The notes under the pieces: model-generated
What the model was told of the DNA's origin: nothing
What the model saw: the letters and a program-made list of their open reading frames with translations, nothing else
The model's database searches: none
Shown: piece by piece, positions 1-64,000 of the stretch
How positions within the stretch are numbered: the first letter of the stretch is position 1
Layout: every line of letters starts with the position of its first letter
Translations under genes and position numbers: made by a program
NCBI RefSeq assembly: GCF_034932065.1
Contig: NZ_JAYGHP010000007.1
Coordinates: 1-64,000, forward strand
Reading direction: 5' to 3'
From: Crocosphaera sp. UHCC 0190
GTDB lineage: Bacteria; Cyanobacteriota; Cyanobacteriia; Cyanobacteriales; Microcystaceae
DNA length: 64,000 nt

Positions 1-1
1 A

Positions 2-937
2 GCTAAAAATCTTCAATTAATGTCATCAATTAAATGGTTATCAAGAGTTCCCTTATCTCTGGGCAAAGCTAAAGAATTAGTCAAAAATATCTTAGATAAT
101 CAACTAACTTCTAGTTCAATAGAAGGATATTCCTGGAAAGAAGAGGTAATAACTTATGGAGAAATTAAGCAAAGATGGTTGTTAGTTGAAAGTCAAAAAA
201 GAAAGGAATCAGATTTGACAAAACTGTCTGAGAGGAGCGACAAGGAAAAACAAAAAGCGCATCAGGCTCTCAAGTCATTAATGAAAAAGAAATTCACTTC
301 CTTTGAAGGAGCGACTGAGGCGGCTAATAATTTTTCTAAGAGGTTAAAATACCATCAACTTGCCGATATACAGATTCAAGAAATTCCAGAAAAGAATCAG
401 AAAAAGAACCAAGAAATCGGGAAGAATTTATTCCAAATCACAGCAACTCTTGGAATTAATACCGATCAAGTTAATGAATTAGAAAAAAGAGCAGGACGAT
501 TTATCTTAGCCACAAATGAACTCGACGACAATAGATTAAGTTCTGACGATATCTTGATTAAATATAAAGAGCAACAAGCCCCAGAGAGAGGGTTTGGTTT
601 TCTGAAAGATCCTTTATTTTTTGCCGATAGTGTTTTTCTTAAATCTCCTCAAAGAGTTGAAACAATGGCGATGTTAATGGGTTTATGCCTTCTGGTTTAT
701 TCTTTAGGACAAAGAGAATTACGTCGTCAACTAAAAGAAGCAAAAACAGGATTAAAAAATCAATTAGGTAAGTTAACTAAAACCCCAACCTTAAGATGGC
801 TATTCCAGTGTTTTCAAGGAATTCACCTCCTCTTGCTATCAGGAGTTAAACAAATTGTTAATCTCACGGAAGAACGCCAGTTAATCTTAAGTTTTTTTCC
901 GACCTCTTCCCAAAAGTATTATATCTTATCTGGGTAA
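2..937 (+). CDS. IS1634-like transposase, C-terminal part (cut by window edge)
   Basis: The reading frame is open to the left edge, so only the last ~311 residues of the protein are visible. The first in-frame ATG (20) is internal and is probably not the real start. The visible half contains the basic, helical C-terminal block of cyanobacterial IS1634-family (DDE) transposases: RGFGFLKDPLFFADSVFLK, then a hydrophobic MLMGLCLLVYSLGQREL helix. Full-length relatives are about 500-570 residues, so the length fits a missing N-terminal half. Whether the element is intact cannot be judged. No clear terminal inverted repeat was identified after the stop, and the following DNA holds another gene remnant. 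Confidence 0.7.
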   Translation, partial: AKNLQLMSSIKWLSRVPLSLGKAKELVKNILDNQLTSSSIEGYSWKEEVITYGEIKQRWLLVESQKRKESDLTKLSERSDKEKQKAHQALKSLMKKKFTSFEGATEAANNFSKRLKYHQLADIQIQEIPEKNQKKNQEIGKNLFQITATLGINTDQVNELEKRAGRFILATNELDDNRLSSDDILIKYKEQQAPERGFGFLKDPLFFADSVFLKSPQRVETMAMLMGLCLLVYSLGQRELRRQLKEAKTGLKNQLGKLTKTPTLRWLFQCFQGIHLLLLSGVKQIVNLTEERQLILSFFPTSSQKYYILSG

Positions 938-1142
938 AAAATAACCGTTTTTATCTCTCTTAATTCAGGTTAAAAAATGACCGACAAATTATGATAGATC
1001 ATCAATAGTGGTGGGCTTTTATTCTCAATAAAATTCCCTTAATGCTAATAGGGAGCTTCAGCAAAAAGTTCTCTTATTTTAATAGAGAATATAACTGAAA
1101 AATAAGTATCTTTTTCGAGATTTCTTTGATGCTACATTTTGA

Positions 1143-1400
1143 AGTGCGAAATGTGGGATTTATAGTGACCATCTCCAACGGCAATTATACAACCTACAAA
1201 GACAAGATTCTGAGTTACTAGAAACCTTAGAAAAAGTGGTCTTTGCTCCAGAAGCAATTGAGCTAGATTTATTAACTGCTATCAAGTTACAGAGTTTTGG
1301 ATTAGTCAATCTTAAGGGTAATGAAGTTATGCCCAGTTGTCGTTTATACCAGCAATATTTTCAGCAATATTTTCAGGGTGATAATGTGATTAATTCTTGA
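1143..1400 (+). pseudogene. C-terminal remnant of an AAA-like ATPase (AAA_35 type)
   Basis: An 85-codon open stretch with no start codon follows an in-frame stop at 1140 and ends at the TGA at 1398. It reads YSDHLQRQLYNLQRQ, then LLTAIKLQSFGLVNLKGNE and CRLYQQYFQQYF. This matches my recollection of the end of the ATPase domain in cyanobacterial AAA-like proteins, many of which are fused to WD40 or TIR modules. The P-loop part is absent and the piece lies directly behind an IS fragment, so I read it as a gene whose 5' portion was lost by insertion or deletion. The family assignment rests on motif memory alone. Confidence 0.55.
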
Positions 1401-1410
1401 TGGATATTGC

Positions 1411-2631
1411 CTAATGGCTGACTTTCTGTTGAGCAATCCACTGGCCATAACGGTTAGCCAGGGGGTTAGCGGTTAAACCATGAGCCAAAATACTCAAAAT
1501 AATGGTCGTAGCGACGATTATGGCGATTTCTTGACTGTGGGGTAACTTTTCATCCAGGACAATGACCGCAAAAACAATGCTCGCTAAACCTCTAGGGCCA
1601 AACCACCCAATAAAGAGTTTAGTCCATAGGTCTAATTTCATACCGAATAGGGCAATAAATACAGGAAGCATACGAATCAGCGTCAGACTCAAAACCCCAT
1701 AGAGAAAGGCTTGCCAGCTAGGGTGATTGAATACTAACACAACGACGGAAGACCCAAAGGCGACCCAAGTAATCAAAGAGAGGGTATCGCCAGTCGCTTC
1801 GGCGGCGATTAACAGTTCTTTCTTGCCTCTTTTGACGATTCCCCCAAAAACAAGTCCCCCCACAAAGCAAGAGATAAATCCACTGCCTCCCAAGTGTTGT
1901 GCAGTGGCAAAACACCCAACTGCTAAGGCGATCGCCTGCACTGGTTGCCAATCATGGGCAATCCAGTTCTGGTTAATACAGAATTGTCGTAATTGGGTAC
2001 CGATGACGGAAAAACTAGCCCCGACTAAGACTCCAATCCCAATTTGTTCCAGAAATAAAGTTGTTAGTAAATTAACCGTGTTATTGTCTGAATTATTTCC
2101 CGTCGTGATTGCAAGTAAGGCCAACAAAAGGGGGACACAAATCCCATCATTCAGGCCACTCTCAACATTGAGGTCTTCTCTGATATTGTCAGGAACTTGG
2201 GGATTTGTCACCACAGCCTTTCCTAAGGCCGCATCTGTAGGGGCTAACATAACTGCTAATAAAGCCGCTTCTACTGTACTAAATTCGGGAAACAGAAGGG
2301 TACTCAAGCCAAACCCTAGCAAAATCGTCAGTGGTAGTCCTATGGCCAACAGTCGCCAAGGCAAACGCAAACTATTTTTTAATACCCCTAAATTGGCATT
2401 AGCAGCATCAGTAAAAAGAATGAGGGCAAGGGTTAACTCAACAATTGTTTTAAGATTTTCAGAGGTAACATTGAAGTGAAGAATTCCCAATCCAAAGGGG
2501 CCGAGTAATAATCCAGTAAACGAAAAAACGATAGCATCAGAAACCCAGGTACGTCCTAAAAGTCCAGCAATTAGGCTGTAAATAAAAATAAAAATTGCGA
2601 TAATCGACCAATCTGTATAGGGTTCAAACAT
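1411..2631 (-). CDS. Na+/H+ (cation:proton) antiporter, CPA1 type
   Basis: A 406-residue polytopic membrane protein with about twelve hydrophobic segments and only a short C-terminal tail. It would exchange cytoplasmic Na+ (or K+) for protons across the plasma membrane. The two family signatures are present. APTDAALGKAVV carries the TD motif of the transport site at about residues 130-142, and NVESGLNDGICVP carries the paired N-D of CPA1 exchangers at about 155-167. A glycine-rich GPRGLASIVFAVIVLDE segment near the C-terminus is also typical. It stands alone, transcribed away from the pseudogene at 1143-1400. It lacks the long regulatory tail of some NhaS/NhaP paralogues. Exact ion specificity cannot be read from sequence. 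Confidence 0.88.
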   Translation of the reverse strand: MFEPYTDWSIIAIFIFIYSLIAGLLGRTWVSDAIVFSFTGLLLGPFGLGILHFNVTSENLKTIVELTLALILFTDAANANLGVLKNSLRLPWRLLAIGLPLTILLGFGLSTLLFPEFSTVEAALLAVMLAPTDAALGKAVVTNPQVPDNIREDLNVESGLNDGICVPLLLALLAITTGNNSDNNTVNLLTTLFLEQIGIGVLVGASFSVIGTQLRQFCINQNWIAHDWQPVQAIALAVGCFATAQHLGGSGFISCFVGGLVFGGIVKRGKKELLIAAEATGDTLSLITWVAFGSSVVVLVFNHPSWQAFLYGVLSLTLIRMLPVFIALFGMKLDLWTKLFIGWFGPRGLASIVFAVIVLDEKLPHSQEIAIIVATTIILSILAHGLTANPLANRYGQWIAQQKVSH

Positions 2632-2700
2632 AATCTAAAAACTTTTGTACCATCATTTTTTCACAATCCAGTTAACTTAGCAATTAATTCCTAGACTAAT

Positions 2701-3144
2701 TTAAGGTTTGAGGCTTCCCCCTCGAATTATCCAACCAATAGCACCACTAATAGTGGCTGTTATTGTAATGATTACGATCTGTCTCCAGTTCTTAAGTTCT
2801 CCCACTTTCTCCGCTAAATCACTAATTTTATGAATTGATGGTTTCCATTCATCTAGACGAGCATCAACAATTCCTATTTGCTTATCTATTCCATTAATAT
2901 CTTCTTTAAGTTCAGTAATATCTTGTTTGACGTTACTAATATCTTGTCTTGTTTCAACAATGTCTTGTTTGACGTTACTAATATCTTGTCTTGTTTCAAC
3001 AATGTCTTGTTTGACATTACTAATATCTTGTTTAACGTTACCAATATCTTGTCTGACCTCAACAATATCTTGCTTGATTTCTGTAAATCCGCTATTGATC
3101 AAGTCTTTGAGTTCTTGAAGGTCATTTGCTGTCACCTTGCTCAT
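2701..3144 (-). CDS. Coiled-coil protein with C-terminal membrane anchor
   Basis: A 147-residue protein of unknown function. Residues ~20-85 are a regular heptad array (KQDI, ETRQDI, NVKQDI) predicted to form a long coiled coil. A hydrophobic helix, IVIITITATISGAIGWII, ends near residue 140, so the protein is probably tail-anchored with the coil in the cytoplasm. The repeat is also visible in the DNA as two exact 42-bp tandem copies. It lies 21 bp downstream of the ROK kinase stop on the same strand and may be co-transcribed with it. Such tail-anchored coils recall phage/holin-associated XhlA-like proteins, but nothing else supports that. Confidence 0.7.
   Translation of the reverse strand: MSKVTANDLQELKDLINSGFTEIKQDIVEVRQDIGNVKQDISNVKQDIVETRQDISNVKQDIVETRQDISNVKQDITELKEDINGIDKQIGIVDARLDEWKPSIHKISDLAEKVGELKNWRQIVIITITATISGAIGWIIRGGSLKP
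2929..3012 (-). repeat. Two exact tandem 42-bp copies inside the coiled-coil gene
   Basis: The unit beginning GACGTTACTAATATCTTGTC (plus strand) occurs at 2929-2970 and again, identical, at 2971-3012. Diverged 21-bp half units follow to about 3060. Each 42-bp unit encodes 14 residues, or two heptads. The identity of the copies suggests recent in-frame duplication by slippage. Confidence 0.9.
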
Positions 3145-3165
3145 GGTTTTATTCCCCTAATTATT

Positions 3166-4077
3166 TTACAAATTTAGCCTTTGACTAACTACCAATTCCC
3201 AGGCTAATTTAGCTGCACCAATCATCCCTGCTTGATTACCTAATTTTGCCGTCAATAACTGTAAATCTTGTCGAGAACTGAGTAAAACTCTTCTTTCTAT
3301 TTCCTCTAGGGTAGCAGGAAAAAAATAGGGTGTACTGCCACTGACTCCACCTCCAATAATAACGGCTTCTGGGGTTAAAACATAGATTAAACTCGCTAAA
3401 CCTGCCCCTAATAAGCGACCATACCCTTGCCAAAATTCTAAGGCTTCTCGGTTGCCTTTTTGCGCTAATTGACCTAATTCTGCTGGTTCTTTGCCTGTCA
3501 TGCGACGAATTGCTTGAATAGAGGCATACTGTTCTAATGACCCTTGGTTGCCACTATTACAGGGGGGGCCATCAAAATTTAAGGTAATTAACCCTAATTC
3601 CCCGGCTGCCCCCAAATGTCCGGTAAACAAATGACCATTGAGAATAATTGCCCCACCGACTCCCGTACCAAGAGTTAATAAAATGAGGTTTTTAAAGGAT
3701 TTTCCCGCCCCTAACCAAGCTTCTCCTAACCCCGCACAGTTGGCATCATTAGCGATAGTGGTGGGCAGTCCGCTTGCTTCTTCTAACCAGTCAGCAAGGG
3801 GGACATCTTGCCATCCTGAGAGGTTAATGGCTACTTTCGCAATTCTTCCGGTTCCATCGGCTGGCCCTGGGGTTCCTACTCCTAAGGCGAGACAGTCTTG
3901 ATCGTGATTAAGTTCCCGAATTGCCGTTATCATTGCCCCTAAAACGGCTTTTGGGGTGGCAGGTTGAGGAGTGGCAACTGTTAGGGAGTTTAAACAAGTA
4001 CCATCTTCCAGAAAAAGTCCTAATTTAATCGCAGTTCCACCGAGATCCAAACCAATGACGGATGATTTTTTTTTCAT
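3166..4077 (-). CDS. ROK-family sugar kinase (probable glucokinase)
   Basis: A 303-residue protein matching ROK (repressor/ORF/kinase) sugar kinases, which use ATP to phosphorylate glucose or related hexoses in the cytoplasm. The N-terminal phosphate loop VIGLDLGGTAIKLGLF is at residues 7-22. IANDANCAGLGEAWLGAG holds the catalytic Asp, and LTLGTGVGGAII and GGGVSG form the second nucleotide-binding parts. The usual zinc motif CxCGxxGCxE is degenerate here: CNSGNQGSLE keeps the first Cys but has Ser at the next two Cys positions. There is no N-terminal HTH, so it is a kinase-type rather than repressor-type ROK. The SGNH hydrolase gene lies upstream on the same strand, 93 bp away. Confidence 0.85.
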   Translation of the reverse strand: MKKKSSVIGLDLGGTAIKLGLFLEDGTCLNSLTVATPQPATPKAVLGAMITAIRELNHDQDCLALGVGTPGPADGTGRIAKVAINLSGWQDVPLADWLEEASGLPTTIANDANCAGLGEAWLGAGKSFKNLILLTLGTGVGGAIILNGHLFTGHLGAAGELGLITLNFDGPPCNSGNQGSLEQYASIQAIRRMTGKEPAELGQLAQKGNREALEFWQGYGRLLGAGLASLIYVLTPEAVIIGGGVSGSTPYFFPATLEEIERRVLLSSRQDLQLLTAKLGNQAGMIGAAKLAWELVVSQRLNL

Positions 4078-4170
4078 ATACTAAACGTACAATCTACTTA
4101 ACCAGTAAAATAAGTCCGAAGAATAGGGGGATTTTAACACTAAAACCTATTCCCTATTCCCTATTACTAA

Positions 4171-5583
4171 TTAATTGTTTTTGAGATAATAGTTCTGGGG
4201 AATAATTTGAATTTTTTCCCAAGCAGTAATGGCATGATAAAGGTTTTCAGCTAACCGAGTATTGGCCTTATCTGTAAGATGAACTGTATCAGCAAACATC
4301 GGAGTCGGAAAATTAGAATTACCGTTATAGAAATTCACAACTTTCACATTTTTAGGATAAGCTTTCGCTAACTGTTGTGTTGTCTTAACAAACTCTCCAT
4401 AAGCTTTGGGGAATTTTTCAACATATTCGTTACCAATGCGATCGCGGATAGCTTTTTCATCAGCAGAAAGTTTCTCAACAGGGCGGCCAGTAATTTCAGG
4501 TTGAATTGCCAGAACCACCGGAATACCTAGGCGAGAAGACATCTGAATTAATCGTTGATGATTTACTCGATAACGTTCGACTCGTTGTTTTAATTCTTCT
4601 TGATTATTCGGTAAAAAATGTTTTAAAGCTTTGCCATCATTATTCACCACTAGACTTGTTTGGGCGACAGGTAAGGTAGTTTTAGCAGAACCTGTCCAGG
4701 AATTAATCAGTTTAACTAATCCAGTATTTTGTAACCATTGATCAAAGGAAAAGTTTAAAGAATTCTGAAAATGTCCCTTAGCATCAGCTAAAAATTCATC
4801 AATATGGGGAATATCAGTTTGAGGGGAATTACTGGATAACATTACATCCCCATAACCATCTAAAACCACAATTAAATCGGGTTGATAAGGTAGAATTTTT
4901 AGAGCTAATTGTGCTAATTCATTGCCAGAAGTATAACCAGGAACTGCCGCATTAATCACCCGATAATTCCCTTCTCGAATTTTCGGGGGCAATTTCATTA
5001 ATTGTTGTCTAGTTGGTACAAAAAAGGGAAAAACATCAGGACGATATTTCGCCGGAGAACTTTTTTGTTGACTTACTCGCTGTTTAAGACGGGTTTCTAA
5101 TCGATGACTAATGGTAGCATCATTATTGGGGTTTAATTGCCCAAAAGCAGTGGAACCCCCTAAGACAAAAATACGAATTTCATTCTTGGGTTTAGCTAAA
5201 GGGAGAGGATCATTATCCCGTAACCCTTGCTCATTAATTTTCAAGAATTCACTCTTTTGTTTACTGACTAATTCATAACCCGTCGTGGGGCTACGTTTGA
5301 CCACTAATTTACCTTGATCGATCAAACCTTCGATGGGTTTTTCCGTTGCCGTTAAAAATTTTAGTTTATAGGCTTGTACTAAAGGCGATTTGCCATTAAT
5401 ATTGTTGCCTGTACCCGTAATCCCTAGATAAGCTTGTGCTAAGAGTTCTGATAGGATAATTAATACCGGAATAGAGATAATTAGCCATAATAAGGAAATT
5501 TTAGGCCGATTTTTCCCTTTATTATAGTAAGAGCTATTGTAATAAGAGCCGTAAGATCGGGTTTTTTTGGGTAATTTCAGCAT
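4171..5583 (-). CDS. Membrane-anchored SGNH/GDSL hydrolase
   Basis: A 470-residue protein. A Tyr/Ser/Lys-rich cytoplasmic head (~28 residues) is followed by one membrane segment, ISLLWLIISIPVLIILSELL (residues ~29-48), and a large extracytoplasmic domain. Block I is FVLGGSTAFG with the nucleophile Ser. VINAAVPGYTSGNE and LIVVLDGYGD correspond to blocks II and III. FADTVHL carries the catalytic Asp432 and His435. SGNH enzymes hydrolyse esters. The anchored cyanobacterial form is often linked to modification of exopolysaccharide or cell-wall acyl groups, but the substrate here is unknown. The gene is preceded by a 147-bp gap shared with the divergent phosphatase gene at 5731. Confidence 0.78.
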   Translation of the reverse strand: MLKLPKKTRSYGSYYNSSYYNKGKNRPKISLLWLIISIPVLIILSELLAQAYLGITGTGNNINGKSPLVQAYKLKFLTATEKPIEGLIDQGKLVVKRSPTTGYELVSKQKSEFLKINEQGLRDNDPLPLAKPKNEIRIFVLGGSTAFGQLNPNNDATISHRLETRLKQRVSQQKSSPAKYRPDVFPFFVPTRQQLMKLPPKIREGNYRVINAAVPGYTSGNELAQLALKILPYQPDLIVVLDGYGDVMLSSNSPQTDIPHIDEFLADAKGHFQNSLNFSFDQWLQNTGLVKLINSWTGSAKTTLPVAQTSLVVNNDGKALKHFLPNNQEELKQRVERYRVNHQRLIQMSSRLGIPVVLAIQPEITGRPVEKLSADEKAIRDRIGNEYVEKFPKAYGEFVKTTQQLAKAYPKNVKVVNFYNGNSNFPTPMFADTVHLTDKANTRLAENLYHAITAWEKIQIIPQNYYLKNN

Positions 5584-5730
5584 TAAGTGGTTGCCTCTGT
5601 AAAAATAGGTTTACAAAATTAATGATTGAACCTTAGCATTGAATTGGGTTAGGAATCTAGGTATTTGCTTGGAGAGCTAACCCCAGAATTTTCCTATCAT
5701 CTCTGATGTAAGCGTCATTTGTGAAGATTT

Positions 5731-6216
5731 ATGGCTTATAAATTGTTGTTTGTCTGTCTCGGTAATATTTGTCGTTCTCCCTCAGCCGAGAATATTATGA
5801 ACTATTTGCTCAAACAGCAAGGGTTAGAACATTTGATCGTTTGCGATTCGGCAGGGACATCAAGTTATCATGTTGGGGCTTCTCCTGATCGGCGAATGCG
5901 GGCAACAGCGGCCCGTCGAGGAATTGAACTTTTGGGCAGTGCCAGACAATTTGACGTATCTGACTTTGAAAAGTTTGACTTGATTTTAGCAATGGATCGA
6001 CAAAATTATCAGGATATCTTAACCCTTGATGGACAAAATTGCTATCGGGACAAGGTGCGTTTGATGTGTGATTTTGCGACTCAATCTCCCGAAAAAGAAG
6101 TCCCTGATCCTTATTATGGAGGGCAAGAAGGGTTTGATCGGGTGATCGATTTATTGTTAGATGCTTGTGCCGGATTATTAGAGGAAATAAGGGGACGTGA
6201 GGATGTGAGGGGGTGA
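5731..6216 (+). CDS. Low-molecular-weight protein tyrosine phosphatase
   Basis: A 161-residue protein with the complete LMW-PTP signature at the N-terminus. LFVCLGNICRSPSAE holds the P-loop CX5R with nucleophile Cys9 and Arg15. The general-acid motif is the DPYYGG segment near residue 130. It dephosphorylates phosphotyrosine in the cytoplasm. Cyanobacterial relatives (the slr0328 group of Synechocystis) act on phycobilisome and photosystem proteins, a function I infer only from homology. Length and motif order are standard. The last ~10 codons (EEIRGREDVRG) are a charged, low-complexity extension. Confidence 0.9.
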   Translation: MAYKLLFVCLGNICRSPSAENIMNYLLKQQGLEHLIVCDSAGTSSYHVGASPDRRMRATAARRGIELLGSARQFDVSDFEKFDLILAMDRQNYQDILTLDGQNCYRDKVRLMCDFATQSPEKEVPDPYYGGQEGFDRVIDLLLDACAGLLEEIRGREDVRG

Positions 6217-6240
6217 TGGGTTGATGGGGTGAGAAGACAA

Positions 6241-6435
6241 CTTGTTAAAACTTAAGAAAAAAATTGACGCACCAGGGAAAGTGATTGCAAAATGAAGTTG
6301 GTTGTGAGGAACATCTGCGCGCTGGTCTAAGTCCCTACCACATTTATTTTTGTGGGAAGTTTTGGAACCCTGTGTTAAACACCCATACCTGTACTGGGTA
6401 TGTTATTCACGTTGTTCCTGTCTAAGTTTTAAACC
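6241..6435 (+). ncRNA. Structured RNA candidate, possibly 6S-like
   Basis: A 394-bp gene-free stretch contains nested complementarity. AGGAACA (6307-6313) pairs with TGTTCCT (6413-6419), enclosing the hairpins CCACA/TGTGG (about 6337-6354) and CATACC/GGTATG (about 6383-6402). TTAAAACTTAAG (6245-6256) can pair with CTAAGTTTTAA (6422-6432) as an outer stem, but with a large one-sided loop. A promoter-like TTGACG (6264) and CAAAAT (6288) pair would instead start the RNA near 6300. The central GTCCC followed by the CCACA hairpin recalls bacterial 6S RNA layout. Plus strand is assumed. The family call is tentative; structured non-coding sequence is the safer claim. Confidence 0.38.
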
Positions 6436-6510
6436 AGGACAAAAGTGGTCAATTAACTAACCACTGACATAATTCCGGAATGTCTGGAAATCGAATCATT
6501 CTCTTGTATG

Positions 6511-6548
6511 AAAAAGAGTCACCTTTTCGGGTGAGTTTACCTCTTTTT
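6511..6548. terminator. Hairpin with A/T tails, bidirectional terminator-like
   Basis: AAAAAGAG (6511-6518) pairs with CTCTTTTT (6541-6548) around an inner TCACC-TTTTCG-GGTGA stem-loop (6519-6534). The arms end in runs of A and T, as in a Rho-independent terminator readable from either strand. It would end an RNA read through 6241-6510, just before the secreted-protein gene at 6611. Confidence 0.6.
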
Positions 6549-6610
6549 GGTCTGGGTATGGTGGAGACATATCAACTGGCTGTCAAAATTTTTTAAGAGA
6601 AACACACACA

Positions 6611-7135
6611 ATGTTATTTTGCAAATCGTTTTTACCCTCACTCACACATCTTTCTTTCTTATCCATTAGTTTTTTTCTCGGTTTAGGAACCCTTAACGGT
6701 TTGCCTGCTGTGGCCGCACAGAAAGGGGCCCCTAACCCACAAAACAGGGTAGCTCAATCACCCCTATTAGCACAAACATCTTCCTCTCATTTGCTCGCCA
6801 ATGGGGTCTATCTTTATGGCCGCTCTCCCCATGCGGAAGAAATTGGACAAGAATACATGGTCTTTCGTATAGAAAAAGGGGAAATTAAAGGGGCGGTTTA
6901 TCTGCCACAATCTGAGTTTAGCTGTTTTTCGGGGACACTTAACGGGGGTCAGATGAATTTGTCAATTGTTGACCCTTATGACGGCAGTAAGTATGCCTAT
7001 TCTATTTCATTGCAAAGCTCTTCCCCTATGGCAAGCAATGCTCAAGTATCAGAAATGAATTTACAAGGCTATCATCGTCTTAACAAGATTAGTGACAATG
7101 ATCATCGTATTCTCAGCACTTGTTTAAAAGAATAA
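6611..7135 (+). CDS. Secreted cyanobacterial hypothetical protein
   Basis: A 174-residue protein not assigned to a named family. It starts with a signal peptide: positive/polar start, hydrophobic LSFLSISFFLGLGTLNGL, and likely cleavage after AVA near residue 36. The mature part is small. It holds a Ser/Gln-rich linker and a compact domain starting ANGVYLYGRSPHAEEIGQEYMVF by sense, with two widely spaced cysteines (SCFSG and the C-terminal STCLKE) that could form a disulfide. It resembles conserved cyanobacterial periplasmic proteins of unknown role. It converges with cobO, the two stops being 3 bp apart. Confidence 0.65.
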   Translation: MLFCKSFLPSLTHLSFLSISFFLGLGTLNGLPAVAAQKGAPNPQNRVAQSPLLAQTSSSHLLANGVYLYGRSPHAEEIGQEYMVFRIEKGEIKGAVYLPQSEFSCFSGTLNGGQMNLSIVDPYDGSKYAYSISLQSSSPMASNAQVSEMNLQGYHRLNKISDNDHRILSTCLKE

Positions 7136-7138
7136 GGG

Positions 7139-7756
7139 TTAGAATTCGATCCCTGCTTGAGCTTTCACTCCTTGCTCTTTAAAAGGATGTTTGATTAATT
7201 TCATTTCAGTCACTAAGTCAGCGACTTCAATTAATTCTGAGGGCGCACCACGTCCGGTTAAAATAACATGGGTATTTTCGGGTTTTTCTGACAGTCCAGT
7301 TAATAGGGTTTGGACATCGAGATAACCTAATTTGAGAGCGACATTAATTTCATCGAGTAGGACTAATTGATAGTCTGGGTTACGAATAAAGGATAATCCT
7401 TTTTCCCAAGCTTCACGAGCTTTTTGAATATCCCGTTCTCTATCTTGAGTTTCCCAGGTAAATCCTTCTCCCATGGCATAAAATTCTAGTTGTTTGTCCC
7501 AATGACTGAAAACAGCTTTTTCGGCCGGTTCCCAAGCTCCTTTGATAAACTGAATAATAGCGACTCGGAAACCGTGACCAAGTGATCGCATCACCATTCC
7601 TAATGCTGCGGTGGTTTTGCCTTTGCCGTTTCCTGTATTAACAATAATTAACCCTTTTTCAGTTGATGCTTCGGCGACTCGTTTTTCTTGAATTTCTTTG
7701 CGTCGCTGCATTTTTTTTTGATAGTCTTCGGTTGATAAACTTGTGTTATTATTCAT
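7139..7756 (-). CDS. cobO: Cob(I)yrinic acid a,c-diamide adenosyltransferase
   Basis: A 205-residue protein that transfers the 5'-deoxyadenosyl group of ATP to the cobalt of corrinoids, a step of coenzyme B12 (here pseudo-B12) synthesis and salvage in the cytoplasm. The P-loop variant VNTGNGKGKTTAALGMVMRS is at about residues 39-58. VAIIQFIKGAWEPAE and LVLLDEINVALKLGYL follow in the family order. The N-terminal ~35 residues are a charged helix typical of CobO/BtuR. Length is normal. No cobalamin riboswitch was recognised in its upstream region, which instead holds a long inverted repeat at 7807-7870. Confidence 0.92.
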   Translation of the reverse strand: MNNNTSLSTEDYQKKMQRRKEIQEKRVAEASTEKGLIIVNTGNGKGKTTAALGMVMRSLGHGFRVAIIQFIKGAWEPAEKAVFSHWDKQLEFYAMGEGFTWETQDRERDIQKAREAWEKGLSFIRNPDYQLVLLDEINVALKLGYLDVQTLLTGLSEKPENTHVILTGRGAPSELIEVADLVTEMKLIKHPFKEQGVKAQAGIEF

Positions 7757-7806
7757 GGTAATTAATTAAATTTTGCCTAAATTAACCTTTAAAAAAACGA
7801 CGTTTT

Positions 7807-7870
7807 AGGAAGGGATGGAGTCAATAATTTGTGGGATTAAAATGATTATAACTCATTGACTCCACTTCCT
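7807..7870. repeat. Long inverted repeat between cobO and maf
   Basis: The left arm AGGAAG-GGA-TGGAGTCAAT (7807-7825) is complementary to the right arm ATTGACTCCACTTCCT (7855-7870), apart from a 3-nt bulge. The pair makes a 16-bp stem with a 29-nt loop. It sits behind maf and ahead of cobO, both on the minus strand, so it could be a maf terminator or a small non-autonomous repeat. No T-run follows on the minus strand. Confidence 0.6.
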
Positions 7871-7949
7871 ACTATTTTTTTAATTAAGCTGTTTCTCCTT
7901 GCGGGACTGTTTCTGATGTTTGTTGGGCTGTTTGAACTTGACTTTTTGC

Positions 7950-8564
7950 TTAATTTAGATGAATATCATTTTGCCAAAAATCTTGGACATCATAACCCAA
8001 TTTTTGTAACATTTTTCTTAACAAAGGCAGACTCAAACCGATAATATTACTATGACAGCCTTCGATTTTTTCAACAAATAAGCCTCCCTTTCCTTCTAAG
8101 GCAAAACATCCCGCACATTTGAGGGGTTCTCCAGTGTTAACATAGGCTTTAATCGTTCTATTATCGATGTCAGCAAAGTGGACTTTTGTTGTACCACAAT
8201 CACTTAAATTTTTGTGTTGTTTGCCATCAAAAATGGCATGACCCGTGTACAATACTCCTTGATTATTTCGCATTTTTTGCCAACGAGCGATCGCTTCATC
8301 GGGAGAGTCTGGTTTACCATAAATTTCTCCTTCTACAACTAACAAAGAATCACACCCTAAAACGAGAGAGTCTGGATATTGTTGAGCGACAATTTTTGCT
8401 TTACAATTTGCTAAGATTTGGACTAATTCTTGAGGGTTATTTTCTTGAATTTGGGATTCATCAAAGTTACTATGACAGACAATAGGATTAATGCCAACTG
8501 TTTGTAGTAGTTTGAGACGGGCCGGGGAAGCAGAAGCAAGAACAAATGAGGGAAATAGTTGCAT
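7950..8564 (-). CDS. maf: Maf-family nucleotide pyrophosphatase
   Basis: House-cleaning enzyme that hydrolyses non-canonical or regulatory nucleoside triphosphates (dTTP/UTP class) to monophosphates. The N-terminal substrate loop [19 protein letters not shown], the [19 protein letters not shown] motif with the catalytic Asp, and the C-terminal [15 protein letters not shown] are all present. The frame opens at 8585 (MLLLLKK). I prefer the second Met (MQLFPSF, 8564) because Maf proteins start only a few residues before the SASPAR loop. No strong Shine-Dalgarno decides it. It has the normal length of about 204 residues. Confidence 0.9.
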
Positions 8565-8614
8565 TTTTTTTAATAACAATAGCAAAATCTATTTTATCTA
8601 TTTTGTGTTACTTA

Positions 8615-8673
8615 GGGGCATGGCATAGATAAAAGTTGGGGACTATAGACCAAGCGTATTAGTGCCATGGCCC
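8615..8673. repeat. Interspersed 59-bp hairpin repeat, copy 1
   Basis: GGGGCATGGCA (8615-8625) and TGCCATGGCCC (8663-8673) form imperfect arms around ~37 nt. The same arms bound a second hairpin at 43707-43765. A further overlapping inverted repeat uses TTGGGGACT (about 8636-8644) and AGTCCCCAA (about 8695-8703). It lies between maf and the dehydrogenase gene. Confidence 0.65.
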
Positions 8674-8744
8674 TATAAAAAAAATTTTCCATACAGTCCC
8701 CAAGACGAATCTATCTTAACTTTAACCTAGATATAGTTATATTT

Positions 8745-9749
8745 TTAATGATTTTTGACTTCATTGCTCAGGGGTTTTCCTTCCTCAAATTCTGTTAGGC
8801 TGTTAATAGTAGTCGTGGTAATATCATTAAGGGCATTTTCGGTAAAATAACCTTGATGGGAGGTAATTACTACATTGGGGAAAGATTGGAGTAATTGAAA
8901 TGTATCATCTTGAATAATTGTACCAGATAAATCTTTAAAAAAGATGTCATCTTCTTGCTCATAAACGTCAATTCCTAAGTAACCAATTTTTCCTGATTTA
9001 ATGCCAGTTATCACAGCTTTTGTGTCAATTAATTGACCGCGACTGGTATTAATTAACATCATGCCATTTTTCATCTGCTCTATAGTTGTTTCATTAATCA
9101 AATGATAGTTTTCAGGGGTCAAAGGACAGTGTAAGGAAATAATATCTGAATTGGCTAATAATTCAGGTAAATCGACATAGTGAGTATTTTCAAAAGCTTT
9201 AAATTGAGGATTAGGATAGGGATCATATCCTAGTAAATGACAACCAAATCCTTGCATAATTTTGGCAAAAATTACGCCAATTTTACCCGTTCCAATAATA
9301 CCCACTGTTCGACCATGAAGATCAAATCCTAATAATCCAGTTAAAGAAAAATTATCATCCCGAACACGATTATAAGCTTTATAAAGTTTACGATTTAACA
9401 TTAAAATTAATCCTATAGCCAATTCTGCCACAGAATAAGGAGAATAAGCCGTAACCCGAACTACTTTTATTCCCAGTTCAGCAGCCGTTTTTAAGTCTAC
9501 ATTATTATATCCCGTACACCGTAAGGCAATTAATTTTATCCCATGAGATGCCAAATTTTTTAAAGTTTCCTGACCAAGATCATCATTAACAAAGGCACAA
9601 ATAGCAGGAAAACCCTCAGCTAAAGAGGCCGTCTTGGGTTCTAAGCGAGTATCAAAATAAACTAATTCATGATTGGTATTCATAGACTGATTCGCTAGGT
9701 CAAGAAAATGACGATCATGGGGTTCGGTACTAAATACGGCGACTTTCAT
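8745..9749 (-). CDS. D-2-hydroxyacid dehydrogenase (D-lactate dehydrogenase type)
   Basis: A 334-residue NAD-dependent enzyme that would interconvert pyruvate (or a related 2-oxoacid) and D-lactate in the cytoplasm. The Rossmann motif is GIIGTGKIG. Catalytic residues are Arg77 (ALRCTGYNNVD) and His298 (TSHQGYF), with a Glu in the VYEQE region. NTSRGQLIDT matches the conserved stretch before it. I start it at 9749 (MKVAVFS) because AGGAA sits 7 nt upstream and homologues begin there; the frame stays open to 9797. It belongs to the D-LDH branch like Synechocystis slr1556. Some members prefer other 2-oxoacids. Confidence 0.88.
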   Translation of the reverse strand: MKVAVFSTEPHDRHFLDLANQSMNTNHELVYFDTRLEPKTASLAEGFPAICAFVNDDLGQETLKNLASHGIKLIALRCTGYNNVDLKTAAELGIKVVRVTAYSPYSVAELAIGLILMLNRKLYKAYNRVRDDNFSLTGLLGFDLHGRTVGIIGTGKIGVIFAKIMQGFGCHLLGYDPYPNPQFKAFENTHYVDLPELLANSDIISLHCPLTPENYHLINETTIEQMKNGMMLINTSRGQLIDTKAVITGIKSGKIGYLGIDVYEQEDDIFFKDLSGTIIQDDTFQLLQSFPNVVITSHQGYFTENALNDITTTTINSLTEFEEGKPLSNEVKNH

Positions 9750-9816
9750 CGAGAGTTCCTGAATAATGTTAAATCCAACCCTTCTAGAGTAACTCAAATA
9801 TTATATAATTGAATCA

Positions 9817-10476
9817 TTGATGTATTGGAGATTACTTATTTTTGTTATTATTAGTTTATCATTCCTATTGACTCCTATCAATTTTATGAAATCTAGAATC
9901 ATCAGACAAGGTTTAATTATTTTCGTTAACTGCTTTGGTTGGTTTATTCTATCAGCAAATGCCCAAATTAAAGTCAAACAAAATTATATTCATCCCATCA
10001 TTATCGCTCATTATGATGTCGATGAATTGGAAGAAGTTGAGAAAACGATTCAAGAGAATCCAAATAGTGCAGAGGCTTATTTAAAACGGGGTTTAATTCG
10101 TAGTCACTCTCAAGAAGATTTTGCAGGAGCAATTGCAGATTTCACTCATGTTATTGACCTAGAACCTAGCGCAGAGGTTTATAATTATCGAGGAACTGCT
10201 TATTTTTGGTTACAACAATATCAAAACGCTTTAGAAGACTATCAACGAGCAATCGCCCTTGATCAAAACTTAGCGATCGCCTATTATAATCGAGCTTATG
10301 TTTACTTAGAATTAGGCAATAAAGCAGGAGCAATTGCTGATTTTCGTCAAGGGGCAATTCTATCTCAAGAACAAGGAGATTCTCTTTCTTATCAACAAGC
10401 TTTAGACTTAATTCAAGACTTAGAAATAGGCAAGAAAAAATCAGAAATCATGAATCAGCAAACTATGACTAATTAG
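9817..10476 (+). CDS. Secreted or anchored TPR-repeat protein
   Basis: A 219-residue protein with a hydrophobic N-terminus (residues 1-22, or a second helix at 32-48 if the ATG at 9886 is used). About three tetratricopeptide repeats follow between residues ~85 and 190: AEAYLKRGLIRSHSQED, AEVYNYRGTAYFWLQQYQNA and AIAYYNRAYVYLELGNKAGA. The TPR packs into a protein-binding superhelix, probably facing the periplasm. It ends 12 bp before dprA on the same strand, so the two are likely co-transcribed. That suggests no more than shared expression. Which of the two ATGs is used cannot be settled from sequence. Confidence 0.75.
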   Translation: MMYWRLLIFVIISLSFLLTPINFMKSRIIRQGLIIFVNCFGWFILSANAQIKVKQNYIHPIIIAHYDVDELEEVEKTIQENPNSAEAYLKRGLIRSHSQEDFAGAIADFTHVIDLEPSAEVYNYRGTAYFWLQQYQNALEDYQRAIALDQNLAIAYYNRAYVYLELGNKAGAIADFRQGAILSQEQGDSLSYQQALDLIQDLEIGKKKSEIMNQQTMTN

Positions 10477-10488
10477 AAGGAGATAAAA

Positions 10489-11616
10489 TTGCAAGAAGAC
10501 AGTGCTTACTGGTTAGCTTGGTCAAACATTTCTGGAGTGGGGCCAGTGTTACTTAAACGAATCTGGCAACAGTTTGGAACCTTAAAAACTGCTTGGGAAA
10601 CCTCTCCAGAAAACCTAGGACAAGTTGAAGGCTTAGGACTCAAATTAATTAATACCATTAAACAACAGCGATCGCAATCAAATCCATCAGAATTATTAGA
10701 GAAACATCAACAAAAAAACCCGCAATTCTGGACACCTGCTGACCCAAATTATCCCCGTCTTTTATTAGAAACTCCTAGCCCACCCCCCCTATTATATTAT
10801 CAAGGACAGCCAGATTTAGCCGAAAATCAAGGAAATACACCCTTAATTGGTATTGTTGGCACTCGTTACCCCACAGAACATGGTCGTCGGTGGACTCAGA
10901 AAATCACTGTGGCCCTTGTTAAACATGGCTTTACGGTGGTTTCGGGGATGGCTGCAGGAATTGATGGAGTAGCCCATCAAACTTGTTTAGACGCAGGAGG
11001 AAGAACTATTGCTGTGTTAGGAACGGGGGTAGATGTGGTTTATCCCAGTAGTCATCAACAACTACATAAAACTATTCAACAAAAAGGATTAATTGTGAGT
11101 GAATATCCCTCTGGAACTCCAGGTGATCGCCGTCATTTTCCTGCCAGAAATCGAATTATTGCGGGGTTAAGTCGGGCAGTTTTAGTAATGGAAGCACCGG
11201 AAAAATCTGGGGCATTAATTACTGCTCGTTATGCTAACGAATTTTGTCGAGATGTTTATACTTTGCCCAATTCTCCTGATGTTATCCAGGCAAAAGGTTG
11301 TTTAAGATTAATTCATCATGGGGCAGAAATGATTCTTACAGAAGAAGAATTATTAGAGATGTTGGGAGCGATTCCTAATCTTAATCAACCTCAACAATTA
11401 TCACTATTTGAATCACCAAGTCCCCAATCTTTACCGAAGTTAGAACCCGATTTATTAAAGATATTTCAAGTCATTACCAATGAAGGGAAATCCTTTGATA
11501 CAATTGTTCAAGAAACAGGTTTAAATACCCCACAAGTTTCTGGGGGATTGTTACAATTAGAACTAGAAGGATTAATTACTCAGTTGCCAGGAATGCGTTA
11601 TCAAAAAAAGTCATAA
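10489..11616 (+). CDS. dprA: DNA-processing protein DprA
   Basis: A 375-residue protein that binds incoming single-stranded DNA and loads RecA during natural transformation. The TTG start is supported by a perfect AAGGAG (10477-10482) six bases upstream. An N-terminal HhH/SAM-like part (residues ~1-60) precedes the Rossmann-fold core: GIVGTRYPTEHGRR, SGMAAGIDGVAHQ, AVLGTGVDVVYP, PARNRIIAGLS and KSGALITA. A C-terminal winged-helix (DprA_WH) domain occupies residues ~310-372. Domain order and length are those of full DprA. It implies, but does not prove, that this strain is or was naturally competent. Confidence 0.95.
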   Translation: MQEDSAYWLAWSNISGVGPVLLKRIWQQFGTLKTAWETSPENLGQVEGLGLKLINTIKQQRSQSNPSELLEKHQQKNPQFWTPADPNYPRLLLETPSPPPLLYYQGQPDLAENQGNTPLIGIVGTRYPTEHGRRWTQKITVALVKHGFTVVSGMAAGIDGVAHQTCLDAGGRTIAVLGTGVDVVYPSSHQQLHKTIQQKGLIVSEYPSGTPGDRRHFPARNRIIAGLSRAVLVMEAPEKSGALITARYANEFCRDVYTLPNSPDVIQAKGCLRLIHHGAEMILTEEELLEMLGAIPNLNQPQQLSLFESPSPQSLPKLEPDLLKIFQVITNEGKSFDTIVQETGLNTPQVSGGLLQLELEGLITQLPGMRYQKKS

Positions 11617-11671
11617 TAGTTTTATCTAGTCACTTTAAAACTAATTTTATCTGATCGTTTTATGGTTTGAT

Positions 11672-11775
11672 ACCAAATCCGGTTATCAAAATAGATTAAC
11701 GTAGAGACGTTGCAGGCAACGTCTCTACTGGGTTTTGTTGGTTTTAATAACTCTACTTTTTAAAGCGGATTTGGT
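11672..11775. mobile_element. MITE-like element with terminal and internal inverted repeats
   Basis: A 104-bp non-coding unit is bounded by ACCAAATCCG (11672-11681) and its complement CGGATTTGGT (11766-11775). Its middle holds a perfect 12-bp-arm palindrome, GTAGAGACGTTG-CAGG-CAACGTCTCTAC (11701-11728). Non-coding length, terminal repeats and internal hairpin fit a miniature inverted-repeat transposable element. No target-site duplication is obvious and no second copy was found here. Confidence 0.55.
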
Positions 11776-11814
11776 TTGATTAGGAGAAGTTCTGATAAAA
11801 ATTTAATCTTTATA

Positions 11815-13632
11815 TTATTTAAAACAACTGTGTTTCCATAAAAAAATGCGATTTATTTTAGAAGATTGATCCTTGGACTTAATCTTCTGGCTGAGATAAT
11901 AAATTTTGAAGTTATTAAGTTGTTTATCTCCTTGATGTTTACTATTCCAGCGAAAACAAAGATATTTACCATAATAAAGACGATGTTTTTCATAATTTTT
12001 ACTATTAAGACGGGTTAAATATTTACGCCACCGCATATTTTTAAATGCTGCGAAGTTGAGATCTGGTTTCTCCCAGATAATCGGTTTTCCATCTCGAAAA
12101 ACATCAATTTTTGTGCCATCTTTAAGTTGACCAGGAATAACGTACCATTCTGCGGCACCAGTAGGTTCAGAAAACATATCCCATTTTTGGATTAAATTTA
12201 AACTATAGACAATTTCTTTGATGGTTTGTGGAAGTTTTACCTTTGAAGGATTAAGACTTCTGATATTCCAAAAAAAGATAATTAAGATTAAACATAAAGC
12301 AATAACATTGGTTGACCACGATGAATTTACTTTGAATTCATGAAACTTTAAATTCCTAGTTATTAGGGGATTAGTTAAAAGTTGATTGTTGAATATTTTT
12401 CTTCCTATCCATTGTAGGGGATAGCATTTTAGAAGAGAAGCTAAAATTTTTGATAAGGGAGAAAAGCGACTGAGATAAATAATTGCTTTAAACTGAAAAT
12501 GTTGCTTTCCTTGATCATCAATAACGACCCAAGAATTTTCTGACTTTAATGATTTGAAAACTTCTGGATTATTCTGGGCTGGAATTAAGGGAATGTCTGA
12601 TAAAAAGAGGAATGTACTAAATAAACACAATAATTTTTTACTACTTTTACATTTCTGATCATAGTAAATTTTTAATTGCTGATATTTGGAAGTTTTAAGT
12701 CTATTATTAATGCTTTCCCATAATTCACTTGGTAACAATGCTAACCAAGCTGTCGCACCAATTAAGGGAAATAGTCCTAACCTAAATACTATGCCAAAAC
12801 TTAGGTGTAATGAGATGAACATAAAGGTTGCTAGGTAGCGAAAATAATTGTTTTTGATAGGAATAAATAATAGAAATGGCCCCAATAATTCTAACCAAAT
12901 AGTAGCAAAAGTAAAAATCATTAATAAGGTTGGAAAATGACGCAGAAAAGCCCCGAAAGAGGTGACTATATAATCAGCATTTAAAGAATTATAAACAGCT
13001 AACCCTTTCTCCCATGATTCTGATTTCATCTTAAAAAAGGCAGCAAACCAATAAATAAAACAAATTTGTAATGTTAAAGCTATTGTTGCCCCAGAAAGAA
13101 TTCTTTTAGGTAAATTTTTCGCGTATAAATTAAGGGCATTATCTACAGAGTAATAAGCTCCTAAAGGTAGAAACATACCCCAAAATAGTAGTAAAAGAAG
13201 TTCTGTATCTCCCGCACTCAAGATCATCTGATTGCGGTTCTGAAGCGAGATCAAAAATAACCATGATATAATTGTAACCAGTCGAGTTCGATAACCAATT
13301 AGTAAAAAAAAGGCAAATAATCCAGCAATTAAAAAGAGAATTCCTTGAAAAAAAACGGTGCCATTGATAAAATGTAAAGACCAAAACCAGCGACCAGAAA
13401 ATTCATTAGTGAGTGCTGCTAAACGAAAAACGCCAGATTCTGTATAATGGGCTTTAATATCTTGAGCGCGATTAATTAAATCGATTATAATTAATAAGCC
13501 TAAAAAAAATCGGAACAAGGCAAGAGAACGTAAGTCAAGTCCGAGTAATTCCTTAAGTTTGAAAAAATTAAACCGTTTGAATAACCACAGAAAATTTTGA
13601 TAATAATTGTGAATATTTAATCTTTGATTCAT
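11815..13632 (-). CDS. HTTM-domain membrane protein (vitamin K carboxylase-like)
   Basis: A 605-residue protein with at least eight membrane helices in its first half. It begins with the HTTM (horizontally transferred transmembrane) pattern: SLALFRFFLGLLIIIDLINRA, then HYTESGVFR, with a downstream HLSFGIVFRLGLF. HTTM proteins share the fold of the membrane part of vitamin K-dependent gamma-carboxylase, but bacterial members mostly have no proven substrate. The second half has another membrane segment (VIALCLILIIFFWNI), then a soluble tail with WDMFSEP and PGQLKDGTKIDVFRDGKP motifs seen in the same family. The gene stands alone, with AT-rich flanks on both sides. Confidence 0.75.
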   Translation of the reverse strand: MNQRLNIHNYYQNFLWLFKRFNFFKLKELLGLDLRSLALFRFFLGLLIIIDLINRAQDIKAHYTESGVFRLAALTNEFSGRWFWSLHFINGTVFFQGILFLIAGLFAFFLLIGYRTRLVTIISWLFLISLQNRNQMILSAGDTELLLLLFWGMFLPLGAYYSVDNALNLYAKNLPKRILSGATIALTLQICFIYWFAAFFKMKSESWEKGLAVYNSLNADYIVTSFGAFLRHFPTLLMIFTFATIWLELLGPFLLFIPIKNNYFRYLATFMFISLHLSFGIVFRLGLFPLIGATAWLALLPSELWESINNRLKTSKYQQLKIYYDQKCKSSKKLLCLFSTFLFLSDIPLIPAQNNPEVFKSLKSENSWVVIDDQGKQHFQFKAIIYLSRFSPLSKILASLLKCYPLQWIGRKIFNNQLLTNPLITRNLKFHEFKVNSSWSTNVIALCLILIIFFWNIRSLNPSKVKLPQTIKEIVYSLNLIQKWDMFSEPTGAAEWYVIPGQLKDGTKIDVFRDGKPIIWEKPDLNFAAFKNMRWRKYLTRLNSKNYEKHRLYYGKYLCFRWNSKHQGDKQLNNFKIYYLSQKIKSKDQSSKINRIFLWKHSCFK

Positions 13633-13781
13633 AGGATAATTTTAGGATTTTCGTATTAGCATTTGTGGCTTTAATATCGTTTCCGTTGTATTAGTATTAG
13701 AAATAATGACAATACAAGAAAATTTTACCAGCTATTAGTCATCTTGATGAATATTCAACATAAATCGTTACTTTTCATTGA

Positions 13782-14861
13782 TTATTTAATCAAAAAATTG
13801 TTATTAATCTCTTGAATATTCGGACAACCGCTTAAGGCCATTGCTAAAATCAATTCATCTTTTAAGAGTTGTAAAATATGGTTAACCCCTGCTTCTCCAT
13901 CAACCGCTAAACCCCATAAAATCGGACGACCAATTAATACAGCTTTTGCGCCTAATGCTAAGGATTTAAAAATATCAGTGCCTCGCCGAATTCCTCCATC
14001 CATTAGGATATCAATTTTATCACCCACTGCGGTAACAATGTGTGGTAAGGCATCTAAAGAGGCGATCGCACCGTCTAATTGTCGTCCTCCGTGATTAGAA
14101 ATAATAATTGCTTTGACTCCATTTTCAACTGCTAAACGGGCATCATCTGCCCTTAAAATTCCTTTTAAAACAATAGGAAGTTTAGTGATAGATTGCAACC
14201 AATCTATATCTTTCCATGTGATACTAGGATCAATTTGTTGTTGAAAATAAGCAAATAATCCTGACTCACCAATGGTTGAGGGAATGGCTAAATTTGTCAG
14301 ACTGACCAAGTTAGCTAATTGTAAATGTGGTGGTAAGGTAAATTGATTCCTAACATCTGCTTCTCTACGTCCCATCATGGGGGCATCTACCGTCACACAT
14401 AAGGCAGTATAACCTGCTTTTTCTGCCCTTTCAACTAAAGCTTTGGTTAATCCTTTATCTCGATGAATATACAATTGAAACCATCTTAAATTATGAGATT
14501 GACAAGCGGCAACATCTTCTAAACTGGTGGTTGATAAAGTGCTGAGGATTAATAACGTTTTTAAATCAGAAAGCACTTTTGCTGTGGCTCTTTCACCTTG
14601 AGGATGAGCTAAACATTGAAAGGCCATAGGTGCAACCCCAATCGGCATTGATAAAGTTTGCCCTAAAATATTAGTTGATAAGTCAATATTGCTCACATCA
14701 ACTAACATTTTAGGATAGAGTTGATATTGTTCAAAAACTGTTCTATTTTTTCTGAGGGTAATTTCATCTAATGCACCACTACGATAATAATCCCATGCCA
14801 TTCCTGAAAGTTTTTGTTTGGCTAAGGATTCGTATTCAAACAGGTTAATGGGTTGAGTCAT
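13782..14861 (-). CDS. FMN-dependent L-lactate/glycolate oxidase
   Basis: A 359-residue alpha-hydroxyacid oxidase with a TIM-barrel fold, oxidising L-lactate (or glycolate) to the 2-oxoacid with O2 as acceptor. Conserved elements are AWDYYRSGALDE at the N-terminus, PIGVAPMAFQ for FMN contact, the Lys in LPIVLKGILRADDA, the catalytic His257/Arg260 in SNHGGRQLDG, and MDGGIRRGTDIFKSLALGA for FMN phosphate. In nitrogen-fixing cyanobacteria the close relative is a lactate oxidase implicated in oxygen scavenging, while plants use glycolate. The D-lactate dehydrogenase gene lies 4 kb away. Substrate preference needs assay. Confidence 0.9.
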   Translation of the reverse strand: MTQPINLFEYESLAKQKLSGMAWDYYRSGALDEITLRKNRTVFEQYQLYPKMLVDVSNIDLSTNILGQTLSMPIGVAPMAFQCLAHPQGERATAKVLSDLKTLLILSTLSTTSLEDVAACQSHNLRWFQLYIHRDKGLTKALVERAEKAGYTALCVTVDAPMMGRREADVRNQFTLPPHLQLANLVSLTNLAIPSTIGESGLFAYFQQQIDPSITWKDIDWLQSITKLPIVLKGILRADDARLAVENGVKAIIISNHGGRQLDGAIASLDALPHIVTAVGDKIDILMDGGIRRGTDIFKSLALGAKAVLIGRPILWGLAVDGEAGVNHILQLLKDELILAMALSGCPNIQEINNNFLIK

Positions 14862-15078
14862 AAGAAGTAGATATGATCGGCTGGATTGATTGTTTAATTC
14901 ATTCTAACTTCCTTCGGGTTTAGTAAAAGCATAATTAAGACAATTTTTCAAAATACCAGTTGTCAAAGTTAAGTAAGAAGCTATATTTTTTTAAAAAAGT
15001 CTTGAGTTTTACATCACAAATGTCATCAAAACTGGATATTATCCTGAATAAATAACAAGACACTTTACACATCTTAAA

Positions 15079-15132
15079 GTTTGACAAGCTGTCGTTAAAA
15101 TGTTTGACAAGCTGTCTTTTGACACTTATAAA
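15079..15132 (+). promoter_or_regulatory. Promoter with two exact 15-bp direct repeats
   Basis: GTTTGACAAGCTGTC occurs at 15079-15093 and again at 15102-15116, a spacing of 23 bp. Each copy contains GACA-N3-TGTC, a short dyad. The second copy supplies a consensus -35 TTGACA (15104-15109), followed after 17 bp by TATAAA (15127-15132). The predicted start is near 15139, 40 bp before the PEP-CTERM gene. Repeats overlapping the -35 box suggest repressor sites. They do not match the AT-rich TGATAAT-type Zur/Fur box. Confidence 0.7.
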
Positions 15133-15178
15133 AACCTTAGGCACAATGGCGGATGTTATTGAACATTAAGAACACAAC

Positions 15179-16051
15179 ATGACTTTCTTAAAACCCGCTA
15201 CTAACATTTTGTTAGGTTCTCCTTTAGTCGCATTATCTATTTTCTCTACTGCTGAAGTTACCTTGGCTCAGGCACATTTTGGTCATCATCATATGGTTGT
15301 GGGACGAGATAGTTTAGAAACCTTCGTTAGTGGGACATACGCAGGATTGGCAAACCCCAACTATAATCACCTGTCTTTGCTATTTCCCCATACCCATGAA
15401 CCCCCAGAAAATAGTCACTTTCATGGTATTGGAATCTATAGTTATACTGGACCTTTTGATAGTCCTACCATCATTCCTACTAATACCAATAATCAGCTTC
15501 CAGAAATCAGTTTTAACTTACCTCCCTTACAGCTTGTTCAAGGGACAGGAGCGTTTAAAGGTCAAATGGTTAGTATCAAAACAGAGGACAATATTTTCTC
15601 TGATTTAACCACTAAACCAGTTAAGCATCTAGCTGATAGTTTAGATGACCCCTATATTGCGGGAGTTTATCATAGTGGTAGTGATCGTTGGAATACCTTA
15701 CTGGGTGATAATGCAACCATTGCTTTTGAATTAGTATATATTACCCCAGGTTTAATATTTGCTGATAGTAATGGACAAACTTTATTGGATTCAATCGGTC
15801 AGCAAACTGAGATTGGTAAAGGGGATGATTTTGCATTTAAACCTTATGTTTATGCTCCACAACTTTCAGAAACTAAAAATTATTCAGCAACATTGAGATT
15901 GATTGATCTCAATCCTAATGAGGGAGAACGTTTGTTGCAATCCGGAGAGTTTACAATAAATTTTCAAGCGGTTGGTGTTCCTGAACCGTCTATCTTGTTA
16001 GGTTTAGGTGTTTTTGGGTTTGCTGGTTTATGTAGTAAAAAACGTCAATAA
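15179..16051 (+). CDS. His-rich PEP-CTERM protein, all3515-like
   Basis: A 290-residue exported protein. A signal peptide (residues 1-30) ends just before a histidine-rich mature start (HFGHHH). Another cluster, FPHTHEPPENSHFHG, follows near residue 80. The C-terminus carries VPEPS, a hydrophobic helix and a basic SKKRQ tail, the PEP-CTERM sorting signal read by exosortase. The layout matches my recollection of the Anabaena all3515 family, which is repressed by the zinc regulator Zur, so a metal (zinc) binding role outside the cell is likely. The promoter ahead has two direct repeats but no recognisable Zur box. The PepSY gene follows after 47 bp. Confidence 0.7.
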   Translation: MTFLKPATNILLGSPLVALSIFSTAEVTLAQAHFGHHHMVVGRDSLETFVSGTYAGLANPNYNHLSLLFPHTHEPPENSHFHGIGIYSYTGPFDSPTIIPTNTNNQLPEISFNLPPLQLVQGTGAFKGQMVSIKTEDNIFSDLTTKPVKHLADSLDDPYIAGVYHSGSDRWNTLLGDNATIAFELVYITPGLIFADSNGQTLLDSIGQQTEIGKGDDFAFKPYVYAPQLSETKNYSATLRLIDLNPNEGERLLQSGEFTINFQAVGVPEPSILLGLGVFGFAGLCSKKRQ

Positions 16052-16098
16052 TTCCTAAATTATGCTTGTTATCAAATTTTGGTGCGTTTTTTTAATCT

Positions 16099-16716
16099 AT
16101 GAGTGAGCAACCAAAACAAAATAGTCCCCAATTATTGACTAAACCTGATCAGGGGCAAAAAGTGTCGTTTCCTCACCAGGGATCTCTTCGTCAATGGGTT
16201 TTATTCCATAAACGTTTGGGTACAATTGTGATTGCATTGCCAATAGTTTGGTATGCGCTTTCCGGGAGTCTGATTGCGATCGGGCGTGATTTTGAGCTAG
16301 AATGGCTGTACAGTTTTTTCCAGAGATGGCACAGCTTTCAACCAGTAAATGAGTTTACTTATCAAGTGATCAACGGCTTTGTTGCTTTCTCTATACTAGC
16401 CCTGTTTGTCACCGGAATAGGGATTTGGCGAAGCACTAGAGAAGGAAAATCACCGAAGCCTAACCAAAACGTCCGCAAGTATCATCACATAGTCTCTCCA
16501 GTCTTTGGATCAGTGGGTTTCATCTTTGCCATAACTGGCTGGACTAACGTTTTGCTACGTCAGGCACCTGAGTCAGTTTATCAGTTAAGTCGTGCCATTC
16601 ATAATGGTAGTTGGCTAAACGCTACTTGGCTACATTGCTTTTATGACATTGTATGTGGACTAGGTATAAGCTTCTTGACGATCACGGGTTTGCTCTTGGC
16701 CAAACGTCGGACTTAG
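16099..16716 (+). CDS. PepSY-associated membrane protein
   Basis: A 205-residue protein with four predicted membrane helices (about residues 38-60, 92-112, 130-152 and 180-200) and a Pro/Gln-rich cytoplasmic N-terminus. FHKRLGTIVIALPIVWYALSG and the spaced His residues (HKRLG, KYHHIV, AIHNG, LHCFYD) recall PepSY-TM proteins, which are often iron reductase-like or metal-uptake accessories. It lies 47 bp behind the His-rich PEP-CTERM gene in the same direction, so joint metal-responsive expression is likely. Its size is smaller than the 350-500 residues of many PepSY-TM proteins, and no periplasmic PepSY domain is visible. Confidence 0.6.
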   Translation: MSEQPKQNSPQLLTKPDQGQKVSFPHQGSLRQWVLFHKRLGTIVIALPIVWYALSGSLIAIGRDFELEWLYSFFQRWHSFQPVNEFTYQVINGFVAFSILALFVTGIGIWRSTREGKSPKPNQNVRKYHHIVSPVFGSVGFIFAITGWTNVLLRQAPESVYQLSRAIHNGSWLNATWLHCFYDIVCGLGISFLTITGLLLAKRRT

Positions 16717-16732
16717 TAAACATGACTTTGTC

Positions 16733-16749
16733 GGTGGGCATTGCCCACC
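16733..16749. repeat. 17-bp palindromic repeat, copy 1
   Basis: GGTGGGCATTGCCCACC is a near-perfect palindrome located between the convergent PepSY and tyrS stops. Further copies lie at 49099-49115 and 53056-53072, each at a gene 3' end. It could act as a short bidirectional terminator or be a fragment of an interspersed repeat. Confidence 0.75.
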
Positions 16750-16759
16750 TTACTTTTAT

Positions 16760-17983
16760 TTATACTAACTTAATAAACTTTTTCTTACCTACTTGTAAGA
16801 CTTTATTTTTAAGTTGTTCAGGACTGTCAAAACTGAGATTAACATCTGTCACTTTTTCCCCATCTAAACGCACTGCACCTCCTTGTATTTGTCGTCTTCC
16901 TTCCCCACTACTACCACAGAGTCCACTAGCACTTAAAATGTAGAATAATTTGGCGGGAAATTCAATCTTTGATAATTCATATTCTGGAACTGCATCTGTT
17001 GACGCAGTGCTTTTATTTTTGACTAAATCTTCAGCAGTCTTTTGTGCCATTAATGCTGCTTCTTTCCCATGAAATTGAGACACAATTTCGATAGCTAATT
17101 GCTTTTGACATTCCCTCGGATTTTCCGGTAATGTTTCTAAAGATAAATTAGTCAATAGTTCAAAATAATCCTTGATCAAAGCATCAGGGGTTTTTTCTAA
17201 TTTAGAATACATTGATAACTCATCTTCTCGTAAACCCACATAATTATTGAGGGATTTTGACATCTTTTGTGTGCCATCAGTGCCAATTAAAATCGGCAAT
17301 AACAAACCAAATTGAGGCTTTTTATCAAAGTATCTTTGTAAGTCTCGACCAACAGCAATATTAAACTTTTGATCCGTTCCTCCCAACTCCACATCTGCAT
17401 CGATCATCACTGAATCATAACCCTGCATCAAAGGATATAAAAATTCATGAAGAAAGATCGGATTTTCTTGTTTATAGCGTTCAGAAAATCCTTCTTTTGC
17501 TAACATTTGCCCCACAGTCATTGTGGCTAACAATTCTTGAATTTTAGCTAAATTTAAGTCAGTTAACCATTCAGAATTATAGCGAATTTCTAACCGTCCT
17601 GGGGTATCAAAATCTAAAATGGGACGGAGTTGATCAAGATAACTTTTTGCATTATCTTTAACTTGTTGGGAAGTTAATTGTTTACGGACTTCTGATTTTC
17701 CGGTCGGGTCGCCAATTTGTGCGGTAAAATCTCCAATAATGACCACGGCTGTATGGCCCGCATCTTGAAAAGCCCGTAACTTGCGAAAAGGGATACTATG
17801 GCCTAAGTGAATATCTGTCCCTGTGGGGTCAATTCCTAGTTTAACTCTTAAGGGGCGATCGCATTGCTCTAACAATTTTACTAGGTTTTCTTCAGGGTGA
17901 TTTGAGTCTGGTTGATTAGGAAAAATTTCCCTAGTTCCTCGATACAACCAATTAAGGGATTTAGAAATAGTTACAGGGGACAT
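16760..17983 (-). CDS. tyrS: Tyrosyl-tRNA synthetase
   Basis: A 407-residue class I aminoacyl-tRNA synthetase charging tRNA-Tyr. The HIGH-type motif is HLGHS in [14 protein letters not shown] (about residue 57), and the KMSKS loop is present intact. [20 protein letters not shown] forms the tyrosine pocket region. A C-terminal S4-like RNA-binding domain ([17 protein letters not shown]) ends the protein. The HLGHS variant and the overall length resemble the TyrZ branch more than the E. coli TyrS branch. It is convergent with the PepSY gene, with a short palindrome between them. Confidence 0.95.
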
Positions 17984-18435
17984 TTGCCGTTAATAATTGT
18001 TGACATTATTGATGATCTCTGATCTATTTTACCAGTATCAAGGAACGATATAATATTTCAATCTAATAAACAGCGATCACCTATCAGAAATACTCCCACT
18101 CAACAACCAATTAATCTTAGACAGTCCTCAGAATAAGTAAAATTCTCTTACAACCAAACTCCTTATCACAATAAATCAGGATTAACTGTAATTAACATAA
18201 CAATTAATCCCTGAAAAAACTTAAGCTTTATTTTAGAAAAACCCAAAACCAATAATTAAACTGCTTTAGATAAAGTTAGATTTAATTAACTCCCATTAGT
18301 CTCTAAAAAGATAGATGTAATATGCTTTAGAATAGAAGGGTATGCTCTTGACGATATAAAGTAATTATCCTGAACAGGGATTAAGTTGAAAATATTGTCA
18401 TTAAACATGAATCTTTCTCTTCAGCAAGGACAAAA
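17984..18435. other. AT-rich divergent intergenic region, tyrS / ferritin-like gene
   Basis: This 452-bp stretch separates the divergent tyrS and bacterioferritin-like genes and holds no open reading frame I can support. It is strongly A+T rich. A TTGACG (about 18348) occurs upstream of the ferritin gene, but no well-spaced -10 follows. No Fur box of the GATAATGATAATCATTATC type was seen. It presumably contains both promoters. Confidence 0.5.
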
Positions 18436-18870
18436 ATGAGAGAACTCGAACGCGAAAAAACCATTGAAATTCTCAACACCATCATGGAATATGAATTAGC
18501 TGGTGTTGTGCGCTACACTCATTATTCCTTAATGGTAACAGGCCCCAATCGTATTCCTATTGTACAATTTTTCCAACAACAAGCCACAGAATCCCTGCTT
18601 CATGCTCAACAAGTCGGAGAAATTCTCACAGGATTAGAAGGACATCCTAGCTTAAAAATTGCTCCGATGGAAGAAAGTCATGAGCATAGCTTGCACACAA
18701 TTTTAACCGAAAGTCTTAACCATGAAGGGAAAGCTTTAGAATTGTATAAATTGCTTTTAACAGCAGTACAAGATGCGAGTATCTACATCGAAGAATTTGC
18801 ACGGGGAATGATTGGTCAAGAAGAAGTTCATAACATTGAACTCAAGAAAATGTTACGAGATTATGTATAA
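18436..18870 (+). CDS. Bacterioferritin-like di-iron protein
   Basis: A 144-residue four-helix-bundle protein. Carboxylate and histidine ligands are spaced as in ferritins and bacterioferritins: EYELAGVVRY in helix A, ESLLHAQQ in helix B, ESLNHEGKA in helix C and GQEEVHNIELKK in helix D, giving the E, ExxH, E, ExxH pattern of a di-iron ferroxidase centre. It would oxidise and store iron or protect against iron-driven oxidation in the cytoplasm. It is shorter than classic bacterioferritin (~155-160), and a heme-binding Met is not certain. The FTR1 permease gene starts 31 bp downstream, supporting an iron role. Confidence 0.8.
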   Translation: MRELEREKTIEILNTIMEYELAGVVRYTHYSLMVTGPNRIPIVQFFQQQATESLLHAQQVGEILTGLEGHPSLKIAPMEESHEHSLHTILTESLNHEGKALELYKLLLTAVQDASIYIEEFARGMIGQEEVHNIELKKMLRDYV

Positions 18871-18901
18871 TTTAGAAGTAATCAAGTAAGCCCATAAAAT
18901 C

Positions 18902-19843
18902 ATGGATTTAAGTGCTGCTTTACCTACTTTTGTTGTGACCTTAAGAGAGGGATTTGAAGCCTCATTAGTGGTAGGAATTGTCCTAGCTTGCTTAAAAAAA
19001 GTCCAACAAACCAAACTTAATCGCTGGGTATATCAAGGCATTAGCGGCGGTATTGTTGCTAGTGTTATGGTGGGTTTTTTATTAGGAGGAATTCTCCAAG
19101 GTGTTAACACCTATCAGAGTCCCTATACCCCAGTCATTAAAGAATGTTTAGCCGCATCGTTTGGTTTAGTTGCCATCTTGATGTTAAGTTGGATGTTGAT
19201 TTGGATGACTCAACAAGGCAAGTCTTTAAAAGCAGAAGTAGAACAAGGTATTCAAGCAGCCTTAATCCAAAAAAATGGAGCCGGAAAGGGAATATTTTTG
19301 TTAGTGTTTATCGCGGTTTTAAGAGAAGGATTTGAAACTGTTTTATTTGTTGTTGCTAAATTTCAAGCAGGATGGCAAACTTCCACTATTGGAGCAGTAA
19401 CTGGATTAACAACGGCTGCAATTTTAGGATTTCTCTTATTTCAACTCGGTATTAAAATTAATATTCGTCTCTTTTTTAAAGTGATGGGAATTTTCTTACT
19501 CTTAGTAGTAGGAGGATTAGTGATTGGGGTATTAAAACATCTTAACCTGACAATTATTTTTCTCTCTCAACTTGATCCCAGTTTTGCTACTTGGTGTATT
19601 TTTCCTGGAGATTCTTGTATTTTGGGGCCGTTAATTTGGGACGGGACAGAAATTTTACCAGACAAACAATTTCCAGGTATTATTTTAAAATCCTTGTTTG
19701 GCTATCGACAAAACTTGTATTTAGGACAAATTATTATTTATATTTTATTTTTAATCAGCGTTGGAACCTTATATTTTAGAAGCCTATCCCCATCATCAAC
19801 TCTCAAAACAATTCCTCAGAAATCTGTGGAGAATCTTAATTAA
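18902..19843 (+). CDS. FTR1-family iron permease
   Basis: A 313-residue membrane protein with about seven helices. The two REGFE iron-binding motifs of FTR1/EfeU permeases are present: TLREGFEAS at residues 14-22 and VLREGFETVLF in a later helix. It would carry iron across the plasma membrane. It directly follows the ferritin-like gene, so uptake and storage are probably co-expressed. EfeO/EfeB partners are absent here, as is common in cyanobacteria. A small inverted repeat, GAAGTT/AACTTC (19846-19863), lies just after the stop and might terminate the operon. An acidic-hydrophobic loop near residue 240 is unremarkable. Confidence 0.88.
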   Translation: MDLSAALPTFVVTLREGFEASLVVGIVLACLKKVQQTKLNRWVYQGISGGIVASVMVGFLLGGILQGVNTYQSPYTPVIKECLAASFGLVAILMLSWMLIWMTQQGKSLKAEVEQGIQAALIQKNGAGKGIFLLVFIAVLREGFETVLFVVAKFQAGWQTSTIGAVTGLTTAAILGFLLFQLGIKINIRLFFKVMGIFLLLVVGGLVIGVLKHLNLTIIFLSQLDPSFATWCIFPGDSCILGPLIWDGTEILPDKQFPGIILKSLFGYRQNLYLGQIIIYILFLISVGTLYFRSLSPSSTLKTIPQKSVENLN

Positions 19844-20000
19844 GGGAAGTTCAGTTAAACTTCTTAACATCTACTGGTACAGACAATCTGAAAAAAAATT
19901 GTTAAGCTTACCTTATAACGAAAAAATCACAGAAAGTTACAGCTTTCCCCGAAAAAATCGTTACTAATTGATGAGATGGTGATTAGGAGAAAAATAGCAG

Positions 20001-21599
20001 ATGAGTTCATGGACTTGTGATGGAGTCCCCAAAGACGGGAAGCAATATCCTGGGGCATCTCCCCACACTCCCCAACAAAACACCGGCCCTGACTGCATTA
20101 TCTGCGGCTTACCCCAAGAAGCAATGCAGCCAGGAAAGACAGGCAATAAACCCGCTAAAACCGTTGTAGCAGGAAGTTCCAGTAACGGGACTCCAGCCTG
20201 GTTAGTGCCTGTTATGATTGTCGTGGCTCTCCTCTTGATAGGGGGTGGTGTCGGTTCATATCTACTGTTAAAACCCAAAAATCAACCCTTAGAATCTATT
20301 TCCTCCCCATCTCCTACCGATACCACCGTTAATCCCACCCAAGGGGAAAATGTCAGTCGGGGAGAACAAATCTTATTAAAACCAACTCCTAATAAAGAAG
20401 CAGGGGCCAAGGCCTTTGAACAAAAAAACTGGCCAGAAGCGATCGCCAGTTATCAAACCGCAGTCAAGGAAGATCCCAATGATCCTGAAGGACTGATGTA
20501 TCTCAATAATTCTAAGGCCCAAAAAGCCGGAAATCCTATCACCATTGCGGTTGCTGTACCTACTACCATTAGTGCAGATTCTGCTGCGGAGATTTTGCGG
20601 GGAGTCGCCAAATATCAAACCGAATATAATCAGTCTTCACCCCCTTCAGGAAGGCTTTTAGAAGTGGCAATTATTGATAGTAGCGATCCCATGAAAGCCC
20701 CCAATATTGCTCAAGAAATTATTAATACAGCCGATATTTTAGGCATTGTTGGTTATGGCATTGATCCAGGTAGTCAAGCCGCTTTAAAACAGTATGAACA
20801 GGCAGGAATCGCCGTATTATCTCCATTAACAAGTAGTTTTAATAAGACTGGGGGAAAGCCAACGCTGAGAACCATTTCTGTGGAACAAAAAGGCGATGAG
20901 TTATTGGTGAATTATTTACAAGCAGTTGGCAAAACCTTGACCCAATATGCTAGTAAACAGCAACCCTCACCAGCCATTGTTCTTTTTTCTAATCCTGATA
21001 GTTCTTATAGTCAACAACTACAACAAGAAATTATTAATAGTTTACCCGCAGTTAAAGGTACTGTAATCGAACAAATTGATATTAATTCTCCTAATTTTAA
21101 CCCTGGTGATGCCATAAGTAGCGCACAACAAAAGGGTGCAAAAATTGCTATTCTAGCCCTCAGTAAAAATCAAGTAACCAAAGCTGTAGAAATTGCCAAG
21201 GCAAATCAAAATAGTGCTTCTCCCTTAATATTAATGGGGGGAGATGAACTTTATAATGCTGATATTTTAGTTAAAGGAGGAGACGCGATCGCAGGGATGG
21301 TATTAGCTGTTCCTTGGAGTTTTAGTCCTAATGATCCCTTTGCCAAAGATGCCATTAATAGTTGGAAAGGTCGAGTAAGTTGGCGCACTGCCACCGCTTA
21401 TGATGCCACAAAAGCCTTGATAGATACAGTTAGTAAAACCCCAGATCGAGCCGCAATTGCTCAAGCATTTAATCAAGGTGTTATCCTAACAGATAGTACC
21501 ACAAATTTTAATCTATTTGATGAAGTTCCCCTAGTAAAAGCAGTTAAAGGAAATCAAGGGCCAAAAGGGTCAAATTATCAATTTGACCCCCTTAAATAG
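20001..21599 (+). CDS. Membrane-tethered sensor: Cys motif, TM, TPR, periplasmic-binding domain
   Basis: A 532-residue protein with an unusual domain string. Residues 1-40 carry C6, C32 and C35 (a CxxC with an isolated Cys), suggesting a small cytoplasmic metal knuckle. Residues 67-90 are a single membrane helix. A TPR-like hairpin (~130-170, AFEQKNWPEAIASYQTAV) follows. Residues ~180-532 form a type-1 periplasmic-binding fold like branched-chain amino-acid receptors: ITIAVAVPTTI, ILGIVGYGIDPGSQAALKQ, GIAVLSPLTSS and LILMGGDELYN. No transporter subunits are nearby, so it likely senses a ligand rather than delivers it. It begins an operon with the vWA and tubulin-like genes. The start ATG has AGGAG 11 nt upstream. 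Confidence 0.75.
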   Translation: MSSWTCDGVPKDGKQYPGASPHTPQQNTGPDCIICGLPQEAMQPGKTGNKPAKTVVAGSSSNGTPAWLVPVMIVVALLLIGGGVGSYLLLKPKNQPLESISSPSPTDTTVNPTQGENVSRGEQILLKPTPNKEAGAKAFEQKNWPEAIASYQTAVKEDPNDPEGLMYLNNSKAQKAGNPITIAVAVPTTISADSAAEILRGVAKYQTEYNQSSPPSGRLLEVAIIDSSDPMKAPNIAQEIINTADILGIVGYGIDPGSQAALKQYEQAGIAVLSPLTSSFNKTGGKPTLRTISVEQKGDELLVNYLQAVGKTLTQYASKQQPSPAIVLFSNPDSSYSQQLQQEIINSLPAVKGTVIEQIDINSPNFNPGDAISSAQQKGAKIAILALSKNQVTKAVEIAKANQNSASPLILMGGDELYNADILVKGGDAIAGMVLAVPWSFSPNDPFAKDAINSWKGRVSWRTATAYDATKALIDTVSKTPDRAAIAQAFNQGVILTDSTTNFNLFDEVPLVKAVKGNQGPKGSNYQFDPLK

Positions 21600-21616
21600 C
21601 CGTTTTCATTTTTTTT

Positions 21617-21676
21617 AGGGGCGGGTTTTTTCAAAATTATATGATTCTCACAAATAGGTTAAATAAATCCGCCCTG
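21617..21676. repeat. 60-bp hairpin repeat inside the tubulin-like operon, copy 1
   Basis: AGGGGCGGGTT (21617-21627) pairs with AAATCCGCCCT near the right end (about 21665-21675), enclosing ~38 AT-rich bases. The same layout recurs at 22709-22769, after the next gene. A half site, AAAACCCACCCTG, follows near 21709-21721. Position directly behind each stop suggests an mRNA processing or attenuating hairpin. Confidence 0.7.
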
Positions 21677-21763
21677 CTTTGTCAATTATCCTATTAGACT
21701 CAGATAAAAACCCACCCTGCCTTGTAACTACTACAATTCAATTAACATTAAGGAGAAACTTCA

Positions 21764-22687
21764 TTGTTAAAGTACCGACGCAAAGTAATAGAAAACCCGC
21801 TATTTTATACCCCTTTAATATTGGTAGGTATCTTTTTAGCACTAGCCTTATTATTTGGGTTACTGCGTTTAGGAAAACCCCCCGTTGCTGTGGCGATCGC
21901 CCTGGATTTAAGTAGTAGCACTTATCAACCCCAACCTTTTAATTCTCCCAATTCTATCATGGATCAAGAGGTTAAAGCCGTTAATGCTTATCTCGAAGAA
22001 AATTCTAAATTAGCTGTGCCGAATAAGGTGCAAATTTTTGGTATTGGAGGCGGAAAAGCCCCAAAATTAACCTCAACAATGGAATCACAACAAGGGGTTG
22101 TTACTGATGAATTGAGTAGAAGGTTAAGCGATCCCAATTTACCCTATCAATTAATTCCTGAACCCTCACAAGATGACCTAGATATTGTTATTAAGGAAAC
22201 GACAGAAGTTTTACGAGAGCAAGCAAATCATTGTCGTGAATTGTTAATAGTAACTGATACAGGTGTCACTTTAACTCAATCTGCTGTTACTCAAGCAACC
22301 GGCCAAAAGATTAAGATTAATTCTCTAGTTTTTGGGGATGGAGATGTCCCTAATTTAAGGTCTGCTGCTCGGCAAACTGGTGGGATTTATCGTGATAATA
22401 TTAGTTTATCTAATACCGGAGGAACCTATCTTGAAGAATTATTTTTGAGAGACTTTTTTAGTCATTTTAATGGTAACTGGAAATGGATCAATTTTTGGTT
22501 AGGATGTGCGGTTATTGCTTTCCTTTGGTTGTTGGTTTTACCTCTAGATCGTTGGGTGTTTCAAGGACTTTTTAAAATGTCTATGGACGCATCAGGTAAA
22601 ATTTCTTTAGGAACGGCATTTATTGGTACAATTATTGTAACAGCATTGATGATAGCAGCAGGTTTACCGTTTATATCCCCTTGTTAA
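21764..22687 (+). CDS. Membrane vWA-domain protein of the tubulin-like operon
   Basis: A 307-residue protein using a TTG start with AAGGAG (21750-21755) eight bases upstream. A membrane helix at residues 16-36 precedes a von Willebrand A domain whose metal-ion (MIDAS) motif DLSSS is intact at residues 48-52. LLIVTDTGVTL supplies the distal Asp. Two more hydrophobic helices close the protein (WLGCAVIAFLWLLVLPL and AFIGTIIVTALMIAAGLPF). The A domain probably lies outside the membrane. vWA domains bind partner proteins through the metal. Its place between the sensor and the tubulin-like GTPase makes it a plausible coupling subunit, which is inference. Confidence 0.78.
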   Translation: MLKYRRKVIENPLFYTPLILVGIFLALALLFGLLRLGKPPVAVAIALDLSSSTYQPQPFNSPNSIMDQEVKAVNAYLEENSKLAVPNKVQIFGIGGGKAPKLTSTMESQQGVVTDELSRRLSDPNLPYQLIPEPSQDDLDIVIKETTEVLREQANHCRELLIVTDTGVTLTQSAVTQATGQKIKINSLVFGDGDVPNLRSAARQTGGIYRDNISLSNTGGTYLEELFLRDFFSHFNGNWKWINFWLGCAVIAFLWLLVLPLDRWVFQGLFKMSMDASGKISLGTAFIGTIIVTALMIAAGLPFISPC

Positions 22688-22708
22688 TAATAAATTACCC
22701 ACAATTTG

Positions 22709-22769
22709 TAGGGGTGGGTTTTGCTCAAATTCTATGCTTCTCTCAAATATGTTACATAAACCCGCCCTG
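22709..22769. repeat. 60-bp hairpin repeat inside the tubulin-like operon, copy 2
   Basis: TAGGGGTGGGTTT (22709-22721) pairs with AAACCCGCCCTG (22758-22769). The inner part resembles copy 1 at 21617 (TCAAATTCTATG and CTCTCAAATA against TCAAAATTATATG and CTCACAAATA). It lies between the vWA and tubulin-like genes. Confidence 0.7.
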
Positions 22770-22814
22770 ACTGATCATTAAAATAGTATCAATAATTGGA
22801 ATAAGGAGGAAAAA

Positions 22815-25800
22815 ATGGCAGCAGTTGAAGAAAAAAGCATGGTTCCCACTATCTTAGTGGGAGTGGGAGGAACCGGAGCAGAAATTTTATCGAGAATTAG
22901 AAGATTAGTAGAAGAAACCTATGGCAGTTTAGAAAAATTTCCGATCCTAAGTTTTTTAGTTGTTGATACAGATAAAGATTATAAAATTAATAACCCCGAA
23001 GCAGGGGGAAGTCCTTTTAAAGATCATGAAAAACATTGGGCCAGTGTTAGTGGTAAACAAGTGAGTTCCATGGTTTCTAGTATGGAACAATATCCTTGGA
23101 TTGATAGTTGGTTTCCCAGGGAATTAGAAAGAAATATTACCTCCTTAGAAGCAGGGGCCGGACAAATTCGCGCTTGTGGAAGATTTGCCTTATTTTGTAA
23201 TTATCATGATATTCGAGATAAGTTTTTAGCCGCGACAAACCGAGTTAAAGGCCGTGAAAATTTCATGTTAAATAACTATGGTATTAAAGTTAGTACCAAT
23301 GCCATTAATGTGTTTATTACCGGGTCACTTTCTGGGGGAACAGGTAGCGGAATGCTCATCGATATGGGCTATTGTGTGCGTAAATGGTTAGAAGGGGAAG
23401 GTAGTCCTTTAATAACCGCAATTGTTCCTATGCCTCAAGCATTTGCAGGAATAAAAGTAGGTGATCGCGTCTTAGCAAATGGCTATGGGGCCATGATGGA
23501 ATTAAGTTACTTTTCTGACTATCGGACAGAATATCATAGTCAATTTAGTAAGAATTTAGCTGATGAAGTTCGCAGCAATCGCGCCCCCTTTGATTTTACT
23601 TATTTAGTGGGAACAAAAAATGGGGAAAGTGACTTTAAACTTGAACAAATTCGAGAAATGATTGCTCAAAATATTTTCTTAGATTTGACCTCAGATTTTT
23701 CACCCCATAAGCGATCTATCCGAGATAATATTAAATCAGCTTGGGCCCAGGCAGATCCTGGCGGTAGAGGTTATCCCAAGAATTTCATGAGTTTTGGTCT
23801 ATCTACCATAGAAATCCCAATTTCTCAGATTCGCAGTTCTTTATGTTATCGACTTGCTAAAGATTTAGTTAATTGGTGGTTAAATGAAAATGCAAAACTA
23901 CCAGCAGATTCGATGGAATTAATCAAAAACGATATTCTTAAAAGGATGCGTTTAACTGATGTTGAATTATTAACGGACTTAGGGGCAGCACAAGATAAAT
24001 CTTATTTAGAAGAAGTGTCCCAATGGATTAATAAACTGCGGCAAACTATTAATCAAGAAAATTATTTACAATGTACAGCCAAAGGAATTAATTTTTTGGG
24101 CAAAGAACAGGGTAAAATTAAAGATTTAGATCAATTTATTAGGCAAGAAGTTAATACTTTTCGCCAAGATCATTTTCGAGAATTAAGTCCTGATGAACGA
24201 TTACATGGGGACTATTTTCAACGTATTTATGATAACCGCGATCGCATCATTACTCAAGGAAGAAGTAGCCTAGAAACGGAACTTTATCGAATTTTAGAAG
24301 ATCGTAATTATGGGACTAAATTTGCCCAGACATTTATCACAATTGTGCGACAAATCTTTGATGATATTAGACAAAGATTTAGTCAGCAACAAGAACAAAT
24401 TTGGGGACTAAGAGAAACCGAAAGACAGAAACAATATGAACAAGCTTTAGAGGAATTCACCCAAATCAAATCACGGTATGGCATTACAAAACAGGATAGA
24501 ATGGAAGTCTGTTGTGATAATATTTTAACTAATCTTGAAGGAAGTTTAGTGGCAACAATTCAACGAAAAACCCGCGCTGCTTCCTTAATTGTCATTGATA
24601 GATTAAAAGAAGAATTAGACAAATTAGAACGACGTTTAAACCGTTTTCAACAGCGTTTAATACAGACAAGAGATCAGTTTGCACAAGAAGCAGATCATCA
24701 AGCAGAAAGTGCTGACGCTTTAAGCATTAATGGTATTAAACTATATGAACGGGATAAACTTAATGAACTCTATCAAGACTTAATTGAACAATTAGGGGCC
24801 GATACTCAAGGAAGCAAAAGTCGGTTTGAGATCGGGTTAGATAGAGTATGTAGTACCCTCTCAGAAGATATTCTTAAAGAAGCGAGTCCTTTCTGGAAGA
24901 AAAACCGTCGCGCTGATGAATATATGCGCTTATTTGATATTACCCAAATTCCCGATGTTCAAGAAGATGACTTAGGAGATATTATCTATAAGTATAGTAA
25001 AATTATCGTTGTGGAGAGAACCCCGAAAAATAGTCATCTTTATACCGAGATGGCCGCTTGCGATCGCCTCTTTAAACTGTTCAATGATGAGACAGAAATT
25101 GTCAATAATATTCGCATTGCTTACAATAAATCTAAACCATTAATCTTGATGGATAAAGCAGTTTTATCTGGAAAAGATGCCGGATTTACTCCCGCTACCA
25201 ATATTAATGTTGCCCTTTTAGGAGGAAGGAATACTGCCGATCCTGCGGCCCAAAAACTTCTTCCCCTGCTACAACAATTTAATGATATTGGAGAAAACGC
25301 CATTAAACCTTTAGGCGATCCAGAACGTCATCGTATCGTCTTTGTACAAGAAACAGGGGGATTTTCTTTACGATGTATTGATGGTATGAAAGAATTAAGA
25401 CAATCCTATCAAGACTGGAAAGGGGACAGTATTGAAGCAAAACGCGCCCAATTACGAGGAGAACCCAGGGACTTACCTATTCCTGTACACATTCAAAAAG
25501 AACCCCCATTTTGGGATATCTTTCCCGAAGATCCTAAAATCTTTCAATTAGTGATTCAAGCAAGAGCATTAAACGTATTATATCTATCAGAAAATCAGGC
25601 AACTAGAGAAAATACCATCCGTTATACTCGTCCAACTAATATAGGTTCACAAAACGTTGATATTGCCTCAAGTTGGGAAGAAGCATCACAAATCTTAGAA
25701 GTGCGGGCCTGTCGTCCTGATCAAGAAGAAATTAAACGACAAATTACCCAAAAATTGACCGCAGCAGAAACCCCCCAACAAAAACAACAACTTTATCAAC

Positions 25801-26189
25801 AATTCACAACTTATCTAGAAAATCGCGCCCAAGAATTACAAAAACAAGGGGGGAAAGATAGCCCAGAATATAAACGAGAAGCTGAAATTATTAAGCAAGT
25901 TATTAATGATTATCAACTCTATGCAGCCACAGATATTTATCATAATGAGAAACCATTACAAACCACTTCTACTCAACAAAATACAGTAGAAAATCAAGTA
26001 GTTGAAACAGCACCCCAAGCCCCAACTCAAAGAAAATGGTATCTTTATAAAGATAATCAACAAACTGGGCCTTTTTCCGCCGAACAACTCTTAAATCAGG
26101 GCATAACCCCTCAAACTTATGTTTGGTGTGCGGGAATGGAGGGTTGGAAAAGCGCGTCAGATATCTCAGAGTTAAGCCATCTTTTCTAA
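22815..26189 (+). CDS. Tubulin-like GTPase with C-terminal GYF-like domain
   Basis: A 1124-residue cytoplasmic protein. The N-terminus (TILVGVGGTGAEILSRI, residues ~12-28) and the GSLSGGTGSGMLID signature (GGTGSG at 174-179) are those of the bacterial Tubulin_2 family, which is distantly related to FtsZ/tubulin. A catalytic-loop-type region and long charged coiled-coil segments (about 400-480 and 560-660) fill the middle. The last 52 residues (WYLYKDNQQTGPFSAEQL to GWKSASDISEL) form a GYF_2-type domain, which binds proline-rich peptides or membrane proteins. AAGGAGG lies just upstream of the ATG. It is the third gene of an operon with the membrane sensor and vWA genes. The function of such units is not established. 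Confidence 0.8.
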   Translation: MAAVEEKSMVPTILVGVGGTGAEILSRIRRLVEETYGSLEKFPILSFLVVDTDKDYKINNPEAGGSPFKDHEKHWASVSGKQVSSMVSSMEQYPWIDSWFPRELERNITSLEAGAGQIRACGRFALFCNYHDIRDKFLAATNRVKGRENFMLNNYGIKVSTNAINVFITGSLSGGTGSGMLIDMGYCVRKWLEGEGSPLITAIVPMPQAFAGIKVGDRVLANGYGAMMELSYFSDYRTEYHSQFSKNLADEVRSNRAPFDFTYLVGTKNGESDFKLEQIREMIAQNIFLDLTSDFSPHKRSIRDNIKSAWAQADPGGRGYPKNFMSFGLSTIEIPISQIRSSLCYRLAKDLVNWWLNENAKLPADSMELIKNDILKRMRLTDVELLTDLGAAQDKSYLEEVSQWINKLRQTINQENYLQCTAKGINFLGKEQGKIKDLDQFIRQEVNTFRQDHFRELSPDERLHGDYFQRIYDNRDRIITQGRSSLETELYRILEDRNYGTKFAQTFITIVRQIFDDIRQRFSQQQEQIWGLRETERQKQYEQALEEFTQIKSRYGITKQDRMEVCCDNILTNLEGSLVATIQRKTRAASLIVIDRLKEELDKLERRLNRFQQRLIQTRDQFAQEADHQAESADALSINGIKLYERDKLNELYQDLIEQLGADTQGSKSRFEIGLDRVCSTLSEDILKEASPFWKKNRRADEYMRLFDITQIPDVQEDDLGDIIYKYSKIIVVERTPKNSHLYTEMAACDRLFKLFNDETEIVNNIRIAYNKSKPLILMDKAVLSGKDAGFTPATNINVALLGGRNTADPAAQKLLPLLQQFNDIGENAIKPLGDPERHRIVFVQETGGFSLRCIDGMKELRQSYQDWKGDSIEAKRAQLRGEPRDLPIPVHIQKEPPFWDIFPEDPKIFQLVIQARALNVLYLSENQATRENTIRYTRPTNIGSQNVDIASSWEEASQILEVRACRPDQEEIKRQITQKLTAAETPQQKQQLYQQFTTYLENRAQELQKQGGKDSPEYKREAEIIKQVINDYQLYAATDIYHNEKPLQTTSTQQNTVENQVVETAPQAPTQRKWYLYKDNQQTGPFSAEQLLNQGITPQTYVWCAGMEGWKSASDISELSHLF

Positions 26190-26251
26190 CTCAGAGTTTT
26201 GAGCGTTGATTTTTCCCCATTACGGCCGTTTGCGAGTTGATACATTACACA

Positions 26252-26279
26252 GTAGAGGTAATTGATGAATTGCCCCTAC
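26252..26279. repeat. 28-bp palindromic repeat, copy 1
   Basis: A copy of the family GTAGGGGTAATT-CATG-AATTGCCCCTAC, here with AGAGG and GATG variants. It lies between the tubulin-like gene and the nitrilase gene. Related copies are at 27715, 43815 and 54789. Confidence 0.75.
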
Positions 26280-26364
26280 ATCAATGATTTACCGCATCCC
26301 ATAACCCCATCATGATGCCATAGGGGTTTATCATTAAAATAGATTTTTTTACAATCAGGAACTG

Positions 26365-27183
26365 ATGAAACCTTATCTCGCTGCTGCCATTCAAATGACA
26401 AGCAAGCCTGACCTCGAAAAAAATTTGGTTGAGGCTGAGGAACTGATCGAACTAGCTGTCCGTCGTGGGGCTGAGTTAATTGGTCTGCCAGAAAACTTTG
26501 CTTTTCTCGGTAAAGAAGAAGATAAACTAGGAAAAGCCCAAGAAATTGCTCAAAAAGCAGAAAAGTTCCTGAAAAAAATGGCGCAACGCTTCCAGATTAC
26601 TATCCTAGGGGGTGGCTTTCCTGTTCCCGTTGAAGGTGATGGGACTAAAGCCTATAATACCGCCATTTTAGTTGATCCAACTGGCATAGAAGTCGCCCGT
26701 TATCAAAAAGTGCATCTGTTCGATGTGGATGTGCCTGACGGTAATACTTATCGGGAGTCTAGCACAGTGATGGCTGGACAACGGTTGCCTGATATTTATG
26801 CCTCTGGGGACTTGGGAAATTTGGGCCTCTCGATTTGTTATGATGTGCGCTTTCCTGAGTTGTACCGTCATTTATCCCGTCAAGGAGTTGATGTTTTGTT
26901 TGTTCCTGCGGCGTTTACAGCATTTACAGGTAAGGATCACTGGCAGGTTTTGTTACAAGCTAGAGCCATTGAAAATACCTGTTATGTCATTGCTCCTGCT
27001 CAAACGGGAAATCACTATGCTAGGCGTTTTACCCATGGTCACGCGATGATTATTGACCCTTGGGGGATGATTTTAGATGACGCTGGCCAACAACCAGGCA
27101 TGGCGATCGCAGAAATTAACCCGACTCGTATTAAACGGGTGCGTCAACAAATGCCTTCTTTACAACATCGGGTATTTCTGTAA
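26365..27183 (+). CDS. Carbon-nitrogen hydrolase (Nit-type amidase)
   Basis: A 272-residue nitrilase-superfamily enzyme with an intact catalytic triad: Glu43 (LPENF), Lys115 (RYQKVHLFDV) and Cys158 (SICYDVRFPELYR). The length and the YQKVHLFD and CYDVRFPELYR motifs match the Nit1/Nit2 group. Members of this group hydrolyse deaminated glutathione or omega-amides such as 2-oxoglutaramate, so a metabolite-repair role is the best guess. The gene is monocistronic, and ruvC converges on it with 14 bp between the stops. Choosing between deaminated glutathione amidase and omega-amidase needs assay or phylogeny. Confidence 0.85.
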   Translation: MKPYLAAAIQMTSKPDLEKNLVEAEELIELAVRRGAELIGLPENFAFLGKEEDKLGKAQEIAQKAEKFLKKMAQRFQITILGGGFPVPVEGDGTKAYNTAILVDPTGIEVARYQKVHLFDVDVPDGNTYRESSTVMAGQRLPDIYASGDLGNLGLSICYDVRFPELYRHLSRQGVDVLFVPAAFTAFTGKDHWQVLLQARAIENTCYVIAPAQTGNHYARRFTHGHAMIIDPWGMILDDAGQQPGMAIAEINPTRIKRVRQQMPSLQHRVFL

Positions 27184-27197
27184 GTTTGATTTTTGGC

Positions 27198-27689
27198 TTA
27201 TCCAATATTATTGGTTAGGCCACATAAACCCCCATAGGCAATGGCGATCGCATCTACACTATCATCAATCGGTAAGGAGTCTAAATCAAAGAGATTTCCT
27301 ATCATTTGTGCTACTTCTTTTTTATCTGCTCTACCATCCCCTAAATGACATTTCCAACTGGCTTGATGTAAAAAAATTGGCTCGATTTTAGTATTCCGAT
27401 AACACACTAAATTAATTACTCCTAATGCTTGTAAAACACCTCCGGCAGCTTTAATAGTTCGGCTAAAAAAGGGCATTTCAATGGCGATCCGATCAGGCTT
27501 GAATTCTTGGACTAATTCTTCTAAGTCTTGCTCAATTTCTAACAATCTTTGGGGAGTTGATAGGTTTTTTTCAGTTTTGATGATTCCATAGTCGATGATT
27601 AAGGGAAGTGGTGAATCTGTTTCTTGTAAAATTGCCCACCCAATAATAGCGAGTCCCGGATCAATTCCTAGCCAAGTTTTATGAGACAT
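27198..27689 (-). CDS. ruvC: Crossover junction endodeoxyribonuclease RuvC
   Basis: A 163-residue Holliday-junction resolvase with an RNase H fold, cutting branch-migrated recombination junctions with RuvAB. Catalytic acidic residues are visible: Asp10 (GIDPGLAIIGW), Glu71 (IAIEMPFF) and the C-terminal Asp pair in PIDDSVDAIAIA. GDGRADKKEVAQM matches the conserved GxGRAxKxxV stretch. Length is standard. It converges with the Nit gene. A 28-bp palindrome lies directly upstream (27715-27742), where its promoter would be expected. Confidence 0.93.
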   Translation of the reverse strand: MSHKTWLGIDPGLAIIGWAILQETDSPLPLIIDYGIIKTEKNLSTPQRLLEIEQDLEELVQEFKPDRIAIEMPFFSRTIKAAGGVLQALGVINLVCYRNTKIEPIFLHQASWKCHLGDGRADKKEVAQMIGNLFDLDSLPIDDSVDAIAIAYGGLCGLTNNIG

Positions 27690-27714
27690 TTTATCATGAT
27701 TTTGGTAAAATACT

Positions 27715-27742
27715 GTAGGGGTAATTCATGAATTGCCCCTAC
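27715..27742. repeat. 28-bp palindromic repeat, copy 2 (best palindrome)
   Basis: GTAGGGGTAATT-CATG-AATTGCCCCTAC is palindromic except for one T/G pair. It lies between the ruvC start and the gene at 27769. Its ATGAATT core can masquerade as a start region. Confidence 0.85.
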
Positions 27743-27768
27743 TATTGTTTCCCTCAAGCTTCAAGTTT

Positions 27769-28338
27769 ATGAATATAACATATTTAGGCAAATATTTGAC
27801 CTTAGAAGTTTTTTGTACCTGTACTAAAACCTATCATAAATATTCGGAAAAAATTGCTCCCTATCCTAAAAATGAAGAAACTATTACTGCCCTTAAACAG
27901 TTAAATCAAAGCATTATCGACCCCATAATTGATTACTTTGGTATTGATAGATTTAAACTAACTTATGGGTTTTGTTCCCCCGATCTCAAACGCTACTTAA
28001 ATCAAAAAGATCCCGTTACAGGTCTTAAAAATGGTCGCATTGATCCAGCAAGAGATCAACATATGGCCCATGAAACTAATAGCAAAGGCAACTATTATTG
28101 TAATCGATTAGGAGCCGCTTGTGACTGTTTTATTATTAATCTTAATAGTGATGAATTAGTTGACTGGATATTAGCCAACAAATTGCCCTTTGATTCTCTT
28201 TATTTTTATGGTAAAAATAGACCTATTCATATTAGTTATGGGGGACAACATAAACGAGATATTTGGACATTTACTCCTACCAGACAACCCACAAAAACAG
28301 GAATTCATCATTGGGTAGAATTAGCTAAACAAATCTAA
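27769..28338 (+). CDS. Orphan protein with M15-peptidase-like motifs
   Basis: A 189-residue protein I cannot name. The start is placed at 27769 (MNITYLGKY) because the frame upstream to 27733 runs into the 28-bp palindrome. Residues ~100-165 recall the zinc D,D-peptidase (M15/Hedgehog) fold: NRLGAACDCF corresponds to the HxxGxAxD element and RPIHISYG to the ExxH/WHIHxS element. The first metal histidine is replaced (Asn, with a Cys beside it), and several cysteines cluster there (YCNRLGAACDC). PARDQHMAHET and HHWVELAKQ are further conserved-looking patches. It may be a phage-derived, catalytically altered relative. Function unknown. Confidence 0.55.
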   Translation: MNITYLGKYLTLEVFCTCTKTYHKYSEKIAPYPKNEETITALKQLNQSIIDPIIDYFGIDRFKLTYGFCSPDLKRYLNQKDPVTGLKNGRIDPARDQHMAHETNSKGNYYCNRLGAACDCFIINLNSDELVDWILANKLPFDSLYFYGKNRPIHISYGGQHKRDIWTFTPTRQPTKTGIHHWVELAKQI

Positions 28339-28360
28339 CATACTAATTAGATCATTTAAC

Positions 28361-28915
28361 TTAATGGTATTTTTTTATGAATTCTAATCCCATAAAAATT
28401 GTGGCAATAGTTCCTGCAACACAAATTTCACCGGACATAATTTTATCAATTACATCTTTAATTGGCACTAAAACCACTTCAATTTCTTCAGTAATATCTA
28501 AATTAATTTGTCCGGTTTTTTGCACATTTAAACCCAGAAAGATATGAATTTTATTATCATCTTTTACCGGATTATCATAAATTGTTTTCATCAAGATTAA
28601 TTCTTGGGCAATATAACCAGTTTCTTCTTCTAATTCTCGCTTAGCTGCCGTTATACTTGTCTCTTTTTGTGGTTCAAATGCTCCAGCAGGAAGTTCTAAT
28701 AAAATCTCTTTTACTCCATGACGATATTGACGGACAAAAACTACTTCATTATTGGGTGTAATGGGCATAACTAAAGCAATTTCAGGACGGATATTGACAA
28801 AGTAATCATCAATAATCGCCCCATTCGGTAATTCAACCTTATCTTGTCGAACTATACACCATTGGTTATTAATAACAAACTCTGAGTTCAGAATTTTCCA
28901 TTTTTTAAGACTCAT
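28361..28915 (-). CDS. Nudix hydrolase (ADP-ribose pyrophosphatase-like)
   Basis: A 184-residue Nudix enzyme. The Nudix box reads as a helix-loop-helix with the catalytic RELEEETGY preceded by E-x7; the leading Gly is spaced one residue farther than the strict GX5E. FVRQYRHGVKEILLELPAG just ahead is typical of the ADP-ribose/NDP-sugar pyrophosphatase branch. It would hydrolyse ADP-ribose to AMP and ribose-5-phosphate as nucleotide house-cleaning. It stands alone, convergent with the M15-like gene. The N-terminus (SLKKWKILNSEFVINNQWCIVRQDKVELP) forms the usual dimerising beta-domain of this branch. Confidence 0.87.
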   Translation of the reverse strand: MSLKKWKILNSEFVINNQWCIVRQDKVELPNGAIIDDYFVNIRPEIALVMPITPNNEVVFVRQYRHGVKEILLELPAGAFEPQKETSITAAKRELEEETGYIAQELILMKTIYDNPVKDDNKIHIFLGLNVQKTGQINLDITEEIEVVLVPIKDVIDKIMSGEICVAGTIATIFMGLEFIKKYH

Positions 28916-29155
28916 TAGTATCCTTTAATTTTTAATCTATCTAAAACTAATTTAAGACTTACTCTGCGTTTAACTTGTTGACTTGTTTTCACAGACATCT
29001 TGCCATGTCATCATTGCCCTAACTCCCTAACGACTGTCAGACTAATACTTTAACTTATCTCCTCAAACTTTCGAGATATCCTCACCTTCTTTGCCCAACT
29101 TTCCACACCTCACCCTTCCCTTGAGAAAAATCACCCCATTTTTTGACCTCAAAGA

Positions 29156-29182
29156 TTAGCACTCACACCACAAGAGTGCTAA
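29156..29182. promoter_or_regulatory. CIRCE operator (HrcA site) upstream of groEL
   Basis: TTAGCACTC-N9-GAGTGCTAA is a perfect CIRCE inverted repeat. It lies 100 bp before the groEL ATG within a 367-bp gene-free region (28916-29282), otherwise without features I can support. HrcA binding here represses groEL until heat or misfolding stress. A TTGACC (29143-29148) stands just upstream and may be the -35 box. Confidence 0.96.
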
Positions 29183-29201
29183 ATTAACATAAGTAGGGTG
29201 A

Positions 29202-30962
<1,761 letters not shown>

Positions 30963-30996
30963 GTCGTCGTTTTCATATTTCCATACTTGATATTAG

Positions 30997-31022
30997 GAGA
31001 GACGTTAAGAATAGCGTCTCTC
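30997..31022 (+). terminator. groEL terminator hairpin
   Basis: GAGAGACG (30997-31004) pairs with CGTCTCTC (31015-31022) over a 10-base loop, followed shortly by a TTTTT run. It lies 35 bp after the groEL stop, consistent with Rho-independent termination. Confidence 0.8.
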
Positions 31023-31094
31023 TCGCTTTTTGTTACCTGAGTTCGACATAAGGCAATTTGTGAAAAATTCGCCACAATTTTGCTAATATCGATA

Positions 31095-31724
31095 TTAATA
31101 TAATTGTTTTAATGCCGCTAAATTATTACTACAAAGTATCCCAATATTTTGAGTGATTTTTTCAATTGGCCAATCCCACCATTGGAGTTTTAATAATAAA
31201 TTAATTACCTCATCTTCAAACCGCTTTCTAATTAATTTAGCTGGATTTCCACCTACAATGGTATAAGGTTCTACGTCTTTTGTTACCACTGAACTAGCTG
31301 CAATAATTGCCCCGTCTCCGACTTTAATCCCTGGCATAATTAAAGCATTATAGCCAAACCAAACATCATTACCAATAATGGTATCTCCTTTGGAAGTATT
31401 AGCAACAGACATGGTATTTTCCCAAGCATGGCCAAAAATCGTAAAGGGATAAGTCGTAAAATAATTTAGGGGATGATTTCCCCCATTCATCATAAATTTA
31501 ACATCACTCGCAATGGCACAAAACTTGCCAATAATTAACTTATCACCAATAAAATCAAAGTGATAGAGAACATTATTTTCAAAATTATGGGGATTTTCAA
31601 AATCATCATAATAAGTAAAATCTCCCACAATAATATTAGGGTTCGTGATAATATTTTTGAGGAAACATAATTGCTTATAGTTCTCTAACGGATAGGGATT
31701 ATTGGGATCAGGATAAATTGTCAT
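31095..31724 (-). CDS. CatB/Vat-type hexapeptide acetyltransferase
   Basis: A 209-residue protein of the xenobiotic acetyltransferase (XAT) branch of left-handed beta-helix enzymes. It has FCAIASDVKFMMNGGNHPLNY with the catalytic-region His, YPFTIFGHAWE, GNDVWFGYNALIMPGIKVGDGAIIAASSVVTKDV with hexapeptide turns, and VGGNPAKLIRKRF at the end. Relatives O-acetylate chloramphenicol or streptogramins, but many chromosomal members act on sugars or unknown targets, so a resistance phenotype cannot be inferred. It lies 9 bp downstream of the DUF309 gene and is probably in one transcript with DUF309 and ftrC. Confidence 0.85.
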   Translation of the reverse strand: MTIYPDPNNPYPLENYKQLCFLKNIITNPNIIVGDFTYYDDFENPHNFENNVLYHFDFIGDKLIIGKFCAIASDVKFMMNGGNHPLNYFTTYPFTIFGHAWENTMSVANTSKGDTIIGNDVWFGYNALIMPGIKVGDGAIIAASSVVTKDVEPYTIVGGNPAKLIRKRFEDEVINLLLKLQWWDWPIEKITQNIGILCSNNLAALKQLY

Positions 31725-31733
31725 TCCCTTCTT

Positions 31734-32135
31734 TTAAGACTTATTTAAAATGACAATATGAGGCAAAGAACAGGGGGCATTATCAGAGGATTCCTTGAGG
31801 GTTTGAGCAACTTCAGCAATATTTTCAGGGTCAGTTTGTTGGAGATAAAGCAGTAATGCTTGACTTTCTGCTAACAACTTTGTGACATCAATGGTTTCAT
31901 ACTCTGGTTGATAGTCAACGAGTCGTCTTACACCTTCCCCCAATAAAATCACTGCCCCACGCCAATTATGGTTTTCGAGATGATAACAACCCACCGCTAC
32001 CTGTAAAACACCTTGATAAAACCGTTTATCCGACTCTGCTGAATCGATCCAAATAGCTTCTAATGTATCATGACAGGCGTAAAATTCCCCCTGATTAAAC
32101 TCTTTAATCCCTTGCAAAAATGCCTCTGATGCCAT
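31734..32135 (-). CDS. DUF309 family protein
   Basis: A 133-residue helical protein of the DUF309 family: FLQGIKEFNQGEFYACHDTLE at the N-terminus, then RFYQGVLQVAVGCYHL and NWRGAVILLGEGVRRL. The spaced Glu/His pattern (EFYACHDTLE, YQGVLQVAVG) is conserved in the family, whose function is unknown. It is widespread in cyanobacteria and plants. Here it lies 8 bp downstream of ftrC and 9 bp upstream of the acetyltransferase, all on the minus strand. The location beside thioredoxin-reductase genes is suggestive but not informative alone. Confidence 0.85.
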   Translation of the reverse strand: MASEAFLQGIKEFNQGEFYACHDTLEAIWIDSAESDKRFYQGVLQVAVGCYHLENHNWRGAVILLGEGVRRLVDYQPEYETIDVTKLLAESQALLLYLQQTDPENIAEVAQTLKESSDNAPCSLPHIVILNKS

Positions 32136-32143
32136 GATTTTTC

Positions 32144-32512
32144 TTACGCAGACATAGTTTCTCTGATTTCTTTGATAAACTCTAGATCAATTTCCTGTTC
32201 TTTGCCCGCAAATTCATTGTCTGGGGTGATGAATAACATACAATGACAGTCTTTGCGTTCTCTCATGGGGACACAAGGACAGTTCCAATAGGTATTTTTC
32301 ACTTCCGCTTCTTTGTCTTCGTAATGACGACAGGGACACAAGGGAGAGCCTAATTCTTCTTTATGTTTAGCTAACCCTTCAATCACTACTGCGGTGACAG
32401 AGGGTTCACTACAAAAATAAGTATCTGTGCGCTTAGCGTACTGTTCGGCAAAATTTTTCATTGCCTCTAGAACTTTATCCTGCTGATTAATATTGGTGTT
32501 TGCTGAAGTCAT
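32144..32512 (-). CDS. ftrC: Ferredoxin-thioredoxin reductase catalytic chain
   Basis: A 122-residue beta subunit of FTR, which passes electrons from photosynthetically reduced ferredoxin through a 4Fe-4S cluster and redox disulfide to thioredoxin. The characteristic cysteine string is complete: SPLCPCRHY, then NCPCVPMRERKDCHCMLF (CPC-x16-CPC-x8-CHC), with an earlier YFCSEPS. The thioredoxin gene lies 180 bp upstream in the same direction, so enzyme and substrate are neighbours. The variable subunit ftrV is not in this window. This gene is strong evidence for an oxygenic phototroph. Confidence 0.97.
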   Translation of the reverse strand: MTSANTNINQQDKVLEAMKNFAEQYAKRTDTYFCSEPSVTAVVIEGLAKHKEELGSPLCPCRHYEDKEAEVKNTYWNCPCVPMRERKDCHCMLFITPDNEFAGKEQEIDLEFIKEIRETMSA

Positions 32513-32637
32513 AGATTTAATCTAATGGGTCGTTTACATCAATTTGATTTAGGTTAACATTGTTACATATTCTCGGCTGTTTCGGCCAATCCACTTCCGT
32601 TAGGCTATTGGGCTGAGTTGGTTTTTTCAGACAAAAT

Positions 32638-32665
32638 AGGGATAAGTCCATGAAGGCTTACCCCT
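32638..32665 (-). terminator. Hairpin terminator downstream of trxA
   Basis: On the minus strand AGGGGTAAG and CTTATCCCT (plus positions 32657-32665 and 32638-32646) form a 9-bp stem with one G-U pair, followed by ATTTTG. A smaller CTAGC-CAAAA-GCTAG hairpin lies nearer the trxA stop. It separates trxA from ftrC transcription. Confidence 0.65.
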
Positions 32666-32693
32666 AAACTGAATCCTAGCTTTTGGCTAGAAA

Positions 32694-33017
32694 CTAAAGA
32701 TATTTTTCGAGAGTGTTAGCTAGGGTTGTTTTGGGAACGGCTCCCACAACCATGTCTACCCGTTGGCCTCCCTTGAAAATCATGAGGGTGGGGATACTGC
32801 GAATTCCGTACTGGCTTGCTGTCGCCGGATTTTCATCCGTATTCAGTTTCAGCACTTTGACTTGGCCTGCGTATTGTTCAGCAATTTCGTCCACAACTGG
32901 AGCTACCATACGACAGGGGCCACACCAAGGCGCCCAAAAATCCACCAGAACAGGAATGTCGCTCTCTAAAACCTCTTGTTTAAATTTATCGTCTGTAACT
33001 TGGGGTGTAGCTGACAT
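32694..33017 (-). CDS. trxA: Thioredoxin (m-type)
   Basis: A 107-residue thioredoxin with the active site [11 protein letters not shown] (redox pair Cys32/Cys35) and the conserved cis-Pro in [13 protein letters not shown]. It reduces disulfides in Calvin-cycle and other target enzymes when charged by FTR, whose catalytic subunit is encoded just downstream. The sequence is of the essential m-type of cyanobacteria. A hairpin terminator lies between it and ftrC. The yfr1 small RNA gene sits upstream on the same strand, as in many cyanobacteria. Confidence 0.97.
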
Positions 33018-33193
33018 ACCGAGAATTCCTTTGATTGCTCACGTTTCTCTAGAATACTCTAGAATTCTACCATAAGGAAAAGTTTCTCGATTTTAACCTA
33101 TTTTCGTCACAACTTCACCAATCACTGAAGTTATCGCTGGATAACCTCCCTCTTCGTTGAGCTTAAGGCAAGTTTAACTTTTATTAACCTTGA

Positions 33194-33268
33194 ATAAGAA
33201 ACCGCCCGAACATGAAAATGCCCAGGCGGAGTGTGGTGTGAGGAGTGAACGGAAACATTTGTCTCCGC
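33194..33268 (-). ncRNA. yfr1: Yfr1 small regulatory RNA
   Basis: On the minus strand the RNA begins with the stem-loop CGGAGAC-AAAT-GTTTCCG (plus 33250-33267). It continues with the unpaired invariant motif ACTCCTCACAC (33236-33246). It ends in a terminator hairpin CCGCCTG/CGGGCGG (33202-33229) with a U-rich tail. A TACAAT -10 box (33276-33281) places the start near 33268. Length (~65-75 nt), three-part structure, motif and location next to trxA are those of cyanobacterial Yfr1, which represses outer-membrane porin and other mRNAs by antisense pairing. The rest of the 33018-33454 intergenic region shows nothing I can name. Confidence 0.94.
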
Positions 33269-33275
33269 TATCTCC

Positions 33276-33281
33276 ATTGTA
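33276..33281 (-). promoter_or_regulatory. -10 box of yfr1
   Basis: The minus-strand sequence TACAAT ends 7 bp before the predicted first base of Yfr1. No consensus -35 was found at the usual distance. Confidence 0.75.
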
Positions 33282-33454
33282 AGGGAGAATTTCAATTTTG
33301 ATGAACTTATTGTGTCATGATTAGAAAATTTTTTTTTCCTTAATGTGTTAAGCTAGGTAGCTTTACCTGAAGTAAGAAACGGCGATCGCCTTTGAGTTCA
33401 GCGATTAACGATACAATCAAGGGTGACGATATGCTACCCTAACTTTGAATCTCT

Positions 33455-35776
33455 ATGACCATTTCCTCTGATTTTCTTTCTCAACTCAATCCTTCCCAAC
33501 GTATTGCCGTTGAGCATTTTTGTGGCCCTTTATTAGTGGTGGCGGGGGCGGGATCTGGCAAAACTAGGGCCCTCACCTATCGTATTGCTCACCTGATTAG
33601 TCATCATCAGGTTGATCCTGAATCGATTTTAGCGGTGACGTTTACCAATAAAGCAGCTAAGGAAATGAAGGAAAGAATTGAGCGACTTTTTGCTCAAGAA
33701 ATGGCTCTTAAAAATCATGGAAAACCTTTTAATTCTTTGGCTGAATACGAACAGAAAAAATTACTTTCCCAGGTTTATAGAAAAACGACTAAACGACTTT
33801 GGATCGGGACTTTTCATAGTTTATGTGCCAGGATTTTACGGTATGATATTAATAAATACCAGGACAAAAGAAATCGGCAATGGGAACGTAATTTTTCGAT
33901 TTTTGATGAATCTGATGCCCAAAGTTTAGTTAAAAATATTACAACTAAACAACTTAATTTAGATGAAAAAAAGTTTAATCCCCGTTCCGTCCGTTATGAA
34001 ATTAGTAATGCAAAAAATTTAGGATTTTCCCCTGAAGAATATTTGCAAGAAAATCCCAATTATAAAGGTCGGGTAATTTCAGAAGTTTATAATGAGTATC
34101 AAACCCAATTAGCAGCTAATAATGCTTTAGATTTTGATGATTTAATTTTAGTCCCTGTGCAGCTTTTTCAACAAAATGAATCTGTTTTAGGCTATTGGCA
34201 TCATCAATTTCAACATATTTTAGTCGATGAATATCAAGATACTAATCGCATTCAATATGATTTAATTCGCTTACTTTCCACCAATGGAGAAAACACAAAA
34301 AGTGAATGGAATTGGCAAAATCGCTCTGTTTTTGTGGTAGGTGATGCGGATCAATCTATTTATAGTTTTCGCATGGCTGACTTTACCATTTTGTTGAATT
34401 TTCAATCAGACTTTGGGGACGGTTTACCCGATGAAGATACCCGAACAATGGTTAAATTAGAAGAAAATTATCGCTCTAGAGAAAATATTTTACTAGCGGC
34501 TAATAGCTTAATTGAAAATAATAGCCAACGGATTGATAAAATTCTTAAACCCACTAGAGGCGAAGGGGAACAAATTTATTGTTATAAAGCTGATGATGAA
34601 CGAATAGAGGCTGATTTTGTTATTCATAAAATTCGAGAGTTAATTAATATAAACCCTGAATTAAATTGGGGAGACTTTGCCATTCTTTATCGTATAAATG
34701 CCCAATCTCGACCCTTTGAAGATATCCTAATCCAGAGTAATATTCCTTATACCATTGTCGGTGGATTCAAATTTTATGATCGCCAAGAAATTAAAGATTC
34801 TCTTGCTTATTTACGTTTAATTGTTAACCCTGCAGATACCGTTAGCTTACTCAGAATTATTAATTCTCCCCGTCGTGGGATTGGTAAAACTTCGATGGAT
34901 TCCCTATTAAAAGCTTCCCAAGAATTAGAGATTCCTCTCTGGGAAATTATTAGTGATGAAACCTCAGTTAATACCTTGGCAGGAAGGGCAGCAAAAGCCG
35001 TTAATAAATTTGCTAAAATGATTCAATCTTTCCAAAGTCAATTAACCCAACTTTCAGCTACAGAAATTTTAGATCAAGTCATGGAACAATCGGGTTATAT
35101 TGATGATTTAAAACAAAAAGGAACAGAAGAATCAGATAATCGAGTCGAAAATATCTATGAATTATATAGTGCGATCGCTCAATATCAAGAAGATAATGAA
35201 GACAAAAGCTTACAAGGCTATTTAACCAATGCGTCCCTTGCTTCTGATTTAGATAACCTACAAGAAGACCAGAAAAAAGTATCATTAATGACCCTCCATT
35301 CCGCGAAAGGACTAGAATTTCCCATTGTCTTTTTAGTGGGATTAGAACAAGGAATTTTGCCCCATGTTCGGAGTTTAAGCGATCCCTTATCCTTAGAAGA
35401 AGAACGAAGATTATGTTATGTCGGAATTACCCGCGCCCAAGAACAATTATTTATTACCTATGCTAGAGAAAGATTTGTCTGGGGTTCCAAAGAATCTAAA
35501 CTAGCCTCACAGTTTTTAAAAGAAATTCCCCCAGATTTAATTAATAGTAATGTCAGACCAACTGCGAGAAAAGTCACCCACAAAAAAACTTCAATATCCC
35601 AGGTCAATAATCATCAATGGTCAGTGGGCGATCGCATTATTCATCATAGCTTTGGTGAAGGAGAAATTACCCATATTTTAGGGTCAGGTCAAAAAACAAA
35701 TTTAGCCATTCAATTTGCTGGGTTAGGCCGTAAAATTATTGACCCTAAAACCAACTCAATTACAAAACTAGATTAA
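33455..35776 (+). CDS. pcrA: PcrA/UvrD-type ATP-dependent DNA helicase
   Basis: A 773-residue superfamily 1A helicase that unwinds DNA 3' to 5' in repair, replication restart and recombination control. Motif I is VVAGAGSGKTRALTYRI, Ia is AVTFTNKAAKEMKERI, II is VDEYQDTNRIQYDLI, III is VGDADQSIYSFR, and IV-VI include EENYRSRENILLAAN, MTLHSAKGLEFP and RRLCYVGITRAQEQLF. The C-terminal ~70 residues (WSVGDRIIHHSFGEGEI) form the Tudor-like RNA-polymerase-binding domain of PcrA/UvrD. Domain order and length are normal. Whether it should be named pcrA or uvrD is a convention. Confidence 0.93.
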   Translation: MTISSDFLSQLNPSQRIAVEHFCGPLLVVAGAGSGKTRALTYRIAHLISHHQVDPESILAVTFTNKAAKEMKERIERLFAQEMALKNHGKPFNSLAEYEQKKLLSQVYRKTTKRLWIGTFHSLCARILRYDINKYQDKRNRQWERNFSIFDESDAQSLVKNITTKQLNLDEKKFNPRSVRYEISNAKNLGFSPEEYLQENPNYKGRVISEVYNEYQTQLAANNALDFDDLILVPVQLFQQNESVLGYWHHQFQHILVDEYQDTNRIQYDLIRLLSTNGENTKSEWNWQNRSVFVVGDADQSIYSFRMADFTILLNFQSDFGDGLPDEDTRTMVKLEENYRSRENILLAANSLIENNSQRIDKILKPTRGEGEQIYCYKADDERIEADFVIHKIRELININPELNWGDFAILYRINAQSRPFEDILIQSNIPYTIVGGFKFYDRQEIKDSLAYLRLIVNPADTVSLLRIINSPRRGIGKTSMDSLLKASQELEIPLWEIISDETSVNTLAGRAAKAVNKFAKMIQSFQSQLTQLSATEILDQVMEQSGYIDDLKQKGTEESDNRVENIYELYSAIAQYQEDNEDKSLQGYLTNASLASDLDNLQEDQKKVSLMTLHSAKGLEFPIVFLVGLEQGILPHVRSLSDPLSLEEERRLCYVGITRAQEQLFITYARERFVWGSKESKLASQFLKEIPPDLINSNVRPTARKVTHKKTSISQVNNHQWSVGDRIIHHSFGEGEITHILGSGQKTNLAIQFAGLGRKIIDPKTNSITKLD

Positions 35777-35844
35777 TCTAGGATTTTTGAACATCTACAG
35801 GATAAAATTGTTGAGAGTTCTACTGATCACCTGAGTTAACAAAG

Positions 35845-36333
35845 TTGTCTTCATCACCAGAGTCTCCCCAACTTCCCCCAACCACAGCGATCACCGCAAA
35901 AACTGGACTAAAAGCGACTACTGAAAAATGGTTTGAGTATTCCGTCAGGGTACAACCCCATCATACTGACTATGCAGGGGCCGTTTGGCACGGAACCTAT
36001 CTGACTTGGATGGAAACCGCTAGGGTTGAATATTTACGGTCAATTGGCATAGATTTTGCAGAATTAGTGAAATTAGGCTGTGATTTACCCGTTGTCGAAT
36101 TATCCATCCGTTATCATCGCGCTCTCCGACTTGGAGAAATGGCGATCATCAAAACCCGTATGGACGAAATGACAGGGGTAAAAATGTATTGGGACTGTCG
36201 GATTGAATCATCAGAAAAACAAGAACTCTCTGTGACGGCAAAAATTACCATTGTGGCCGTTGACCCCGAAAAAGGAAAAATTATGCGGCAACTTCCCCCT
36301 GCGGTTCAAGATGCCTTAGTCAAATCATTATAG
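35845..36333 (+). CDS. Acyl-CoA thioesterase, YbgC/FadM hot-dog type
   Basis: A 162-residue single hot-dog-fold protein. VQPHHTDYAGAVWHGTYLTWMETARVEYL by sense carries the catalytic Asp and the helix of 4-hydroxybenzoyl-CoA thioesterase-like enzymes. It would hydrolyse acyl-CoA or acyl-ACP in the cytoplasm. It does not resemble the shorter DHNA-CoA thioesterase of phylloquinone synthesis closely enough to assign that role. The reading frame has no ATG ahead of the domain. A TTG at 35845 is the likeliest start, leaving a ~28-residue Ser/Pro/Thr-rich leader. No Shine-Dalgarno fits well, so the start is uncertain. Confidence 0.78.
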   Translation: MSSSPESPQLPPTTAITAKTGLKATTEKWFEYSVRVQPHHTDYAGAVWHGTYLTWMETARVEYLRSIGIDFAELVKLGCDLPVVELSIRYHRALRLGEMAIIKTRMDEMTGVKMYWDCRIESSEKQELSVTAKITIVAVDPEKGKIMRQLPPAVQDALVKSL

Positions 36334-36380
36334 AAATTTCTCCAATTATTGGAGGGATTAAATAGTTTATTATTTAAACT

Positions 36381-37610
36381 ATGAACATTAAAACCTTGTT
36401 TATTACCAGAGAAGCTCCCTATCCGATTTTTGGGGGGGTTCGTATTCGTAACTGGCAAAATATCAATATTATGATGAAGTTGGGGCCAGTGGGGATCTTT
36501 TCCGCCGCAAATTGGAGTCTTACTCCTAATGTTTTGTCAGGAATTACTCTTTGGGAACATTATAATGTGGAAGAACAACGCTCTCGTTGGGAACAATGGG
36601 AAAGACGGTTATGGTGGTTACGGCCTTCGGGTCATCCTGATGCTGATTGGCCTTATTCTAAATTAGCGGCTCAAAAATTAGCAGATTTAATGACTAAATT
36701 TCAGCCAGATATTGTTATCTTTGAACAAGTTTGGTTATCTCGTTATTTACCAATCATTAAAAATTATCCTTGTCATATTATTTTTGATAATCATAATGTT
36801 GAAGCCCATTTATTTGCTCAACCTGATCGCTCACAAGAACCTCTCACAGCGCAACTCAAAGCAAATTTACGATTAGCCCATCTCAAACAAATAGAAGGTG
36901 AATTAACCCGTCAAAGTGATCAAGTTTGGGTCTGTAGTCAAGAAGATGCTCATTTATTAGGGGAAATGTATGGAAAAGAAACTCCTATTTATGTTGTTCC
37001 CAATGGCGTTAATATCGATAATTATCAAACTATCAGATTAGGTCAATGTTCCCCGCCTCAAGATTTAGAAAAAACCGATCATATTATTTTCTATTCAGGG
37101 TATTTATCTTATTATCCTAATACGGTTGCTGCTGAATTACTCATTGATGAAATTTATCCTAAAGTTAAACAAAAGTATTCAGATTGTCAACTATTATTAG
37201 TCGGTCAGTTTCCGACAAAAAAAATGTTGAAATCAGCACAAAAAGATCCTGATATTATTGTTACTGGAACTGTTCCTGATGTACAACCGTATTTATCTTT
37301 AGCGAGTGTTATGGTTGTTCCTTTATTACATGGTAGTGGCACCAGATTAAAAATTATAGAAGCTTTTGCTGCGGGTTGTCCAGTAATTAGTACCGCTAAA
37401 GGATCAGAGGGAATTAAGGCTAAAGATGGACAAGAGTTATTAATTAGAAATACAATAGGTGAAATAGTTGAAGCAATAGAAAAAATTTGGTCACAACCTT
37501 CCTTAAGGACTAAATTAACTGATAATGCCTACAAACTTGTGCAAAAAGAGTATTCATGGGAAGGGAATTGTCAGCGAATAGAGAAAGCATTGGCAACATT
37601 TTTTGCTTAA
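36381..37610 (+). CDS. Glycosyltransferase family 4
   Basis: A 409-residue GT-B glycosyltransferase. The N-terminal Rossmann part opens with LFITREAPYPIFGGVRIRN, and a DNHNVEAHLF segment follows. The C-terminal donor-binding half has VVPNGVNIDNY, IIFYSGYLSYYPN, LLLVGQFP and the GT4 signature SVMVVPLLHGSGTRLKIIEAFAAG with the conserved Glu. It probably adds a sugar to a lipid-linked polysaccharide at the inner membrane face. Substrate is not predictable. Two other glycosyltransferases (37645, 39859) and a broken one (38732) are close, pointing to an envelope or exopolysaccharide region. Confidence 0.86.
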   Translation: MNIKTLFITREAPYPIFGGVRIRNWQNINIMMKLGPVGIFSAANWSLTPNVLSGITLWEHYNVEEQRSRWEQWERRLWWLRPSGHPDADWPYSKLAAQKLADLMTKFQPDIVIFEQVWLSRYLPIIKNYPCHIIFDNHNVEAHLFAQPDRSQEPLTAQLKANLRLAHLKQIEGELTRQSDQVWVCSQEDAHLLGEMYGKETPIYVVPNGVNIDNYQTIRLGQCSPPQDLEKTDHIIFYSGYLSYYPNTVAAELLIDEIYPKVKQKYSDCQLLLVGQFPTKKMLKSAQKDPDIIVTGTVPDVQPYLSLASVMVVPLLHGSGTRLKIIEAFAAGCPVISTAKGSEGIKAKDGQELLIRNTIGEIVEAIEKIWSQPSLRTKLTDNAYKLVQKEYSWEGNCQRIEKALATFFA

Positions 37611-37644
37611 CTTAATTATAGCAATTTTTGTATTAATTTTAAGA

Positions 37645-38628
37645 CTAATCTAAATTTTTTAAGACTTCAACTAATCTCTGACGAAAAAATGTATCATTAT
37701 CTAAATACCAATTTCTAGCATTTTCACCTAACTGTTTTTTCGTCTCATAACTCATCCCTAAAACTTCCTCTATTTTTTCTTCTAAAGCTTGAGGATATAC
37801 AGAATATCTTGTACCTAATTTTTGACTTTTTGTTTGAAAATAATTAGCTAAAAGTCCTCTTTCAGAAGTAATTAATTCATTCATTGGTGGTGCATTAGTG
37901 GTAATAATAACCGCTTTTGTACTCATTCCTTCTACAATATAATGACCGAATCCTTCTACTTCAGATGGACAAAGATGAATACCAAAAGTATTCTGATACT
38001 GATGCAATATTTCATCAGACAAAAAATTGGTAATGTATTCTATATTAGGAGCACAAATATGAAAAGGTTGCTTCTTTTGGCGAACAATAATAGACGGCCA
38101 TTCAGGATGGCGACTCCAAACTTCTATCAAAGTTTTAGTTCCTTTTTGTGACGCATTACTACCCGCAAGATGAAAAAATTTATCGTAATTTTTAGAAATT
38201 TTTTGTTCATATTGATCAAGACTCGTAAAACTAATATATTCTGTTTTACAACCTAATTTATGAAAAATCTCTTGGGTTAATTTTGTACAACACAAAATAC
38301 AATCAAAATTAGTTAACAAAGAAACTCCATCATCCCTAAACCATTCTGGCATAGGAAGCAAGCAATTAAACCGCGCATAAGGCAACCAAGAAGGAACAAT
38401 ATCTTGTATGAAGATGTTGATATCGTAAGGGGGTTTACCTCTAAATGTATTACTAACAAAATTGTCTATGTAGGTAGTCAGCCGATGAATTTTATGTTTT
38501 ATAGATGCTTTACCAACTGTAAAAACTGATACCTGAAAACCAGCGTTTTTTAACACTTCAGAGAGAATTATGCTACATCTTGTTAATCCGTGTTGATTGT
38601 CTACCGTGATTATATTTATAGATTTCAT
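37645..38628 (-). CDS. Glycosyltransferase, divergent GT4-like
   Basis: A 327-residue protein that converges with the preceding glycosyltransferase. The N-terminus (IITVDNQHGLTRCSIILSEVLKNAGFQV) and the C-terminal donor-site helix region (GIHLCPSEVEGFGHYIVEGMS, VITTNAPPMNEL, RGLLANYF) fit a GT4-like GT-B fold. The central HLAGSNASQKGTKTLIEVW segment is the typical strand-loop before the donor domain. The codon use is very A+T rich, and the neighbouring 5' DNA holds a truncated GT2 gene, so the piece may have been acquired horizontally. Substrate unknown. Confidence 0.75.
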   Translation of the reverse strand: MKSINIITVDNQHGLTRCSIILSEVLKNAGFQVSVFTVGKASIKHKIHRLTTYIDNFVSNTFRGKPPYDINIFIQDIVPSWLPYARFNCLLPMPEWFRDDGVSLLTNFDCILCCTKLTQEIFHKLGCKTEYISFTSLDQYEQKISKNYDKFFHLAGSNASQKGTKTLIEVWSRHPEWPSIIVRQKKQPFHICAPNIEYITNFLSDEILHQYQNTFGIHLCPSEVEGFGHYIVEGMSTKAVIITTNAPPMNELITSERGLLANYFQTKSQKLGTRYSVYPQALEEKIEEVLGMSYETKKQLGENARNWYLDNDTFFRQRLVEVLKNLD

Positions 38629-38731
38629 CGTTCTTTTACTTAACTTTTAGTTTGCCGATATTATAATTTATTTTTGTTATGACTACAAGGGTTTCAGAAA
38701 TCATCTTATCTTCAAGTTTACCCTTTTGATC

Positions 38732-38875
38732 CTAAATATTACAATTACCAATATTTGGGGAACCCCCATCAACAATAATATGTTCAACATCTAGACAATT
38801 TTGTTCAATAACAACCTTGAGACAAGATTCAATAAACTGTTCCCCGTTATAAACAGGTATAATCACACGGATCAT
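38732..38875 (-). pseudogene. Truncated GT2 glycosyltransferase, N-terminal fragment
   Basis: A 47-codon frame starts with the unmistakable GT2 nucleotide-sugar motif IRVIIPVYNGEQFIESCL, continues EHIIVDGGSP, and stops at 38732. Intact GT2 enzymes are 250-350 residues, and the expected DGSTDGT and DxD parts are missing or changed (DGGSPNIG). The fragment lies upstream of the GT4-like gene at 37645 on the same strand, within a ~290-bp gap that holds nothing else. It marks a deletion or recombination scar in the glycosyltransferase cluster. Confidence 0.75.
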
Positions 38876-38918
38876 GTTTCATCAATCAATAATTGAGTGT
38901 ATAGCTTATTATAATCCA

Positions 38919-39749
38919 TTAGTTTAACGTAATCACAGTTATTTCGGGAGGGCAAAAGAATCGGCCAGGGAAATAGGTTCCTAAACCACGATTGACATAA
39001 AGTTGGTTATGATGAACTTGATGCCATCCTTGGGCCCATTGCCAATGTTTCACCACTCTAGAACATTCGTTAACAAAAGGAATCCAAGGGTGTAATATTT
39101 TGGGGGTATAGTGATGAATCTGTTGAATAATCAAAGCTGCGGCCCCTAACCCTGGAATAATAACTTGTCCCCCATGAGTATGACCTGATAATTGTAAATC
39201 AACACGCCATTGTTGTAAAATCTCTGCCGTATCAGGATTATGAGATAAAACTAAACGAGGAATATGAGGAGAAAGCTGAGTCATTACCGCAGCAGGATTA
39301 AATTCTGATGACCAAAAATCTGCTAATCCAACAATGGGAAAATCTGAGCCAAATGGGGTCGCAATTTCATTCCACAAAACCTTAATTCCAATGCTATTTA
39401 AGGCATTAATTACTCTAACTTTAGCATCATGATAACCATAATCATGATTGCCTAAAACCGCATAAATTCCCAGACGACTTTTTAAATCTTGTAACCGCAT
39501 GACTAACTCATCAATGGGATCAGGTTGATGGGTAATATAGTCCCCCGTGAGTAAAATTAGATCGGGATTTTCCAGATTACTAACTGCGATCGCTTGGGTT
39601 AATAATTCTTCAGATAATCGTAAACCATCATAATGAAGATCGGACAGTTGGATCAATTTTGTCCCCATTAAATCGGGTGGTAAATCCGCGATCGCTACGG
39701 TAATTCGTTCTACCTTCAAGGGTTCAAGTCGAATTGATACCATAATCAC
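38919..39749 (-). CDS. Metallophosphoesterase (YkuE/YaeI type)
   Basis: A 276-residue calcineurin-like phosphoesterase with all metal motifs: QLSDLHYDG (DxH), LLTGDYITH (GD), VLGNHDYGYH (GNHD), LSHNPD and LSGHTHGGQ (GHxH). Dimetal enzymes of this branch act on lipid A precursors, UDP-diacylglucosamine or other phosphodiesters at the membrane. There is no N-terminal transmembrane helix here, unlike YkuE, so it is probably cytoplasmic or peripheral. Two Met codons (MIM) leave the start ambiguous by two residues. It is transcribed alone from an AT-rich spacer behind the hpsP-like gene. Confidence 0.86.
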   Translation of the reverse strand: MIMVSIRLEPLKVERITVAIADLPPDLMGTKLIQLSDLHYDGLRLSEELLTQAIAVSNLENPDLILLTGDYITHQPDPIDELVMRLQDLKSRLGIYAVLGNHDYGYHDAKVRVINALNSIGIKVLWNEIATPFGSDFPIVGLADFWSSEFNPAAVMTQLSPHIPRLVLSHNPDTAEILQQWRVDLQLSGHTHGGQVIIPGLGAAALIIQQIHHYTPKILHPWIPFVNECSRVVKHWQWAQGWHQVHHNQLYVNRGLGTYFPGRFFCPPEITVITLN

Positions 39750-39858
39750 CTCAGCAGTTTTTTTATCCCATCAATTTTTAAGATAGCGGAGGATCTGAGA
39801 CTATATAAGAATTTATGGGATTGTTATAATATTTGGCTAAAATTAACCTACATTTAAC

Positions 39859-41028
39859 CTAGATTAAGGATTGATAATTCATAATCATTTGTTGAGCAAT
39901 AGCTGACCAACTATATTGATTTAACACCAATTTACGGGCATTTTCTCCCCGTTTTTGTCGTTCTGAGGGATCGGCGATCGCCTTCTCTAAAGCATGGGTT
40001 AACCCTTCTATCTCTAAAGCTGTCACCCAACCTGCTGAAGCTTGTTGAACATCAGGCCAAATATAAACCCCCTCAGAAATCACCACAGGAGTTCCCACGG
40101 CCATTGCTTCGGCCACCGCTATACCAAAATTTTCATAATAAGAAGGCAACACGAATAAATCTGCATCTTGTAATAATCCTAATTTGACCTCACCTTGAAC
40201 AAATCCGGTAATGGTTGTCTGAGAGGCTAAACTAGAATCGGCAATTTGTTGCTTAATTTGGGCTTCATAAACTGGATCTTGAGGATTTGATCCTGCAATA
40301 ACTAAATGAAATTTTATCCCTTGATTGATTAAATTTTCCCCTGCTGCCAATAAAAAATTTAAGCCTTTTTTGGGATCAATTCTGGACATAAATAAGACCA
40401 AAGGCAAATTATCAGGAATACCTAATGCTTTTCTGGTTTGTCCCAAAGGTGGTAACTTATCCGGTAGATTTACCCCTAAAGGAATCACCAAATCATGGGT
40501 TTTTACTCCATAACGATGAGAAATTTTCGCCTCTTGATCTGTTGTAAAATGAACCCCCGCGGCCCCTGCTAAATTGGGACGTTCTAATAAATTGCCATAA
40601 AGTTGTTTTAAAACCCGTTTTTTTTGTAAATCTGCGGGATCTAGGGTTCCTAATGGACGGAGAATATAAGGTAAATTTCGATAACGGGCCACTGTTGCAG
40701 CAGCCGTACTAATAGGGGAAAATAGGGCATGAATATGGGCCAGACCGTAATCAGGGCCGTGAGATCCTAACCACTGTAATAAGCTTAAAGAGAATTTATA
40801 ACGACGAAAGGGCGAACAAGCAAAATAAATAATGTGATAGCCTTGTTGGGGAATGGGAACCCCCAAAGGAACATCTAAAGGCGGTTGTCCCGCATCTCCA
40901 TTGGTATTCGTTGTCAGGATGGTTACTTCAATTCCCTGTTGGGCCAAAGCAGCAGATAATCCCAACACCATTTGACTGGGGCCTCCATAAACCAGGGATA
41001 TTGACGGCACAATTTGGAGAATTTTCAT
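39859..41028 (-). CDS. GT4 glycosyltransferase, HpsP-like
   Basis: A 389-residue GT-B enzyme. The N-terminus ILQIVPSISLVYGGPSQMVL matches my memory of HpsP, a hormogonium polysaccharide glycosyltransferase of filamentous cyanobacteria. LRPLGTLDPADLQKKRV and the C-terminal RIDPKKGLNFLLAA, ADLFVLPSYYENFGIAVAEAM and GTPVVISEGVY are standard GT4 donor-site elements. It probably assembles a secreted polysaccharide. The small two-helix membrane protein gene lies 3 bp upstream, so the two are translationally linked. The hpsP name is not given as a symbol because the match is recalled, not searched. Confidence 0.84.
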   Translation of the reverse strand: MKILQIVPSISLVYGGPSQMVLGLSAALAQQGIEVTILTTNTNGDAGQPPLDVPLGVPIPQQGYHIIYFACSPFRRYKFSLSLLQWLGSHGPDYGLAHIHALFSPISTAAATVARYRNLPYILRPLGTLDPADLQKKRVLKQLYGNLLERPNLAGAAGVHFTTDQEAKISHRYGVKTHDLVIPLGVNLPDKLPPLGQTRKALGIPDNLPLVLFMSRIDPKKGLNFLLAAGENLINQGIKFHLVIAGSNPQDPVYEAQIKQQIADSSLASQTTITGFVQGEVKLGLLQDADLFVLPSYYENFGIAVAEAMAVGTPVVISEGVYIWPDVQQASAGWVTALEIEGLTHALEKAIADPSERQKRGENARKLVLNQYSWSAIAQQMIMNYQSLI

Positions 41029-41031
41029 AAA

Positions 41032-41427
41032 TTAACTCGAATGACGTTGAGATGTCTCACAAACCCATTTCCAGAGAGGATGGCCCGGCCCAGACTGGCG
41101 AATCTGTCTGACTTGATTTTCGAGACGCATTTTTTCCCTTGGGGATAAACCATTGAGAATATGAAGACTTTGCCAAACTAAAACCGCCCCTGTGACACCA
41201 ATACAGAAAAATAAACTAAAAGCAGGGATGAGATTAAAAGCTAGTCCATAGCGTACTGCTACCCAAGTAAAATGTTCTCGCCAGAGGGTGAATTCTCCCC
41301 GTAATTGCCATAAAGCAAACTGACCAAGGGTTAGCCAGCAGATCATCACAAATAACCAACGACGATAGAGATTAAATTCATATAATCGTTCAATTTGACG
41401 GGTGAGACTAGGATCGCGATCGCTCAT
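41032..41427 (-). CDS. Small two-helix membrane protein
   Basis: A 131-residue cyanobacterial hypothetical protein with two predicted membrane helices (WLFVMICWLTLGQFALW, about residues 24-40, and LIPAFSLFFCIGVTGAVLVW, about 66-85) and charged cytoplasmic ends (RDPSLTRQIERLYEF and SPREKMRLENQVRQIRQ). The order helix-loop-helix with aromatic loops is not linked to a known function. Its stop lies 3 bp before the HpsP-like start on the same strand, so it is likely an accessory to that glycosyltransferase. Confidence 0.65.
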   Translation of the reverse strand: MSDRDPSLTRQIERLYEFNLYRRWLFVMICWLTLGQFALWQLRGEFTLWREHFTWVAVRYGLAFNLIPAFSLFFCIGVTGAVLVWQSLHILNGLSPREKMRLENQVRQIRQSGPGHPLWKWVCETSQRHSS

Positions 41428-41519
41428 GAGTTTGGTTGATTCAATATTTTAGTCACTTCTGATTGGTTTTATTGTATGAGGTTATGGCAAATATGGGAGT
41501 TCTCATATTAAGGAGAGTT

Positions 41520-41876
41520 TCAATTGGCAGAAGGACTTAAATGACCATGAATTGCTAACCAAATACAGGGAGGATTAGAAGAAGTATAATCTACCCGATG
41601 CCTTTGATGGGCGGGAATTAGCAGATAACCCCCAGGGATCAGTTTATAGGTTGCCCCTGTTTCATAGGTTAATTGGGCTTCTCCTTGTAACAAAATTACC
41701 CATTCATCTCTCTCTTGGTCATACCATTCTCCTGATGGGGTGGTTTGTCCAGTAGAAATAATTCGCTCTATCAACAAATCTTTTGTTGATAGCAGGGGTT
41801 CAAATAATTCTTCAAAAGGTAATTGAAAAGGTAGCTCAAAAATATTGGCGATCGCTTTTGATTGCTTAATATTCAT
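41520..41876 (-). CDS. Cupin-domain protein
   Basis: A 118-residue single-cupin protein. WVILLQGEAQLTYETG forms the first cupin strand pair and GGYLLIPAHQRHRVDYTS the second, with a HxH/Gln-type metal pocket. It ends just after the barrel. Many such small cupins of cyanobacteria have no assigned reaction. It starts 5 bp after the glutathione-S-transferase-like gene ends on the same strand, so both likely form one transcript and may act together in thiol or stress metabolism. That link is inferred from position alone. Confidence 0.82.
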   Translation of the reverse strand: MNIKQSKAIANIFELPFQLPFEELFEPLLSTKDLLIERIISTGQTTPSGEWYDQERDEWVILLQGEAQLTYETGATYKLIPGGYLLIPAHQRHRVDYTSSNPPCIWLAIHGHLSPSAN

Positions 41877-41881
41877 TCATT

Positions 41882-43081
41882 CTAGATAAAATTAACCGGA
41901 TCTTGATCCCGTCGATGCTTCAAGGGAATGGCTGGCCCCTGGCGATCGCCGTCTAACCCCGCAGTCGCTTCTAAGGCTTCTCGTAAGCGTTTTGCGGCAT
42001 AAATTGACATATCCCTCGGTACATTAATTCTATCTCGTAAATAGCGTAAAGCCTGATCAGATCCTGCTGGTGGCTTACAGGTTTCCCCTGTCATCATCAA
42101 CGTCAACGCACAACGCAACGCTTCATCAAATAACTGGTCATCTGCTGGATTAACCTGAATAATGTTCTGATGGTGTTTAATCACCCGTTGTAGGGCTTCT
42201 GCGCGGGAGGTTTCGGGTTCCAAATAAGTGACATCAGGCAACCCAAACCAAGGGCCATTATCTACCCGATTTTGATTAATTTTAGCTTGGTCTGTTTTGT
42301 TTGAATAGCAACCGCCCATTTGTGGGGGTAAGTCATGGGAATGGGTGTGAAAATCGCTTTGTGTCCCTCTATAGGTTGGACGGCTTTCCATTGCGTCAAA
42401 CCAAGCCCCAAAACGGGGATTTTCTTCCCGTAAAGAGTACCCTTTGTAATAGTATAGGCTGGCATTCATGCGCTCTACATAAGGGGTAAAAATGACATCA
42501 ACTATGCCAAATTCCTCTAAAAAGTAAGGGCCAGACTCACGACTTAAGGCATCTTCTACCATAGCTACGACTGTGGTAAATTTGTCCCTGTTTTGTTGGT
42601 CTTGTTTGGGGGAACGGGTGGGATAGCATAACCAGGAACACCAAGCGCGAAATAGTAACCTTTCTAGTTGTCTGAGGGGCATAACTTCGGGGTCTTTCAT
42701 GCTTTGGGTTAAGGGGCCAAAAACGCTTTCTAAGGCGATTAAAATGTCGTCACTTTCGGTAATAATGCGTCCATCTAATTCCAGGGCGGGCAGCATTCCT
42801 GATGGTACAATGCCCTTATACCAACTCTCTTTTTGTCCATAACAGAACATGGTGACTTTTTTGATGCGGTAAGGAATTTGTTTTTCTTCTAACCACAGCC
42901 AGACTTTTTGGCAATAGGGACACCAAGCATGGTTATCACGGTAGAGGGTGACACGAATATCTGATTCTTTTGATCCAAAAAGGCGTAAACAGGCTTGGGC
43001 GTTGGTGGGGCCGTTAATGGTATCTTTGTGAAAATCGGTTAATTTTTCGAGTTCTGTCCAACTGAGAGGAGAGGTGATCAT
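41882..43081 (-). CDS. Glutathione S-transferase-fold protein
   Basis: A 399-residue protein. A thioredoxin-like GST N-terminal domain carries the glutaredoxin-type pair Cys54-Pro-Tyr-Cys57 ([15 protein letters not shown]). [20 protein letters not shown] and ESDDILIAL bind the glutathione backbone. A helical GST C-domain spans ~110-230, then an extra ~150-residue cyanobacterial extension ([19 protein letters not shown] to [19 protein letters not shown]). The CPYC motif suggests oxidoreductase or dehydroascorbate-reductase activity rather than simple conjugation. Plant and cyanobacterial homologues of this length exist, but I know no proven substrate. The cupin gene follows in the operon. Confidence 0.8.
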
Positions 43082-43229
43082 AAGGGTGGTTATGGTTAGG
43101 ATTTCAATGTTAATATTTTATCGGTTTTAGACATGAAGGATCTTTAATGAGATCAAAATCAAAGAATATTAACTTTTTTGCTAATTTACCCTTTTAAAAT
43201 GAGAATTGCTGCCCTAAATAAGCTATTAA

Positions 43230-43640
43230 TCAATCGAAGGTTATCAGTAAATCATCTAGGGTATAAGAACAATCTTGAGGGATAGAAAGTTTAGGATATT
43301 GTTTAAGTAAATCCCTTTTACTTCGGGAGTAAATTTTAGGTAAATCTATCTTATTTCTTAAGGTCGCAGTTAATCTATCTTCTATCTGATCGACAAACCC
43401 ATTTATCTCAGTTTCCCAATGATTTTTATTCAAGTTATCGTTGAGATAATCTAACTTAAGACGATGTATAATAACTTGTTTTAATAGACTATTAACGGCG
43501 TTTAATTGCTCTTTCCCCAAACTCTCTATCTCCTCTTTTAAATTATCCCAGTCAAGGAAGTCTGGATTACGATCTTTTAGAGCTTGAACTTGGGTAAAAA
43601 CCCATCCTACAAAGTCTGTGTCATATAGGCTATTTTTCAT
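43230..43640 (-). CDS. DUF29 family protein
   Basis: A 136-residue protein of the DUF29 family, common in multiple copies in cyanobacteria. The typical start YDTDFVGWVFTQVQALKDR is followed by LDWDNLKEEIESLGKEQLNAV and a C-terminal LPQDCSYTLDDLL-like segment (IPQDCSYTLDDLLITFD). Function unknown; a toxin-antitoxin or nucleic-acid role has been suggested only by association. It is transcribed toward the GST gene and followed upstream by the 59-bp hairpin repeat. Confidence 0.85.
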   Translation of the reverse strand: MKNSLYDTDFVGWVFTQVQALKDRNPDFLDWDNLKEEIESLGKEQLNAVNSLLKQVIIHRLKLDYLNDNLNKNHWETEINGFVDQIEDRLTATLRNKIDLPKIYSRSKRDLLKQYPKLSIPQDCSYTLDDLLITFD

Positions 43641-43706
43641 AAAATTATTACTTAAAGCTTGATATCTATTATAGCAGATTGCGAGTCAGTATGATATATA
43701 AAAGGT

Positions 43707-43765
43707 GAGGGCATGGCATTAGTAAGCTTACTCTTAAGACCATCAACTTATTATTGCCATGCCCC
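43707..43765. repeat. Interspersed 59-bp hairpin repeat, copy 2
   Basis: GGGCATGGCA (43709-43718) pairs perfectly with TGCCATGCCC (43755-43764), and the pairing can extend inward through TTAGTAAG and CTTATTAT to ~18 bp. The family is shared with 8615-8673. It sits between the DUF29 start and arsC. Confidence 0.8.
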
Positions 43766-43814
43766 TACAAATTAACGGTGTACTCCAAAAAGTTGCAAAC
43801 TGCTGTAATTCTCT

Positions 43815-43842
43815 GCAGGGGTAATTCATGAATTACCTCTAC
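43815..43842. repeat. 28-bp palindromic repeat, copy 3
   Basis: GCAGGGGTAATT-CATG-AATTACCTCTAC, a third copy of the family. It lies 9 bp after the arsC stop, so it may serve as its terminator. Confidence 0.8.
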
Positions 43843-43850
43843 GTTAAACA

Positions 43851-44249
43851 TTAAACCCCTAATTTTTCAATCAATAATGTCACCCTTTCCTTAATTTCAT
43901 CCCTTACCCGATGAAAAGTTTCTAACGGTTGTCCGTCGGGATCATCTAATTGCCAATCTTCAAAAATATCTCTTAATACCCAATCTTGAGGTAAGTTAAC
44001 GCCACACCCACATAAAGAGATTACAGCATCATAATCTTCAGCTTTAAAATCACTTAAGGGATCAGATGTTTGGTCAGTAATATTAATACCAATTTCCTCC
44101 ATTACTTGTATTGCTGTAGGATGAACGCGACTTGCTTCTAACCCAGAACTGGTGACTTCAATTTTGTCCTTTCCTAATGTTTTGGCAAACCCTTCTGCCA
44201 TTTGGGAACGGCAGGAATTACGCTTACAAACAAACATTACTTTTTTCAT
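43851..44249 (-). CDS. arsC: Arsenate reductase, LMW-phosphatase type
   Basis: A 132-residue ArsC of the phosphatase fold. The P-loop is [14 protein letters not shown] (Cys8-X5-Arg14). A downstream Cys pair in [11 protein letters not shown] relays the disulfide, as in the glutathione/glutaredoxin-linked cyanobacterial enzyme (Synechocystis slr0946). It reduces arsenate to arsenite for export. It overlaps arsH by 4 bp (ATGA), showing translational coupling in the acr3-arsH-arsC operon. Confidence 0.93.
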
Positions 44250-44875
44250 GATGTTTCCCCTGATTTTAGTTGTTTTTCTTTCCGTTCGCTGTGTCTATCT
44301 GTCAAATAATCAACCTTATCCCGTAGCAACAAAGTGAACTTATAAAGTTCTTCCATAACATCAACTACTCTGTCACGATAAGCAGATTCTTTCATAGTTC
44401 CATCTTCATGAAATTCTTGATAAGCTTTAGCTACAGAAGATTGATTAGGGATAGTAAACATTCGCATCCATCGACCTAAAAGTCGCAGGGTATTCACCGC
44501 ATTAAAAGATTGAGAACCCCCACTAACTTGCATCACTGCTAGGGTTTTTCCTTGGGTGGGACGAACCGAACCAATGTTTAATGGTATCCAGTCAATTTGG
44601 TTCTTTAAAATACCTGTAACATTGCCGTGCATTTCAGGAGATGACCAAACTTGTCCTTCTGACCATTGACTTAATTGTCTCAGTTCTTGTACTTTTGGAT
44701 GAGACTCGTCCACTTGTCCCCGTAAAGGTAATTCATGGGGATGAAAAAATTTGACTTCTGCCCCCATTTCTTCAATAATTCTCGCCGCTTCTTCTGCTAA
44801 CAAACGACTATAGGAACGCTCTCTTAATGACCCATAAAGGAATAAAATACGGGGAGGATGATCAAAATTGGTCAT
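44246..44875 (-). CDS. arsH: NADPH-dependent FMN reductase ArsH
   Basis: A 209-residue flavodoxin-fold flavoprotein. [19 protein letters not shown] binds the FMN phosphate, and [19 protein letters not shown] is the conserved flavin-ring segment. ArsH oxidises trivalent organoarsenicals and works as a quinone/azo reductase against oxidative stress. It lies 18 bp downstream of the acr3 stop and overlaps arsC, so the order acr3-arsH-arsC forms one operon as in Synechocystis. Confidence 0.93.
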
Positions 44876-44893
44876 AGTATTATTCGTTTATTC

Positions 44894-46039
44894 CTATTTC
44901 AAAGAATTGACACAACGGGGATCTAATAAGGTTGCTTTTTCTGGATTTCTAGGAAACCAAAAAGCCGTCTTTTTACAGACTTCTACTAACATTAACATTA
45001 CCGGAACTTCGATTAATACCCCGACAACTGTTGCTAATGCTGCCCCAGAATTTAAGCCAAATAACATGACTGCGGTGGCGATCGCAACTTCAAAATGATT
45101 ACTGGCCCCAATTAAAGCAGCGGGGGCCGCATCTTCGTAGGTTAAGTTTAACTTTAATCCAATTACATAGGTAATTAAAAAGATAAAGTTAGTTTGAATG
45201 AATAAAGGAATAGCAATTAGGAGAATGTGGAGTGGATTATTAACAATTAATTCTCCTTTGAAGGCAAAGAGTAAAATCAATGTTAACAATAAAGCAGAGA
45301 TGGCAATGGGACTCAGATAATGTAAAAATTGCCTTTCAAACCAGTCTTTGCCTTTATGTTTAAATATCCAATAACGGCTATAAATTCCTGCGGCTAAAGG
45401 TAAACCAACATAAATCAACACTGACAAGACAATGGTTTGCCAAGGAACGGCTAAACTATTAGCAGAAAGTAGCCATTTTCCTAAGGGCGCATAAAGAAAT
45501 AACATGGCTAAGGAATTAACAGCAACCATGACTAAAGTATGACCTTGATTACTATAGGAAAGATAGCCCCACATCAATACCATCGCGGTACAAGGGGCAA
45601 TTCCCAATAAAATACAACCCGCAATATAAGAATTAGCCAGAGTAACTTCTGTTCCCCGAATAACTTCAGTTGAACTTAGTAAGGGAAGAAATAACCACCC
45701 TAGAAAAAATTGAGAAAAACCCACCATTGTAAAAGGTTTAATTAACCAATTAACCACCAAAGTTAAGATCACTGGTTTTGGAGCTTTTGCCGCTTGCACT
45801 GCTTGAGAAAAATCTATTTTTACCATGATGGGATACATCATAAAAAATAAGCAAATAGCAATAGGAATCGAAACATTATAGATACTCATTGAATCTAAAG
45901 TTTCTGCCACACTAGGAAAGCTTCGCCCTAGAGAAATACCGACTAAAATACACAACAATACCCAAATAGTTAGGTATTTTTCAAAAATGCTGAGACTTCC
46001 CCCTGCTTTAACAGCTTTGGGGTTCATACGAGTGTTCAT
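44894..46039 (-). CDS. Arsenite efflux transporter ACR3
   Basis: A ~381-residue membrane protein with ten helices that exports arsenite using the proton gradient. [40 protein letters not shown] (with the essential Cys) and [21 protein letters not shown] are hallmark ACR3 (BASS fold) sequences. The frame is open to an ATG at 46067-46069, but that would place the palindromic operator (46043-46066) inside the gene. The ATG at 46039 or the one at 46027 (MNPKAV) is more likely. It is the first gene of the arsenic operon. Confidence 0.93.
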
Positions 46040-46042
46040 AGC

Positions 46043-46066
46043 ACATATCAATTTTTTTTGATATGT
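46043..46066. promoter_or_regulatory. ArsR-type operator palindrome before acr3
   Basis: ACATATCAA-N6-TTGATATGT is a perfect 9-bp-arm palindrome ending 3 bp before the proposed acr3 start. Its ATATC-N10-GATAT core resembles ATATC-N9-GATAT upstream of the arsR-type gene (47906-47924). Size and symmetry fit a dimeric ArsR/SmtB repressor. The rest of the 46070-46391 gap is AT-rich without identifiable genes. Confidence 0.75.
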
Positions 46067-46391
46067 CAAATATACATCAATTAAATTTTATATGTCAAGT
46101 CATGTCAGCAACCTGTAAAGGGTTGTTTATTGCTCAATGGAAAATAGAAACTTGATAAGTCAATAAATTGGTCTAAAAACTTTTGATTTCAAGAGTAAAA
46201 AATCAAAATTATGTATTTATTTCCCGTTTTTTCTTTCTTAATCCTATTTAATCATCCATGTTATCTTATACATTATTAATTGTGTAAGTCCGACTTCTTA
46301 CTTACGGAATAACACTGAAAATAGCTCTTGCCAAAATTAGGAACTACGTGCATATTAGTAGGGTAACTTTGTCACACAAATCAAACCAATC

Positions 46392-47390
46392 ATGAACACT
46401 AAAGCCATCGTTTATAGCTCCATTGTCGCCGTATTACTCTCTGGAACCGCAGCACAAGCTAAACTCGACGTTAAAGACGTTAAAGACATTAAAGACATTA
46501 AAGATAAAGATAAAGAGAAAATACACATACCCGGTGATCGGCCCAGTGACATCGATGTAAAAAATTCTGTAAACGGTAAAGACATCGGGTTTAACTTAAA
46601 GCTTACCGGAATTGTAGAGATACCCAGCAGTGGTACCGCATCTGAAGGTGGCGGCAGTGGCACCAAATATGATTATATTTATGAACTAGGGGATATCTTC
46701 TATATCAACCTTGAGACTGGAGAACAGTCTCTGGGAGTTGCTCCTGAAGATGCTGAATTTGACTATATACAGTACGATATGTTCTCCACTGTTCTAGATC
46801 CATCGGGTGGATTTAGCGTTCGTTTCAACGATTTTGGAACTCCAAGCACCTTCAGTCAAACACTTAATTTTCCAGCCTTCAACCCAGATATCTTCGGTAA
46901 CGAAGTCTACTTTCGTGCTAATCTATCAGGATCTCTGTTTGATTTAACCGGTGATGGTGTCGGTATTACACCTACAGGATCATCCACAATTGTCGCTAGG
47001 CTCTTCGACAACGATAACGCGGAAATAGGAAACATACCCCTTGGTGATGCCTTCACTGGTAATGGGGGGCCGGCAGCATCTTATACCTATGGCACCTTCA
47101 GTAGCGAGCTTTATGACCAAGACTGTGGAACCACGGTGGGTTGTGGAGTTGTGAAAATGAACCTCTCCTTCACTGGTACTGGTAATGGCGATCGCTATAA
47201 TTTTCTTGGGGGTTGGTTTGTCAGTGACGTACCTCCTTCCTCATCTGCTTCCTCACCTACTTCCCTATCTGTTGCGAGTGTACCTGAACCCTCTACCACA
47301 GGTGGTCTAGTCGGTATTGGTGTGTTAGGCTTGGCTTTTACAAGAGGTAAGCGTGCTTTAAAAACTTTACTATCAAAGTCTGGAATTTAG
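46392..47390 (+). CDS. PEP-CTERM secreted protein
   Basis: A 332-residue exported protein. A signal peptide (residues ~1-22) is followed by a charged repeat (DVKDVKDIKDIKDKDKEK), then a beta-rich domain with KLTGIVEIPSSG and many Gly/Asp turns. The C-terminus has VPEPSTTGGLVGIGVLGLAF and a basic tail, the PEP-CTERM exosortase sorting signal. Two cysteines (DCGTTVGCGV) may form a disulfide. It lies between the arsenic operon and its regulator but shows no metal or arsenic motif, so its position is probably coincidental. A 49-bp tandem duplication follows its stop. Confidence 0.8.
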   Translation: MNTKAIVYSSIVAVLLSGTAAQAKLDVKDVKDIKDIKDKDKEKIHIPGDRPSDIDVKNSVNGKDIGFNLKLTGIVEIPSSGTASEGGGSGTKYDYIYELGDIFYINLETGEQSLGVAPEDAEFDYIQYDMFSTVLDPSGGFSVRFNDFGTPSTFSQTLNFPAFNPDIFGNEVYFRANLSGSLFDLTGDGVGITPTGSSTIVARLFDNDNAEIGNIPLGDAFTGNGGPAASYTYGTFSSELYDQDCGTTVGCGVVKMNLSFTGTGNGDRYNFLGGWFVSDVPPSSSASSPTSLSVASVPEPSTTGGLVGIGVLGLAFTRGKRALKTLLSKSGI

Positions 47391-47432
47391 AAACGGGAGA
47401 ATTATTACTAAAAAAACTGAAACCTTTTACTG

Positions 47433-47530
47433 TTGTATTTTGCACCCGCTCCGTTTCCTCTATTCACACTTGACTTTAATTTTGTATTTTGCACCCGCTC
47501 TGTTTCCTCTATTCACACTTGGCTTTAATT
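47433..47530. repeat. 49-bp tandem duplication after the PEP-CTERM gene
   Basis: TTGTATTTTGCACCCGCTC is the start of a unit at 47433-47481 that repeats at 47482-47530 with two changes (C/T in CTCCGTTT and A/G in TTGACTTT). No hairpin is evident. It fills the gap before the arsR-type gene and looks like a recent duplication. Confidence 0.85.
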
Positions 47531-47568
47531 TTATCCGACTACTGAAAACATTAGATTGTGATCGCCAG

Positions 47569-47889
47569 TTATTGGCAATATTTAGCCGGTAAAATCTCAC
47601 TCAATTGTCGATAATTAGATAAATATTCTTCTAAAACGATAAATTGAGATAAATTTAAACGATAATAAATCCATCGGCCTTCTTGACGCGATCGCACTAA
47701 TTCAGCATCTTTAAGAGTTTTCAGATGAAAAGACAGTTTAGACTGACTGATATCGAGTTTTTCACAGAGTTCACAGACACATAATTCTTGAGTTTGCAAT
47801 AACTCCAAAACTTGTAGACGAATGGGATCAGATAAAGCCCGAAACCCAGATAGAATAGTAGATAAATTAGTAGGAGTCGTCGTTACCAT
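47569..47889 (-). CDS. arsR: ArsR/SmtB-family metalloid-sensing repressor
   Basis: A 106-residue winged-helix repressor: ILSGFRALSDPIRLQVLELL at the N-terminus, the metal loop ELCVCELCEKL (Cys pair and following Cys for arsenite or similar soft metals), and the recognition helix SQSKLSFHLKTLKDAELV, then the wing GRWIYYRL. The frame opens at 47994, but homologues start near MVTTTPTN, so I begin at 47889. A dyad similar to the acr3 operator lies 17 bp upstream, consistent with autoregulation. Distance to the operon is 1.5 kb, with a PEP-CTERM gene between. Confidence 0.87.
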   Translation of the reverse strand: MVTTTPTNLSTILSGFRALSDPIRLQVLELLQTQELCVCELCEKLDISQSKLSFHLKTLKDAELVRSRQEGRWIYYRLNLSQFIVLEEYLSNYRQLSEILPAKYCQ

Positions 47890-47905
47890 AAAAACTGAAA
47901 TTGTA

Positions 47906-47924
47906 ATATCTTTATTTATGATAT
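47906..47924. promoter_or_regulatory. Possible autoregulatory ArsR site
   Basis: ATATC-N9-GATAT lies 17 bp before the proposed arsR start. It shares the ATATC/GATAT half sites with the acr3 operator at 46043-46066, with one base less spacing. Confidence 0.45.
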
Positions 47925-47982
47925 ACGATTTCTGTGGGGACAAACGACCGTTTACTCCTACAGTTATCTCCAAACTGAAACC

Positions 47983-48144
47983 ATGGCCCGTCAACCTTCA
48001 AAATCTGATTTACCAACAAAAATATGTGTTGTTTGTGGCCTTTCCTTTACATGGCGAAAAAAGTGGGCCAAATGTTGGGATGATGTAAAATATTGCTCCG
48101 AACGTTGTCGTAAAAGACGTTCCCAAACACAGGATAAAGGATAA
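47983..48144 (+). CDS. DUF2256 small zinc-ribbon protein
   Basis: A 53-residue protein below the usual gene-calling limit. It has two paired cysteine sites, [15 protein letters not shown] and [10 protein letters not shown], with an intervening CWDDV. This matches the DUF2256 family of tiny zinc-ribbon proteins, which is widespread and of unknown function (a nucleic-acid or ribosome role is plausible from the basic tail). It ends 6 bp before the isoaspartyl peptidase gene on the same strand, so the two are likely co-transcribed. Confidence 0.85.
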
Positions 48145-48150
48145 TAATTC

Positions 48151-49089
48151 ATGACCACCCGACAACCCAAACTGATCATTCATGGAGGGGCCAGTTCCCT
48201 AGACGATAAAGGGGGTTTGCAAAAAGTTCGCCTATCCCTGCATAACATTGTCAACGAAGTTTATCAATTATTAACCCATGGAGGAACTGCCATAGATGCA
48301 GTGGTAAAAGGCTGTCAACTGCTAGAAAATGACCCCAGTTTCAACGCAGGGACGGGTTCTGTTTTACAATCAGATGGACAGATTCGCATGAGTGCGTCTT
48401 TGATGGAAGGGTTAACTCAAACCTTTAGCGGGGTGATTAATGTTTCCCGTGTCAAAAACCCCATTGAGTTAGCCAAATATTTGCAAACCGAAAGCGATCG
48501 CATTTTATCCGATCTCGGTGCAGCAGAATTAGCCAGAGAACTGCAAATCCCCATTTATGACCCCTTAACCGAATTTCGGGCCCAAGAATGGATTGCTGAG
48601 TGGAAAGATGATTTTCAGCGAAAAATGGGGCGTTTATTTGCCAATACAGAGTCTTCTGAAGCGCGACGGGGAACGATTGGGGTTGTGGCTTTAGATAGTC
48701 AGGGAAAAATCGCCGCCGGAACTTCTACAGGTGGAAAAGGCTTAGAAAGAATTGGCCGAGTTAGTGATTCAGCGATGCCCGCAGGTAACTATGCTAGTGC
48801 TGATGCAGGGGTTAGTTGTACAGGAATAGGGGAAGATATCGTTAATGAATGTTTTGCTGCGCGGGTAGTGATTCGAGTGGGTGATGGCTTATCTTTGCCT
48901 GCTGCGATGCAAAAATCCATGGAAGAATGCCAGAAACGAGAACGAGATTTAGGGGCGATCGCCCTTGATCACAGTGGGGTGATTAGTTGGGGCAAAACCA
49001 GCGAGATCTTACTGGCAGCTTATCATAATGGGTCTACCATTGGAGACACCTTAGAATGGCAAACTGAGGAATTAATGGGCTTTTGCTAG
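48151..49089 (+). CDS. Isoaspartyl peptidase / plant-type L-asparaginase
   Basis: A 312-residue N-terminal nucleophile hydrolase (IaaA/type 2 asparaginase). It self-cleaves to alpha and beta subunits. The cleavage/nucleophile Thr is in the GTIGVVALDSQGKIAAGTS segment, and GGTAIDAVVKGCQLLENDP and NAGTGSVLQSDGQIRMSASL match the alpha chain. STGGKGLERIGRVSDSAM binds the substrate carboxylate. It removes damaged isoaspartyl residues from dipeptides and hydrolyses asparagine in the cytoplasm, feeding cyanophycin turnover in cyanobacteria. The small DUF2256 gene precedes it. Confidence 0.9.
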   Translation: MTTRQPKLIIHGGASSLDDKGGLQKVRLSLHNIVNEVYQLLTHGGTAIDAVVKGCQLLENDPSFNAGTGSVLQSDGQIRMSASLMEGLTQTFSGVINVSRVKNPIELAKYLQTESDRILSDLGAAELARELQIPIYDPLTEFRAQEWIAEWKDDFQRKMGRLFANTESSEARRGTIGVVALDSQGKIAAGTSTGGKGLERIGRVSDSAMPAGNYASADAGVSCTGIGEDIVNECFAARVVIRVGDGLSLPAAMQKSMEECQKRERDLGAIALDHSGVISWGKTSEILLAAYHNGSTIGDTLEWQTEELMGFC

Positions 49090-49098
49090 AATTTGTAG

Positions 49099-49115
49099 GG
49101 TGGGCAATGCCCACC
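49099..49115. repeat. 17-bp palindromic repeat, copy 2
   Basis: GGTGGGCAATGCCCACC lies 10 bp after the isoaspartyl peptidase stop. A copy with a one-base variant is at 16733 and another at 53056. Confidence 0.8.
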
Positions 49116-49302
49116 AAATTTCACACTGAAGCCTACAAAACTGGAGCAATGTGATAATAAACCTAAAAATATAAAAAATTTGAAAAAGATTTTCTTGAAG
49201 TTTTCTATTGATTTGTGCTAGATTTATAGAGTAAAAAAATATTAAAAAATTTGAAAAAATGCTTAAAAATCTAAAAATTTTAGTGAGATATTTTTCGTAG
49301 TT

Positions 49303-49452
49303 ATGTATCTTGGCTTTGGTGTAATGACTGCCGTAAAGCGTGATCCTTATATGCTTGAAGCTTTTAAATCGATGAGTCCCGTCATGATGGTTATTGCGAA
49401 GAATAACTCAGCGAATAATTCAATAGAGGGTACTAATAATATCAAAAAGTAA
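49303..49452 (+). CDS. Small ORF, 49 residues, unknown
   Basis: A 49-residue frame (MYLGFGVMTAVKRDPYMLE through NNIKK) with Met-rich centre and polar tail. No family is recognised and no Shine-Dalgarno is visible. An imperfect hairpin, GAGGAAT...ATTCCCTC (49471-49497), follows the stop like a terminator. The upstream 200 bp hold direct AT-rich repeats with AAAAAATTTGAAAAA cores near 49173 and 49243. It may be a real small gene or a chance frame. Confidence 0.35.
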   Translation: MYLGFGVMTAVKRDPYMLEAFKSMSPVMMVIAKNNSANNSIEGTNNIKK

Positions 49453-49548
49453 TTAACTCAACCTTAATAGAGGAATTCTGCCGTCAGGATTCCCTCTCCT
49501 AACAATTATAAATAGTAATATATAATATTTTAATAAAAATTGAAAAAA

Positions 49549-49824
49549 ATGGTAATCAGGATCAAAGCCATCAAAGCCGAATTTAAAGCTTCTTGTACTA
49601 ATGGTTGTGTTTATGGTGAAATGAGAGGTAAACGAGGTCTATATGTTTATGCTGAATTAGGACAAGAAAAAAGTTATATCCCTAGTCCAAACGATGATCC
49701 CAAAACTGAATACAGACTTTTTACCGGATGTAGTGTTTTCTTCGCCAAAACTCAAGAAAAACTTAATCAAGGAGAGTTTGAAGCGGAAGATTTGCCTAAC
49801 GTAACAGTCATTATTTATTGCTAA
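49549..49824 (+). CDS. Hypothetical protein, 91 residues
   Basis: A 91-residue soluble protein of no recognised family. The ATG at 49549 (MVIRIKAIKAEFKAS) is preferred over a TTG nine bases upstream. Beta-strand/turn-like segments (VYGEMRGKRGLYVYAELG, YRLFTGCSVFF) and three cysteines are visible. It follows the small ORF by ~100 bp and overlaps the small gene on the opposite strand by 14 bp at its 3' end. Confidence 0.5.
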   Translation: MVIRIKAIKAEFKASCTNGCVYGEMRGKRGLYVYAELGQEKSYIPSPNDDPKTEYRLFTGCSVFFAKTQEKLNQGEFEAEDLPNVTVIIYC

Positions 49825-49969
49825 CAGACATAACAGAAGTATCTACAGGTGGTCTGCGTAGTTTTCGAGGACGGGTTTCTATTTGATCCTGATTATCATA
49901 CAGATAGTCCTCTAAGTCTTCTAGACGAACTTGTACCGTTGTTCCGTCTTTGAGATAAACAGTAGGCAT
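49811..49969 (-). CDS. Small cyanobacterial protein, 52 residues
   Basis: A 52-residue frame beginning MPTVYLKDGTTVQVRLEDLE, followed by DYLYDNQDQIETRPRK and a basic tail. The N-terminal beta-hairpin (VYLKDGTTVQV) looks like a real fold, and similar tiny proteins are common in cyanobacterial genomes. Its 3' end overlaps the gene on the plus strand by 14 bp (antiparallel). No function is known. Confidence 0.55.
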   Translation of the reverse strand: MPTVYLKDGTTVQVRLEDLEDYLYDNQDQIETRPRKLRRPPVDTSVMSVSNK

Positions 49970-50176
49970 TTATATAACCTCAAGTGTTTCTCTATCCATG
50001 TTATAACAATTATCCGAAGATTAGCAAACTGACGATAAAAGTCGTCTGGCATCCGCTAGATTAAGACAATTGAAAAAGCGTAATCAAAAGCTTAAGGAAC
50101 AACTGAAAAAGTCTTAACCGAGATTAATTATTAGAACAGAAGAAAAGATTAGACTTTAATAAATAATCTAATTTTA

Positions 50177-50719
50177 TTACTCAACTAAATTTTTAACTAA
50201 TAATTTAATTTCGGGAAAAGCCAAAGGTGAAATCTCTACTTTAGTATAAATTTGCTCTTGTTGATAATTGTATTTTGCTAGATCTTTAAATACTCTTAAC
50301 TGTTTTTTCTCAACCTCAATGACCCAATATTCCCTAATTCCAGCTTTAGCATAGATAAGACGTTTTTCTTCTAAATCCTTGGTTAAAGTTGTATCAGAAA
50401 TTTCGATTAACCAATAAATATCTTCTGGATAAGGATGACGGGTATCATATAAAGAAACAGGTAATCTAACAATAGCAATATCTGGTTCTGGTTCAGAGTT
50501 TGAAAGTGTTACTGGATGAGCTTCATAAACTTTAGCATAACCTTTGAGTTTTTCCCGTAAATATTCAGCAACAGTATCACATTTCTTTCGATGTAATGGC
50601 CCTTCTGGAGACATTTCAATAATAGTTCCTTCTAATAATTCTACAGGACGATCATTAAGAATTCCTGTTTCAATCATTTTATGATAATCTTCAACTGACC
50701 ATTTAGCAATTGTGAGCAT
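50177..50719 (-). CDS. Uma2 family (DUF820) putative endonuclease
   Basis: A 180-residue protein of the Uma2 family, expanded in cyanobacteria, with a PD-(D/E)XK nuclease fold. WSVEDYHKMIETGILNDRP and VELLEGTIIEMSPEGPLH open it. SEPEPDIAIVR and DIYWLIEISDTTLTKDLEEK carry the Asp/Glu...Lys active-site pattern, followed by GIREYWVIEV. Target and physiological role are unknown; proposals include mobile-element or repair functions. The 206 bp upstream contain a ~30-codon basic coil remnant (LRQLKKRNQKLKEQLKK, about 50030-50118), too short to call. Confidence 0.87.
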   Translation of the reverse strand: MLTIAKWSVEDYHKMIETGILNDRPVELLEGTIIEMSPEGPLHRKKCDTVAEYLREKLKGYAKVYEAHPVTLSNSEPEPDIAIVRLPVSLYDTRHPYPEDIYWLIEISDTTLTKDLEEKRLIYAKAGIREYWVIEVEKKQLRVFKDLAKYNYQQEQIYTKVEISPLAFPEIKLLVKNLVE

Positions 50720-50770
50720 AATAATTTCCCTAATTATACAAACTTTCAGTTATGGGTTAATTTTTAAAAT

Positions 50771-52099
50771 CTACCAAGTTAACCATTGATTCATAATCTC
50801 CTTTAAGTCATTAGCATAAGATTCAATAGAATATAAAGAAAAATTGTTAATTAGAGGCTTGTTAATCTCTTGTTCATCAGCAAAAATGGATAGTTGTTGA
50901 GGCTGTAGATTTTGAATTTTAGGATCGCCTTGATTAACAAAATCTCCCATTGGTTCACATCCTTGAGCAAAACGTTTTAATGTTGTAAGTATAGCTTCAC
51001 AACTACTATCAATACCTATCCATCTACGTCCCAGATCTGAAGCAACAGATAAAGTTGTACCTGATCCTGAAAAACCATCAAGCACCAAGTCATCTTTATT
51101 AGATGATGCTTGAATTATTCGAGTTAATAGATCAGGATTTTTTTCAGTGGGATATCCAGTAATTTTTATGTTTTGATTATGGGCATCTCTATAATCAAGC
51201 CAAATATCTTGTATCGGTATTCCATTACTTTTATCTAAATAAATTTTTCGTCTAGGATTACCATTTTTTGACCAATAGATTTCTCCTCTTTTATCCATTT
51301 CATCAAGCTTTTTAGGGGGAAATTGCCAATGCTTACCAGGGGGAGGATTCATATTACGCCAAGGTTTTCCTGTTTCTCCGTTGCGAGTTCCTGGTGCATG
51401 AATTGGAACTTTTTTATAACGACGACCTGTTTTTGCTTCAATATATGGATATTCTTTTATAGCTTTTTCCTCTGTCCATTCCTCATAAGGCCTATTCCAG
51501 ATATAATTGTTTGATTTCGTATAAAATAAGATAAAATCAGAAATGTTACCGTAGGTTTTTCGGGTATAATTTTTTGGGTTACATTTTTTACGAGTAATCC
51601 AATTCTTAAAATTTTTCTGACCAAATACTTCATCTAAAATTAATTTAACGTGAAAAGCCATATTTTCATCCAGATGAACGTAAATAGAGCCATCATCTGC
51701 TAAAAGTTCTCTAAGTATTATTAATCTCTTACGAATGAACTCTAAATAATGACTTCCTTCTAATAAATCACAATAAGCATCAGTTTGGGATCGTGATTGA
51801 AAAATACTTTTAGTGGCAAATGGTGGATCAATATAAATTAGTTTTACTTTCCCTTGAATATTAGCATCTCGTAAAAAAGATAATAGTATTGGTAAGTTAT
51901 CACCATAATAAAGTCTATTAATTTCTTTTCCTACTTGTCCAAGCCTTATACAGTAGGCAAAGGGTAAAGTTAATATATCTTGTTCCGAAGTTTTTCCTGC
52001 ATAAGTAATACCAACTTCTGTGTTAACTTGTTCAACTAAATCTTCTTGTCCAACAAGGTTATAATTCTTCAATTTACTCTTAGGAATGCCAGTTGCCAA
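50771..52099 (-). CDS. DNA adenine/cytosine-N4 methyltransferase, beta class
   Basis: A 442-residue site-specific DNA methyltransferase. Motif IV LIYIDPPFATKS lies in the N-terminal half and the SAM-binding motif I VLDGFSGSGTTLSVA near the C-terminus, the beta-class order of type III-like and many type II enzymes. It methylates adenine-N6 or cytosine-N4 in a recognition site that cannot be read from sequence. The gene for a putative restriction enzyme starts 12 bp upstream on the same strand, so the pair probably forms a restriction-modification system. Confidence 0.85.
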   Translation of the reverse strand: MATGIPKSKLKNYNLVGQEDLVEQVNTEVGITYAGKTSEQDILTLPFAYCIRLGQVGKEINRLYYGDNLPILLSFLRDANIQGKVKLIYIDPPFATKSIFQSRSQTDAYCDLLEGSHYLEFIRKRLIILRELLADDGSIYVHLDENMAFHVKLILDEVFGQKNFKNWITRKKCNPKNYTRKTYGNISDFILFYTKSNNYIWNRPYEEWTEEKAIKEYPYIEAKTGRRYKKVPIHAPGTRNGETGKPWRNMNPPPGKHWQFPPKKLDEMDKRGEIYWSKNGNPRRKIYLDKSNGIPIQDIWLDYRDAHNQNIKITGYPTEKNPDLLTRIIQASSNKDDLVLDGFSGSGTTLSVASDLGRRWIGIDSSCEAILTTLKRFAQGCEPMGDFVNQGDPKIQNLQPQQLSIFADEQEINKPLINNFSLYSIESYANDLKEIMNQWLTW

Positions 52100-52111
52100 T
52101 TTTTTTCCTCT

Positions 52112-53011
52112 CTAGGTAGACTTTAGCCAGTCTATGGTTAATCTATAGGGAATCATTCTTAGAGTTAGTACCATAATTTTATGTTCCCAACTTCTTTCAA
52201 TCGTAGCATAATCATTCCACATTGAACCTAGCAGTAAGCCAGGGCCATCATTGATAAAAATAACCTTAGTGTTTAAATTATGATTTTTGGCATATTGCAA
52301 AATTTCGTCTGCACAGTTACGATATCCTCCTATACGATCATCTTCTTGTGCGCCCCCTCGATCTGAATCATATCTTGCTAAACCAATCGCTAATACATCT
52401 TTTTTATTTTGATCATAAACAACAAAATCAACTGGACGTTTAGGATTAGGATAGTTTTTGAATACTGTTCCTAAAAATATATCTTTTCCTGCTCTTTCTG
52501 GCCCTTTAATTACTAAGTCTGGGAAATTAGAACGAAATAAATCGAATAATCTCTCAGTTAGATCGTAACCTTTTTTACCTCTATCTTTATATTCCCACAA
52601 TAAAGCACATAAGGCTTCATCAGGAATAGGACGAGTAGAAAAAGCAGCTTGAACTTCCTGTATATTTCTAAACTCTTTGCCAAACTGTTCACAAATTTCT
52701 TTGACTTTGGTTTTTCTTTTTAACATTTCAACAGGTGTTGATGGACTAACATATTTACGGAAGACTCTTGCTAATTGAATTCTCATCCATTGACTAGGAA
52801 TTCCTGAAATTTGTATTAATAATCGTTCCGATGATTCGGAGGTAGTTAGCAATTGATGAAATAAAATTAATACTGGTTTATATAACTCACAGGCATCCTT
52901 AAGAATATCAGGATAGTATTCTCCACTTGCTAGGGTAATCCAATTATGACCTTCTGATTTATAGTCAGCAAAATATTTATCGAAATTTGACATTTTTGTT
53001 GTGCCAAACAT
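52112..53011 (-). CDS. Putative restriction endonuclease partner
   Basis: A 299-residue protein without a name I can give. RPVDFVVYD, then VLAIGLARYDSDRGGAQEDDR, resembles a PD-(D/E)XK catalytic core embedded in a conserved patch. I associate similar sequences with methyltransferase-linked type II endonucleases. It sits 12 bp ahead of the methyltransferase gene in the same transcript, which is the main reason for the call. Two Met starts are possible (53011, or MSNFDKYF at 52993). The specificity and cleavage chemistry are undetermined. Confidence 0.6.
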   Translation of the reverse strand: MFGTTKMSNFDKYFADYKSEGHNWITLASGEYYPDILKDACELYKPVLILFHQLLTTSESSERLLIQISGIPSQWMRIQLARVFRKYVSPSTPVEMLKRKTKVKEICEQFGKEFRNIQEVQAAFSTRPIPDEALCALLWEYKDRGKKGYDLTERLFDLFRSNFPDLVIKGPERAGKDIFLGTVFKNYPNPKRPVDFVVYDQNKKDVLAIGLARYDSDRGGAQEDDRIGGYRNCADEILQYAKNHNLNTKVIFINDGPGLLLGSMWNDYATIERSWEHKIMVLTLRMIPYRLTIDWLKST

Positions 53012-53055
53012 TTATTTATATCTTTTTCAAATTCAAGTTTTGTGACGATGTATAA

Positions 53056-53072
53056 GGTGGGCATTGCCCACC
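53056..53072. repeat. 17-bp palindromic repeat, copy 3
   Basis: GGTGGGCATTGCCCACC, identical to copy 1, between prfC and the putative restriction gene. Confidence 0.8.
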
Positions 53073-53078
53073 CTAGGA

Positions 53079-54701
53079 TTAATTGGGTTGAATTCCTGCA
53101 CCGACAGGGGCGATCGCATCTAACCCTAAATCGGGATGATCGGATTTGATTTGTTGTAAATTCCACTCATTTTTTAACAGTAAAACGGGACGACCCCAAT
53201 TATCTTTAACCGTAATAGTGTTAAAAATTCGCCCTGCTTTTTCTACGGCGTTCCACCCTCCTGTCACCCAACGCGCTAAACTATAAGGAAGGGGTTCTAA
53301 AGTGGTTTCAACTCCATATTCACTTAACATCCGAAACTGTACCACTTCAAATTGTAATTGTCCCACCGCCGCTAAAATTGGGTCACGTTTAAAATCATCG
53401 GTAGAGTACATAATTTGAATGGCCCCTTCTTCTCTTAATTCTTGAATTCCTTTTTGAAATTGCTTAAATTTAGAAGGATTGGGATTCTTTAAATAAGAAA
53501 ACATCTCAGGGGAAAAGCAGGGAATGCCTTCATATTCTAATTTTTTCCCATTATAAATGGTATCGCCGATCGCAAAAACCCCAGGATTATTTAACCCGAT
53601 CACATCGCCTCCATAAGCTTCTTCAATAGAAGCCCGATCTTGGGCAAATAATTTTTGAGGACGGGATAAACGGACAATTTTGCCTGTTCTTGCATGATTA
53701 ACCGTCATGTCTTTTTCAAATTTGCCCGTACACACCCGCACAAAGGCCACGCGATCGCGGTGTTTGGGGTCCATATTCGCTTGTAATTTGAAGACAAATC
53801 CCGTAAATTCAGGATAGGTCGGCTCAACAACCCCGACAGAAGAATTGCGTCCTTCAGGTTTTAAGGCGTAGTCTAGAAACGCTTCTAAGAATAATTCCAC
53901 CCCAAAATTAGTCATAGCAGATCCAAAGAAAATAGGGGTTAATTGTCCCGCGTGAATGGCTTCTAAGTCGAGATCTCCCCCTAATTCTTCGAGAATTTCC
54001 AGGTCTTCTTTAAATTGATAATAAAGCTCTTTTTCGAGATATTCCTCAATTTTGGGGTCCCCTAGCTTAATGGTCTGTTCCTGGGCTTGCTGACTACCAT
54101 GGGCGCGACGTTCAAACAGGTGTATAGACTTTTGACGACGACTATAGACTCCTTTAAAGCGATCGCCCATACCAATGGGCCAGTTTACAGCATAAGTTTT
54201 CAGACCTAATTCCTGTTCAATTTCATCTAATAATTCTAAGGGTTCCCGACCCGGACGATCCATTTTATTGATGAAGGTAAAAATAGGTAGTCCCCGCATT
54301 CGACACACTTCAAAAAGTTTCCTAGTTTGGGGTTCTAAACCTTTCGCAGCATCGATCAACATCACCGCATTATCAGCAGCAGCTAGGGTTCGATAGGTAT
54401 CTTCACTAAAGTCTTGGTGTCCAGGGGTATCTAAGAGGTTAATTTGAAAGTCTCTATACTCAAATTGTAGAACGGTGGAAGTAATGGAAATGCCCCTCTG
54501 TTTTTCCATTTCCATCCAGTCAGAGGTAGCTTTACGCTGATCTCGTCGGGCTTTGACTGCCCCTGCTTGGTGGATTGCTCCTCCATAGAGTAACAGTTTT
54601 TCGGTGAGGGTGGTTTTTCCCGCGTCGGGGTGGGAAATAATGGCAAAATTACGTCGTCTTTGGACTGCTTCTTGAATTTCTCTTTCTATTTCGTTGGTCA
54701 T
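53079..54701 (-). CDS. prfC: Peptide chain release factor 3
   Basis: A 540-residue translational GTPase that recycles RF1/RF2 from the ribosome after termination. G1 [17 protein letters not shown], the switch region RGISITST, G3 [15 protein letters not shown]4 [12 protein letters not shown] and the C-terminal RF3 domain ([16 protein letters not shown]) are intact. Length is standard. It stands between the methyltransferase pair and the coiled-coil genes without evident functional linkage. Confidence 0.95.
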
Positions 54702-54788
54702 ACTGGGGAGGAATTAAGCGTTTCTCTATCATGCTAACTGCTTCTTCCATAGTAACGTAAATCATTGGTCAATTTTTATTAAAAATTT

Positions 54789-54816
54789 CTAGGGGTAATT
54801 CATGAATTATCCCTAC
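54789..54816. repeat. 28-bp palindromic repeat, copy 4
   Basis: CTAGGGGTAATT-CATG-AATTATCCCTAC. A 37-codon frame starts at its central ATG (54802) and ends at 54915 (NYPYRVAQIQKALSVLEKQ by sense). It is probably not a gene because its start is part of the repeat. Confidence 0.75.
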
Positions 54817-54932
54817 AGAGTTGCTCAAATTCAAAAAGCTTTATCGGTATTAGAAAAGCAAGGTGAACAGTTCGCCCAACAAAAGAGATATGATGTAAAT
54901 AAAATCATCAGGTAAAAATATCTAGAAAACCT

Positions 54933-55172
54933 ATGACACAAGCTAATGAACCTAGTGATTATGATCGTCAGTTAAGACATTTAAATCGTAGATTAGAACG
55001 GTTGGAAGACACCCAAATCTCCCCCCAAGAATTTGGCAGAGGATTAGATCGAGTATATTCAGAAATTGACGCACTGCGATCGGAGATGGGAGAAATGAAA
55101 CTTTTGATGATGGAAATGAATAATAAATTTAATGTCATTATGCAGTACATCACGGGAAGTGATCGCAGCTAA
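54933..55172 (+). CDS. Small coiled-coil protein
   Basis: A 79-residue protein with heptad-like helices (YDRQLRHLNRRLERLE, IDALRSEMGEMKLLMMEMNNK) separated by a short hinge. It resembles the small coiled-coil proteins that accompany other cyanobacterial loci but has no membrane segment or catalytic motif. It converges with the coiled-coil gene at 55218 from the left, 45 bp between the stops. Confidence 0.55.
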   Translation: MTQANEPSDYDRQLRHLNRRLERLEDTQISPQEFGRGLDRVYSEIDALRSEMGEMKLLMMEMNNKFNVIMQYITGSDRS

Positions 55173-55217
55173 AATTTATGGTAAAGAGTAGTAAAATACC
55201 ACCCTAACCCTTGGTTA

Positions 55218-56339
55218 TTATTTACTTTTCGGTTGATTTTTTGCCTGTTCTAAAGCAATTTCTTTCATCGCTTCAAAAGAATTTCGGTTAGAGGTTCCTT
55301 CAATCGCTTTAACAGCTAAATCTTGCACTTGTTTGAGGGATGATTCTAGTTGTTGACTCAAACTTTGATGGCGAATTTCTTGATTTTTGATGGCTTCTTC
55401 TAAGGCAGTAATTCTCAGTAAATAATTTTGTTTTTCTCCTTCTATTTCTTTAATGCGTAAATCAGATTTGATTTTTGCTTGATAGTGACCAATTCCTTTA
55501 CCTTCTTCTTTCCCTTGCTTGATTTTCTGTTCTAATTCTTGTTCTAATTGTTCAACTTTAGCTTTGGCATCTGCTTGATCTTTTTCCTGTGTAGCAATAG
55601 CATCCTCCCGTTCTTTCCATTGTTTTTCCTGTACTTCTTTTGTCTCTTTTAATTCTTGATATAAGGCCTGTTTTTGCGCTTCATATTGTTCTTCATCAAT
55701 TTTCCTTTCTAAGTCTAAATTATAGACATATTGTTCCTCATCTCGTTGTTTAGTGGTTGAATATATTTGATCCCTTTCTCGAATTTCTCGGTTATGATTT
55801 TGCTTTTCTTTGTGCCAATTTTTTTGCAGTTCTTCGAGTTCTTTGGCAACAGTTTCTTGTTGTTGAGTTAATTCTTCTTGATAAGTCTTGGCATTATCTT
55901 GATAACTTTGAATTAAGTTAGATAATGTGTCATCTTCAATGGTTTCTATTTCGTGTAATTCCTCCAGTTGTTCTAATTCTTCTGTGGCAATTTTATTTAA
56001 GTCAGCTAATAAAGAAGCTTCGGTTATTAGGTGTTCTGATAAATGACTGACAGCACTCCCAAAATTGTTTTGCAGTTTCTCAAGATTTTGAATGGTAAGG
56101 ATAATATTATTGTTAGTCATTTCAGTTGTCTGTTTAGTAATAAGTTCAGTAGTCGGTTTCATTAGTTCACTAAGATTTTGTTGAGGTGGGTTCGTTTTTT
56201 GAGAAGACTCTGGTTGAACTTTGGGAGTTTGATTGAGTTTTTTGACCTGATTCTCTAAAGTTTCTTTTTCTTGCAAAAGTTCTTCATAAGCTTCCATTAT
56301 TTGAGCTTTTGTATTTTTAGAATTAATCTTTTGAGTCAT
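55218..56339 (-). CDS. Coiled-coil protein, second of a paralogous pair
   Basis: A 373-residue, almost wholly helical protein. A short N-terminal region (TKAQIMEAYEELLQ) precedes a Gln/Thr/Pro-rich linker, an amphipathic block NNFGSAVSHLSEHLITEASLL, then ~200 residues of charged coiled coil and a terminal segment VQDLAVKAIEGTSNRNSF. The layout and several phrases match the neighbour at 56371 (K-[AG]-QIM start, FG-x-(4)-LS-(2)-LxTE core, N-L-A-K/R-A end), so the two arose by tandem duplication. No catalytic motif, signal or membrane helix. Separation is 31 bp, one transcript. Confidence 0.72.
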   Translation of the reverse strand: MTQKINSKNTKAQIMEAYEELLQEKETLENQVKKLNQTPKVQPESSQKTNPPQQNLSELMKPTTELITKQTTEMTNNNIILTIQNLEKLQNNFGSAVSHLSEHLITEASLLADLNKIATEELEQLEELHEIETIEDDTLSNLIQSYQDNAKTYQEELTQQQETVAKELEELQKNWHKEKQNHNREIRERDQIYSTTKQRDEEQYVYNLDLERKIDEEQYEAQKQALYQELKETKEVQEKQWKEREDAIATQEKDQADAKAKVEQLEQELEQKIKQGKEEGKGIGHYQAKIKSDLRIKEIEGEKQNYLLRITALEEAIKNQEIRHQSLSQQLESSLKQVQDLAVKAIEGTSNRNSFEAMKEIALEQAKNQPKSK

Positions 56340-56370
56340 GTTTTTTCCCTCTTAACTGTTTATTGTTACC

Positions 56371-57351
56371 TTAATTATTGTTGCCTTGAAAAGCTCTTAA
56401 AGCTAAGTTTTGCGCTTGATTGGTTGTATTCTGTAATTGAGTAATTAATTCGGTAATTTGTTCATTATTCCGGTTGATAGTTGCTTCTAAAGATTCAATT
56501 CTTAACTCATATCCTTGTTTAGTTAGCTCCCATTCTTTTTCAATTAAATCGACTCTGACTTTGGCTTCTCTTTCTGCATCTTTAATGGCTTCTCCCTTCG
56601 CTTTATTGTATTCTTGCTTAATGCTTTCCTGTAATTCCTCTATTTTTTTCTGGTTTTCTTGATACTCTGTTGTTTGTTGAGTTAAGAGGGTTTCTCGTTC
56701 TTTCCAGGCTTTTTCTTTTTCCAAATTACTCAAGCTTAACTCTCTTTCCTGTTGACGTTTTTTCTCTTGATAATCGTCTTGTTCCATCGTTCTCAACCGT
56801 TCTATATCATACTGATAATTAGCGGCTTCTTGTTCCCTTTGTTTAGTGACAATCTCCGATTCTTCCTCTATTATACTGTCAAATTCCTGTTGTTCTTTCT
56901 GCCATATTTCTCTAGTTTTTTCTTGCTCTTTTTCTAATGCTTCTCTCTGTTGGTTTGTCTTTTCTTCTAACTGTCTTAGTTTCTCTTGATGTTCTTGCCT
57001 TAAAATGTAAAGTGCATCCGCAACTAATCGCACTTGACGCAGTTGTTTTAGTTGTTCTTGCTTAACAGTAATGGCTTTCTTAAGTTCGTCTAATTTAGTT
57101 GATTCTGTGGTCAGATTCTGGGATAAACCCTGAATAATTCTCCCAAAATCTAATTGGAGAGAAGCCATATTATTAACAATGTTATCCACCGTATATTCGG
57201 CAGCTTTTTCTAATAATTGCTTATTTTTTTCCTTTTCTAATTCTTCTTCTTTACTCAAAATTCTCGATTCTTCTCGATCATATTGGGTTAAAAAGTGGGC
57301 AAAGTTAGACATGATTTGCCCTTTACTTTCTGTCAATGTTCCTTCACTCAT
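56371..57351 (-). CDS. Coiled-coil protein, first of a paralogous pair
   Basis: A 326-residue coiled-coil protein. SKGQIMSNFAHFLTQY begins it. QLDFGRIIQGLSQNLTTEST is the conserved amphipathic block, a long Glu/Lys/Gln-rich coil fills residues ~90-290, and AQNLALRAFQGNNN ends it. It is paralogous to the following gene. The pair could form a hetero-oligomeric filament or scaffold, but that is conjecture. The promoter lies in the 110-bp space to the divergent XRE gene, which suggests that the XRE repressor also controls it. Confidence 0.72.
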   Translation of the reverse strand: MSEGTLTESKGQIMSNFAHFLTQYDREESRILSKEEELEKEKNKQLLEKAAEYTVDNIVNNMASLQLDFGRIIQGLSQNLTTESTKLDELKKAITVKQEQLKQLRQVRLVADALYILRQEHQEKLRQLEEKTNQQREALEKEQEKTREIWQKEQQEFDSIIEEESEIVTKQREQEAANYQYDIERLRTMEQDDYQEKKRQQERELSLSNLEKEKAWKERETLLTQQTTEYQENQKKIEELQESIKQEYNKAKGEAIKDAEREAKVRVDLIEKEWELTKQGYELRIESLEATINRNNEQITELITQLQNTTNQAQNLALRAFQGNNN

Positions 57352-57428
57352 AATCCTAATCTTTCCTTGATATATTGTGATAAAATACTGAGGATATGGG
57401 GAACCTTACTGATAGGATTTCCCTTGAG

Positions 57429-57481
57429 TTGATTTTTTAGTCAACACTGCTATAATAATCCTATGTTGATTTTTTCGTCAA
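57429..57481 (+). promoter_or_regulatory. XRE promoter flanked by two operator-like repeats
   Basis: TTGATTTTTTAGTCAA (57429-57444) and TTGATTTTTTCGTCAA (57466-57481) differ by one base. Each is a TTGA/TCAA dyad. TTGATT (57429-57434) and TATAAT (57451-57456), 16 bp apart, form a promoter that the repeats straddle. The centre-to-centre distance is 37 bp. Such placement suits autorepression and control of the divergent coiled-coil operon. Confidence 0.75.
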
Positions 57482-57516
57482 GTCATCGTTACAAAAAATT
57501 TACCCAAGGAGAAACC

Positions 57517-57876
57517 GTGCAAAGTTTTGGTCAATTAATTCGTAAAGCGCGAAAGAAGAAGGGATATAGCCAAAGAGAGTTAGCGAACGAGTTAGGGATA
57601 GATTTCACCTATTTATCCAAGCTAGAAAACGATAGAGCCGATTATTCCCCTAAAGAAGAGAAAATTAGGCAGTTAGCCTCCCATCTAGAATTAGAAGCAG
57701 AGGAGTTAATTTTTCTCTCAGGGAGACTACCAGAGGGAGAGGAAGACTTTGTCAAACAACACTATAAAACCATGCCTACGTTGTTTCGGAGAATGAGAGA
57801 AAACCCTAAATTTGCTCAAAAAATCTTTCAAGAAGCCATCAAAGAAGAAAAGAGAGGTAAAAGTGCAGATTTTTAA
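57517..57876 (+). CDS. XRE-family repressor of an XRE-ImmA pair
   Basis: A 119-residue HTH protein: FGQLIRKARKKKGYSQRELA, the turn and recognition helix LGIDFTYLSKLENDRADYSP, then a helical dimerising tail. I start at the GTG at 57517, which has AAGGAG five bases upstream; the frame is open to an ATG at 57463, which coincides with the predicted transcription start. It overlaps the ImmA gene by 14 bp. In phages and integrative elements the analogous pair is a repressor cleaved by its metalloprotease on DNA damage, a role here inferred only from gene order. Confidence 0.85.
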   Translation: MQSFGQLIRKARKKKGYSQRELANELGIDFTYLSKLENDRADYSPKEEKIRQLASHLELEAEELIFLSGRLPEGEEDFVKQHYKTMPTLFRRMRENPKFAQKIFQEAIKEEKRGKSADF

Positions 57877-58498
57877 GCCTTTTTGCTTTATTCCCAAAAA
57901 AAGAATTGAAAAAGAAGCAACAGAAATTTTGCAACGAATGGCAAAGACTCCCAACTATCAATTAAAATTTCCCTTAGATACGAGTCGGGTGGCAGAATTT
58001 TTAGGCTTAGATGTGGTTTGGGATAGTATTCCTGATGACGAAAAAGGGATGATAGCAGCACGAATTTTGCCTTTAGAAAAGTTAATTGAAATCAATGAAA
58101 TGATTCCCGAATTAAGGGGAGGTTTTGGAGAATCAACTATTGCCCATGAAGTGGGACATTGGGTATTACATATTAATCAAAGTATGGTAGAAAAATATTC
58201 AAAGTTGCCTGGAAAAAAGAAAAAAACACTTAACGTTGAACCATTGTTATGTCGAAATGAACTTAATTTAAGTGGAATTGAATGGCAAGCTCAATATTTT
58301 GCCAGTTGTTTATTAATGCCCCAATTTAAGTTAAAAGAAGTGTGTCAAGGACGGAATTTAAAACAATGGCGAGAACTTTATCATATTGCCTCAGAATTAG
58401 GGGTGACAATTTCTAACTTAGTTCATCGCTTAAAAGATGTAGGATGGATTGAATTAACGGAAAATTCCCGTGAAATTGAAATTAAGAGTTTAAGTTGA
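57863..58498 (+). CDS. ImmA/IrrE-type zinc metalloprotease
   Basis: A 211-residue protein with the metallopeptidase motif TIAHEVGHWVLH (HExxH, plus third-ligand candidates downstream), the hallmark of ImmA/IrrE proteins that cleave HTH repressors. GTG at 57863 with AGAGAGG five bases upstream overlaps the end of the XRE gene, ensuring coupled translation. An upstream in-frame ATG (57812) would extend it into the repressor gene and is less likely. The QAQYFASCLLMP segment is the conserved ImmA helix. Confidence 0.87.
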   Translation: MQIFKPFCFIPKKRIEKEATEILQRMAKTPNYQLKFPLDTSRVAEFLGLDVVWDSIPDDEKGMIAARILPLEKLIEINEMIPELRGGFGESTIAHEVGHWVLHINQSMVEKYSKLPGKKKKTLNVEPLLCRNELNLSGIEWQAQYFASCLLMPQFKLKEVCQGRNLKQWRELYHIASELGVTISNLVHRLKDVGWIELTENSREIEIKSLS

Positions 58499-58508
58499 AT
58501 GCTTATTT

Positions 58509-59435
58509 CTAATATCCATCTAAAATTAATGCTTCTAAAACTCCTACTTGAACCATGCTAAGATTCAGAATATAATCAATTTTATTGAACGCATCCTGCA
58601 ATGGTTTTTTAGCTGTTAACCAACCGACTCCATCTGTTACCCAAATAAATTGATGACCATCATTTTGCCATTGAGTAAAGATATCACTATATTCCCCTGC
58701 TGTTGCTTTTAGCTTTGACCCCCCTCCTCTATAAAAATTAGTTTCAATTAAAAATAACCGATGAGGTGTATTGATAACAAAATCAATCTTTTTGGATGAG
58801 TTTTTAACGGTTAGATGCTTATTGAATTTTTTCTTTATTTTATCAGTATTTGCTTGAGAAATATATTGGAAATTATGACGCTGACAAAGTGAATTAATAA
58901 AATATTCTATAATTTCCTCCATTGCTGTTCCACTGCGATTTTTTCTACCATTAGTATCAAGACCTACTTCTACTCCTAAAAAATAGTCAGTTAGTGACTT
59001 TATTTTTTGAGAAGATATTTGTTGTAAAAATCCTGTTTCTTTCAGAAAAAATACTACTTTTTCAATGACTTCATCAGTTATTTTCTCTTTTTTATCAAAG
59101 TAAAACTCTTGATACTGAAATTGTTCAAATTTATACTCCGTTAAAATTTTTACAGATTTATCTCGATAAGCAATTAAAGAAGGAACAATATAAACTAAAT
59201 CATGATGTTTTTTGAATAAATATTTAGCTTCTTGTTCTACATTTTCTTTGCCAATTAAATAGTTCAAAAGATTGAGACTAATTTCTATATCACGAAAATT
59301 ACAATTGACTTTTTCCCAATTGACAAAATAATCCCACTTTAAGATAGATTCCTTTAGGTTATTGACCAGATAATCAAATACTTGCTCAGAACTACCACAC
59401 TTGATTATCTCAGAAAAGATAGAATTATATTTCAT
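58509..59435 (-). CDS. DpnII-family type II restriction endonuclease (GATC)
   Basis: A 308-residue endonuclease. VEVGLDTNGRKNRSGTAMEE is the typical DpnII/MboI stretch, and KKIDFVINTPHRLFLIETNFYRGGGSKLKATAGEY carries the PD-(D/E)XK-type active site (Asp, Glu in IETN) by sense. This family cuts unmethylated GATC. Its methyltransferase gene starts 6 bp upstream on the same strand. GATC lies in the HIP1 octamers of the genome, so the paired methylation must be near complete. Enzymes of related specificity could share these motifs. Confidence 0.88.
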   Translation of the reverse strand: MKYNSIFSEIIKCGSSEQVFDYLVNNLKESILKWDYFVNWEKVNCNFRDIEISLNLLNYLIGKENVEQEAKYLFKKHHDLVYIVPSLIAYRDKSVKILTEYKFEQFQYQEFYFDKKEKITDEVIEKVVFFLKETGFLQQISSQKIKSLTDYFLGVEVGLDTNGRKNRSGTAMEEIIEYFINSLCQRHNFQYISQANTDKIKKKFNKHLTVKNSSKKIDFVINTPHRLFLIETNFYRGGGSKLKATAGEYSDIFTQWQNDGHQFIWVTDGVGWLTAKKPLQDAFNKIDYILNLSMVQVGVLEALILDGY

Positions 59436-59441
59436 ATATTT

Positions 59442-60416
59442 TTAATAGTTTGTGACAAGAATTTCTCTAATTTTACCTCGATTATTGCCTTTAGAATTAA
59501 TCATCCGTGAAGCAGTGATGCGAGTAAGATTAAACCCTTGATATAATTCATCAAAAAAAGGATCATCAACATAATTTGTCGGATCTGAATTACTAAGCAT
59601 TTGTAACGCCCCTTTATTTGAAGCTGCAACAAATACATCTCTTAAGCGTCGTTGCTCATCATCATTAAAATCTGAAGAACTATAAGCGTTAAAACTCGCA
59701 GTTTGACTAATAGGACGATAGGGAGGATCATAATAAATAAACGTATATTGATTGGCATATTCAACAACTTCAGAGAAATCTTTGTGATAAATTTCAGCAA
59801 TTTTAAAGGCTTGATTGACTGTTCTGAGATTATTTTCATGAAGTATTCTCGGATTTTTATAACGACCCATTGGCACATTAAAATGACCCTTACTATTAAC
59901 TCTATATAAACCATTAAAACAAGTTTTATTAAGAAAAATTGTATGGGCAGCCCTTTCTACCCAATCTTGACCATAATTATTGGCATCAGTCTGTTTATCA
60001 AAAGTATTATAAAATTCTCTAATCTTATAATAAAAATCGCTTCTTTTTTCAGGCGTTAAACCTAGATAATCTTGTTCTAAAATCGATAACTTATTGATTA
60101 AATTATCAAGATCATTTTGAATTACCTTATAAAGAATGATTAATTCTGGATTTTTATCAAATAGGTAAGCTTTGTCAAACTTAAACTTAGAATAAACATC
60201 AAAAAACACAGCACCACCTCCGAAAAATGGTTCTAGATAAGTCGTAATTTTTCCCTGTTTAAGTTGCTGAGGATATTGTTGCTGAATTTCTGCTAATAAT
60301 TGGGTTTTACCCCCTGCCCATTTTAAAACAGGAGATGCTGGGATAACTTTTGGATTATACAAACCAGGAAAGAGAGATAATTGCTTGCTCTTGAGAGAAT
60401 TGTCGGGATTGGACAT
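59442..60416 (-). CDS. Dam/DpnIIA-type adenine-N6 DNA methyltransferase
   Basis: A 324-residue alpha-class methyltransferase that protects GATC by adenine methylation. SAM-binding PVLKWAGGKTQLLAEI at residues ~27-42 precedes TYLEPFFGGGAVFFD. Motif IV is FIYYDPPYRPIS, and the target recognition region lies between. The order and spacing are those of Dam and DpnIIA. The DpnII-like nuclease follows after 6 bp. Together they form a complete restriction-modification operon adjacent to the XRE-ImmA pair. Confidence 0.92.
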   Translation of the reverse strand: MSNPDNSLKSKQLSLFPGLYNPKVIPASPVLKWAGGKTQLLAEIQQQYPQQLKQGKITTYLEPFFGGGAVFFDVYSKFKFDKAYLFDKNPELIILYKVIQNDLDNLINKLSILEQDYLGLTPEKRSDFYYKIREFYNTFDKQTDANNYGQDWVERAAHTIFLNKTCFNGLYRVNSKGHFNVPMGRYKNPRILHENNLRTVNQAFKIAEIYHKDFSEVVEYANQYTFIYYDPPYRPISQTASFNAYSSSDFNDDEQRRLRDVFVAASNKGALQMLSNSDPTNYVDDPFFDELYQGFNLTRITASRMINSKGNNRGKIREILVTNY

Positions 60417-60478
60417 CGATAAAAATAGTCAAGAAGAAGAAGAATAAGAATAGATAAAACCGCAATCAAACCATTGAA

Positions 60479-61108
60479 TTACGAAACTAATTCTAACTTT
60501 CCGTGATCAATTTTCCAACAGCGATCAGCGATCGCCAATAATTCATCAGGATCATGAGAAACAATTAACAAAGTCCAATGTTGTTTCAATTTAGATAACA
60601 ATTTAGCCAACTGAAGACGCATTGACCAATCTAAACCCGCCGTAGGTTCATCTAATAATAATAAATTCGGTTGACGAATTAATTGAACGGCTAAAGCTAA
60701 GCGTCTTTGTTGTCCTCCACTTAAGCGGTGAGGAGAAGTATTAAGGGGAATATCTTGTAACCCCACTTCTTCTAAAGCTATTTTAATCCGTTCTGTAGTA
60801 ATTTCAGGATGACCTAAGCGCAATTCCTCTAAAATATTGCCACCACAAAAATGTCGTTCCGGGAACTGAAACACCAAACCCCCTAATTGTTGTAACTCCA
60901 AAGATGTGAGTTCTTGATCTCGCCAAAAAATCTTACCTTTTGTTTGTTCGGCCAACCCCGCGAGAATTTCTAATAAGGTGGTTTTTCCTGAACCACTAGG
61001 GCCCACCACCAAACCCAACTCTTGGGAACCCAATTCTAAGGTTGTCCCGCTTAAAATAGGGGTTTCTGTTGCGGGGGGATGATACATGACATCTTTGAGA
61101 TAAAGCAT
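60479..61108 (-). CDS. ABC transporter ATP-binding protein (ECF/CbiO-like)
   Basis: A 209-residue ATPase. Walker A GPSGSGKTTLLEIL, Q-loop region GLVFQFPERHFCGG, signature LSGGQQRRLALA, Walker B LLLLDEPTAGLD and the H-loop LLIVSHDPDE are complete. The FQFPERxF Q-loop is typical of energy-coupling-factor and cobalt-type ATPases that power vitamin or metal uptake. It is short, and its membrane partners are absent from this window, so they must be encoded elsewhere, as is usual for cyanobacterial ECF systems. Substrate unknown. Confidence 0.87.
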   Translation of the reverse strand: MLYLKDVMYHPPATETPILSGTTLELGSQELGLVVGPSGSGKTTLLEILAGLAEQTKGKIFWRDQELTSLELQQLGGLVFQFPERHFCGGNILEELRLGHPEITTERIKIALEEVGLQDIPLNTSPHRLSGGQQRRLALAVQLIRQPNLLLLDEPTAGLDWSMRLQLAKLLSKLKQHWTLLIVSHDPDELLAIADRCWKIDHGKLELVS

Positions 61109-61301
61109 TAATCATTAATTAAGAAATGTTCTTTCATTTTAAGAGATTTTTGCTAACATCAAGATCAACATAGTCAGTTAGGAGAATGAGGGACTGTTTG
61201 GGGAAACCTAAAACCCTATTCCTAGCGTCTAAAATCTAACATTTATCTTCGTTATTTTCTGAAGAATCAATGTTTTATCTAAATATTGCTTGGAGAAAGC
61301 C

Positions 61302-62228
61302 ATGATTGACCGGTTGATTAAATCTCAACGAGTTTCTCTCTCTTTGTCTGTGGTGTGTACGGTGGCCTTGAGTATGTGGGGAAATCCCTCATGGGCCGGC
61401 GATCCTTTCCGCAGCAGTAACCCTCGTCCCATTGGAGATAAAACAGAAGCTGCTTTTGAGACAATTTTTCATCAAGGCAACTATGTAAAAGCAGAAAGCT
61501 ATTTACAAGAAGCGATCGCAACGGAAGGGGATGAACCCTTAGCCCATGCGATGAAAGCGTCTTTGGCCTATGCTGACAGTGATTTTGAAACTATGAGAGT
61601 CTATGCAGAAAAAACCCTATCTGCGGCGGAAAAACTGACCCCAAAAGATCCCTTGCGCGGTAATCTTTATCAAGCGGTGGGTCATTTTTTAGAGGGGGCT
61701 TATACTTTTAAGACAAAAGGGCCTTTGGGGGCCGTTGATAAATTACAAAAAGTCTTTGATTATCTGGAATTAGCCGAAAAAGTTTCACCGAGTGATCCCG
61801 AACTCAATTTATTAAAAGGTTATTTAGACTTAATTTTATCGGTCAATTTACCGTTTTCAAGTCCAGAAGATGCGATTTCTCGGTTTGAGAAATATGCAGG
61901 CCCAGATTATATGGTCAACCGCGCTTTAGCTGCTGCTTATCGAGATTTAAAACAGTATGATACTGCTATAAAATACATTGACCAGGCCTTGAAAGATACT
62001 CCTGACAATCCTGAAATACAGTATCTTAAAGGGCAAATCCTCCGTAAAAAAGGCAGAACCAAAGACGGCAAACCCCAAGATCTGGTCTTACTTAAAGAGG
62101 CTTATACTTACTTTGAGAAAGCCATGATTAAGGTTGATCAATTGCCTGAAGGCCTTCAAATACCGTTACGTCATGATCATCGGGTTGTTCAAGATGAAAT
62201 TGCCCAATTAGCAGCCAATCCTCGTTAA
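61302..62228 (+). CDS. Periplasmic TPR protein (Sll0314-like)
   Basis: A 308-residue exported protein. The ATG at 61302 is chosen because GGAG lies six bases upstream; a TTG 12 bases earlier is also in frame. A signal peptide ends near SWAG (residue ~32). TPR-like helical repeats follow: AAFETIFHQGNYVKAESYLQ, a hydrophobic middle with LKGYLDLILSVNLP, and MVNRALAAAYRDLKQYDTAI. It resembles the conserved cyanobacterial periplasmic protein family of Synechocystis sll0314, whose function is unknown. A strong hairpin follows the stop. Confidence 0.75.
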   Translation: MIDRLIKSQRVSLSLSVVCTVALSMWGNPSWAGDPFRSSNPRPIGDKTEAAFETIFHQGNYVKAESYLQEAIATEGDEPLAHAMKASLAYADSDFETMRVYAEKTLSAAEKLTPKDPLRGNLYQAVGHFLEGAYTFKTKGPLGAVDKLQKVFDYLELAEKVSPSDPELNLLKGYLDLILSVNLPFSSPEDAISRFEKYAGPDYMVNRALAAAYRDLKQYDTAIKYIDQALKDTPDNPEIQYLKGQILRKKGRTKDGKPQDLVLLKEAYTYFEKAMIKVDQLPEGLQIPLRHDHRVVQDEIAQLAANPR

Positions 62229-62230
62229 TT

Positions 62231-62258
62231 GTCGGGGTCAACGGCCCTTGACCCCGAC
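62231..62258. terminator. Shared hairpin between convergent genes
   Basis: GTCGGGGTCAA (62231-62241) and TTGACCCCGAC (62248-62258) form an 11-bp perfect stem with a 6-base loop. It lies between the stops of the TPR gene and the GT2 gene. No T-run follows, so it may act as a boundary hairpin for both. Confidence 0.65.
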
Positions 62259-62269
62259 GGCCAAACAGT

Positions 62270-63085
62270 TTAACCTCTCAACCAAAACCAAACAATGTAT
62301 CCGAGGGCCTTTACCCCGTCTTTCCAGTTGATTTTTTTGCCTTCTGCATAGGTTCTTCCGTAATAGGAAACCCCAGTTTCATAAACTCGCCAACGACGAC
62401 GAGATTTGGTTACTTTAACCGTAAATTCTACTTCAAACCCAAAGTCATTACAGGTTAGGGTTATGCCGTCTAAGACTTCCCGGCGAAACATTTTATAACA
62501 AACTTCAATATCTGTCAGGGTGGTATTACAGAGGAGATTAATTAAGTTAGAAATCACCTGATTTCCTAAGAGGTGATGGAAATATAAAACCCGATGAGGT
62601 TCCCCATAGAAACGGGAACCATAAACCACATCAGCGTGACCTTCATGAATCAGTCGCCACATACGTTTCCAGTCTTGGGGATCATATTCTAAATCGGCAT
62701 CTTGGATGACAAACACATCTCCTGTCGCTGCTTTAAACCCTGTTCTTAAGGCGGCCCCTTTTCCCTGGTTTCGCTGATGAAAAACGACGTTAACGGCCAT
62801 GGGTAGGGTTTCTGATACTGCTACGTCTAAACGTTCTCGCTGTCGTTGATATTTTAGGCCTTCGTCTACGGTTACGCGGCGATCGCTATTTAGTTTTACC
62901 CCAACGGGGTGGCCGTTTACTTCTCCAAAGGTCTGCAATAACCATTCCCTGGTTCCATCCGTTGACCCATCATCCACCAGGATAATCTCTTTGCTAACTT
63001 CTGGCAATGTTTGGGCCACTTTCGTCAAAACACTGTCTATGGTGTGGATTTCATTGTAGACGGGAATAATAATCGACAGCTTCAT
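62270..63085 (-). CDS. GT2 glycosyltransferase (DPM1/GtrB type)
   Basis: A 271-residue family 2 enzyme: LSIIIPVYNEIHTIDSVL opens it, VDDGSTDGTREWL and IQDADLEYDPQD give the nucleotide-sugar Asp residues, and GSRFYGEPHRVLYFHHLLGN and TDIEVCYKMFRREVLDGI are typical of polyprenyl-phosphate sugar transferases. It probably transfers a sugar from a nucleotide to a lipid carrier at the inner membrane face. No C-terminal membrane helices are present, unlike GtrB. A ~36-residue insertion (GEVNGHPVGVKLNSDRRV to ETLPMAVNV) between the DGS and DAD motifs is unusual. Confidence 0.86.
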   Translation of the reverse strand: MKLSIIIPVYNEIHTIDSVLTKVAQTLPEVSKEIILVDDGSTDGTREWLLQTFGEVNGHPVGVKLNSDRRVTVDEGLKYQRQRERLDVAVSETLPMAVNVVFHQRNQGKGAALRTGFKAATGDVFVIQDADLEYDPQDWKRMWRLIHEGHADVVYGSRFYGEPHRVLYFHHLLGNQVISNLINLLCNTTLTDIEVCYKMFRREVLDGITLTCNDFGFEVEFTVKVTKSRRRWRVYETGVSYYGRTYAEGKKINWKDGVKALGYIVWFWLRG

Positions 63086-63476
63086 GGGATGTCTCGAAAA
63101 TAGGTAAGTTTATAAGATAGCGTAACTCCCTAATTTTTGTCATCAGGGAACCTTTTCGTCTTTAGCACAAGTCTTGTCCTTGAATCTTGTTGACTCTCCC
63201 TCAAGTTTTTGGTTCCATCATCACAGTTTCTGATCTCAAGGAATCAAAATTTGCCATGAACCAGTCAAAGCTGAACAGCCTGTTCTCAATTCTTCTGTTT
63301 TCTGGCGATTATCTATCGATCGCTATTATGATAGACTAAACGTCTAAAATGCTCAAACTCTGTCCGATGGTCTGTGATTAATTTAAAGGTTTAATAAATA
63401 ATTAATAGAAACAGGACTTGCAGACCAGGGACAATTGAGCATAGTAGCAACAATTAGTGAGTAATCATTAGGTACT
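63086..63476. other. Divergent intergenic region, GT2 / EamA transporter
   Basis: A 391-bp gap with no supportable frame. A TATGAT (about 63327) could be a -10 box, and a CGATCG core sits nearby (GCGATTATCTATCGATCGC). No regulatory family was recognised. Promoters for both divergent genes must lie here. Confidence 0.45.
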
Positions 63477-64000
63477 GTGAAAAATTTTCTTTTATTAGCA
63501 TCTTTAGCAATCACTCAGGTATTAGGCGATATCCTGCTGAGTCGTGGAATGAAGGACTTTGTAGGGTTTGATTTTTCGAGTCCAACGATTATTTTGTATT
63601 TAATTACTTACATTCTAACGAATTATTGGATCTTGATGGGACTCTGTGTCCTGGTGATTTCTTTAAGTCTTTATCTAACGGCAATTTCTAAGTTGGATTT
63701 AAGTTATGTTTTGCCTATTCATGCCTCAAGTTATGTTCTCAATGGGTTATTCGCTTGGGTGTTTTTAGGAGAACAAATCTCAGGAATGCGATGGGTTAGC
63801 ACGTTTATTATTGCCTTTGGAGTGTTATGTGTTGGCCTAAGTGATAGCCAAACTTCCCAGATTTCGGGGACATATCGAGGGAATATTAAGTCTCGGAATG
63901 TGCCTTTGTTTCTCCTGCCCTTAAGTATAGCTGTTTCTAAGACTTGGTTGGCGATCTTTATCAGTTCTATTTCTGATGGCGGTGGAGATTTATTGTTAGC
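63477..64000 (+). CDS. EamA/DMT-superfamily transporter, N-terminal part (cut by window edge)
   Basis: An open frame beginning with GTG at 63477 runs to the right edge without a stop, giving 174 complete codons. It encodes hydrophobic helices: FLLLASLAITQVLGDILLSR, then ILMGLCVLVISLSLYLTAIS, KLDLSYVLPIHASSYVLNG and WVSTFIIAFGVLCVGLSD. This matches the first four-helix half of drug/metabolite exporter (EamA) proteins. A full protein would be ~300 residues. The start is uncertain: GTG without a strong Shine-Dalgarno, next ATG at MKDFVG. Confidence 0.75.
   Translation, partial: MKNFLLLASLAITQVLGDILLSRGMKDFVGFDFSSPTIILYLITYILTNYWILMGLCVLVISLSLYLTAISKLDLSYVLPIHASSYVLNGLFAWVFLGEQISGMRWVSTFIIAFGVLCVGLSDSQTSQISGTYRGNIKSRNVPLFLLPLSIAVSKTWLAIFISSISDGGGDLLL

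Follow-up and report, generated by a model that had tools for sequence, protein, structure and literature searches.

The window analysed in this work is a stretch of 64,000 nucleotides from Crocosphaera sp. UHCC 0190. Its ORF list contains three genes on the + strand, in the order sensor, vWA and Tubulin_2:

20001..21599, + strand: sensor (532 aa), composed of an N-terminal knuckle, one transmembrane (TM) helix, a TPR-like stretch and a type-1 periplasmic-binding domain
21764..22687, + strand: vWA membrane protein (307 aa), with a TTG start and three predicted TM helices
22815..26189, + strand: FtsZl1/Tubulin_2 protein (1124 aa; PF13809, E = 6.8e-113; predicted model with pLDDT 83.7)

AGGAG-type ribosome sites, read by eye, are found 5' of all three starts, in agreement with the first-pass annotation, which had placed three ORFs with good ribosome sites on one strand here. 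The intergenic gaps are 164 nt (sensor/vWA) and 127 nt (vWA/tubulin) long. Inverted repeats of the GGGYGGGTTT...AAACCCGCCC type lie in both of them (window 21600-21726 and about 22705-22775), and the repeat of the first gap has eight more partial copies elsewhere in the genome. Because this gap holds a repeat with genomic copies, co-transcription of the trio is uncertain.

The near neighbours look housekeeping (ferritin, FTR1 and CN_hydrolase by Pfam; others by eye). The ferritin-like and FTR1 genes (window 18436-19843) stand immediately before the sensor, as they also do in a Microcystis-like genome (L153:6566-7973) where the tubulin gene is located elsewhere. An iron link for the trio was considered and dropped, since ferritin and FTR1 adjoin the sensor in just 6 of the 58 sensor-bearing loci. 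PADLOC gave no match for any of the three window proteins, and their annotation as a defence system was dropped for this reason.

The vWA partner beside Tubulin_2, which had been taken as known, is present in the trio and also has a precedent: FtsZl1/vWA operons, cyanobacterial ones among them, were described in 2010 by Makarova and Koonin, who predicted membrane-linked partners (PMC2875224). The FtsZ-like family of these authors has been linked to PF13809 (PMC9871819).

The sensor and its knuckle

The main features of the sensor are the following:

20010..20114, + strand: zinc-knuckle motif W4, C6, G8, H22, N27, C32 and C35 (alignment A5), the constant part, predicted cytoplasmic
20196..20267, + strand: TM helix, about residues 66-89 (66-84 by hydropathy; 68-89 as a helix of the predicted model)
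20535..21596, + strand: leucine-binding-protein-like domain, the exchangeable outer module

The first-pass annotation had described this protein as a Cys knuckle, a membrane tether, TPR and a periplasmic-binding domain. Knuckle, TM helix and binding domain were recovered (Peripla_BP_6 at residues 179-492, Pfam E = 1.7e-17), whereas the TPR was found only as one TPR-like stretch below the curated Pfam cut-off. According to hydropathy, the single TM helix (66-84) follows about 65 hydrophilic N-terminal residues that include the knuckle, an arrangement unlike that of a free or lipid-anchored exported binding protein with its N-terminal signal peptide. The outer domain has a type-1 binding-protein fold closest to the leucine-type binding proteins (Pfam; predicted model compared by Foldseek and VIA), and it would bind a small molecule, by its fold probably an amino-acid-like one in Crocosphaera sp. 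UHCC 0190.

The knuckle had been given no role before and is, as far as the alignments indicate, the most conserved part of the sensor. W4, C6, G8, H22, N27 and C32 are present in 43 of 43 rows of alignment A5, and C35 in 42. The fixed pattern matches 113 of 120 sensor homologues among the matches listed; six of the other seven have a truncated start and in one (P0182) the N is replaced by M. Of 31 strong upstream sensors, 4 went undetected by the knuckle HMM (L038, L062, L064 and L069); in these the same knuckle residues with altered spacing can be read by eye. The knuckle of L144 lacks the N. Three peptides of the 45-residue knuckle gave no Pfam family at E<=10 in searches whose HMMER filters drop most weak matches, and the best PDB match had an E of just 0.5. 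Assignment to a known zinc-finger family (RanBP2-like was considered) was rejected, as no curated model matched; the knuckle is a putative zinc-binding motif.

The charges flanking the TM helix do not settle the topology (n=113: more on the N side in 45, more on the C side in 27, ties in 41), and the knuckle is placed in the cytoplasm because exported binding families sit on the C side of the helix. In Crocosphaera watsonii WH 8501 (L010) the sensor and tubulin genes are each spread over several ORFs and look broken in the record.

The vWA membrane protein

Two short motifs are marked in this protein:

21905..21922, + strand: MIDAS-type motif D48-L-S-S-S-T53 (D48, S50, S52 and T53 invariant in 22 rows)
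22547..22564, + strand: short loop D262-R-W-V-F-Q267 joining TM2 to TM3, with a predicted location in the cytoplasm (in 22 rows, D262 and Q267 do not vary)

Neither this protein nor its closest relatives among the matches listed have a Pfam match; many relatives at 37-48% identity have PF13519, PF13768 or PF00092. The TM helices were located at 18-36, 241-259 and 286-304 by hydropathy. The description as a membrane vWA protein with an intact DxSxS proved accurate, since D-x-S-x-S-T is present in 118 of 120 relatives among the matches listed, and the residues of the metal site predicted from sequence (DxSxS...T...D; D48, S50, S52, T53 and D165) are invariant in 22 rows. Two cysteines, C157 of the vWA domain and the C-terminal C307, likewise do not vary in 22 aligned rows, and a Cys is found among the last three residues in 120 of 120 relatives among the matches listed. 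As both Cys are conserved, they may form a disulfide outside.

The FtsZl1/Tubulin_2 protein

The following parts were distinguished in FtsZl1:

23334..23351, + strand: GTP loop T4, GGTGSG, residues 174-179 (invariant in 52 rows)
23883..25184, + strand: helical stalk interrupting the tubulin fold, about residues 357-790 (model helices 466-495, 500-552 and 559-635; borders approximate and inferred)
25194..25466, + strand: continuation of the tubulin fold as its second part, roughly residues 794-884
26037..26174, + strand: GYF_2 tip (Pfam), swapped for a zinc ribbon or SHOCT in relatives

Pfam matches for Tubulin_2 (residues 13-352, E = 6.8e-113) and GYF_2 (1075-1120, E = 6.5e-17) bear out the earlier description of a 1124-residue Tubulin_2 protein with GGTGSG at 174-179 and a GYF-like end. 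The T3 stretch is also invariant in the 52 rows of alignment A4, as are D290 and D304, and nearly D294, candidates for the catalytic acidic residue of loop T7, whose position follows from order only. Structural alignments of the predicted model with CetZ and tubulin span from residue 9-11 to 869-905, and this model suggests a complete two-domain tubulin fold interrupted by a helical stalk. Its long helices (466-635) and the mixed part after residue 790 fit the coiled coil and the further globular part of the family. FtsZl1 would be expected to bind GTP and assemble. The FtsZl1 profile gave nothing at E<=0.1 against PDB sequences, and against cyanobacterial FtsZ, a set that is too uniform (Neff 3), it gave a weak match at the T4 region only, the second domain not being found.

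Distribution of the sensor and tubulin genes

For the survey, 386 genomes from the phylum with a completeness of at least 90% were sampled. The knuckle was found in 25 of them and a Tubulin_2 match in 74, of which 69 were above the curated cut-off. The Tubulin_2 places were classed by their score to an HMM of the relatives of the window tubulin (input E below 1e-50, except G179:C1:2879260, the other copies of G179 being taken), and clade A was defined as an HMM score over 1300, a border chosen after the scores had been seen. The highest score under this border is 998, from an additional tubulin of G199, a genome that has a clade A copy as well.

A clade A tubulin is present in 24 genomes of 14 genera, and the knuckle occurs in all 24 of them and in one of the remaining 362 genomes. 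Counting three genomes with tubulin scores of about 600 and no knuckle (G058, G079 and G233), the proportion would be 24/27. The Fisher value for the association, 2.7e-37, is overstated because the genomes are related. Several families show both joint presence and joint absence of the pair. The first-pass annotation had made its reading depend on conserved co-occurrence, and in the case of sensor and tubulin such conservation was found. Of the 24 clade A genomes, 11 have the two genes no more than about 9 kb from each other. In the other 13 (seven of the Microcystis-like genus, five of the Thermosynechococcus-like family and G103) the genes are on separate contigs or distant from one another; five of these 13 have them on the same contig with at least 280 kb between them.

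The 25th knuckle genome, G050, has only a ZorAB-type tubulin of the other clade, and its diverged knuckle protein (L154) scores 342 bits to the sensor HMM and has no Pfam domain at E<=0.01. Arthrospira and Trichodesmium (L062, L064, L069) have clade A-like tubulins with lower scores, together with knuckles of altered spacing.

A set of loci from named genomes, some of which overlap the survey sample, was also inspected; 60 of 70 were kept, with at least 3.5 kb 5' of the tubulin, and 10 were dropped. A strong sensor and a vWA gene lie upstream on the same strand in 31 of the 60, in the order sensor, vWA, tubulin in all except one, and two of these loci have the sensor in two ORFs. Five further loci have a PstS-like knuckle protein upstream of the tubulin. 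There is no upstream sensor in the remaining 24, five of which have a vWA gene; in L015 and L061 a knuckle protein is encoded 3' of the tubulin.

The vWA protein is less constant. When whole genomes were searched with alignment A3, 16 of the 24 clade A genomes had a match (nearly full length in 14), and these are also the only 16 of the 25 knuckle genomes to have one; the seven Microcystis-like genomes, G225 and G050 have no vWA match, and in G199 and G290 the match is limited to the end of the protein. In L126 (same record as L028), L129 and L027, TM1 is joined to TM2-loop-TM3 and the vWA domain and the C-terminal Cys are gone; an LPLDR-x-x-FQG loop and three hydrophobic helices persist where the domain has been lost. 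Signalling from the sensor through the vWA domain to the tubulin, as had been proposed, is therefore unlikely to be a general route, since the domain is absent or lost while the sensor-tubulin pair persists: eight clade A genomes have no match and two more keep only the membrane helices. Most likely, the vWA protein serves as an accessory partner in the membrane.

Exchange of outer domains and tips

Five genes 5' of tubulins with weak sensor scores encode the same knuckle and TM helix fused to a PstS-like PBP_like_2 domain. The outer domain is Phosphonate-bd in L061 and Phosphonate-bd plus SNase in L108, and L133 (G179) has two knuckle proteins whose outer parts have no Pfam match. On the tubulin tree, a quick tree with 19 of 65 forks open, the 40 rows with a label require at least 7 switches of the outer type, or 6 without the long branch L061. 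A constant inside combined with an exchanged outside points to a receptor pattern.

Related to this, a plasmid of Cylindrospermopsis curvispora (p-r.curvispora1, NZ_CP060823.1; L189) has a tubulin gene adjoining a knuckle protein with Phosphonate-bd and SNase; the plasmid is typed as non-mobilizable, and the stretch with the pair also contains an AbiEii-type toxin gene. In Nostoc and Gloeothece plasmids, related leucine-type binding domains are annotated within or beside caspase-family proteins.

The tip of the tubulin also varies: the 66 clade A tree rows comprise 44 zinc ribbons, 10 SHOCT, 7 GYF and 5 others, and the tip type changes at least 5 times on the tree with the others left out. Binding of GYF to the Pro-rich stretch of the sensor (residues 97-112), as suggested before, was rejected: by the favoured topology this stretch is on the binding-domain side of the TM helix, the wrong side of the membrane for a GYF protein with no apparent TM helix, and GYF is not conserved. 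Neither the sensor nor the vWA protein contains a PPG motif, and PP is found just at 214 and 39. From the earlier interpretation, what stands is the link between sensor and tubulin; the vWA protein as general signal route and the GYF/Pro-rich partnership do not.

The sister clade

A second FtsZl1 locus of the same genome (L003:3668-10334) contains vWA-like, Tubulin_2, ZorA-like and ZorB-like genes, the last two matching PADLOC ZorA (E = 5.4e-14) and ZorB (E = 1.6e-8). Among 34 clade B loci, counted from tubulin ORFs over 850 aa (those of 850 aa or less being dropped), both ZorA- and ZorB-like genes are present in 31, a vWA-like gene in 33 and the knuckle in none. No ZorA or ZorB match was obtained in the fetched clade A loci. 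As clade B has ZorA/ZorB-like genes and no knuckle, membrane partners of two kinds seem to occur within the FtsZl1 family, namely the predicted receptor for clade A and a Mot/Zor-like pair for clade B. Such ZorB-like proteins may be what the 2010 FtsZl1 paper called "OmpA-like" partners.

Proposed function and alternatives

The trio could be a membrane receptor paired with a tubulin-like protein, with small molecules outside controlling FtsZl1 by way of the knuckle, and in our judgement the chances of this are close to even. A small molecule outside the inner membrane would be read by the outer binding domain of the sensor; the signal would pass through the constant, predicted cytoplasmic zinc-knuckle motif to FtsZl1, which the knuckle would touch; and the GTPase or polymer state of FtsZl1 would change, with the vWA protein taking part as accessory membrane partner. 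It is somewhat unlikely that a receptor family with a new W-x-C-x-G-H-N-C-x-x-C cytoplasmic knuckle and varied ligand-binding domains directly switches a stalk-interrupted tubulin, and that a sister branch couples a like tubulin to a MotAB/Zor-type ion motor.

A role already proposed in print for FtsZl1 is membrane remodelling (Makarova and Koonin 2010; PMC2875224), in which its filaments would act on the inner membrane by bending or scaffolding it, while the sensor and the vWA protein would mainly be anchors. The complete tubulin fold and long helical stalk of the predicted model would suit a filament and the knuckle could be a passive tether, but anchors need no swapping of several binding-type outer domains, and we regard this explanation as unlikely. 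Even less probable is a function suggested by analogy with the ZorA/ZorB-linked sister clade, namely in envelope stress or phage conflict, where the outer domains and the vWA protein would watch the envelope and FtsZl1 would be the effector. The ZorA/ZorB-like genes in 31 of 34 sister-clade loci and the toxin gene near the Cylindrospermopsis plasmid copy are consistent with it; however, the three window proteins have no PADLOC match, the near neighbours look housekeeping and neither a nuclease nor a toxin was observed as a constant partner, the SNase domain being that of one sensor.

The similarity of the outer domain to leucine-type binding proteins would also fit a sensor that serves an ABC importer placed or gated by FtsZl1, an idea close to the suggestion of the 2010 referee. 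This is very improbable: the sensor is TM-tethered after its hydrophilic N-terminus, different binding folds share one knuckle, and no ABC permease or ATPase was noticed by eye among the ORFs of window 14-33 kb, an unlinked one being possible. The smallest chance is given to co-inheritance of an old linked block with no joint function. Local synteny speaks for it, 6 of the 58 sensor-bearing loci having the sensor next to ferritin and FTR1, but 13 of the 24 genomes keep both genes though these are not near each other, and the pair is jointly present or absent within several families.

If small molecules outside do control FtsZl1 through the knuckle, bacteria would couple outside chemistry to tubulin through an exchangeable receptor. 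To our knowledge, no bacterial tubulin is known to be coupled in this way.

Comparison with known systems

The closest precedent is found in the FtsZl1/vWA operons of Makarova and Koonin, which have the same tubulin family and the same kind of vWA neighbour as the trio. Those authors were unable to assign T6-H7 with confidence and noted no similarity between the C-terminal domains of FtsZl1 and FtsZ (PMC2875224), whereas the present predicted model shows a complete, interrupted tubulin fold. A referee pointed out a binding-protein neighbour in Arthrospira and asked how a cytoplasmic FtsZl1 could act with periplasmic partners, and the authors replied that such neighbours were limited to one or few related organisms (PMC2875224). 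In contrast, the sensor described here is the constant partner of one clade, defined by its knuckle and with an exchangeable outer domain, and a membrane-spanning receptor with a constant knuckle on the cytoplasmic side would answer the question of the referee. No published function for FtsZl1 was found in titles and abstracts, the level at which later citing papers were judged.

Leucine-type substrate-binding proteins and AmiC resemble the outer domain, but the sensor differs from them in being membrane-tethered behind an N-terminal knuckle, and no neighbouring transporter was noticed in the window. The likeness to Zorya lies in clade B, where FtsZl1 is found beside ZorA/ZorB-like and vWA genes, and the difference in clade A, whose loci have no match in a comparison that covers ZorA and ZorB only. 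GltJ of the Myxococcus gliding machinery combines a zinc ribbon and GYF in one membrane-linked protein; its NCBIfam model touches the C-terminus of FtsZl1 (E = 3.9e-6, 26.2 bits against a cut-off of 450), and the likeness is confined to the tip. With respect to CetZ, FtsZ and tubulin, FtsZl1 is distinguished by about 430 helical residues inside the fold and by the extra C-terminal adaptor tip.
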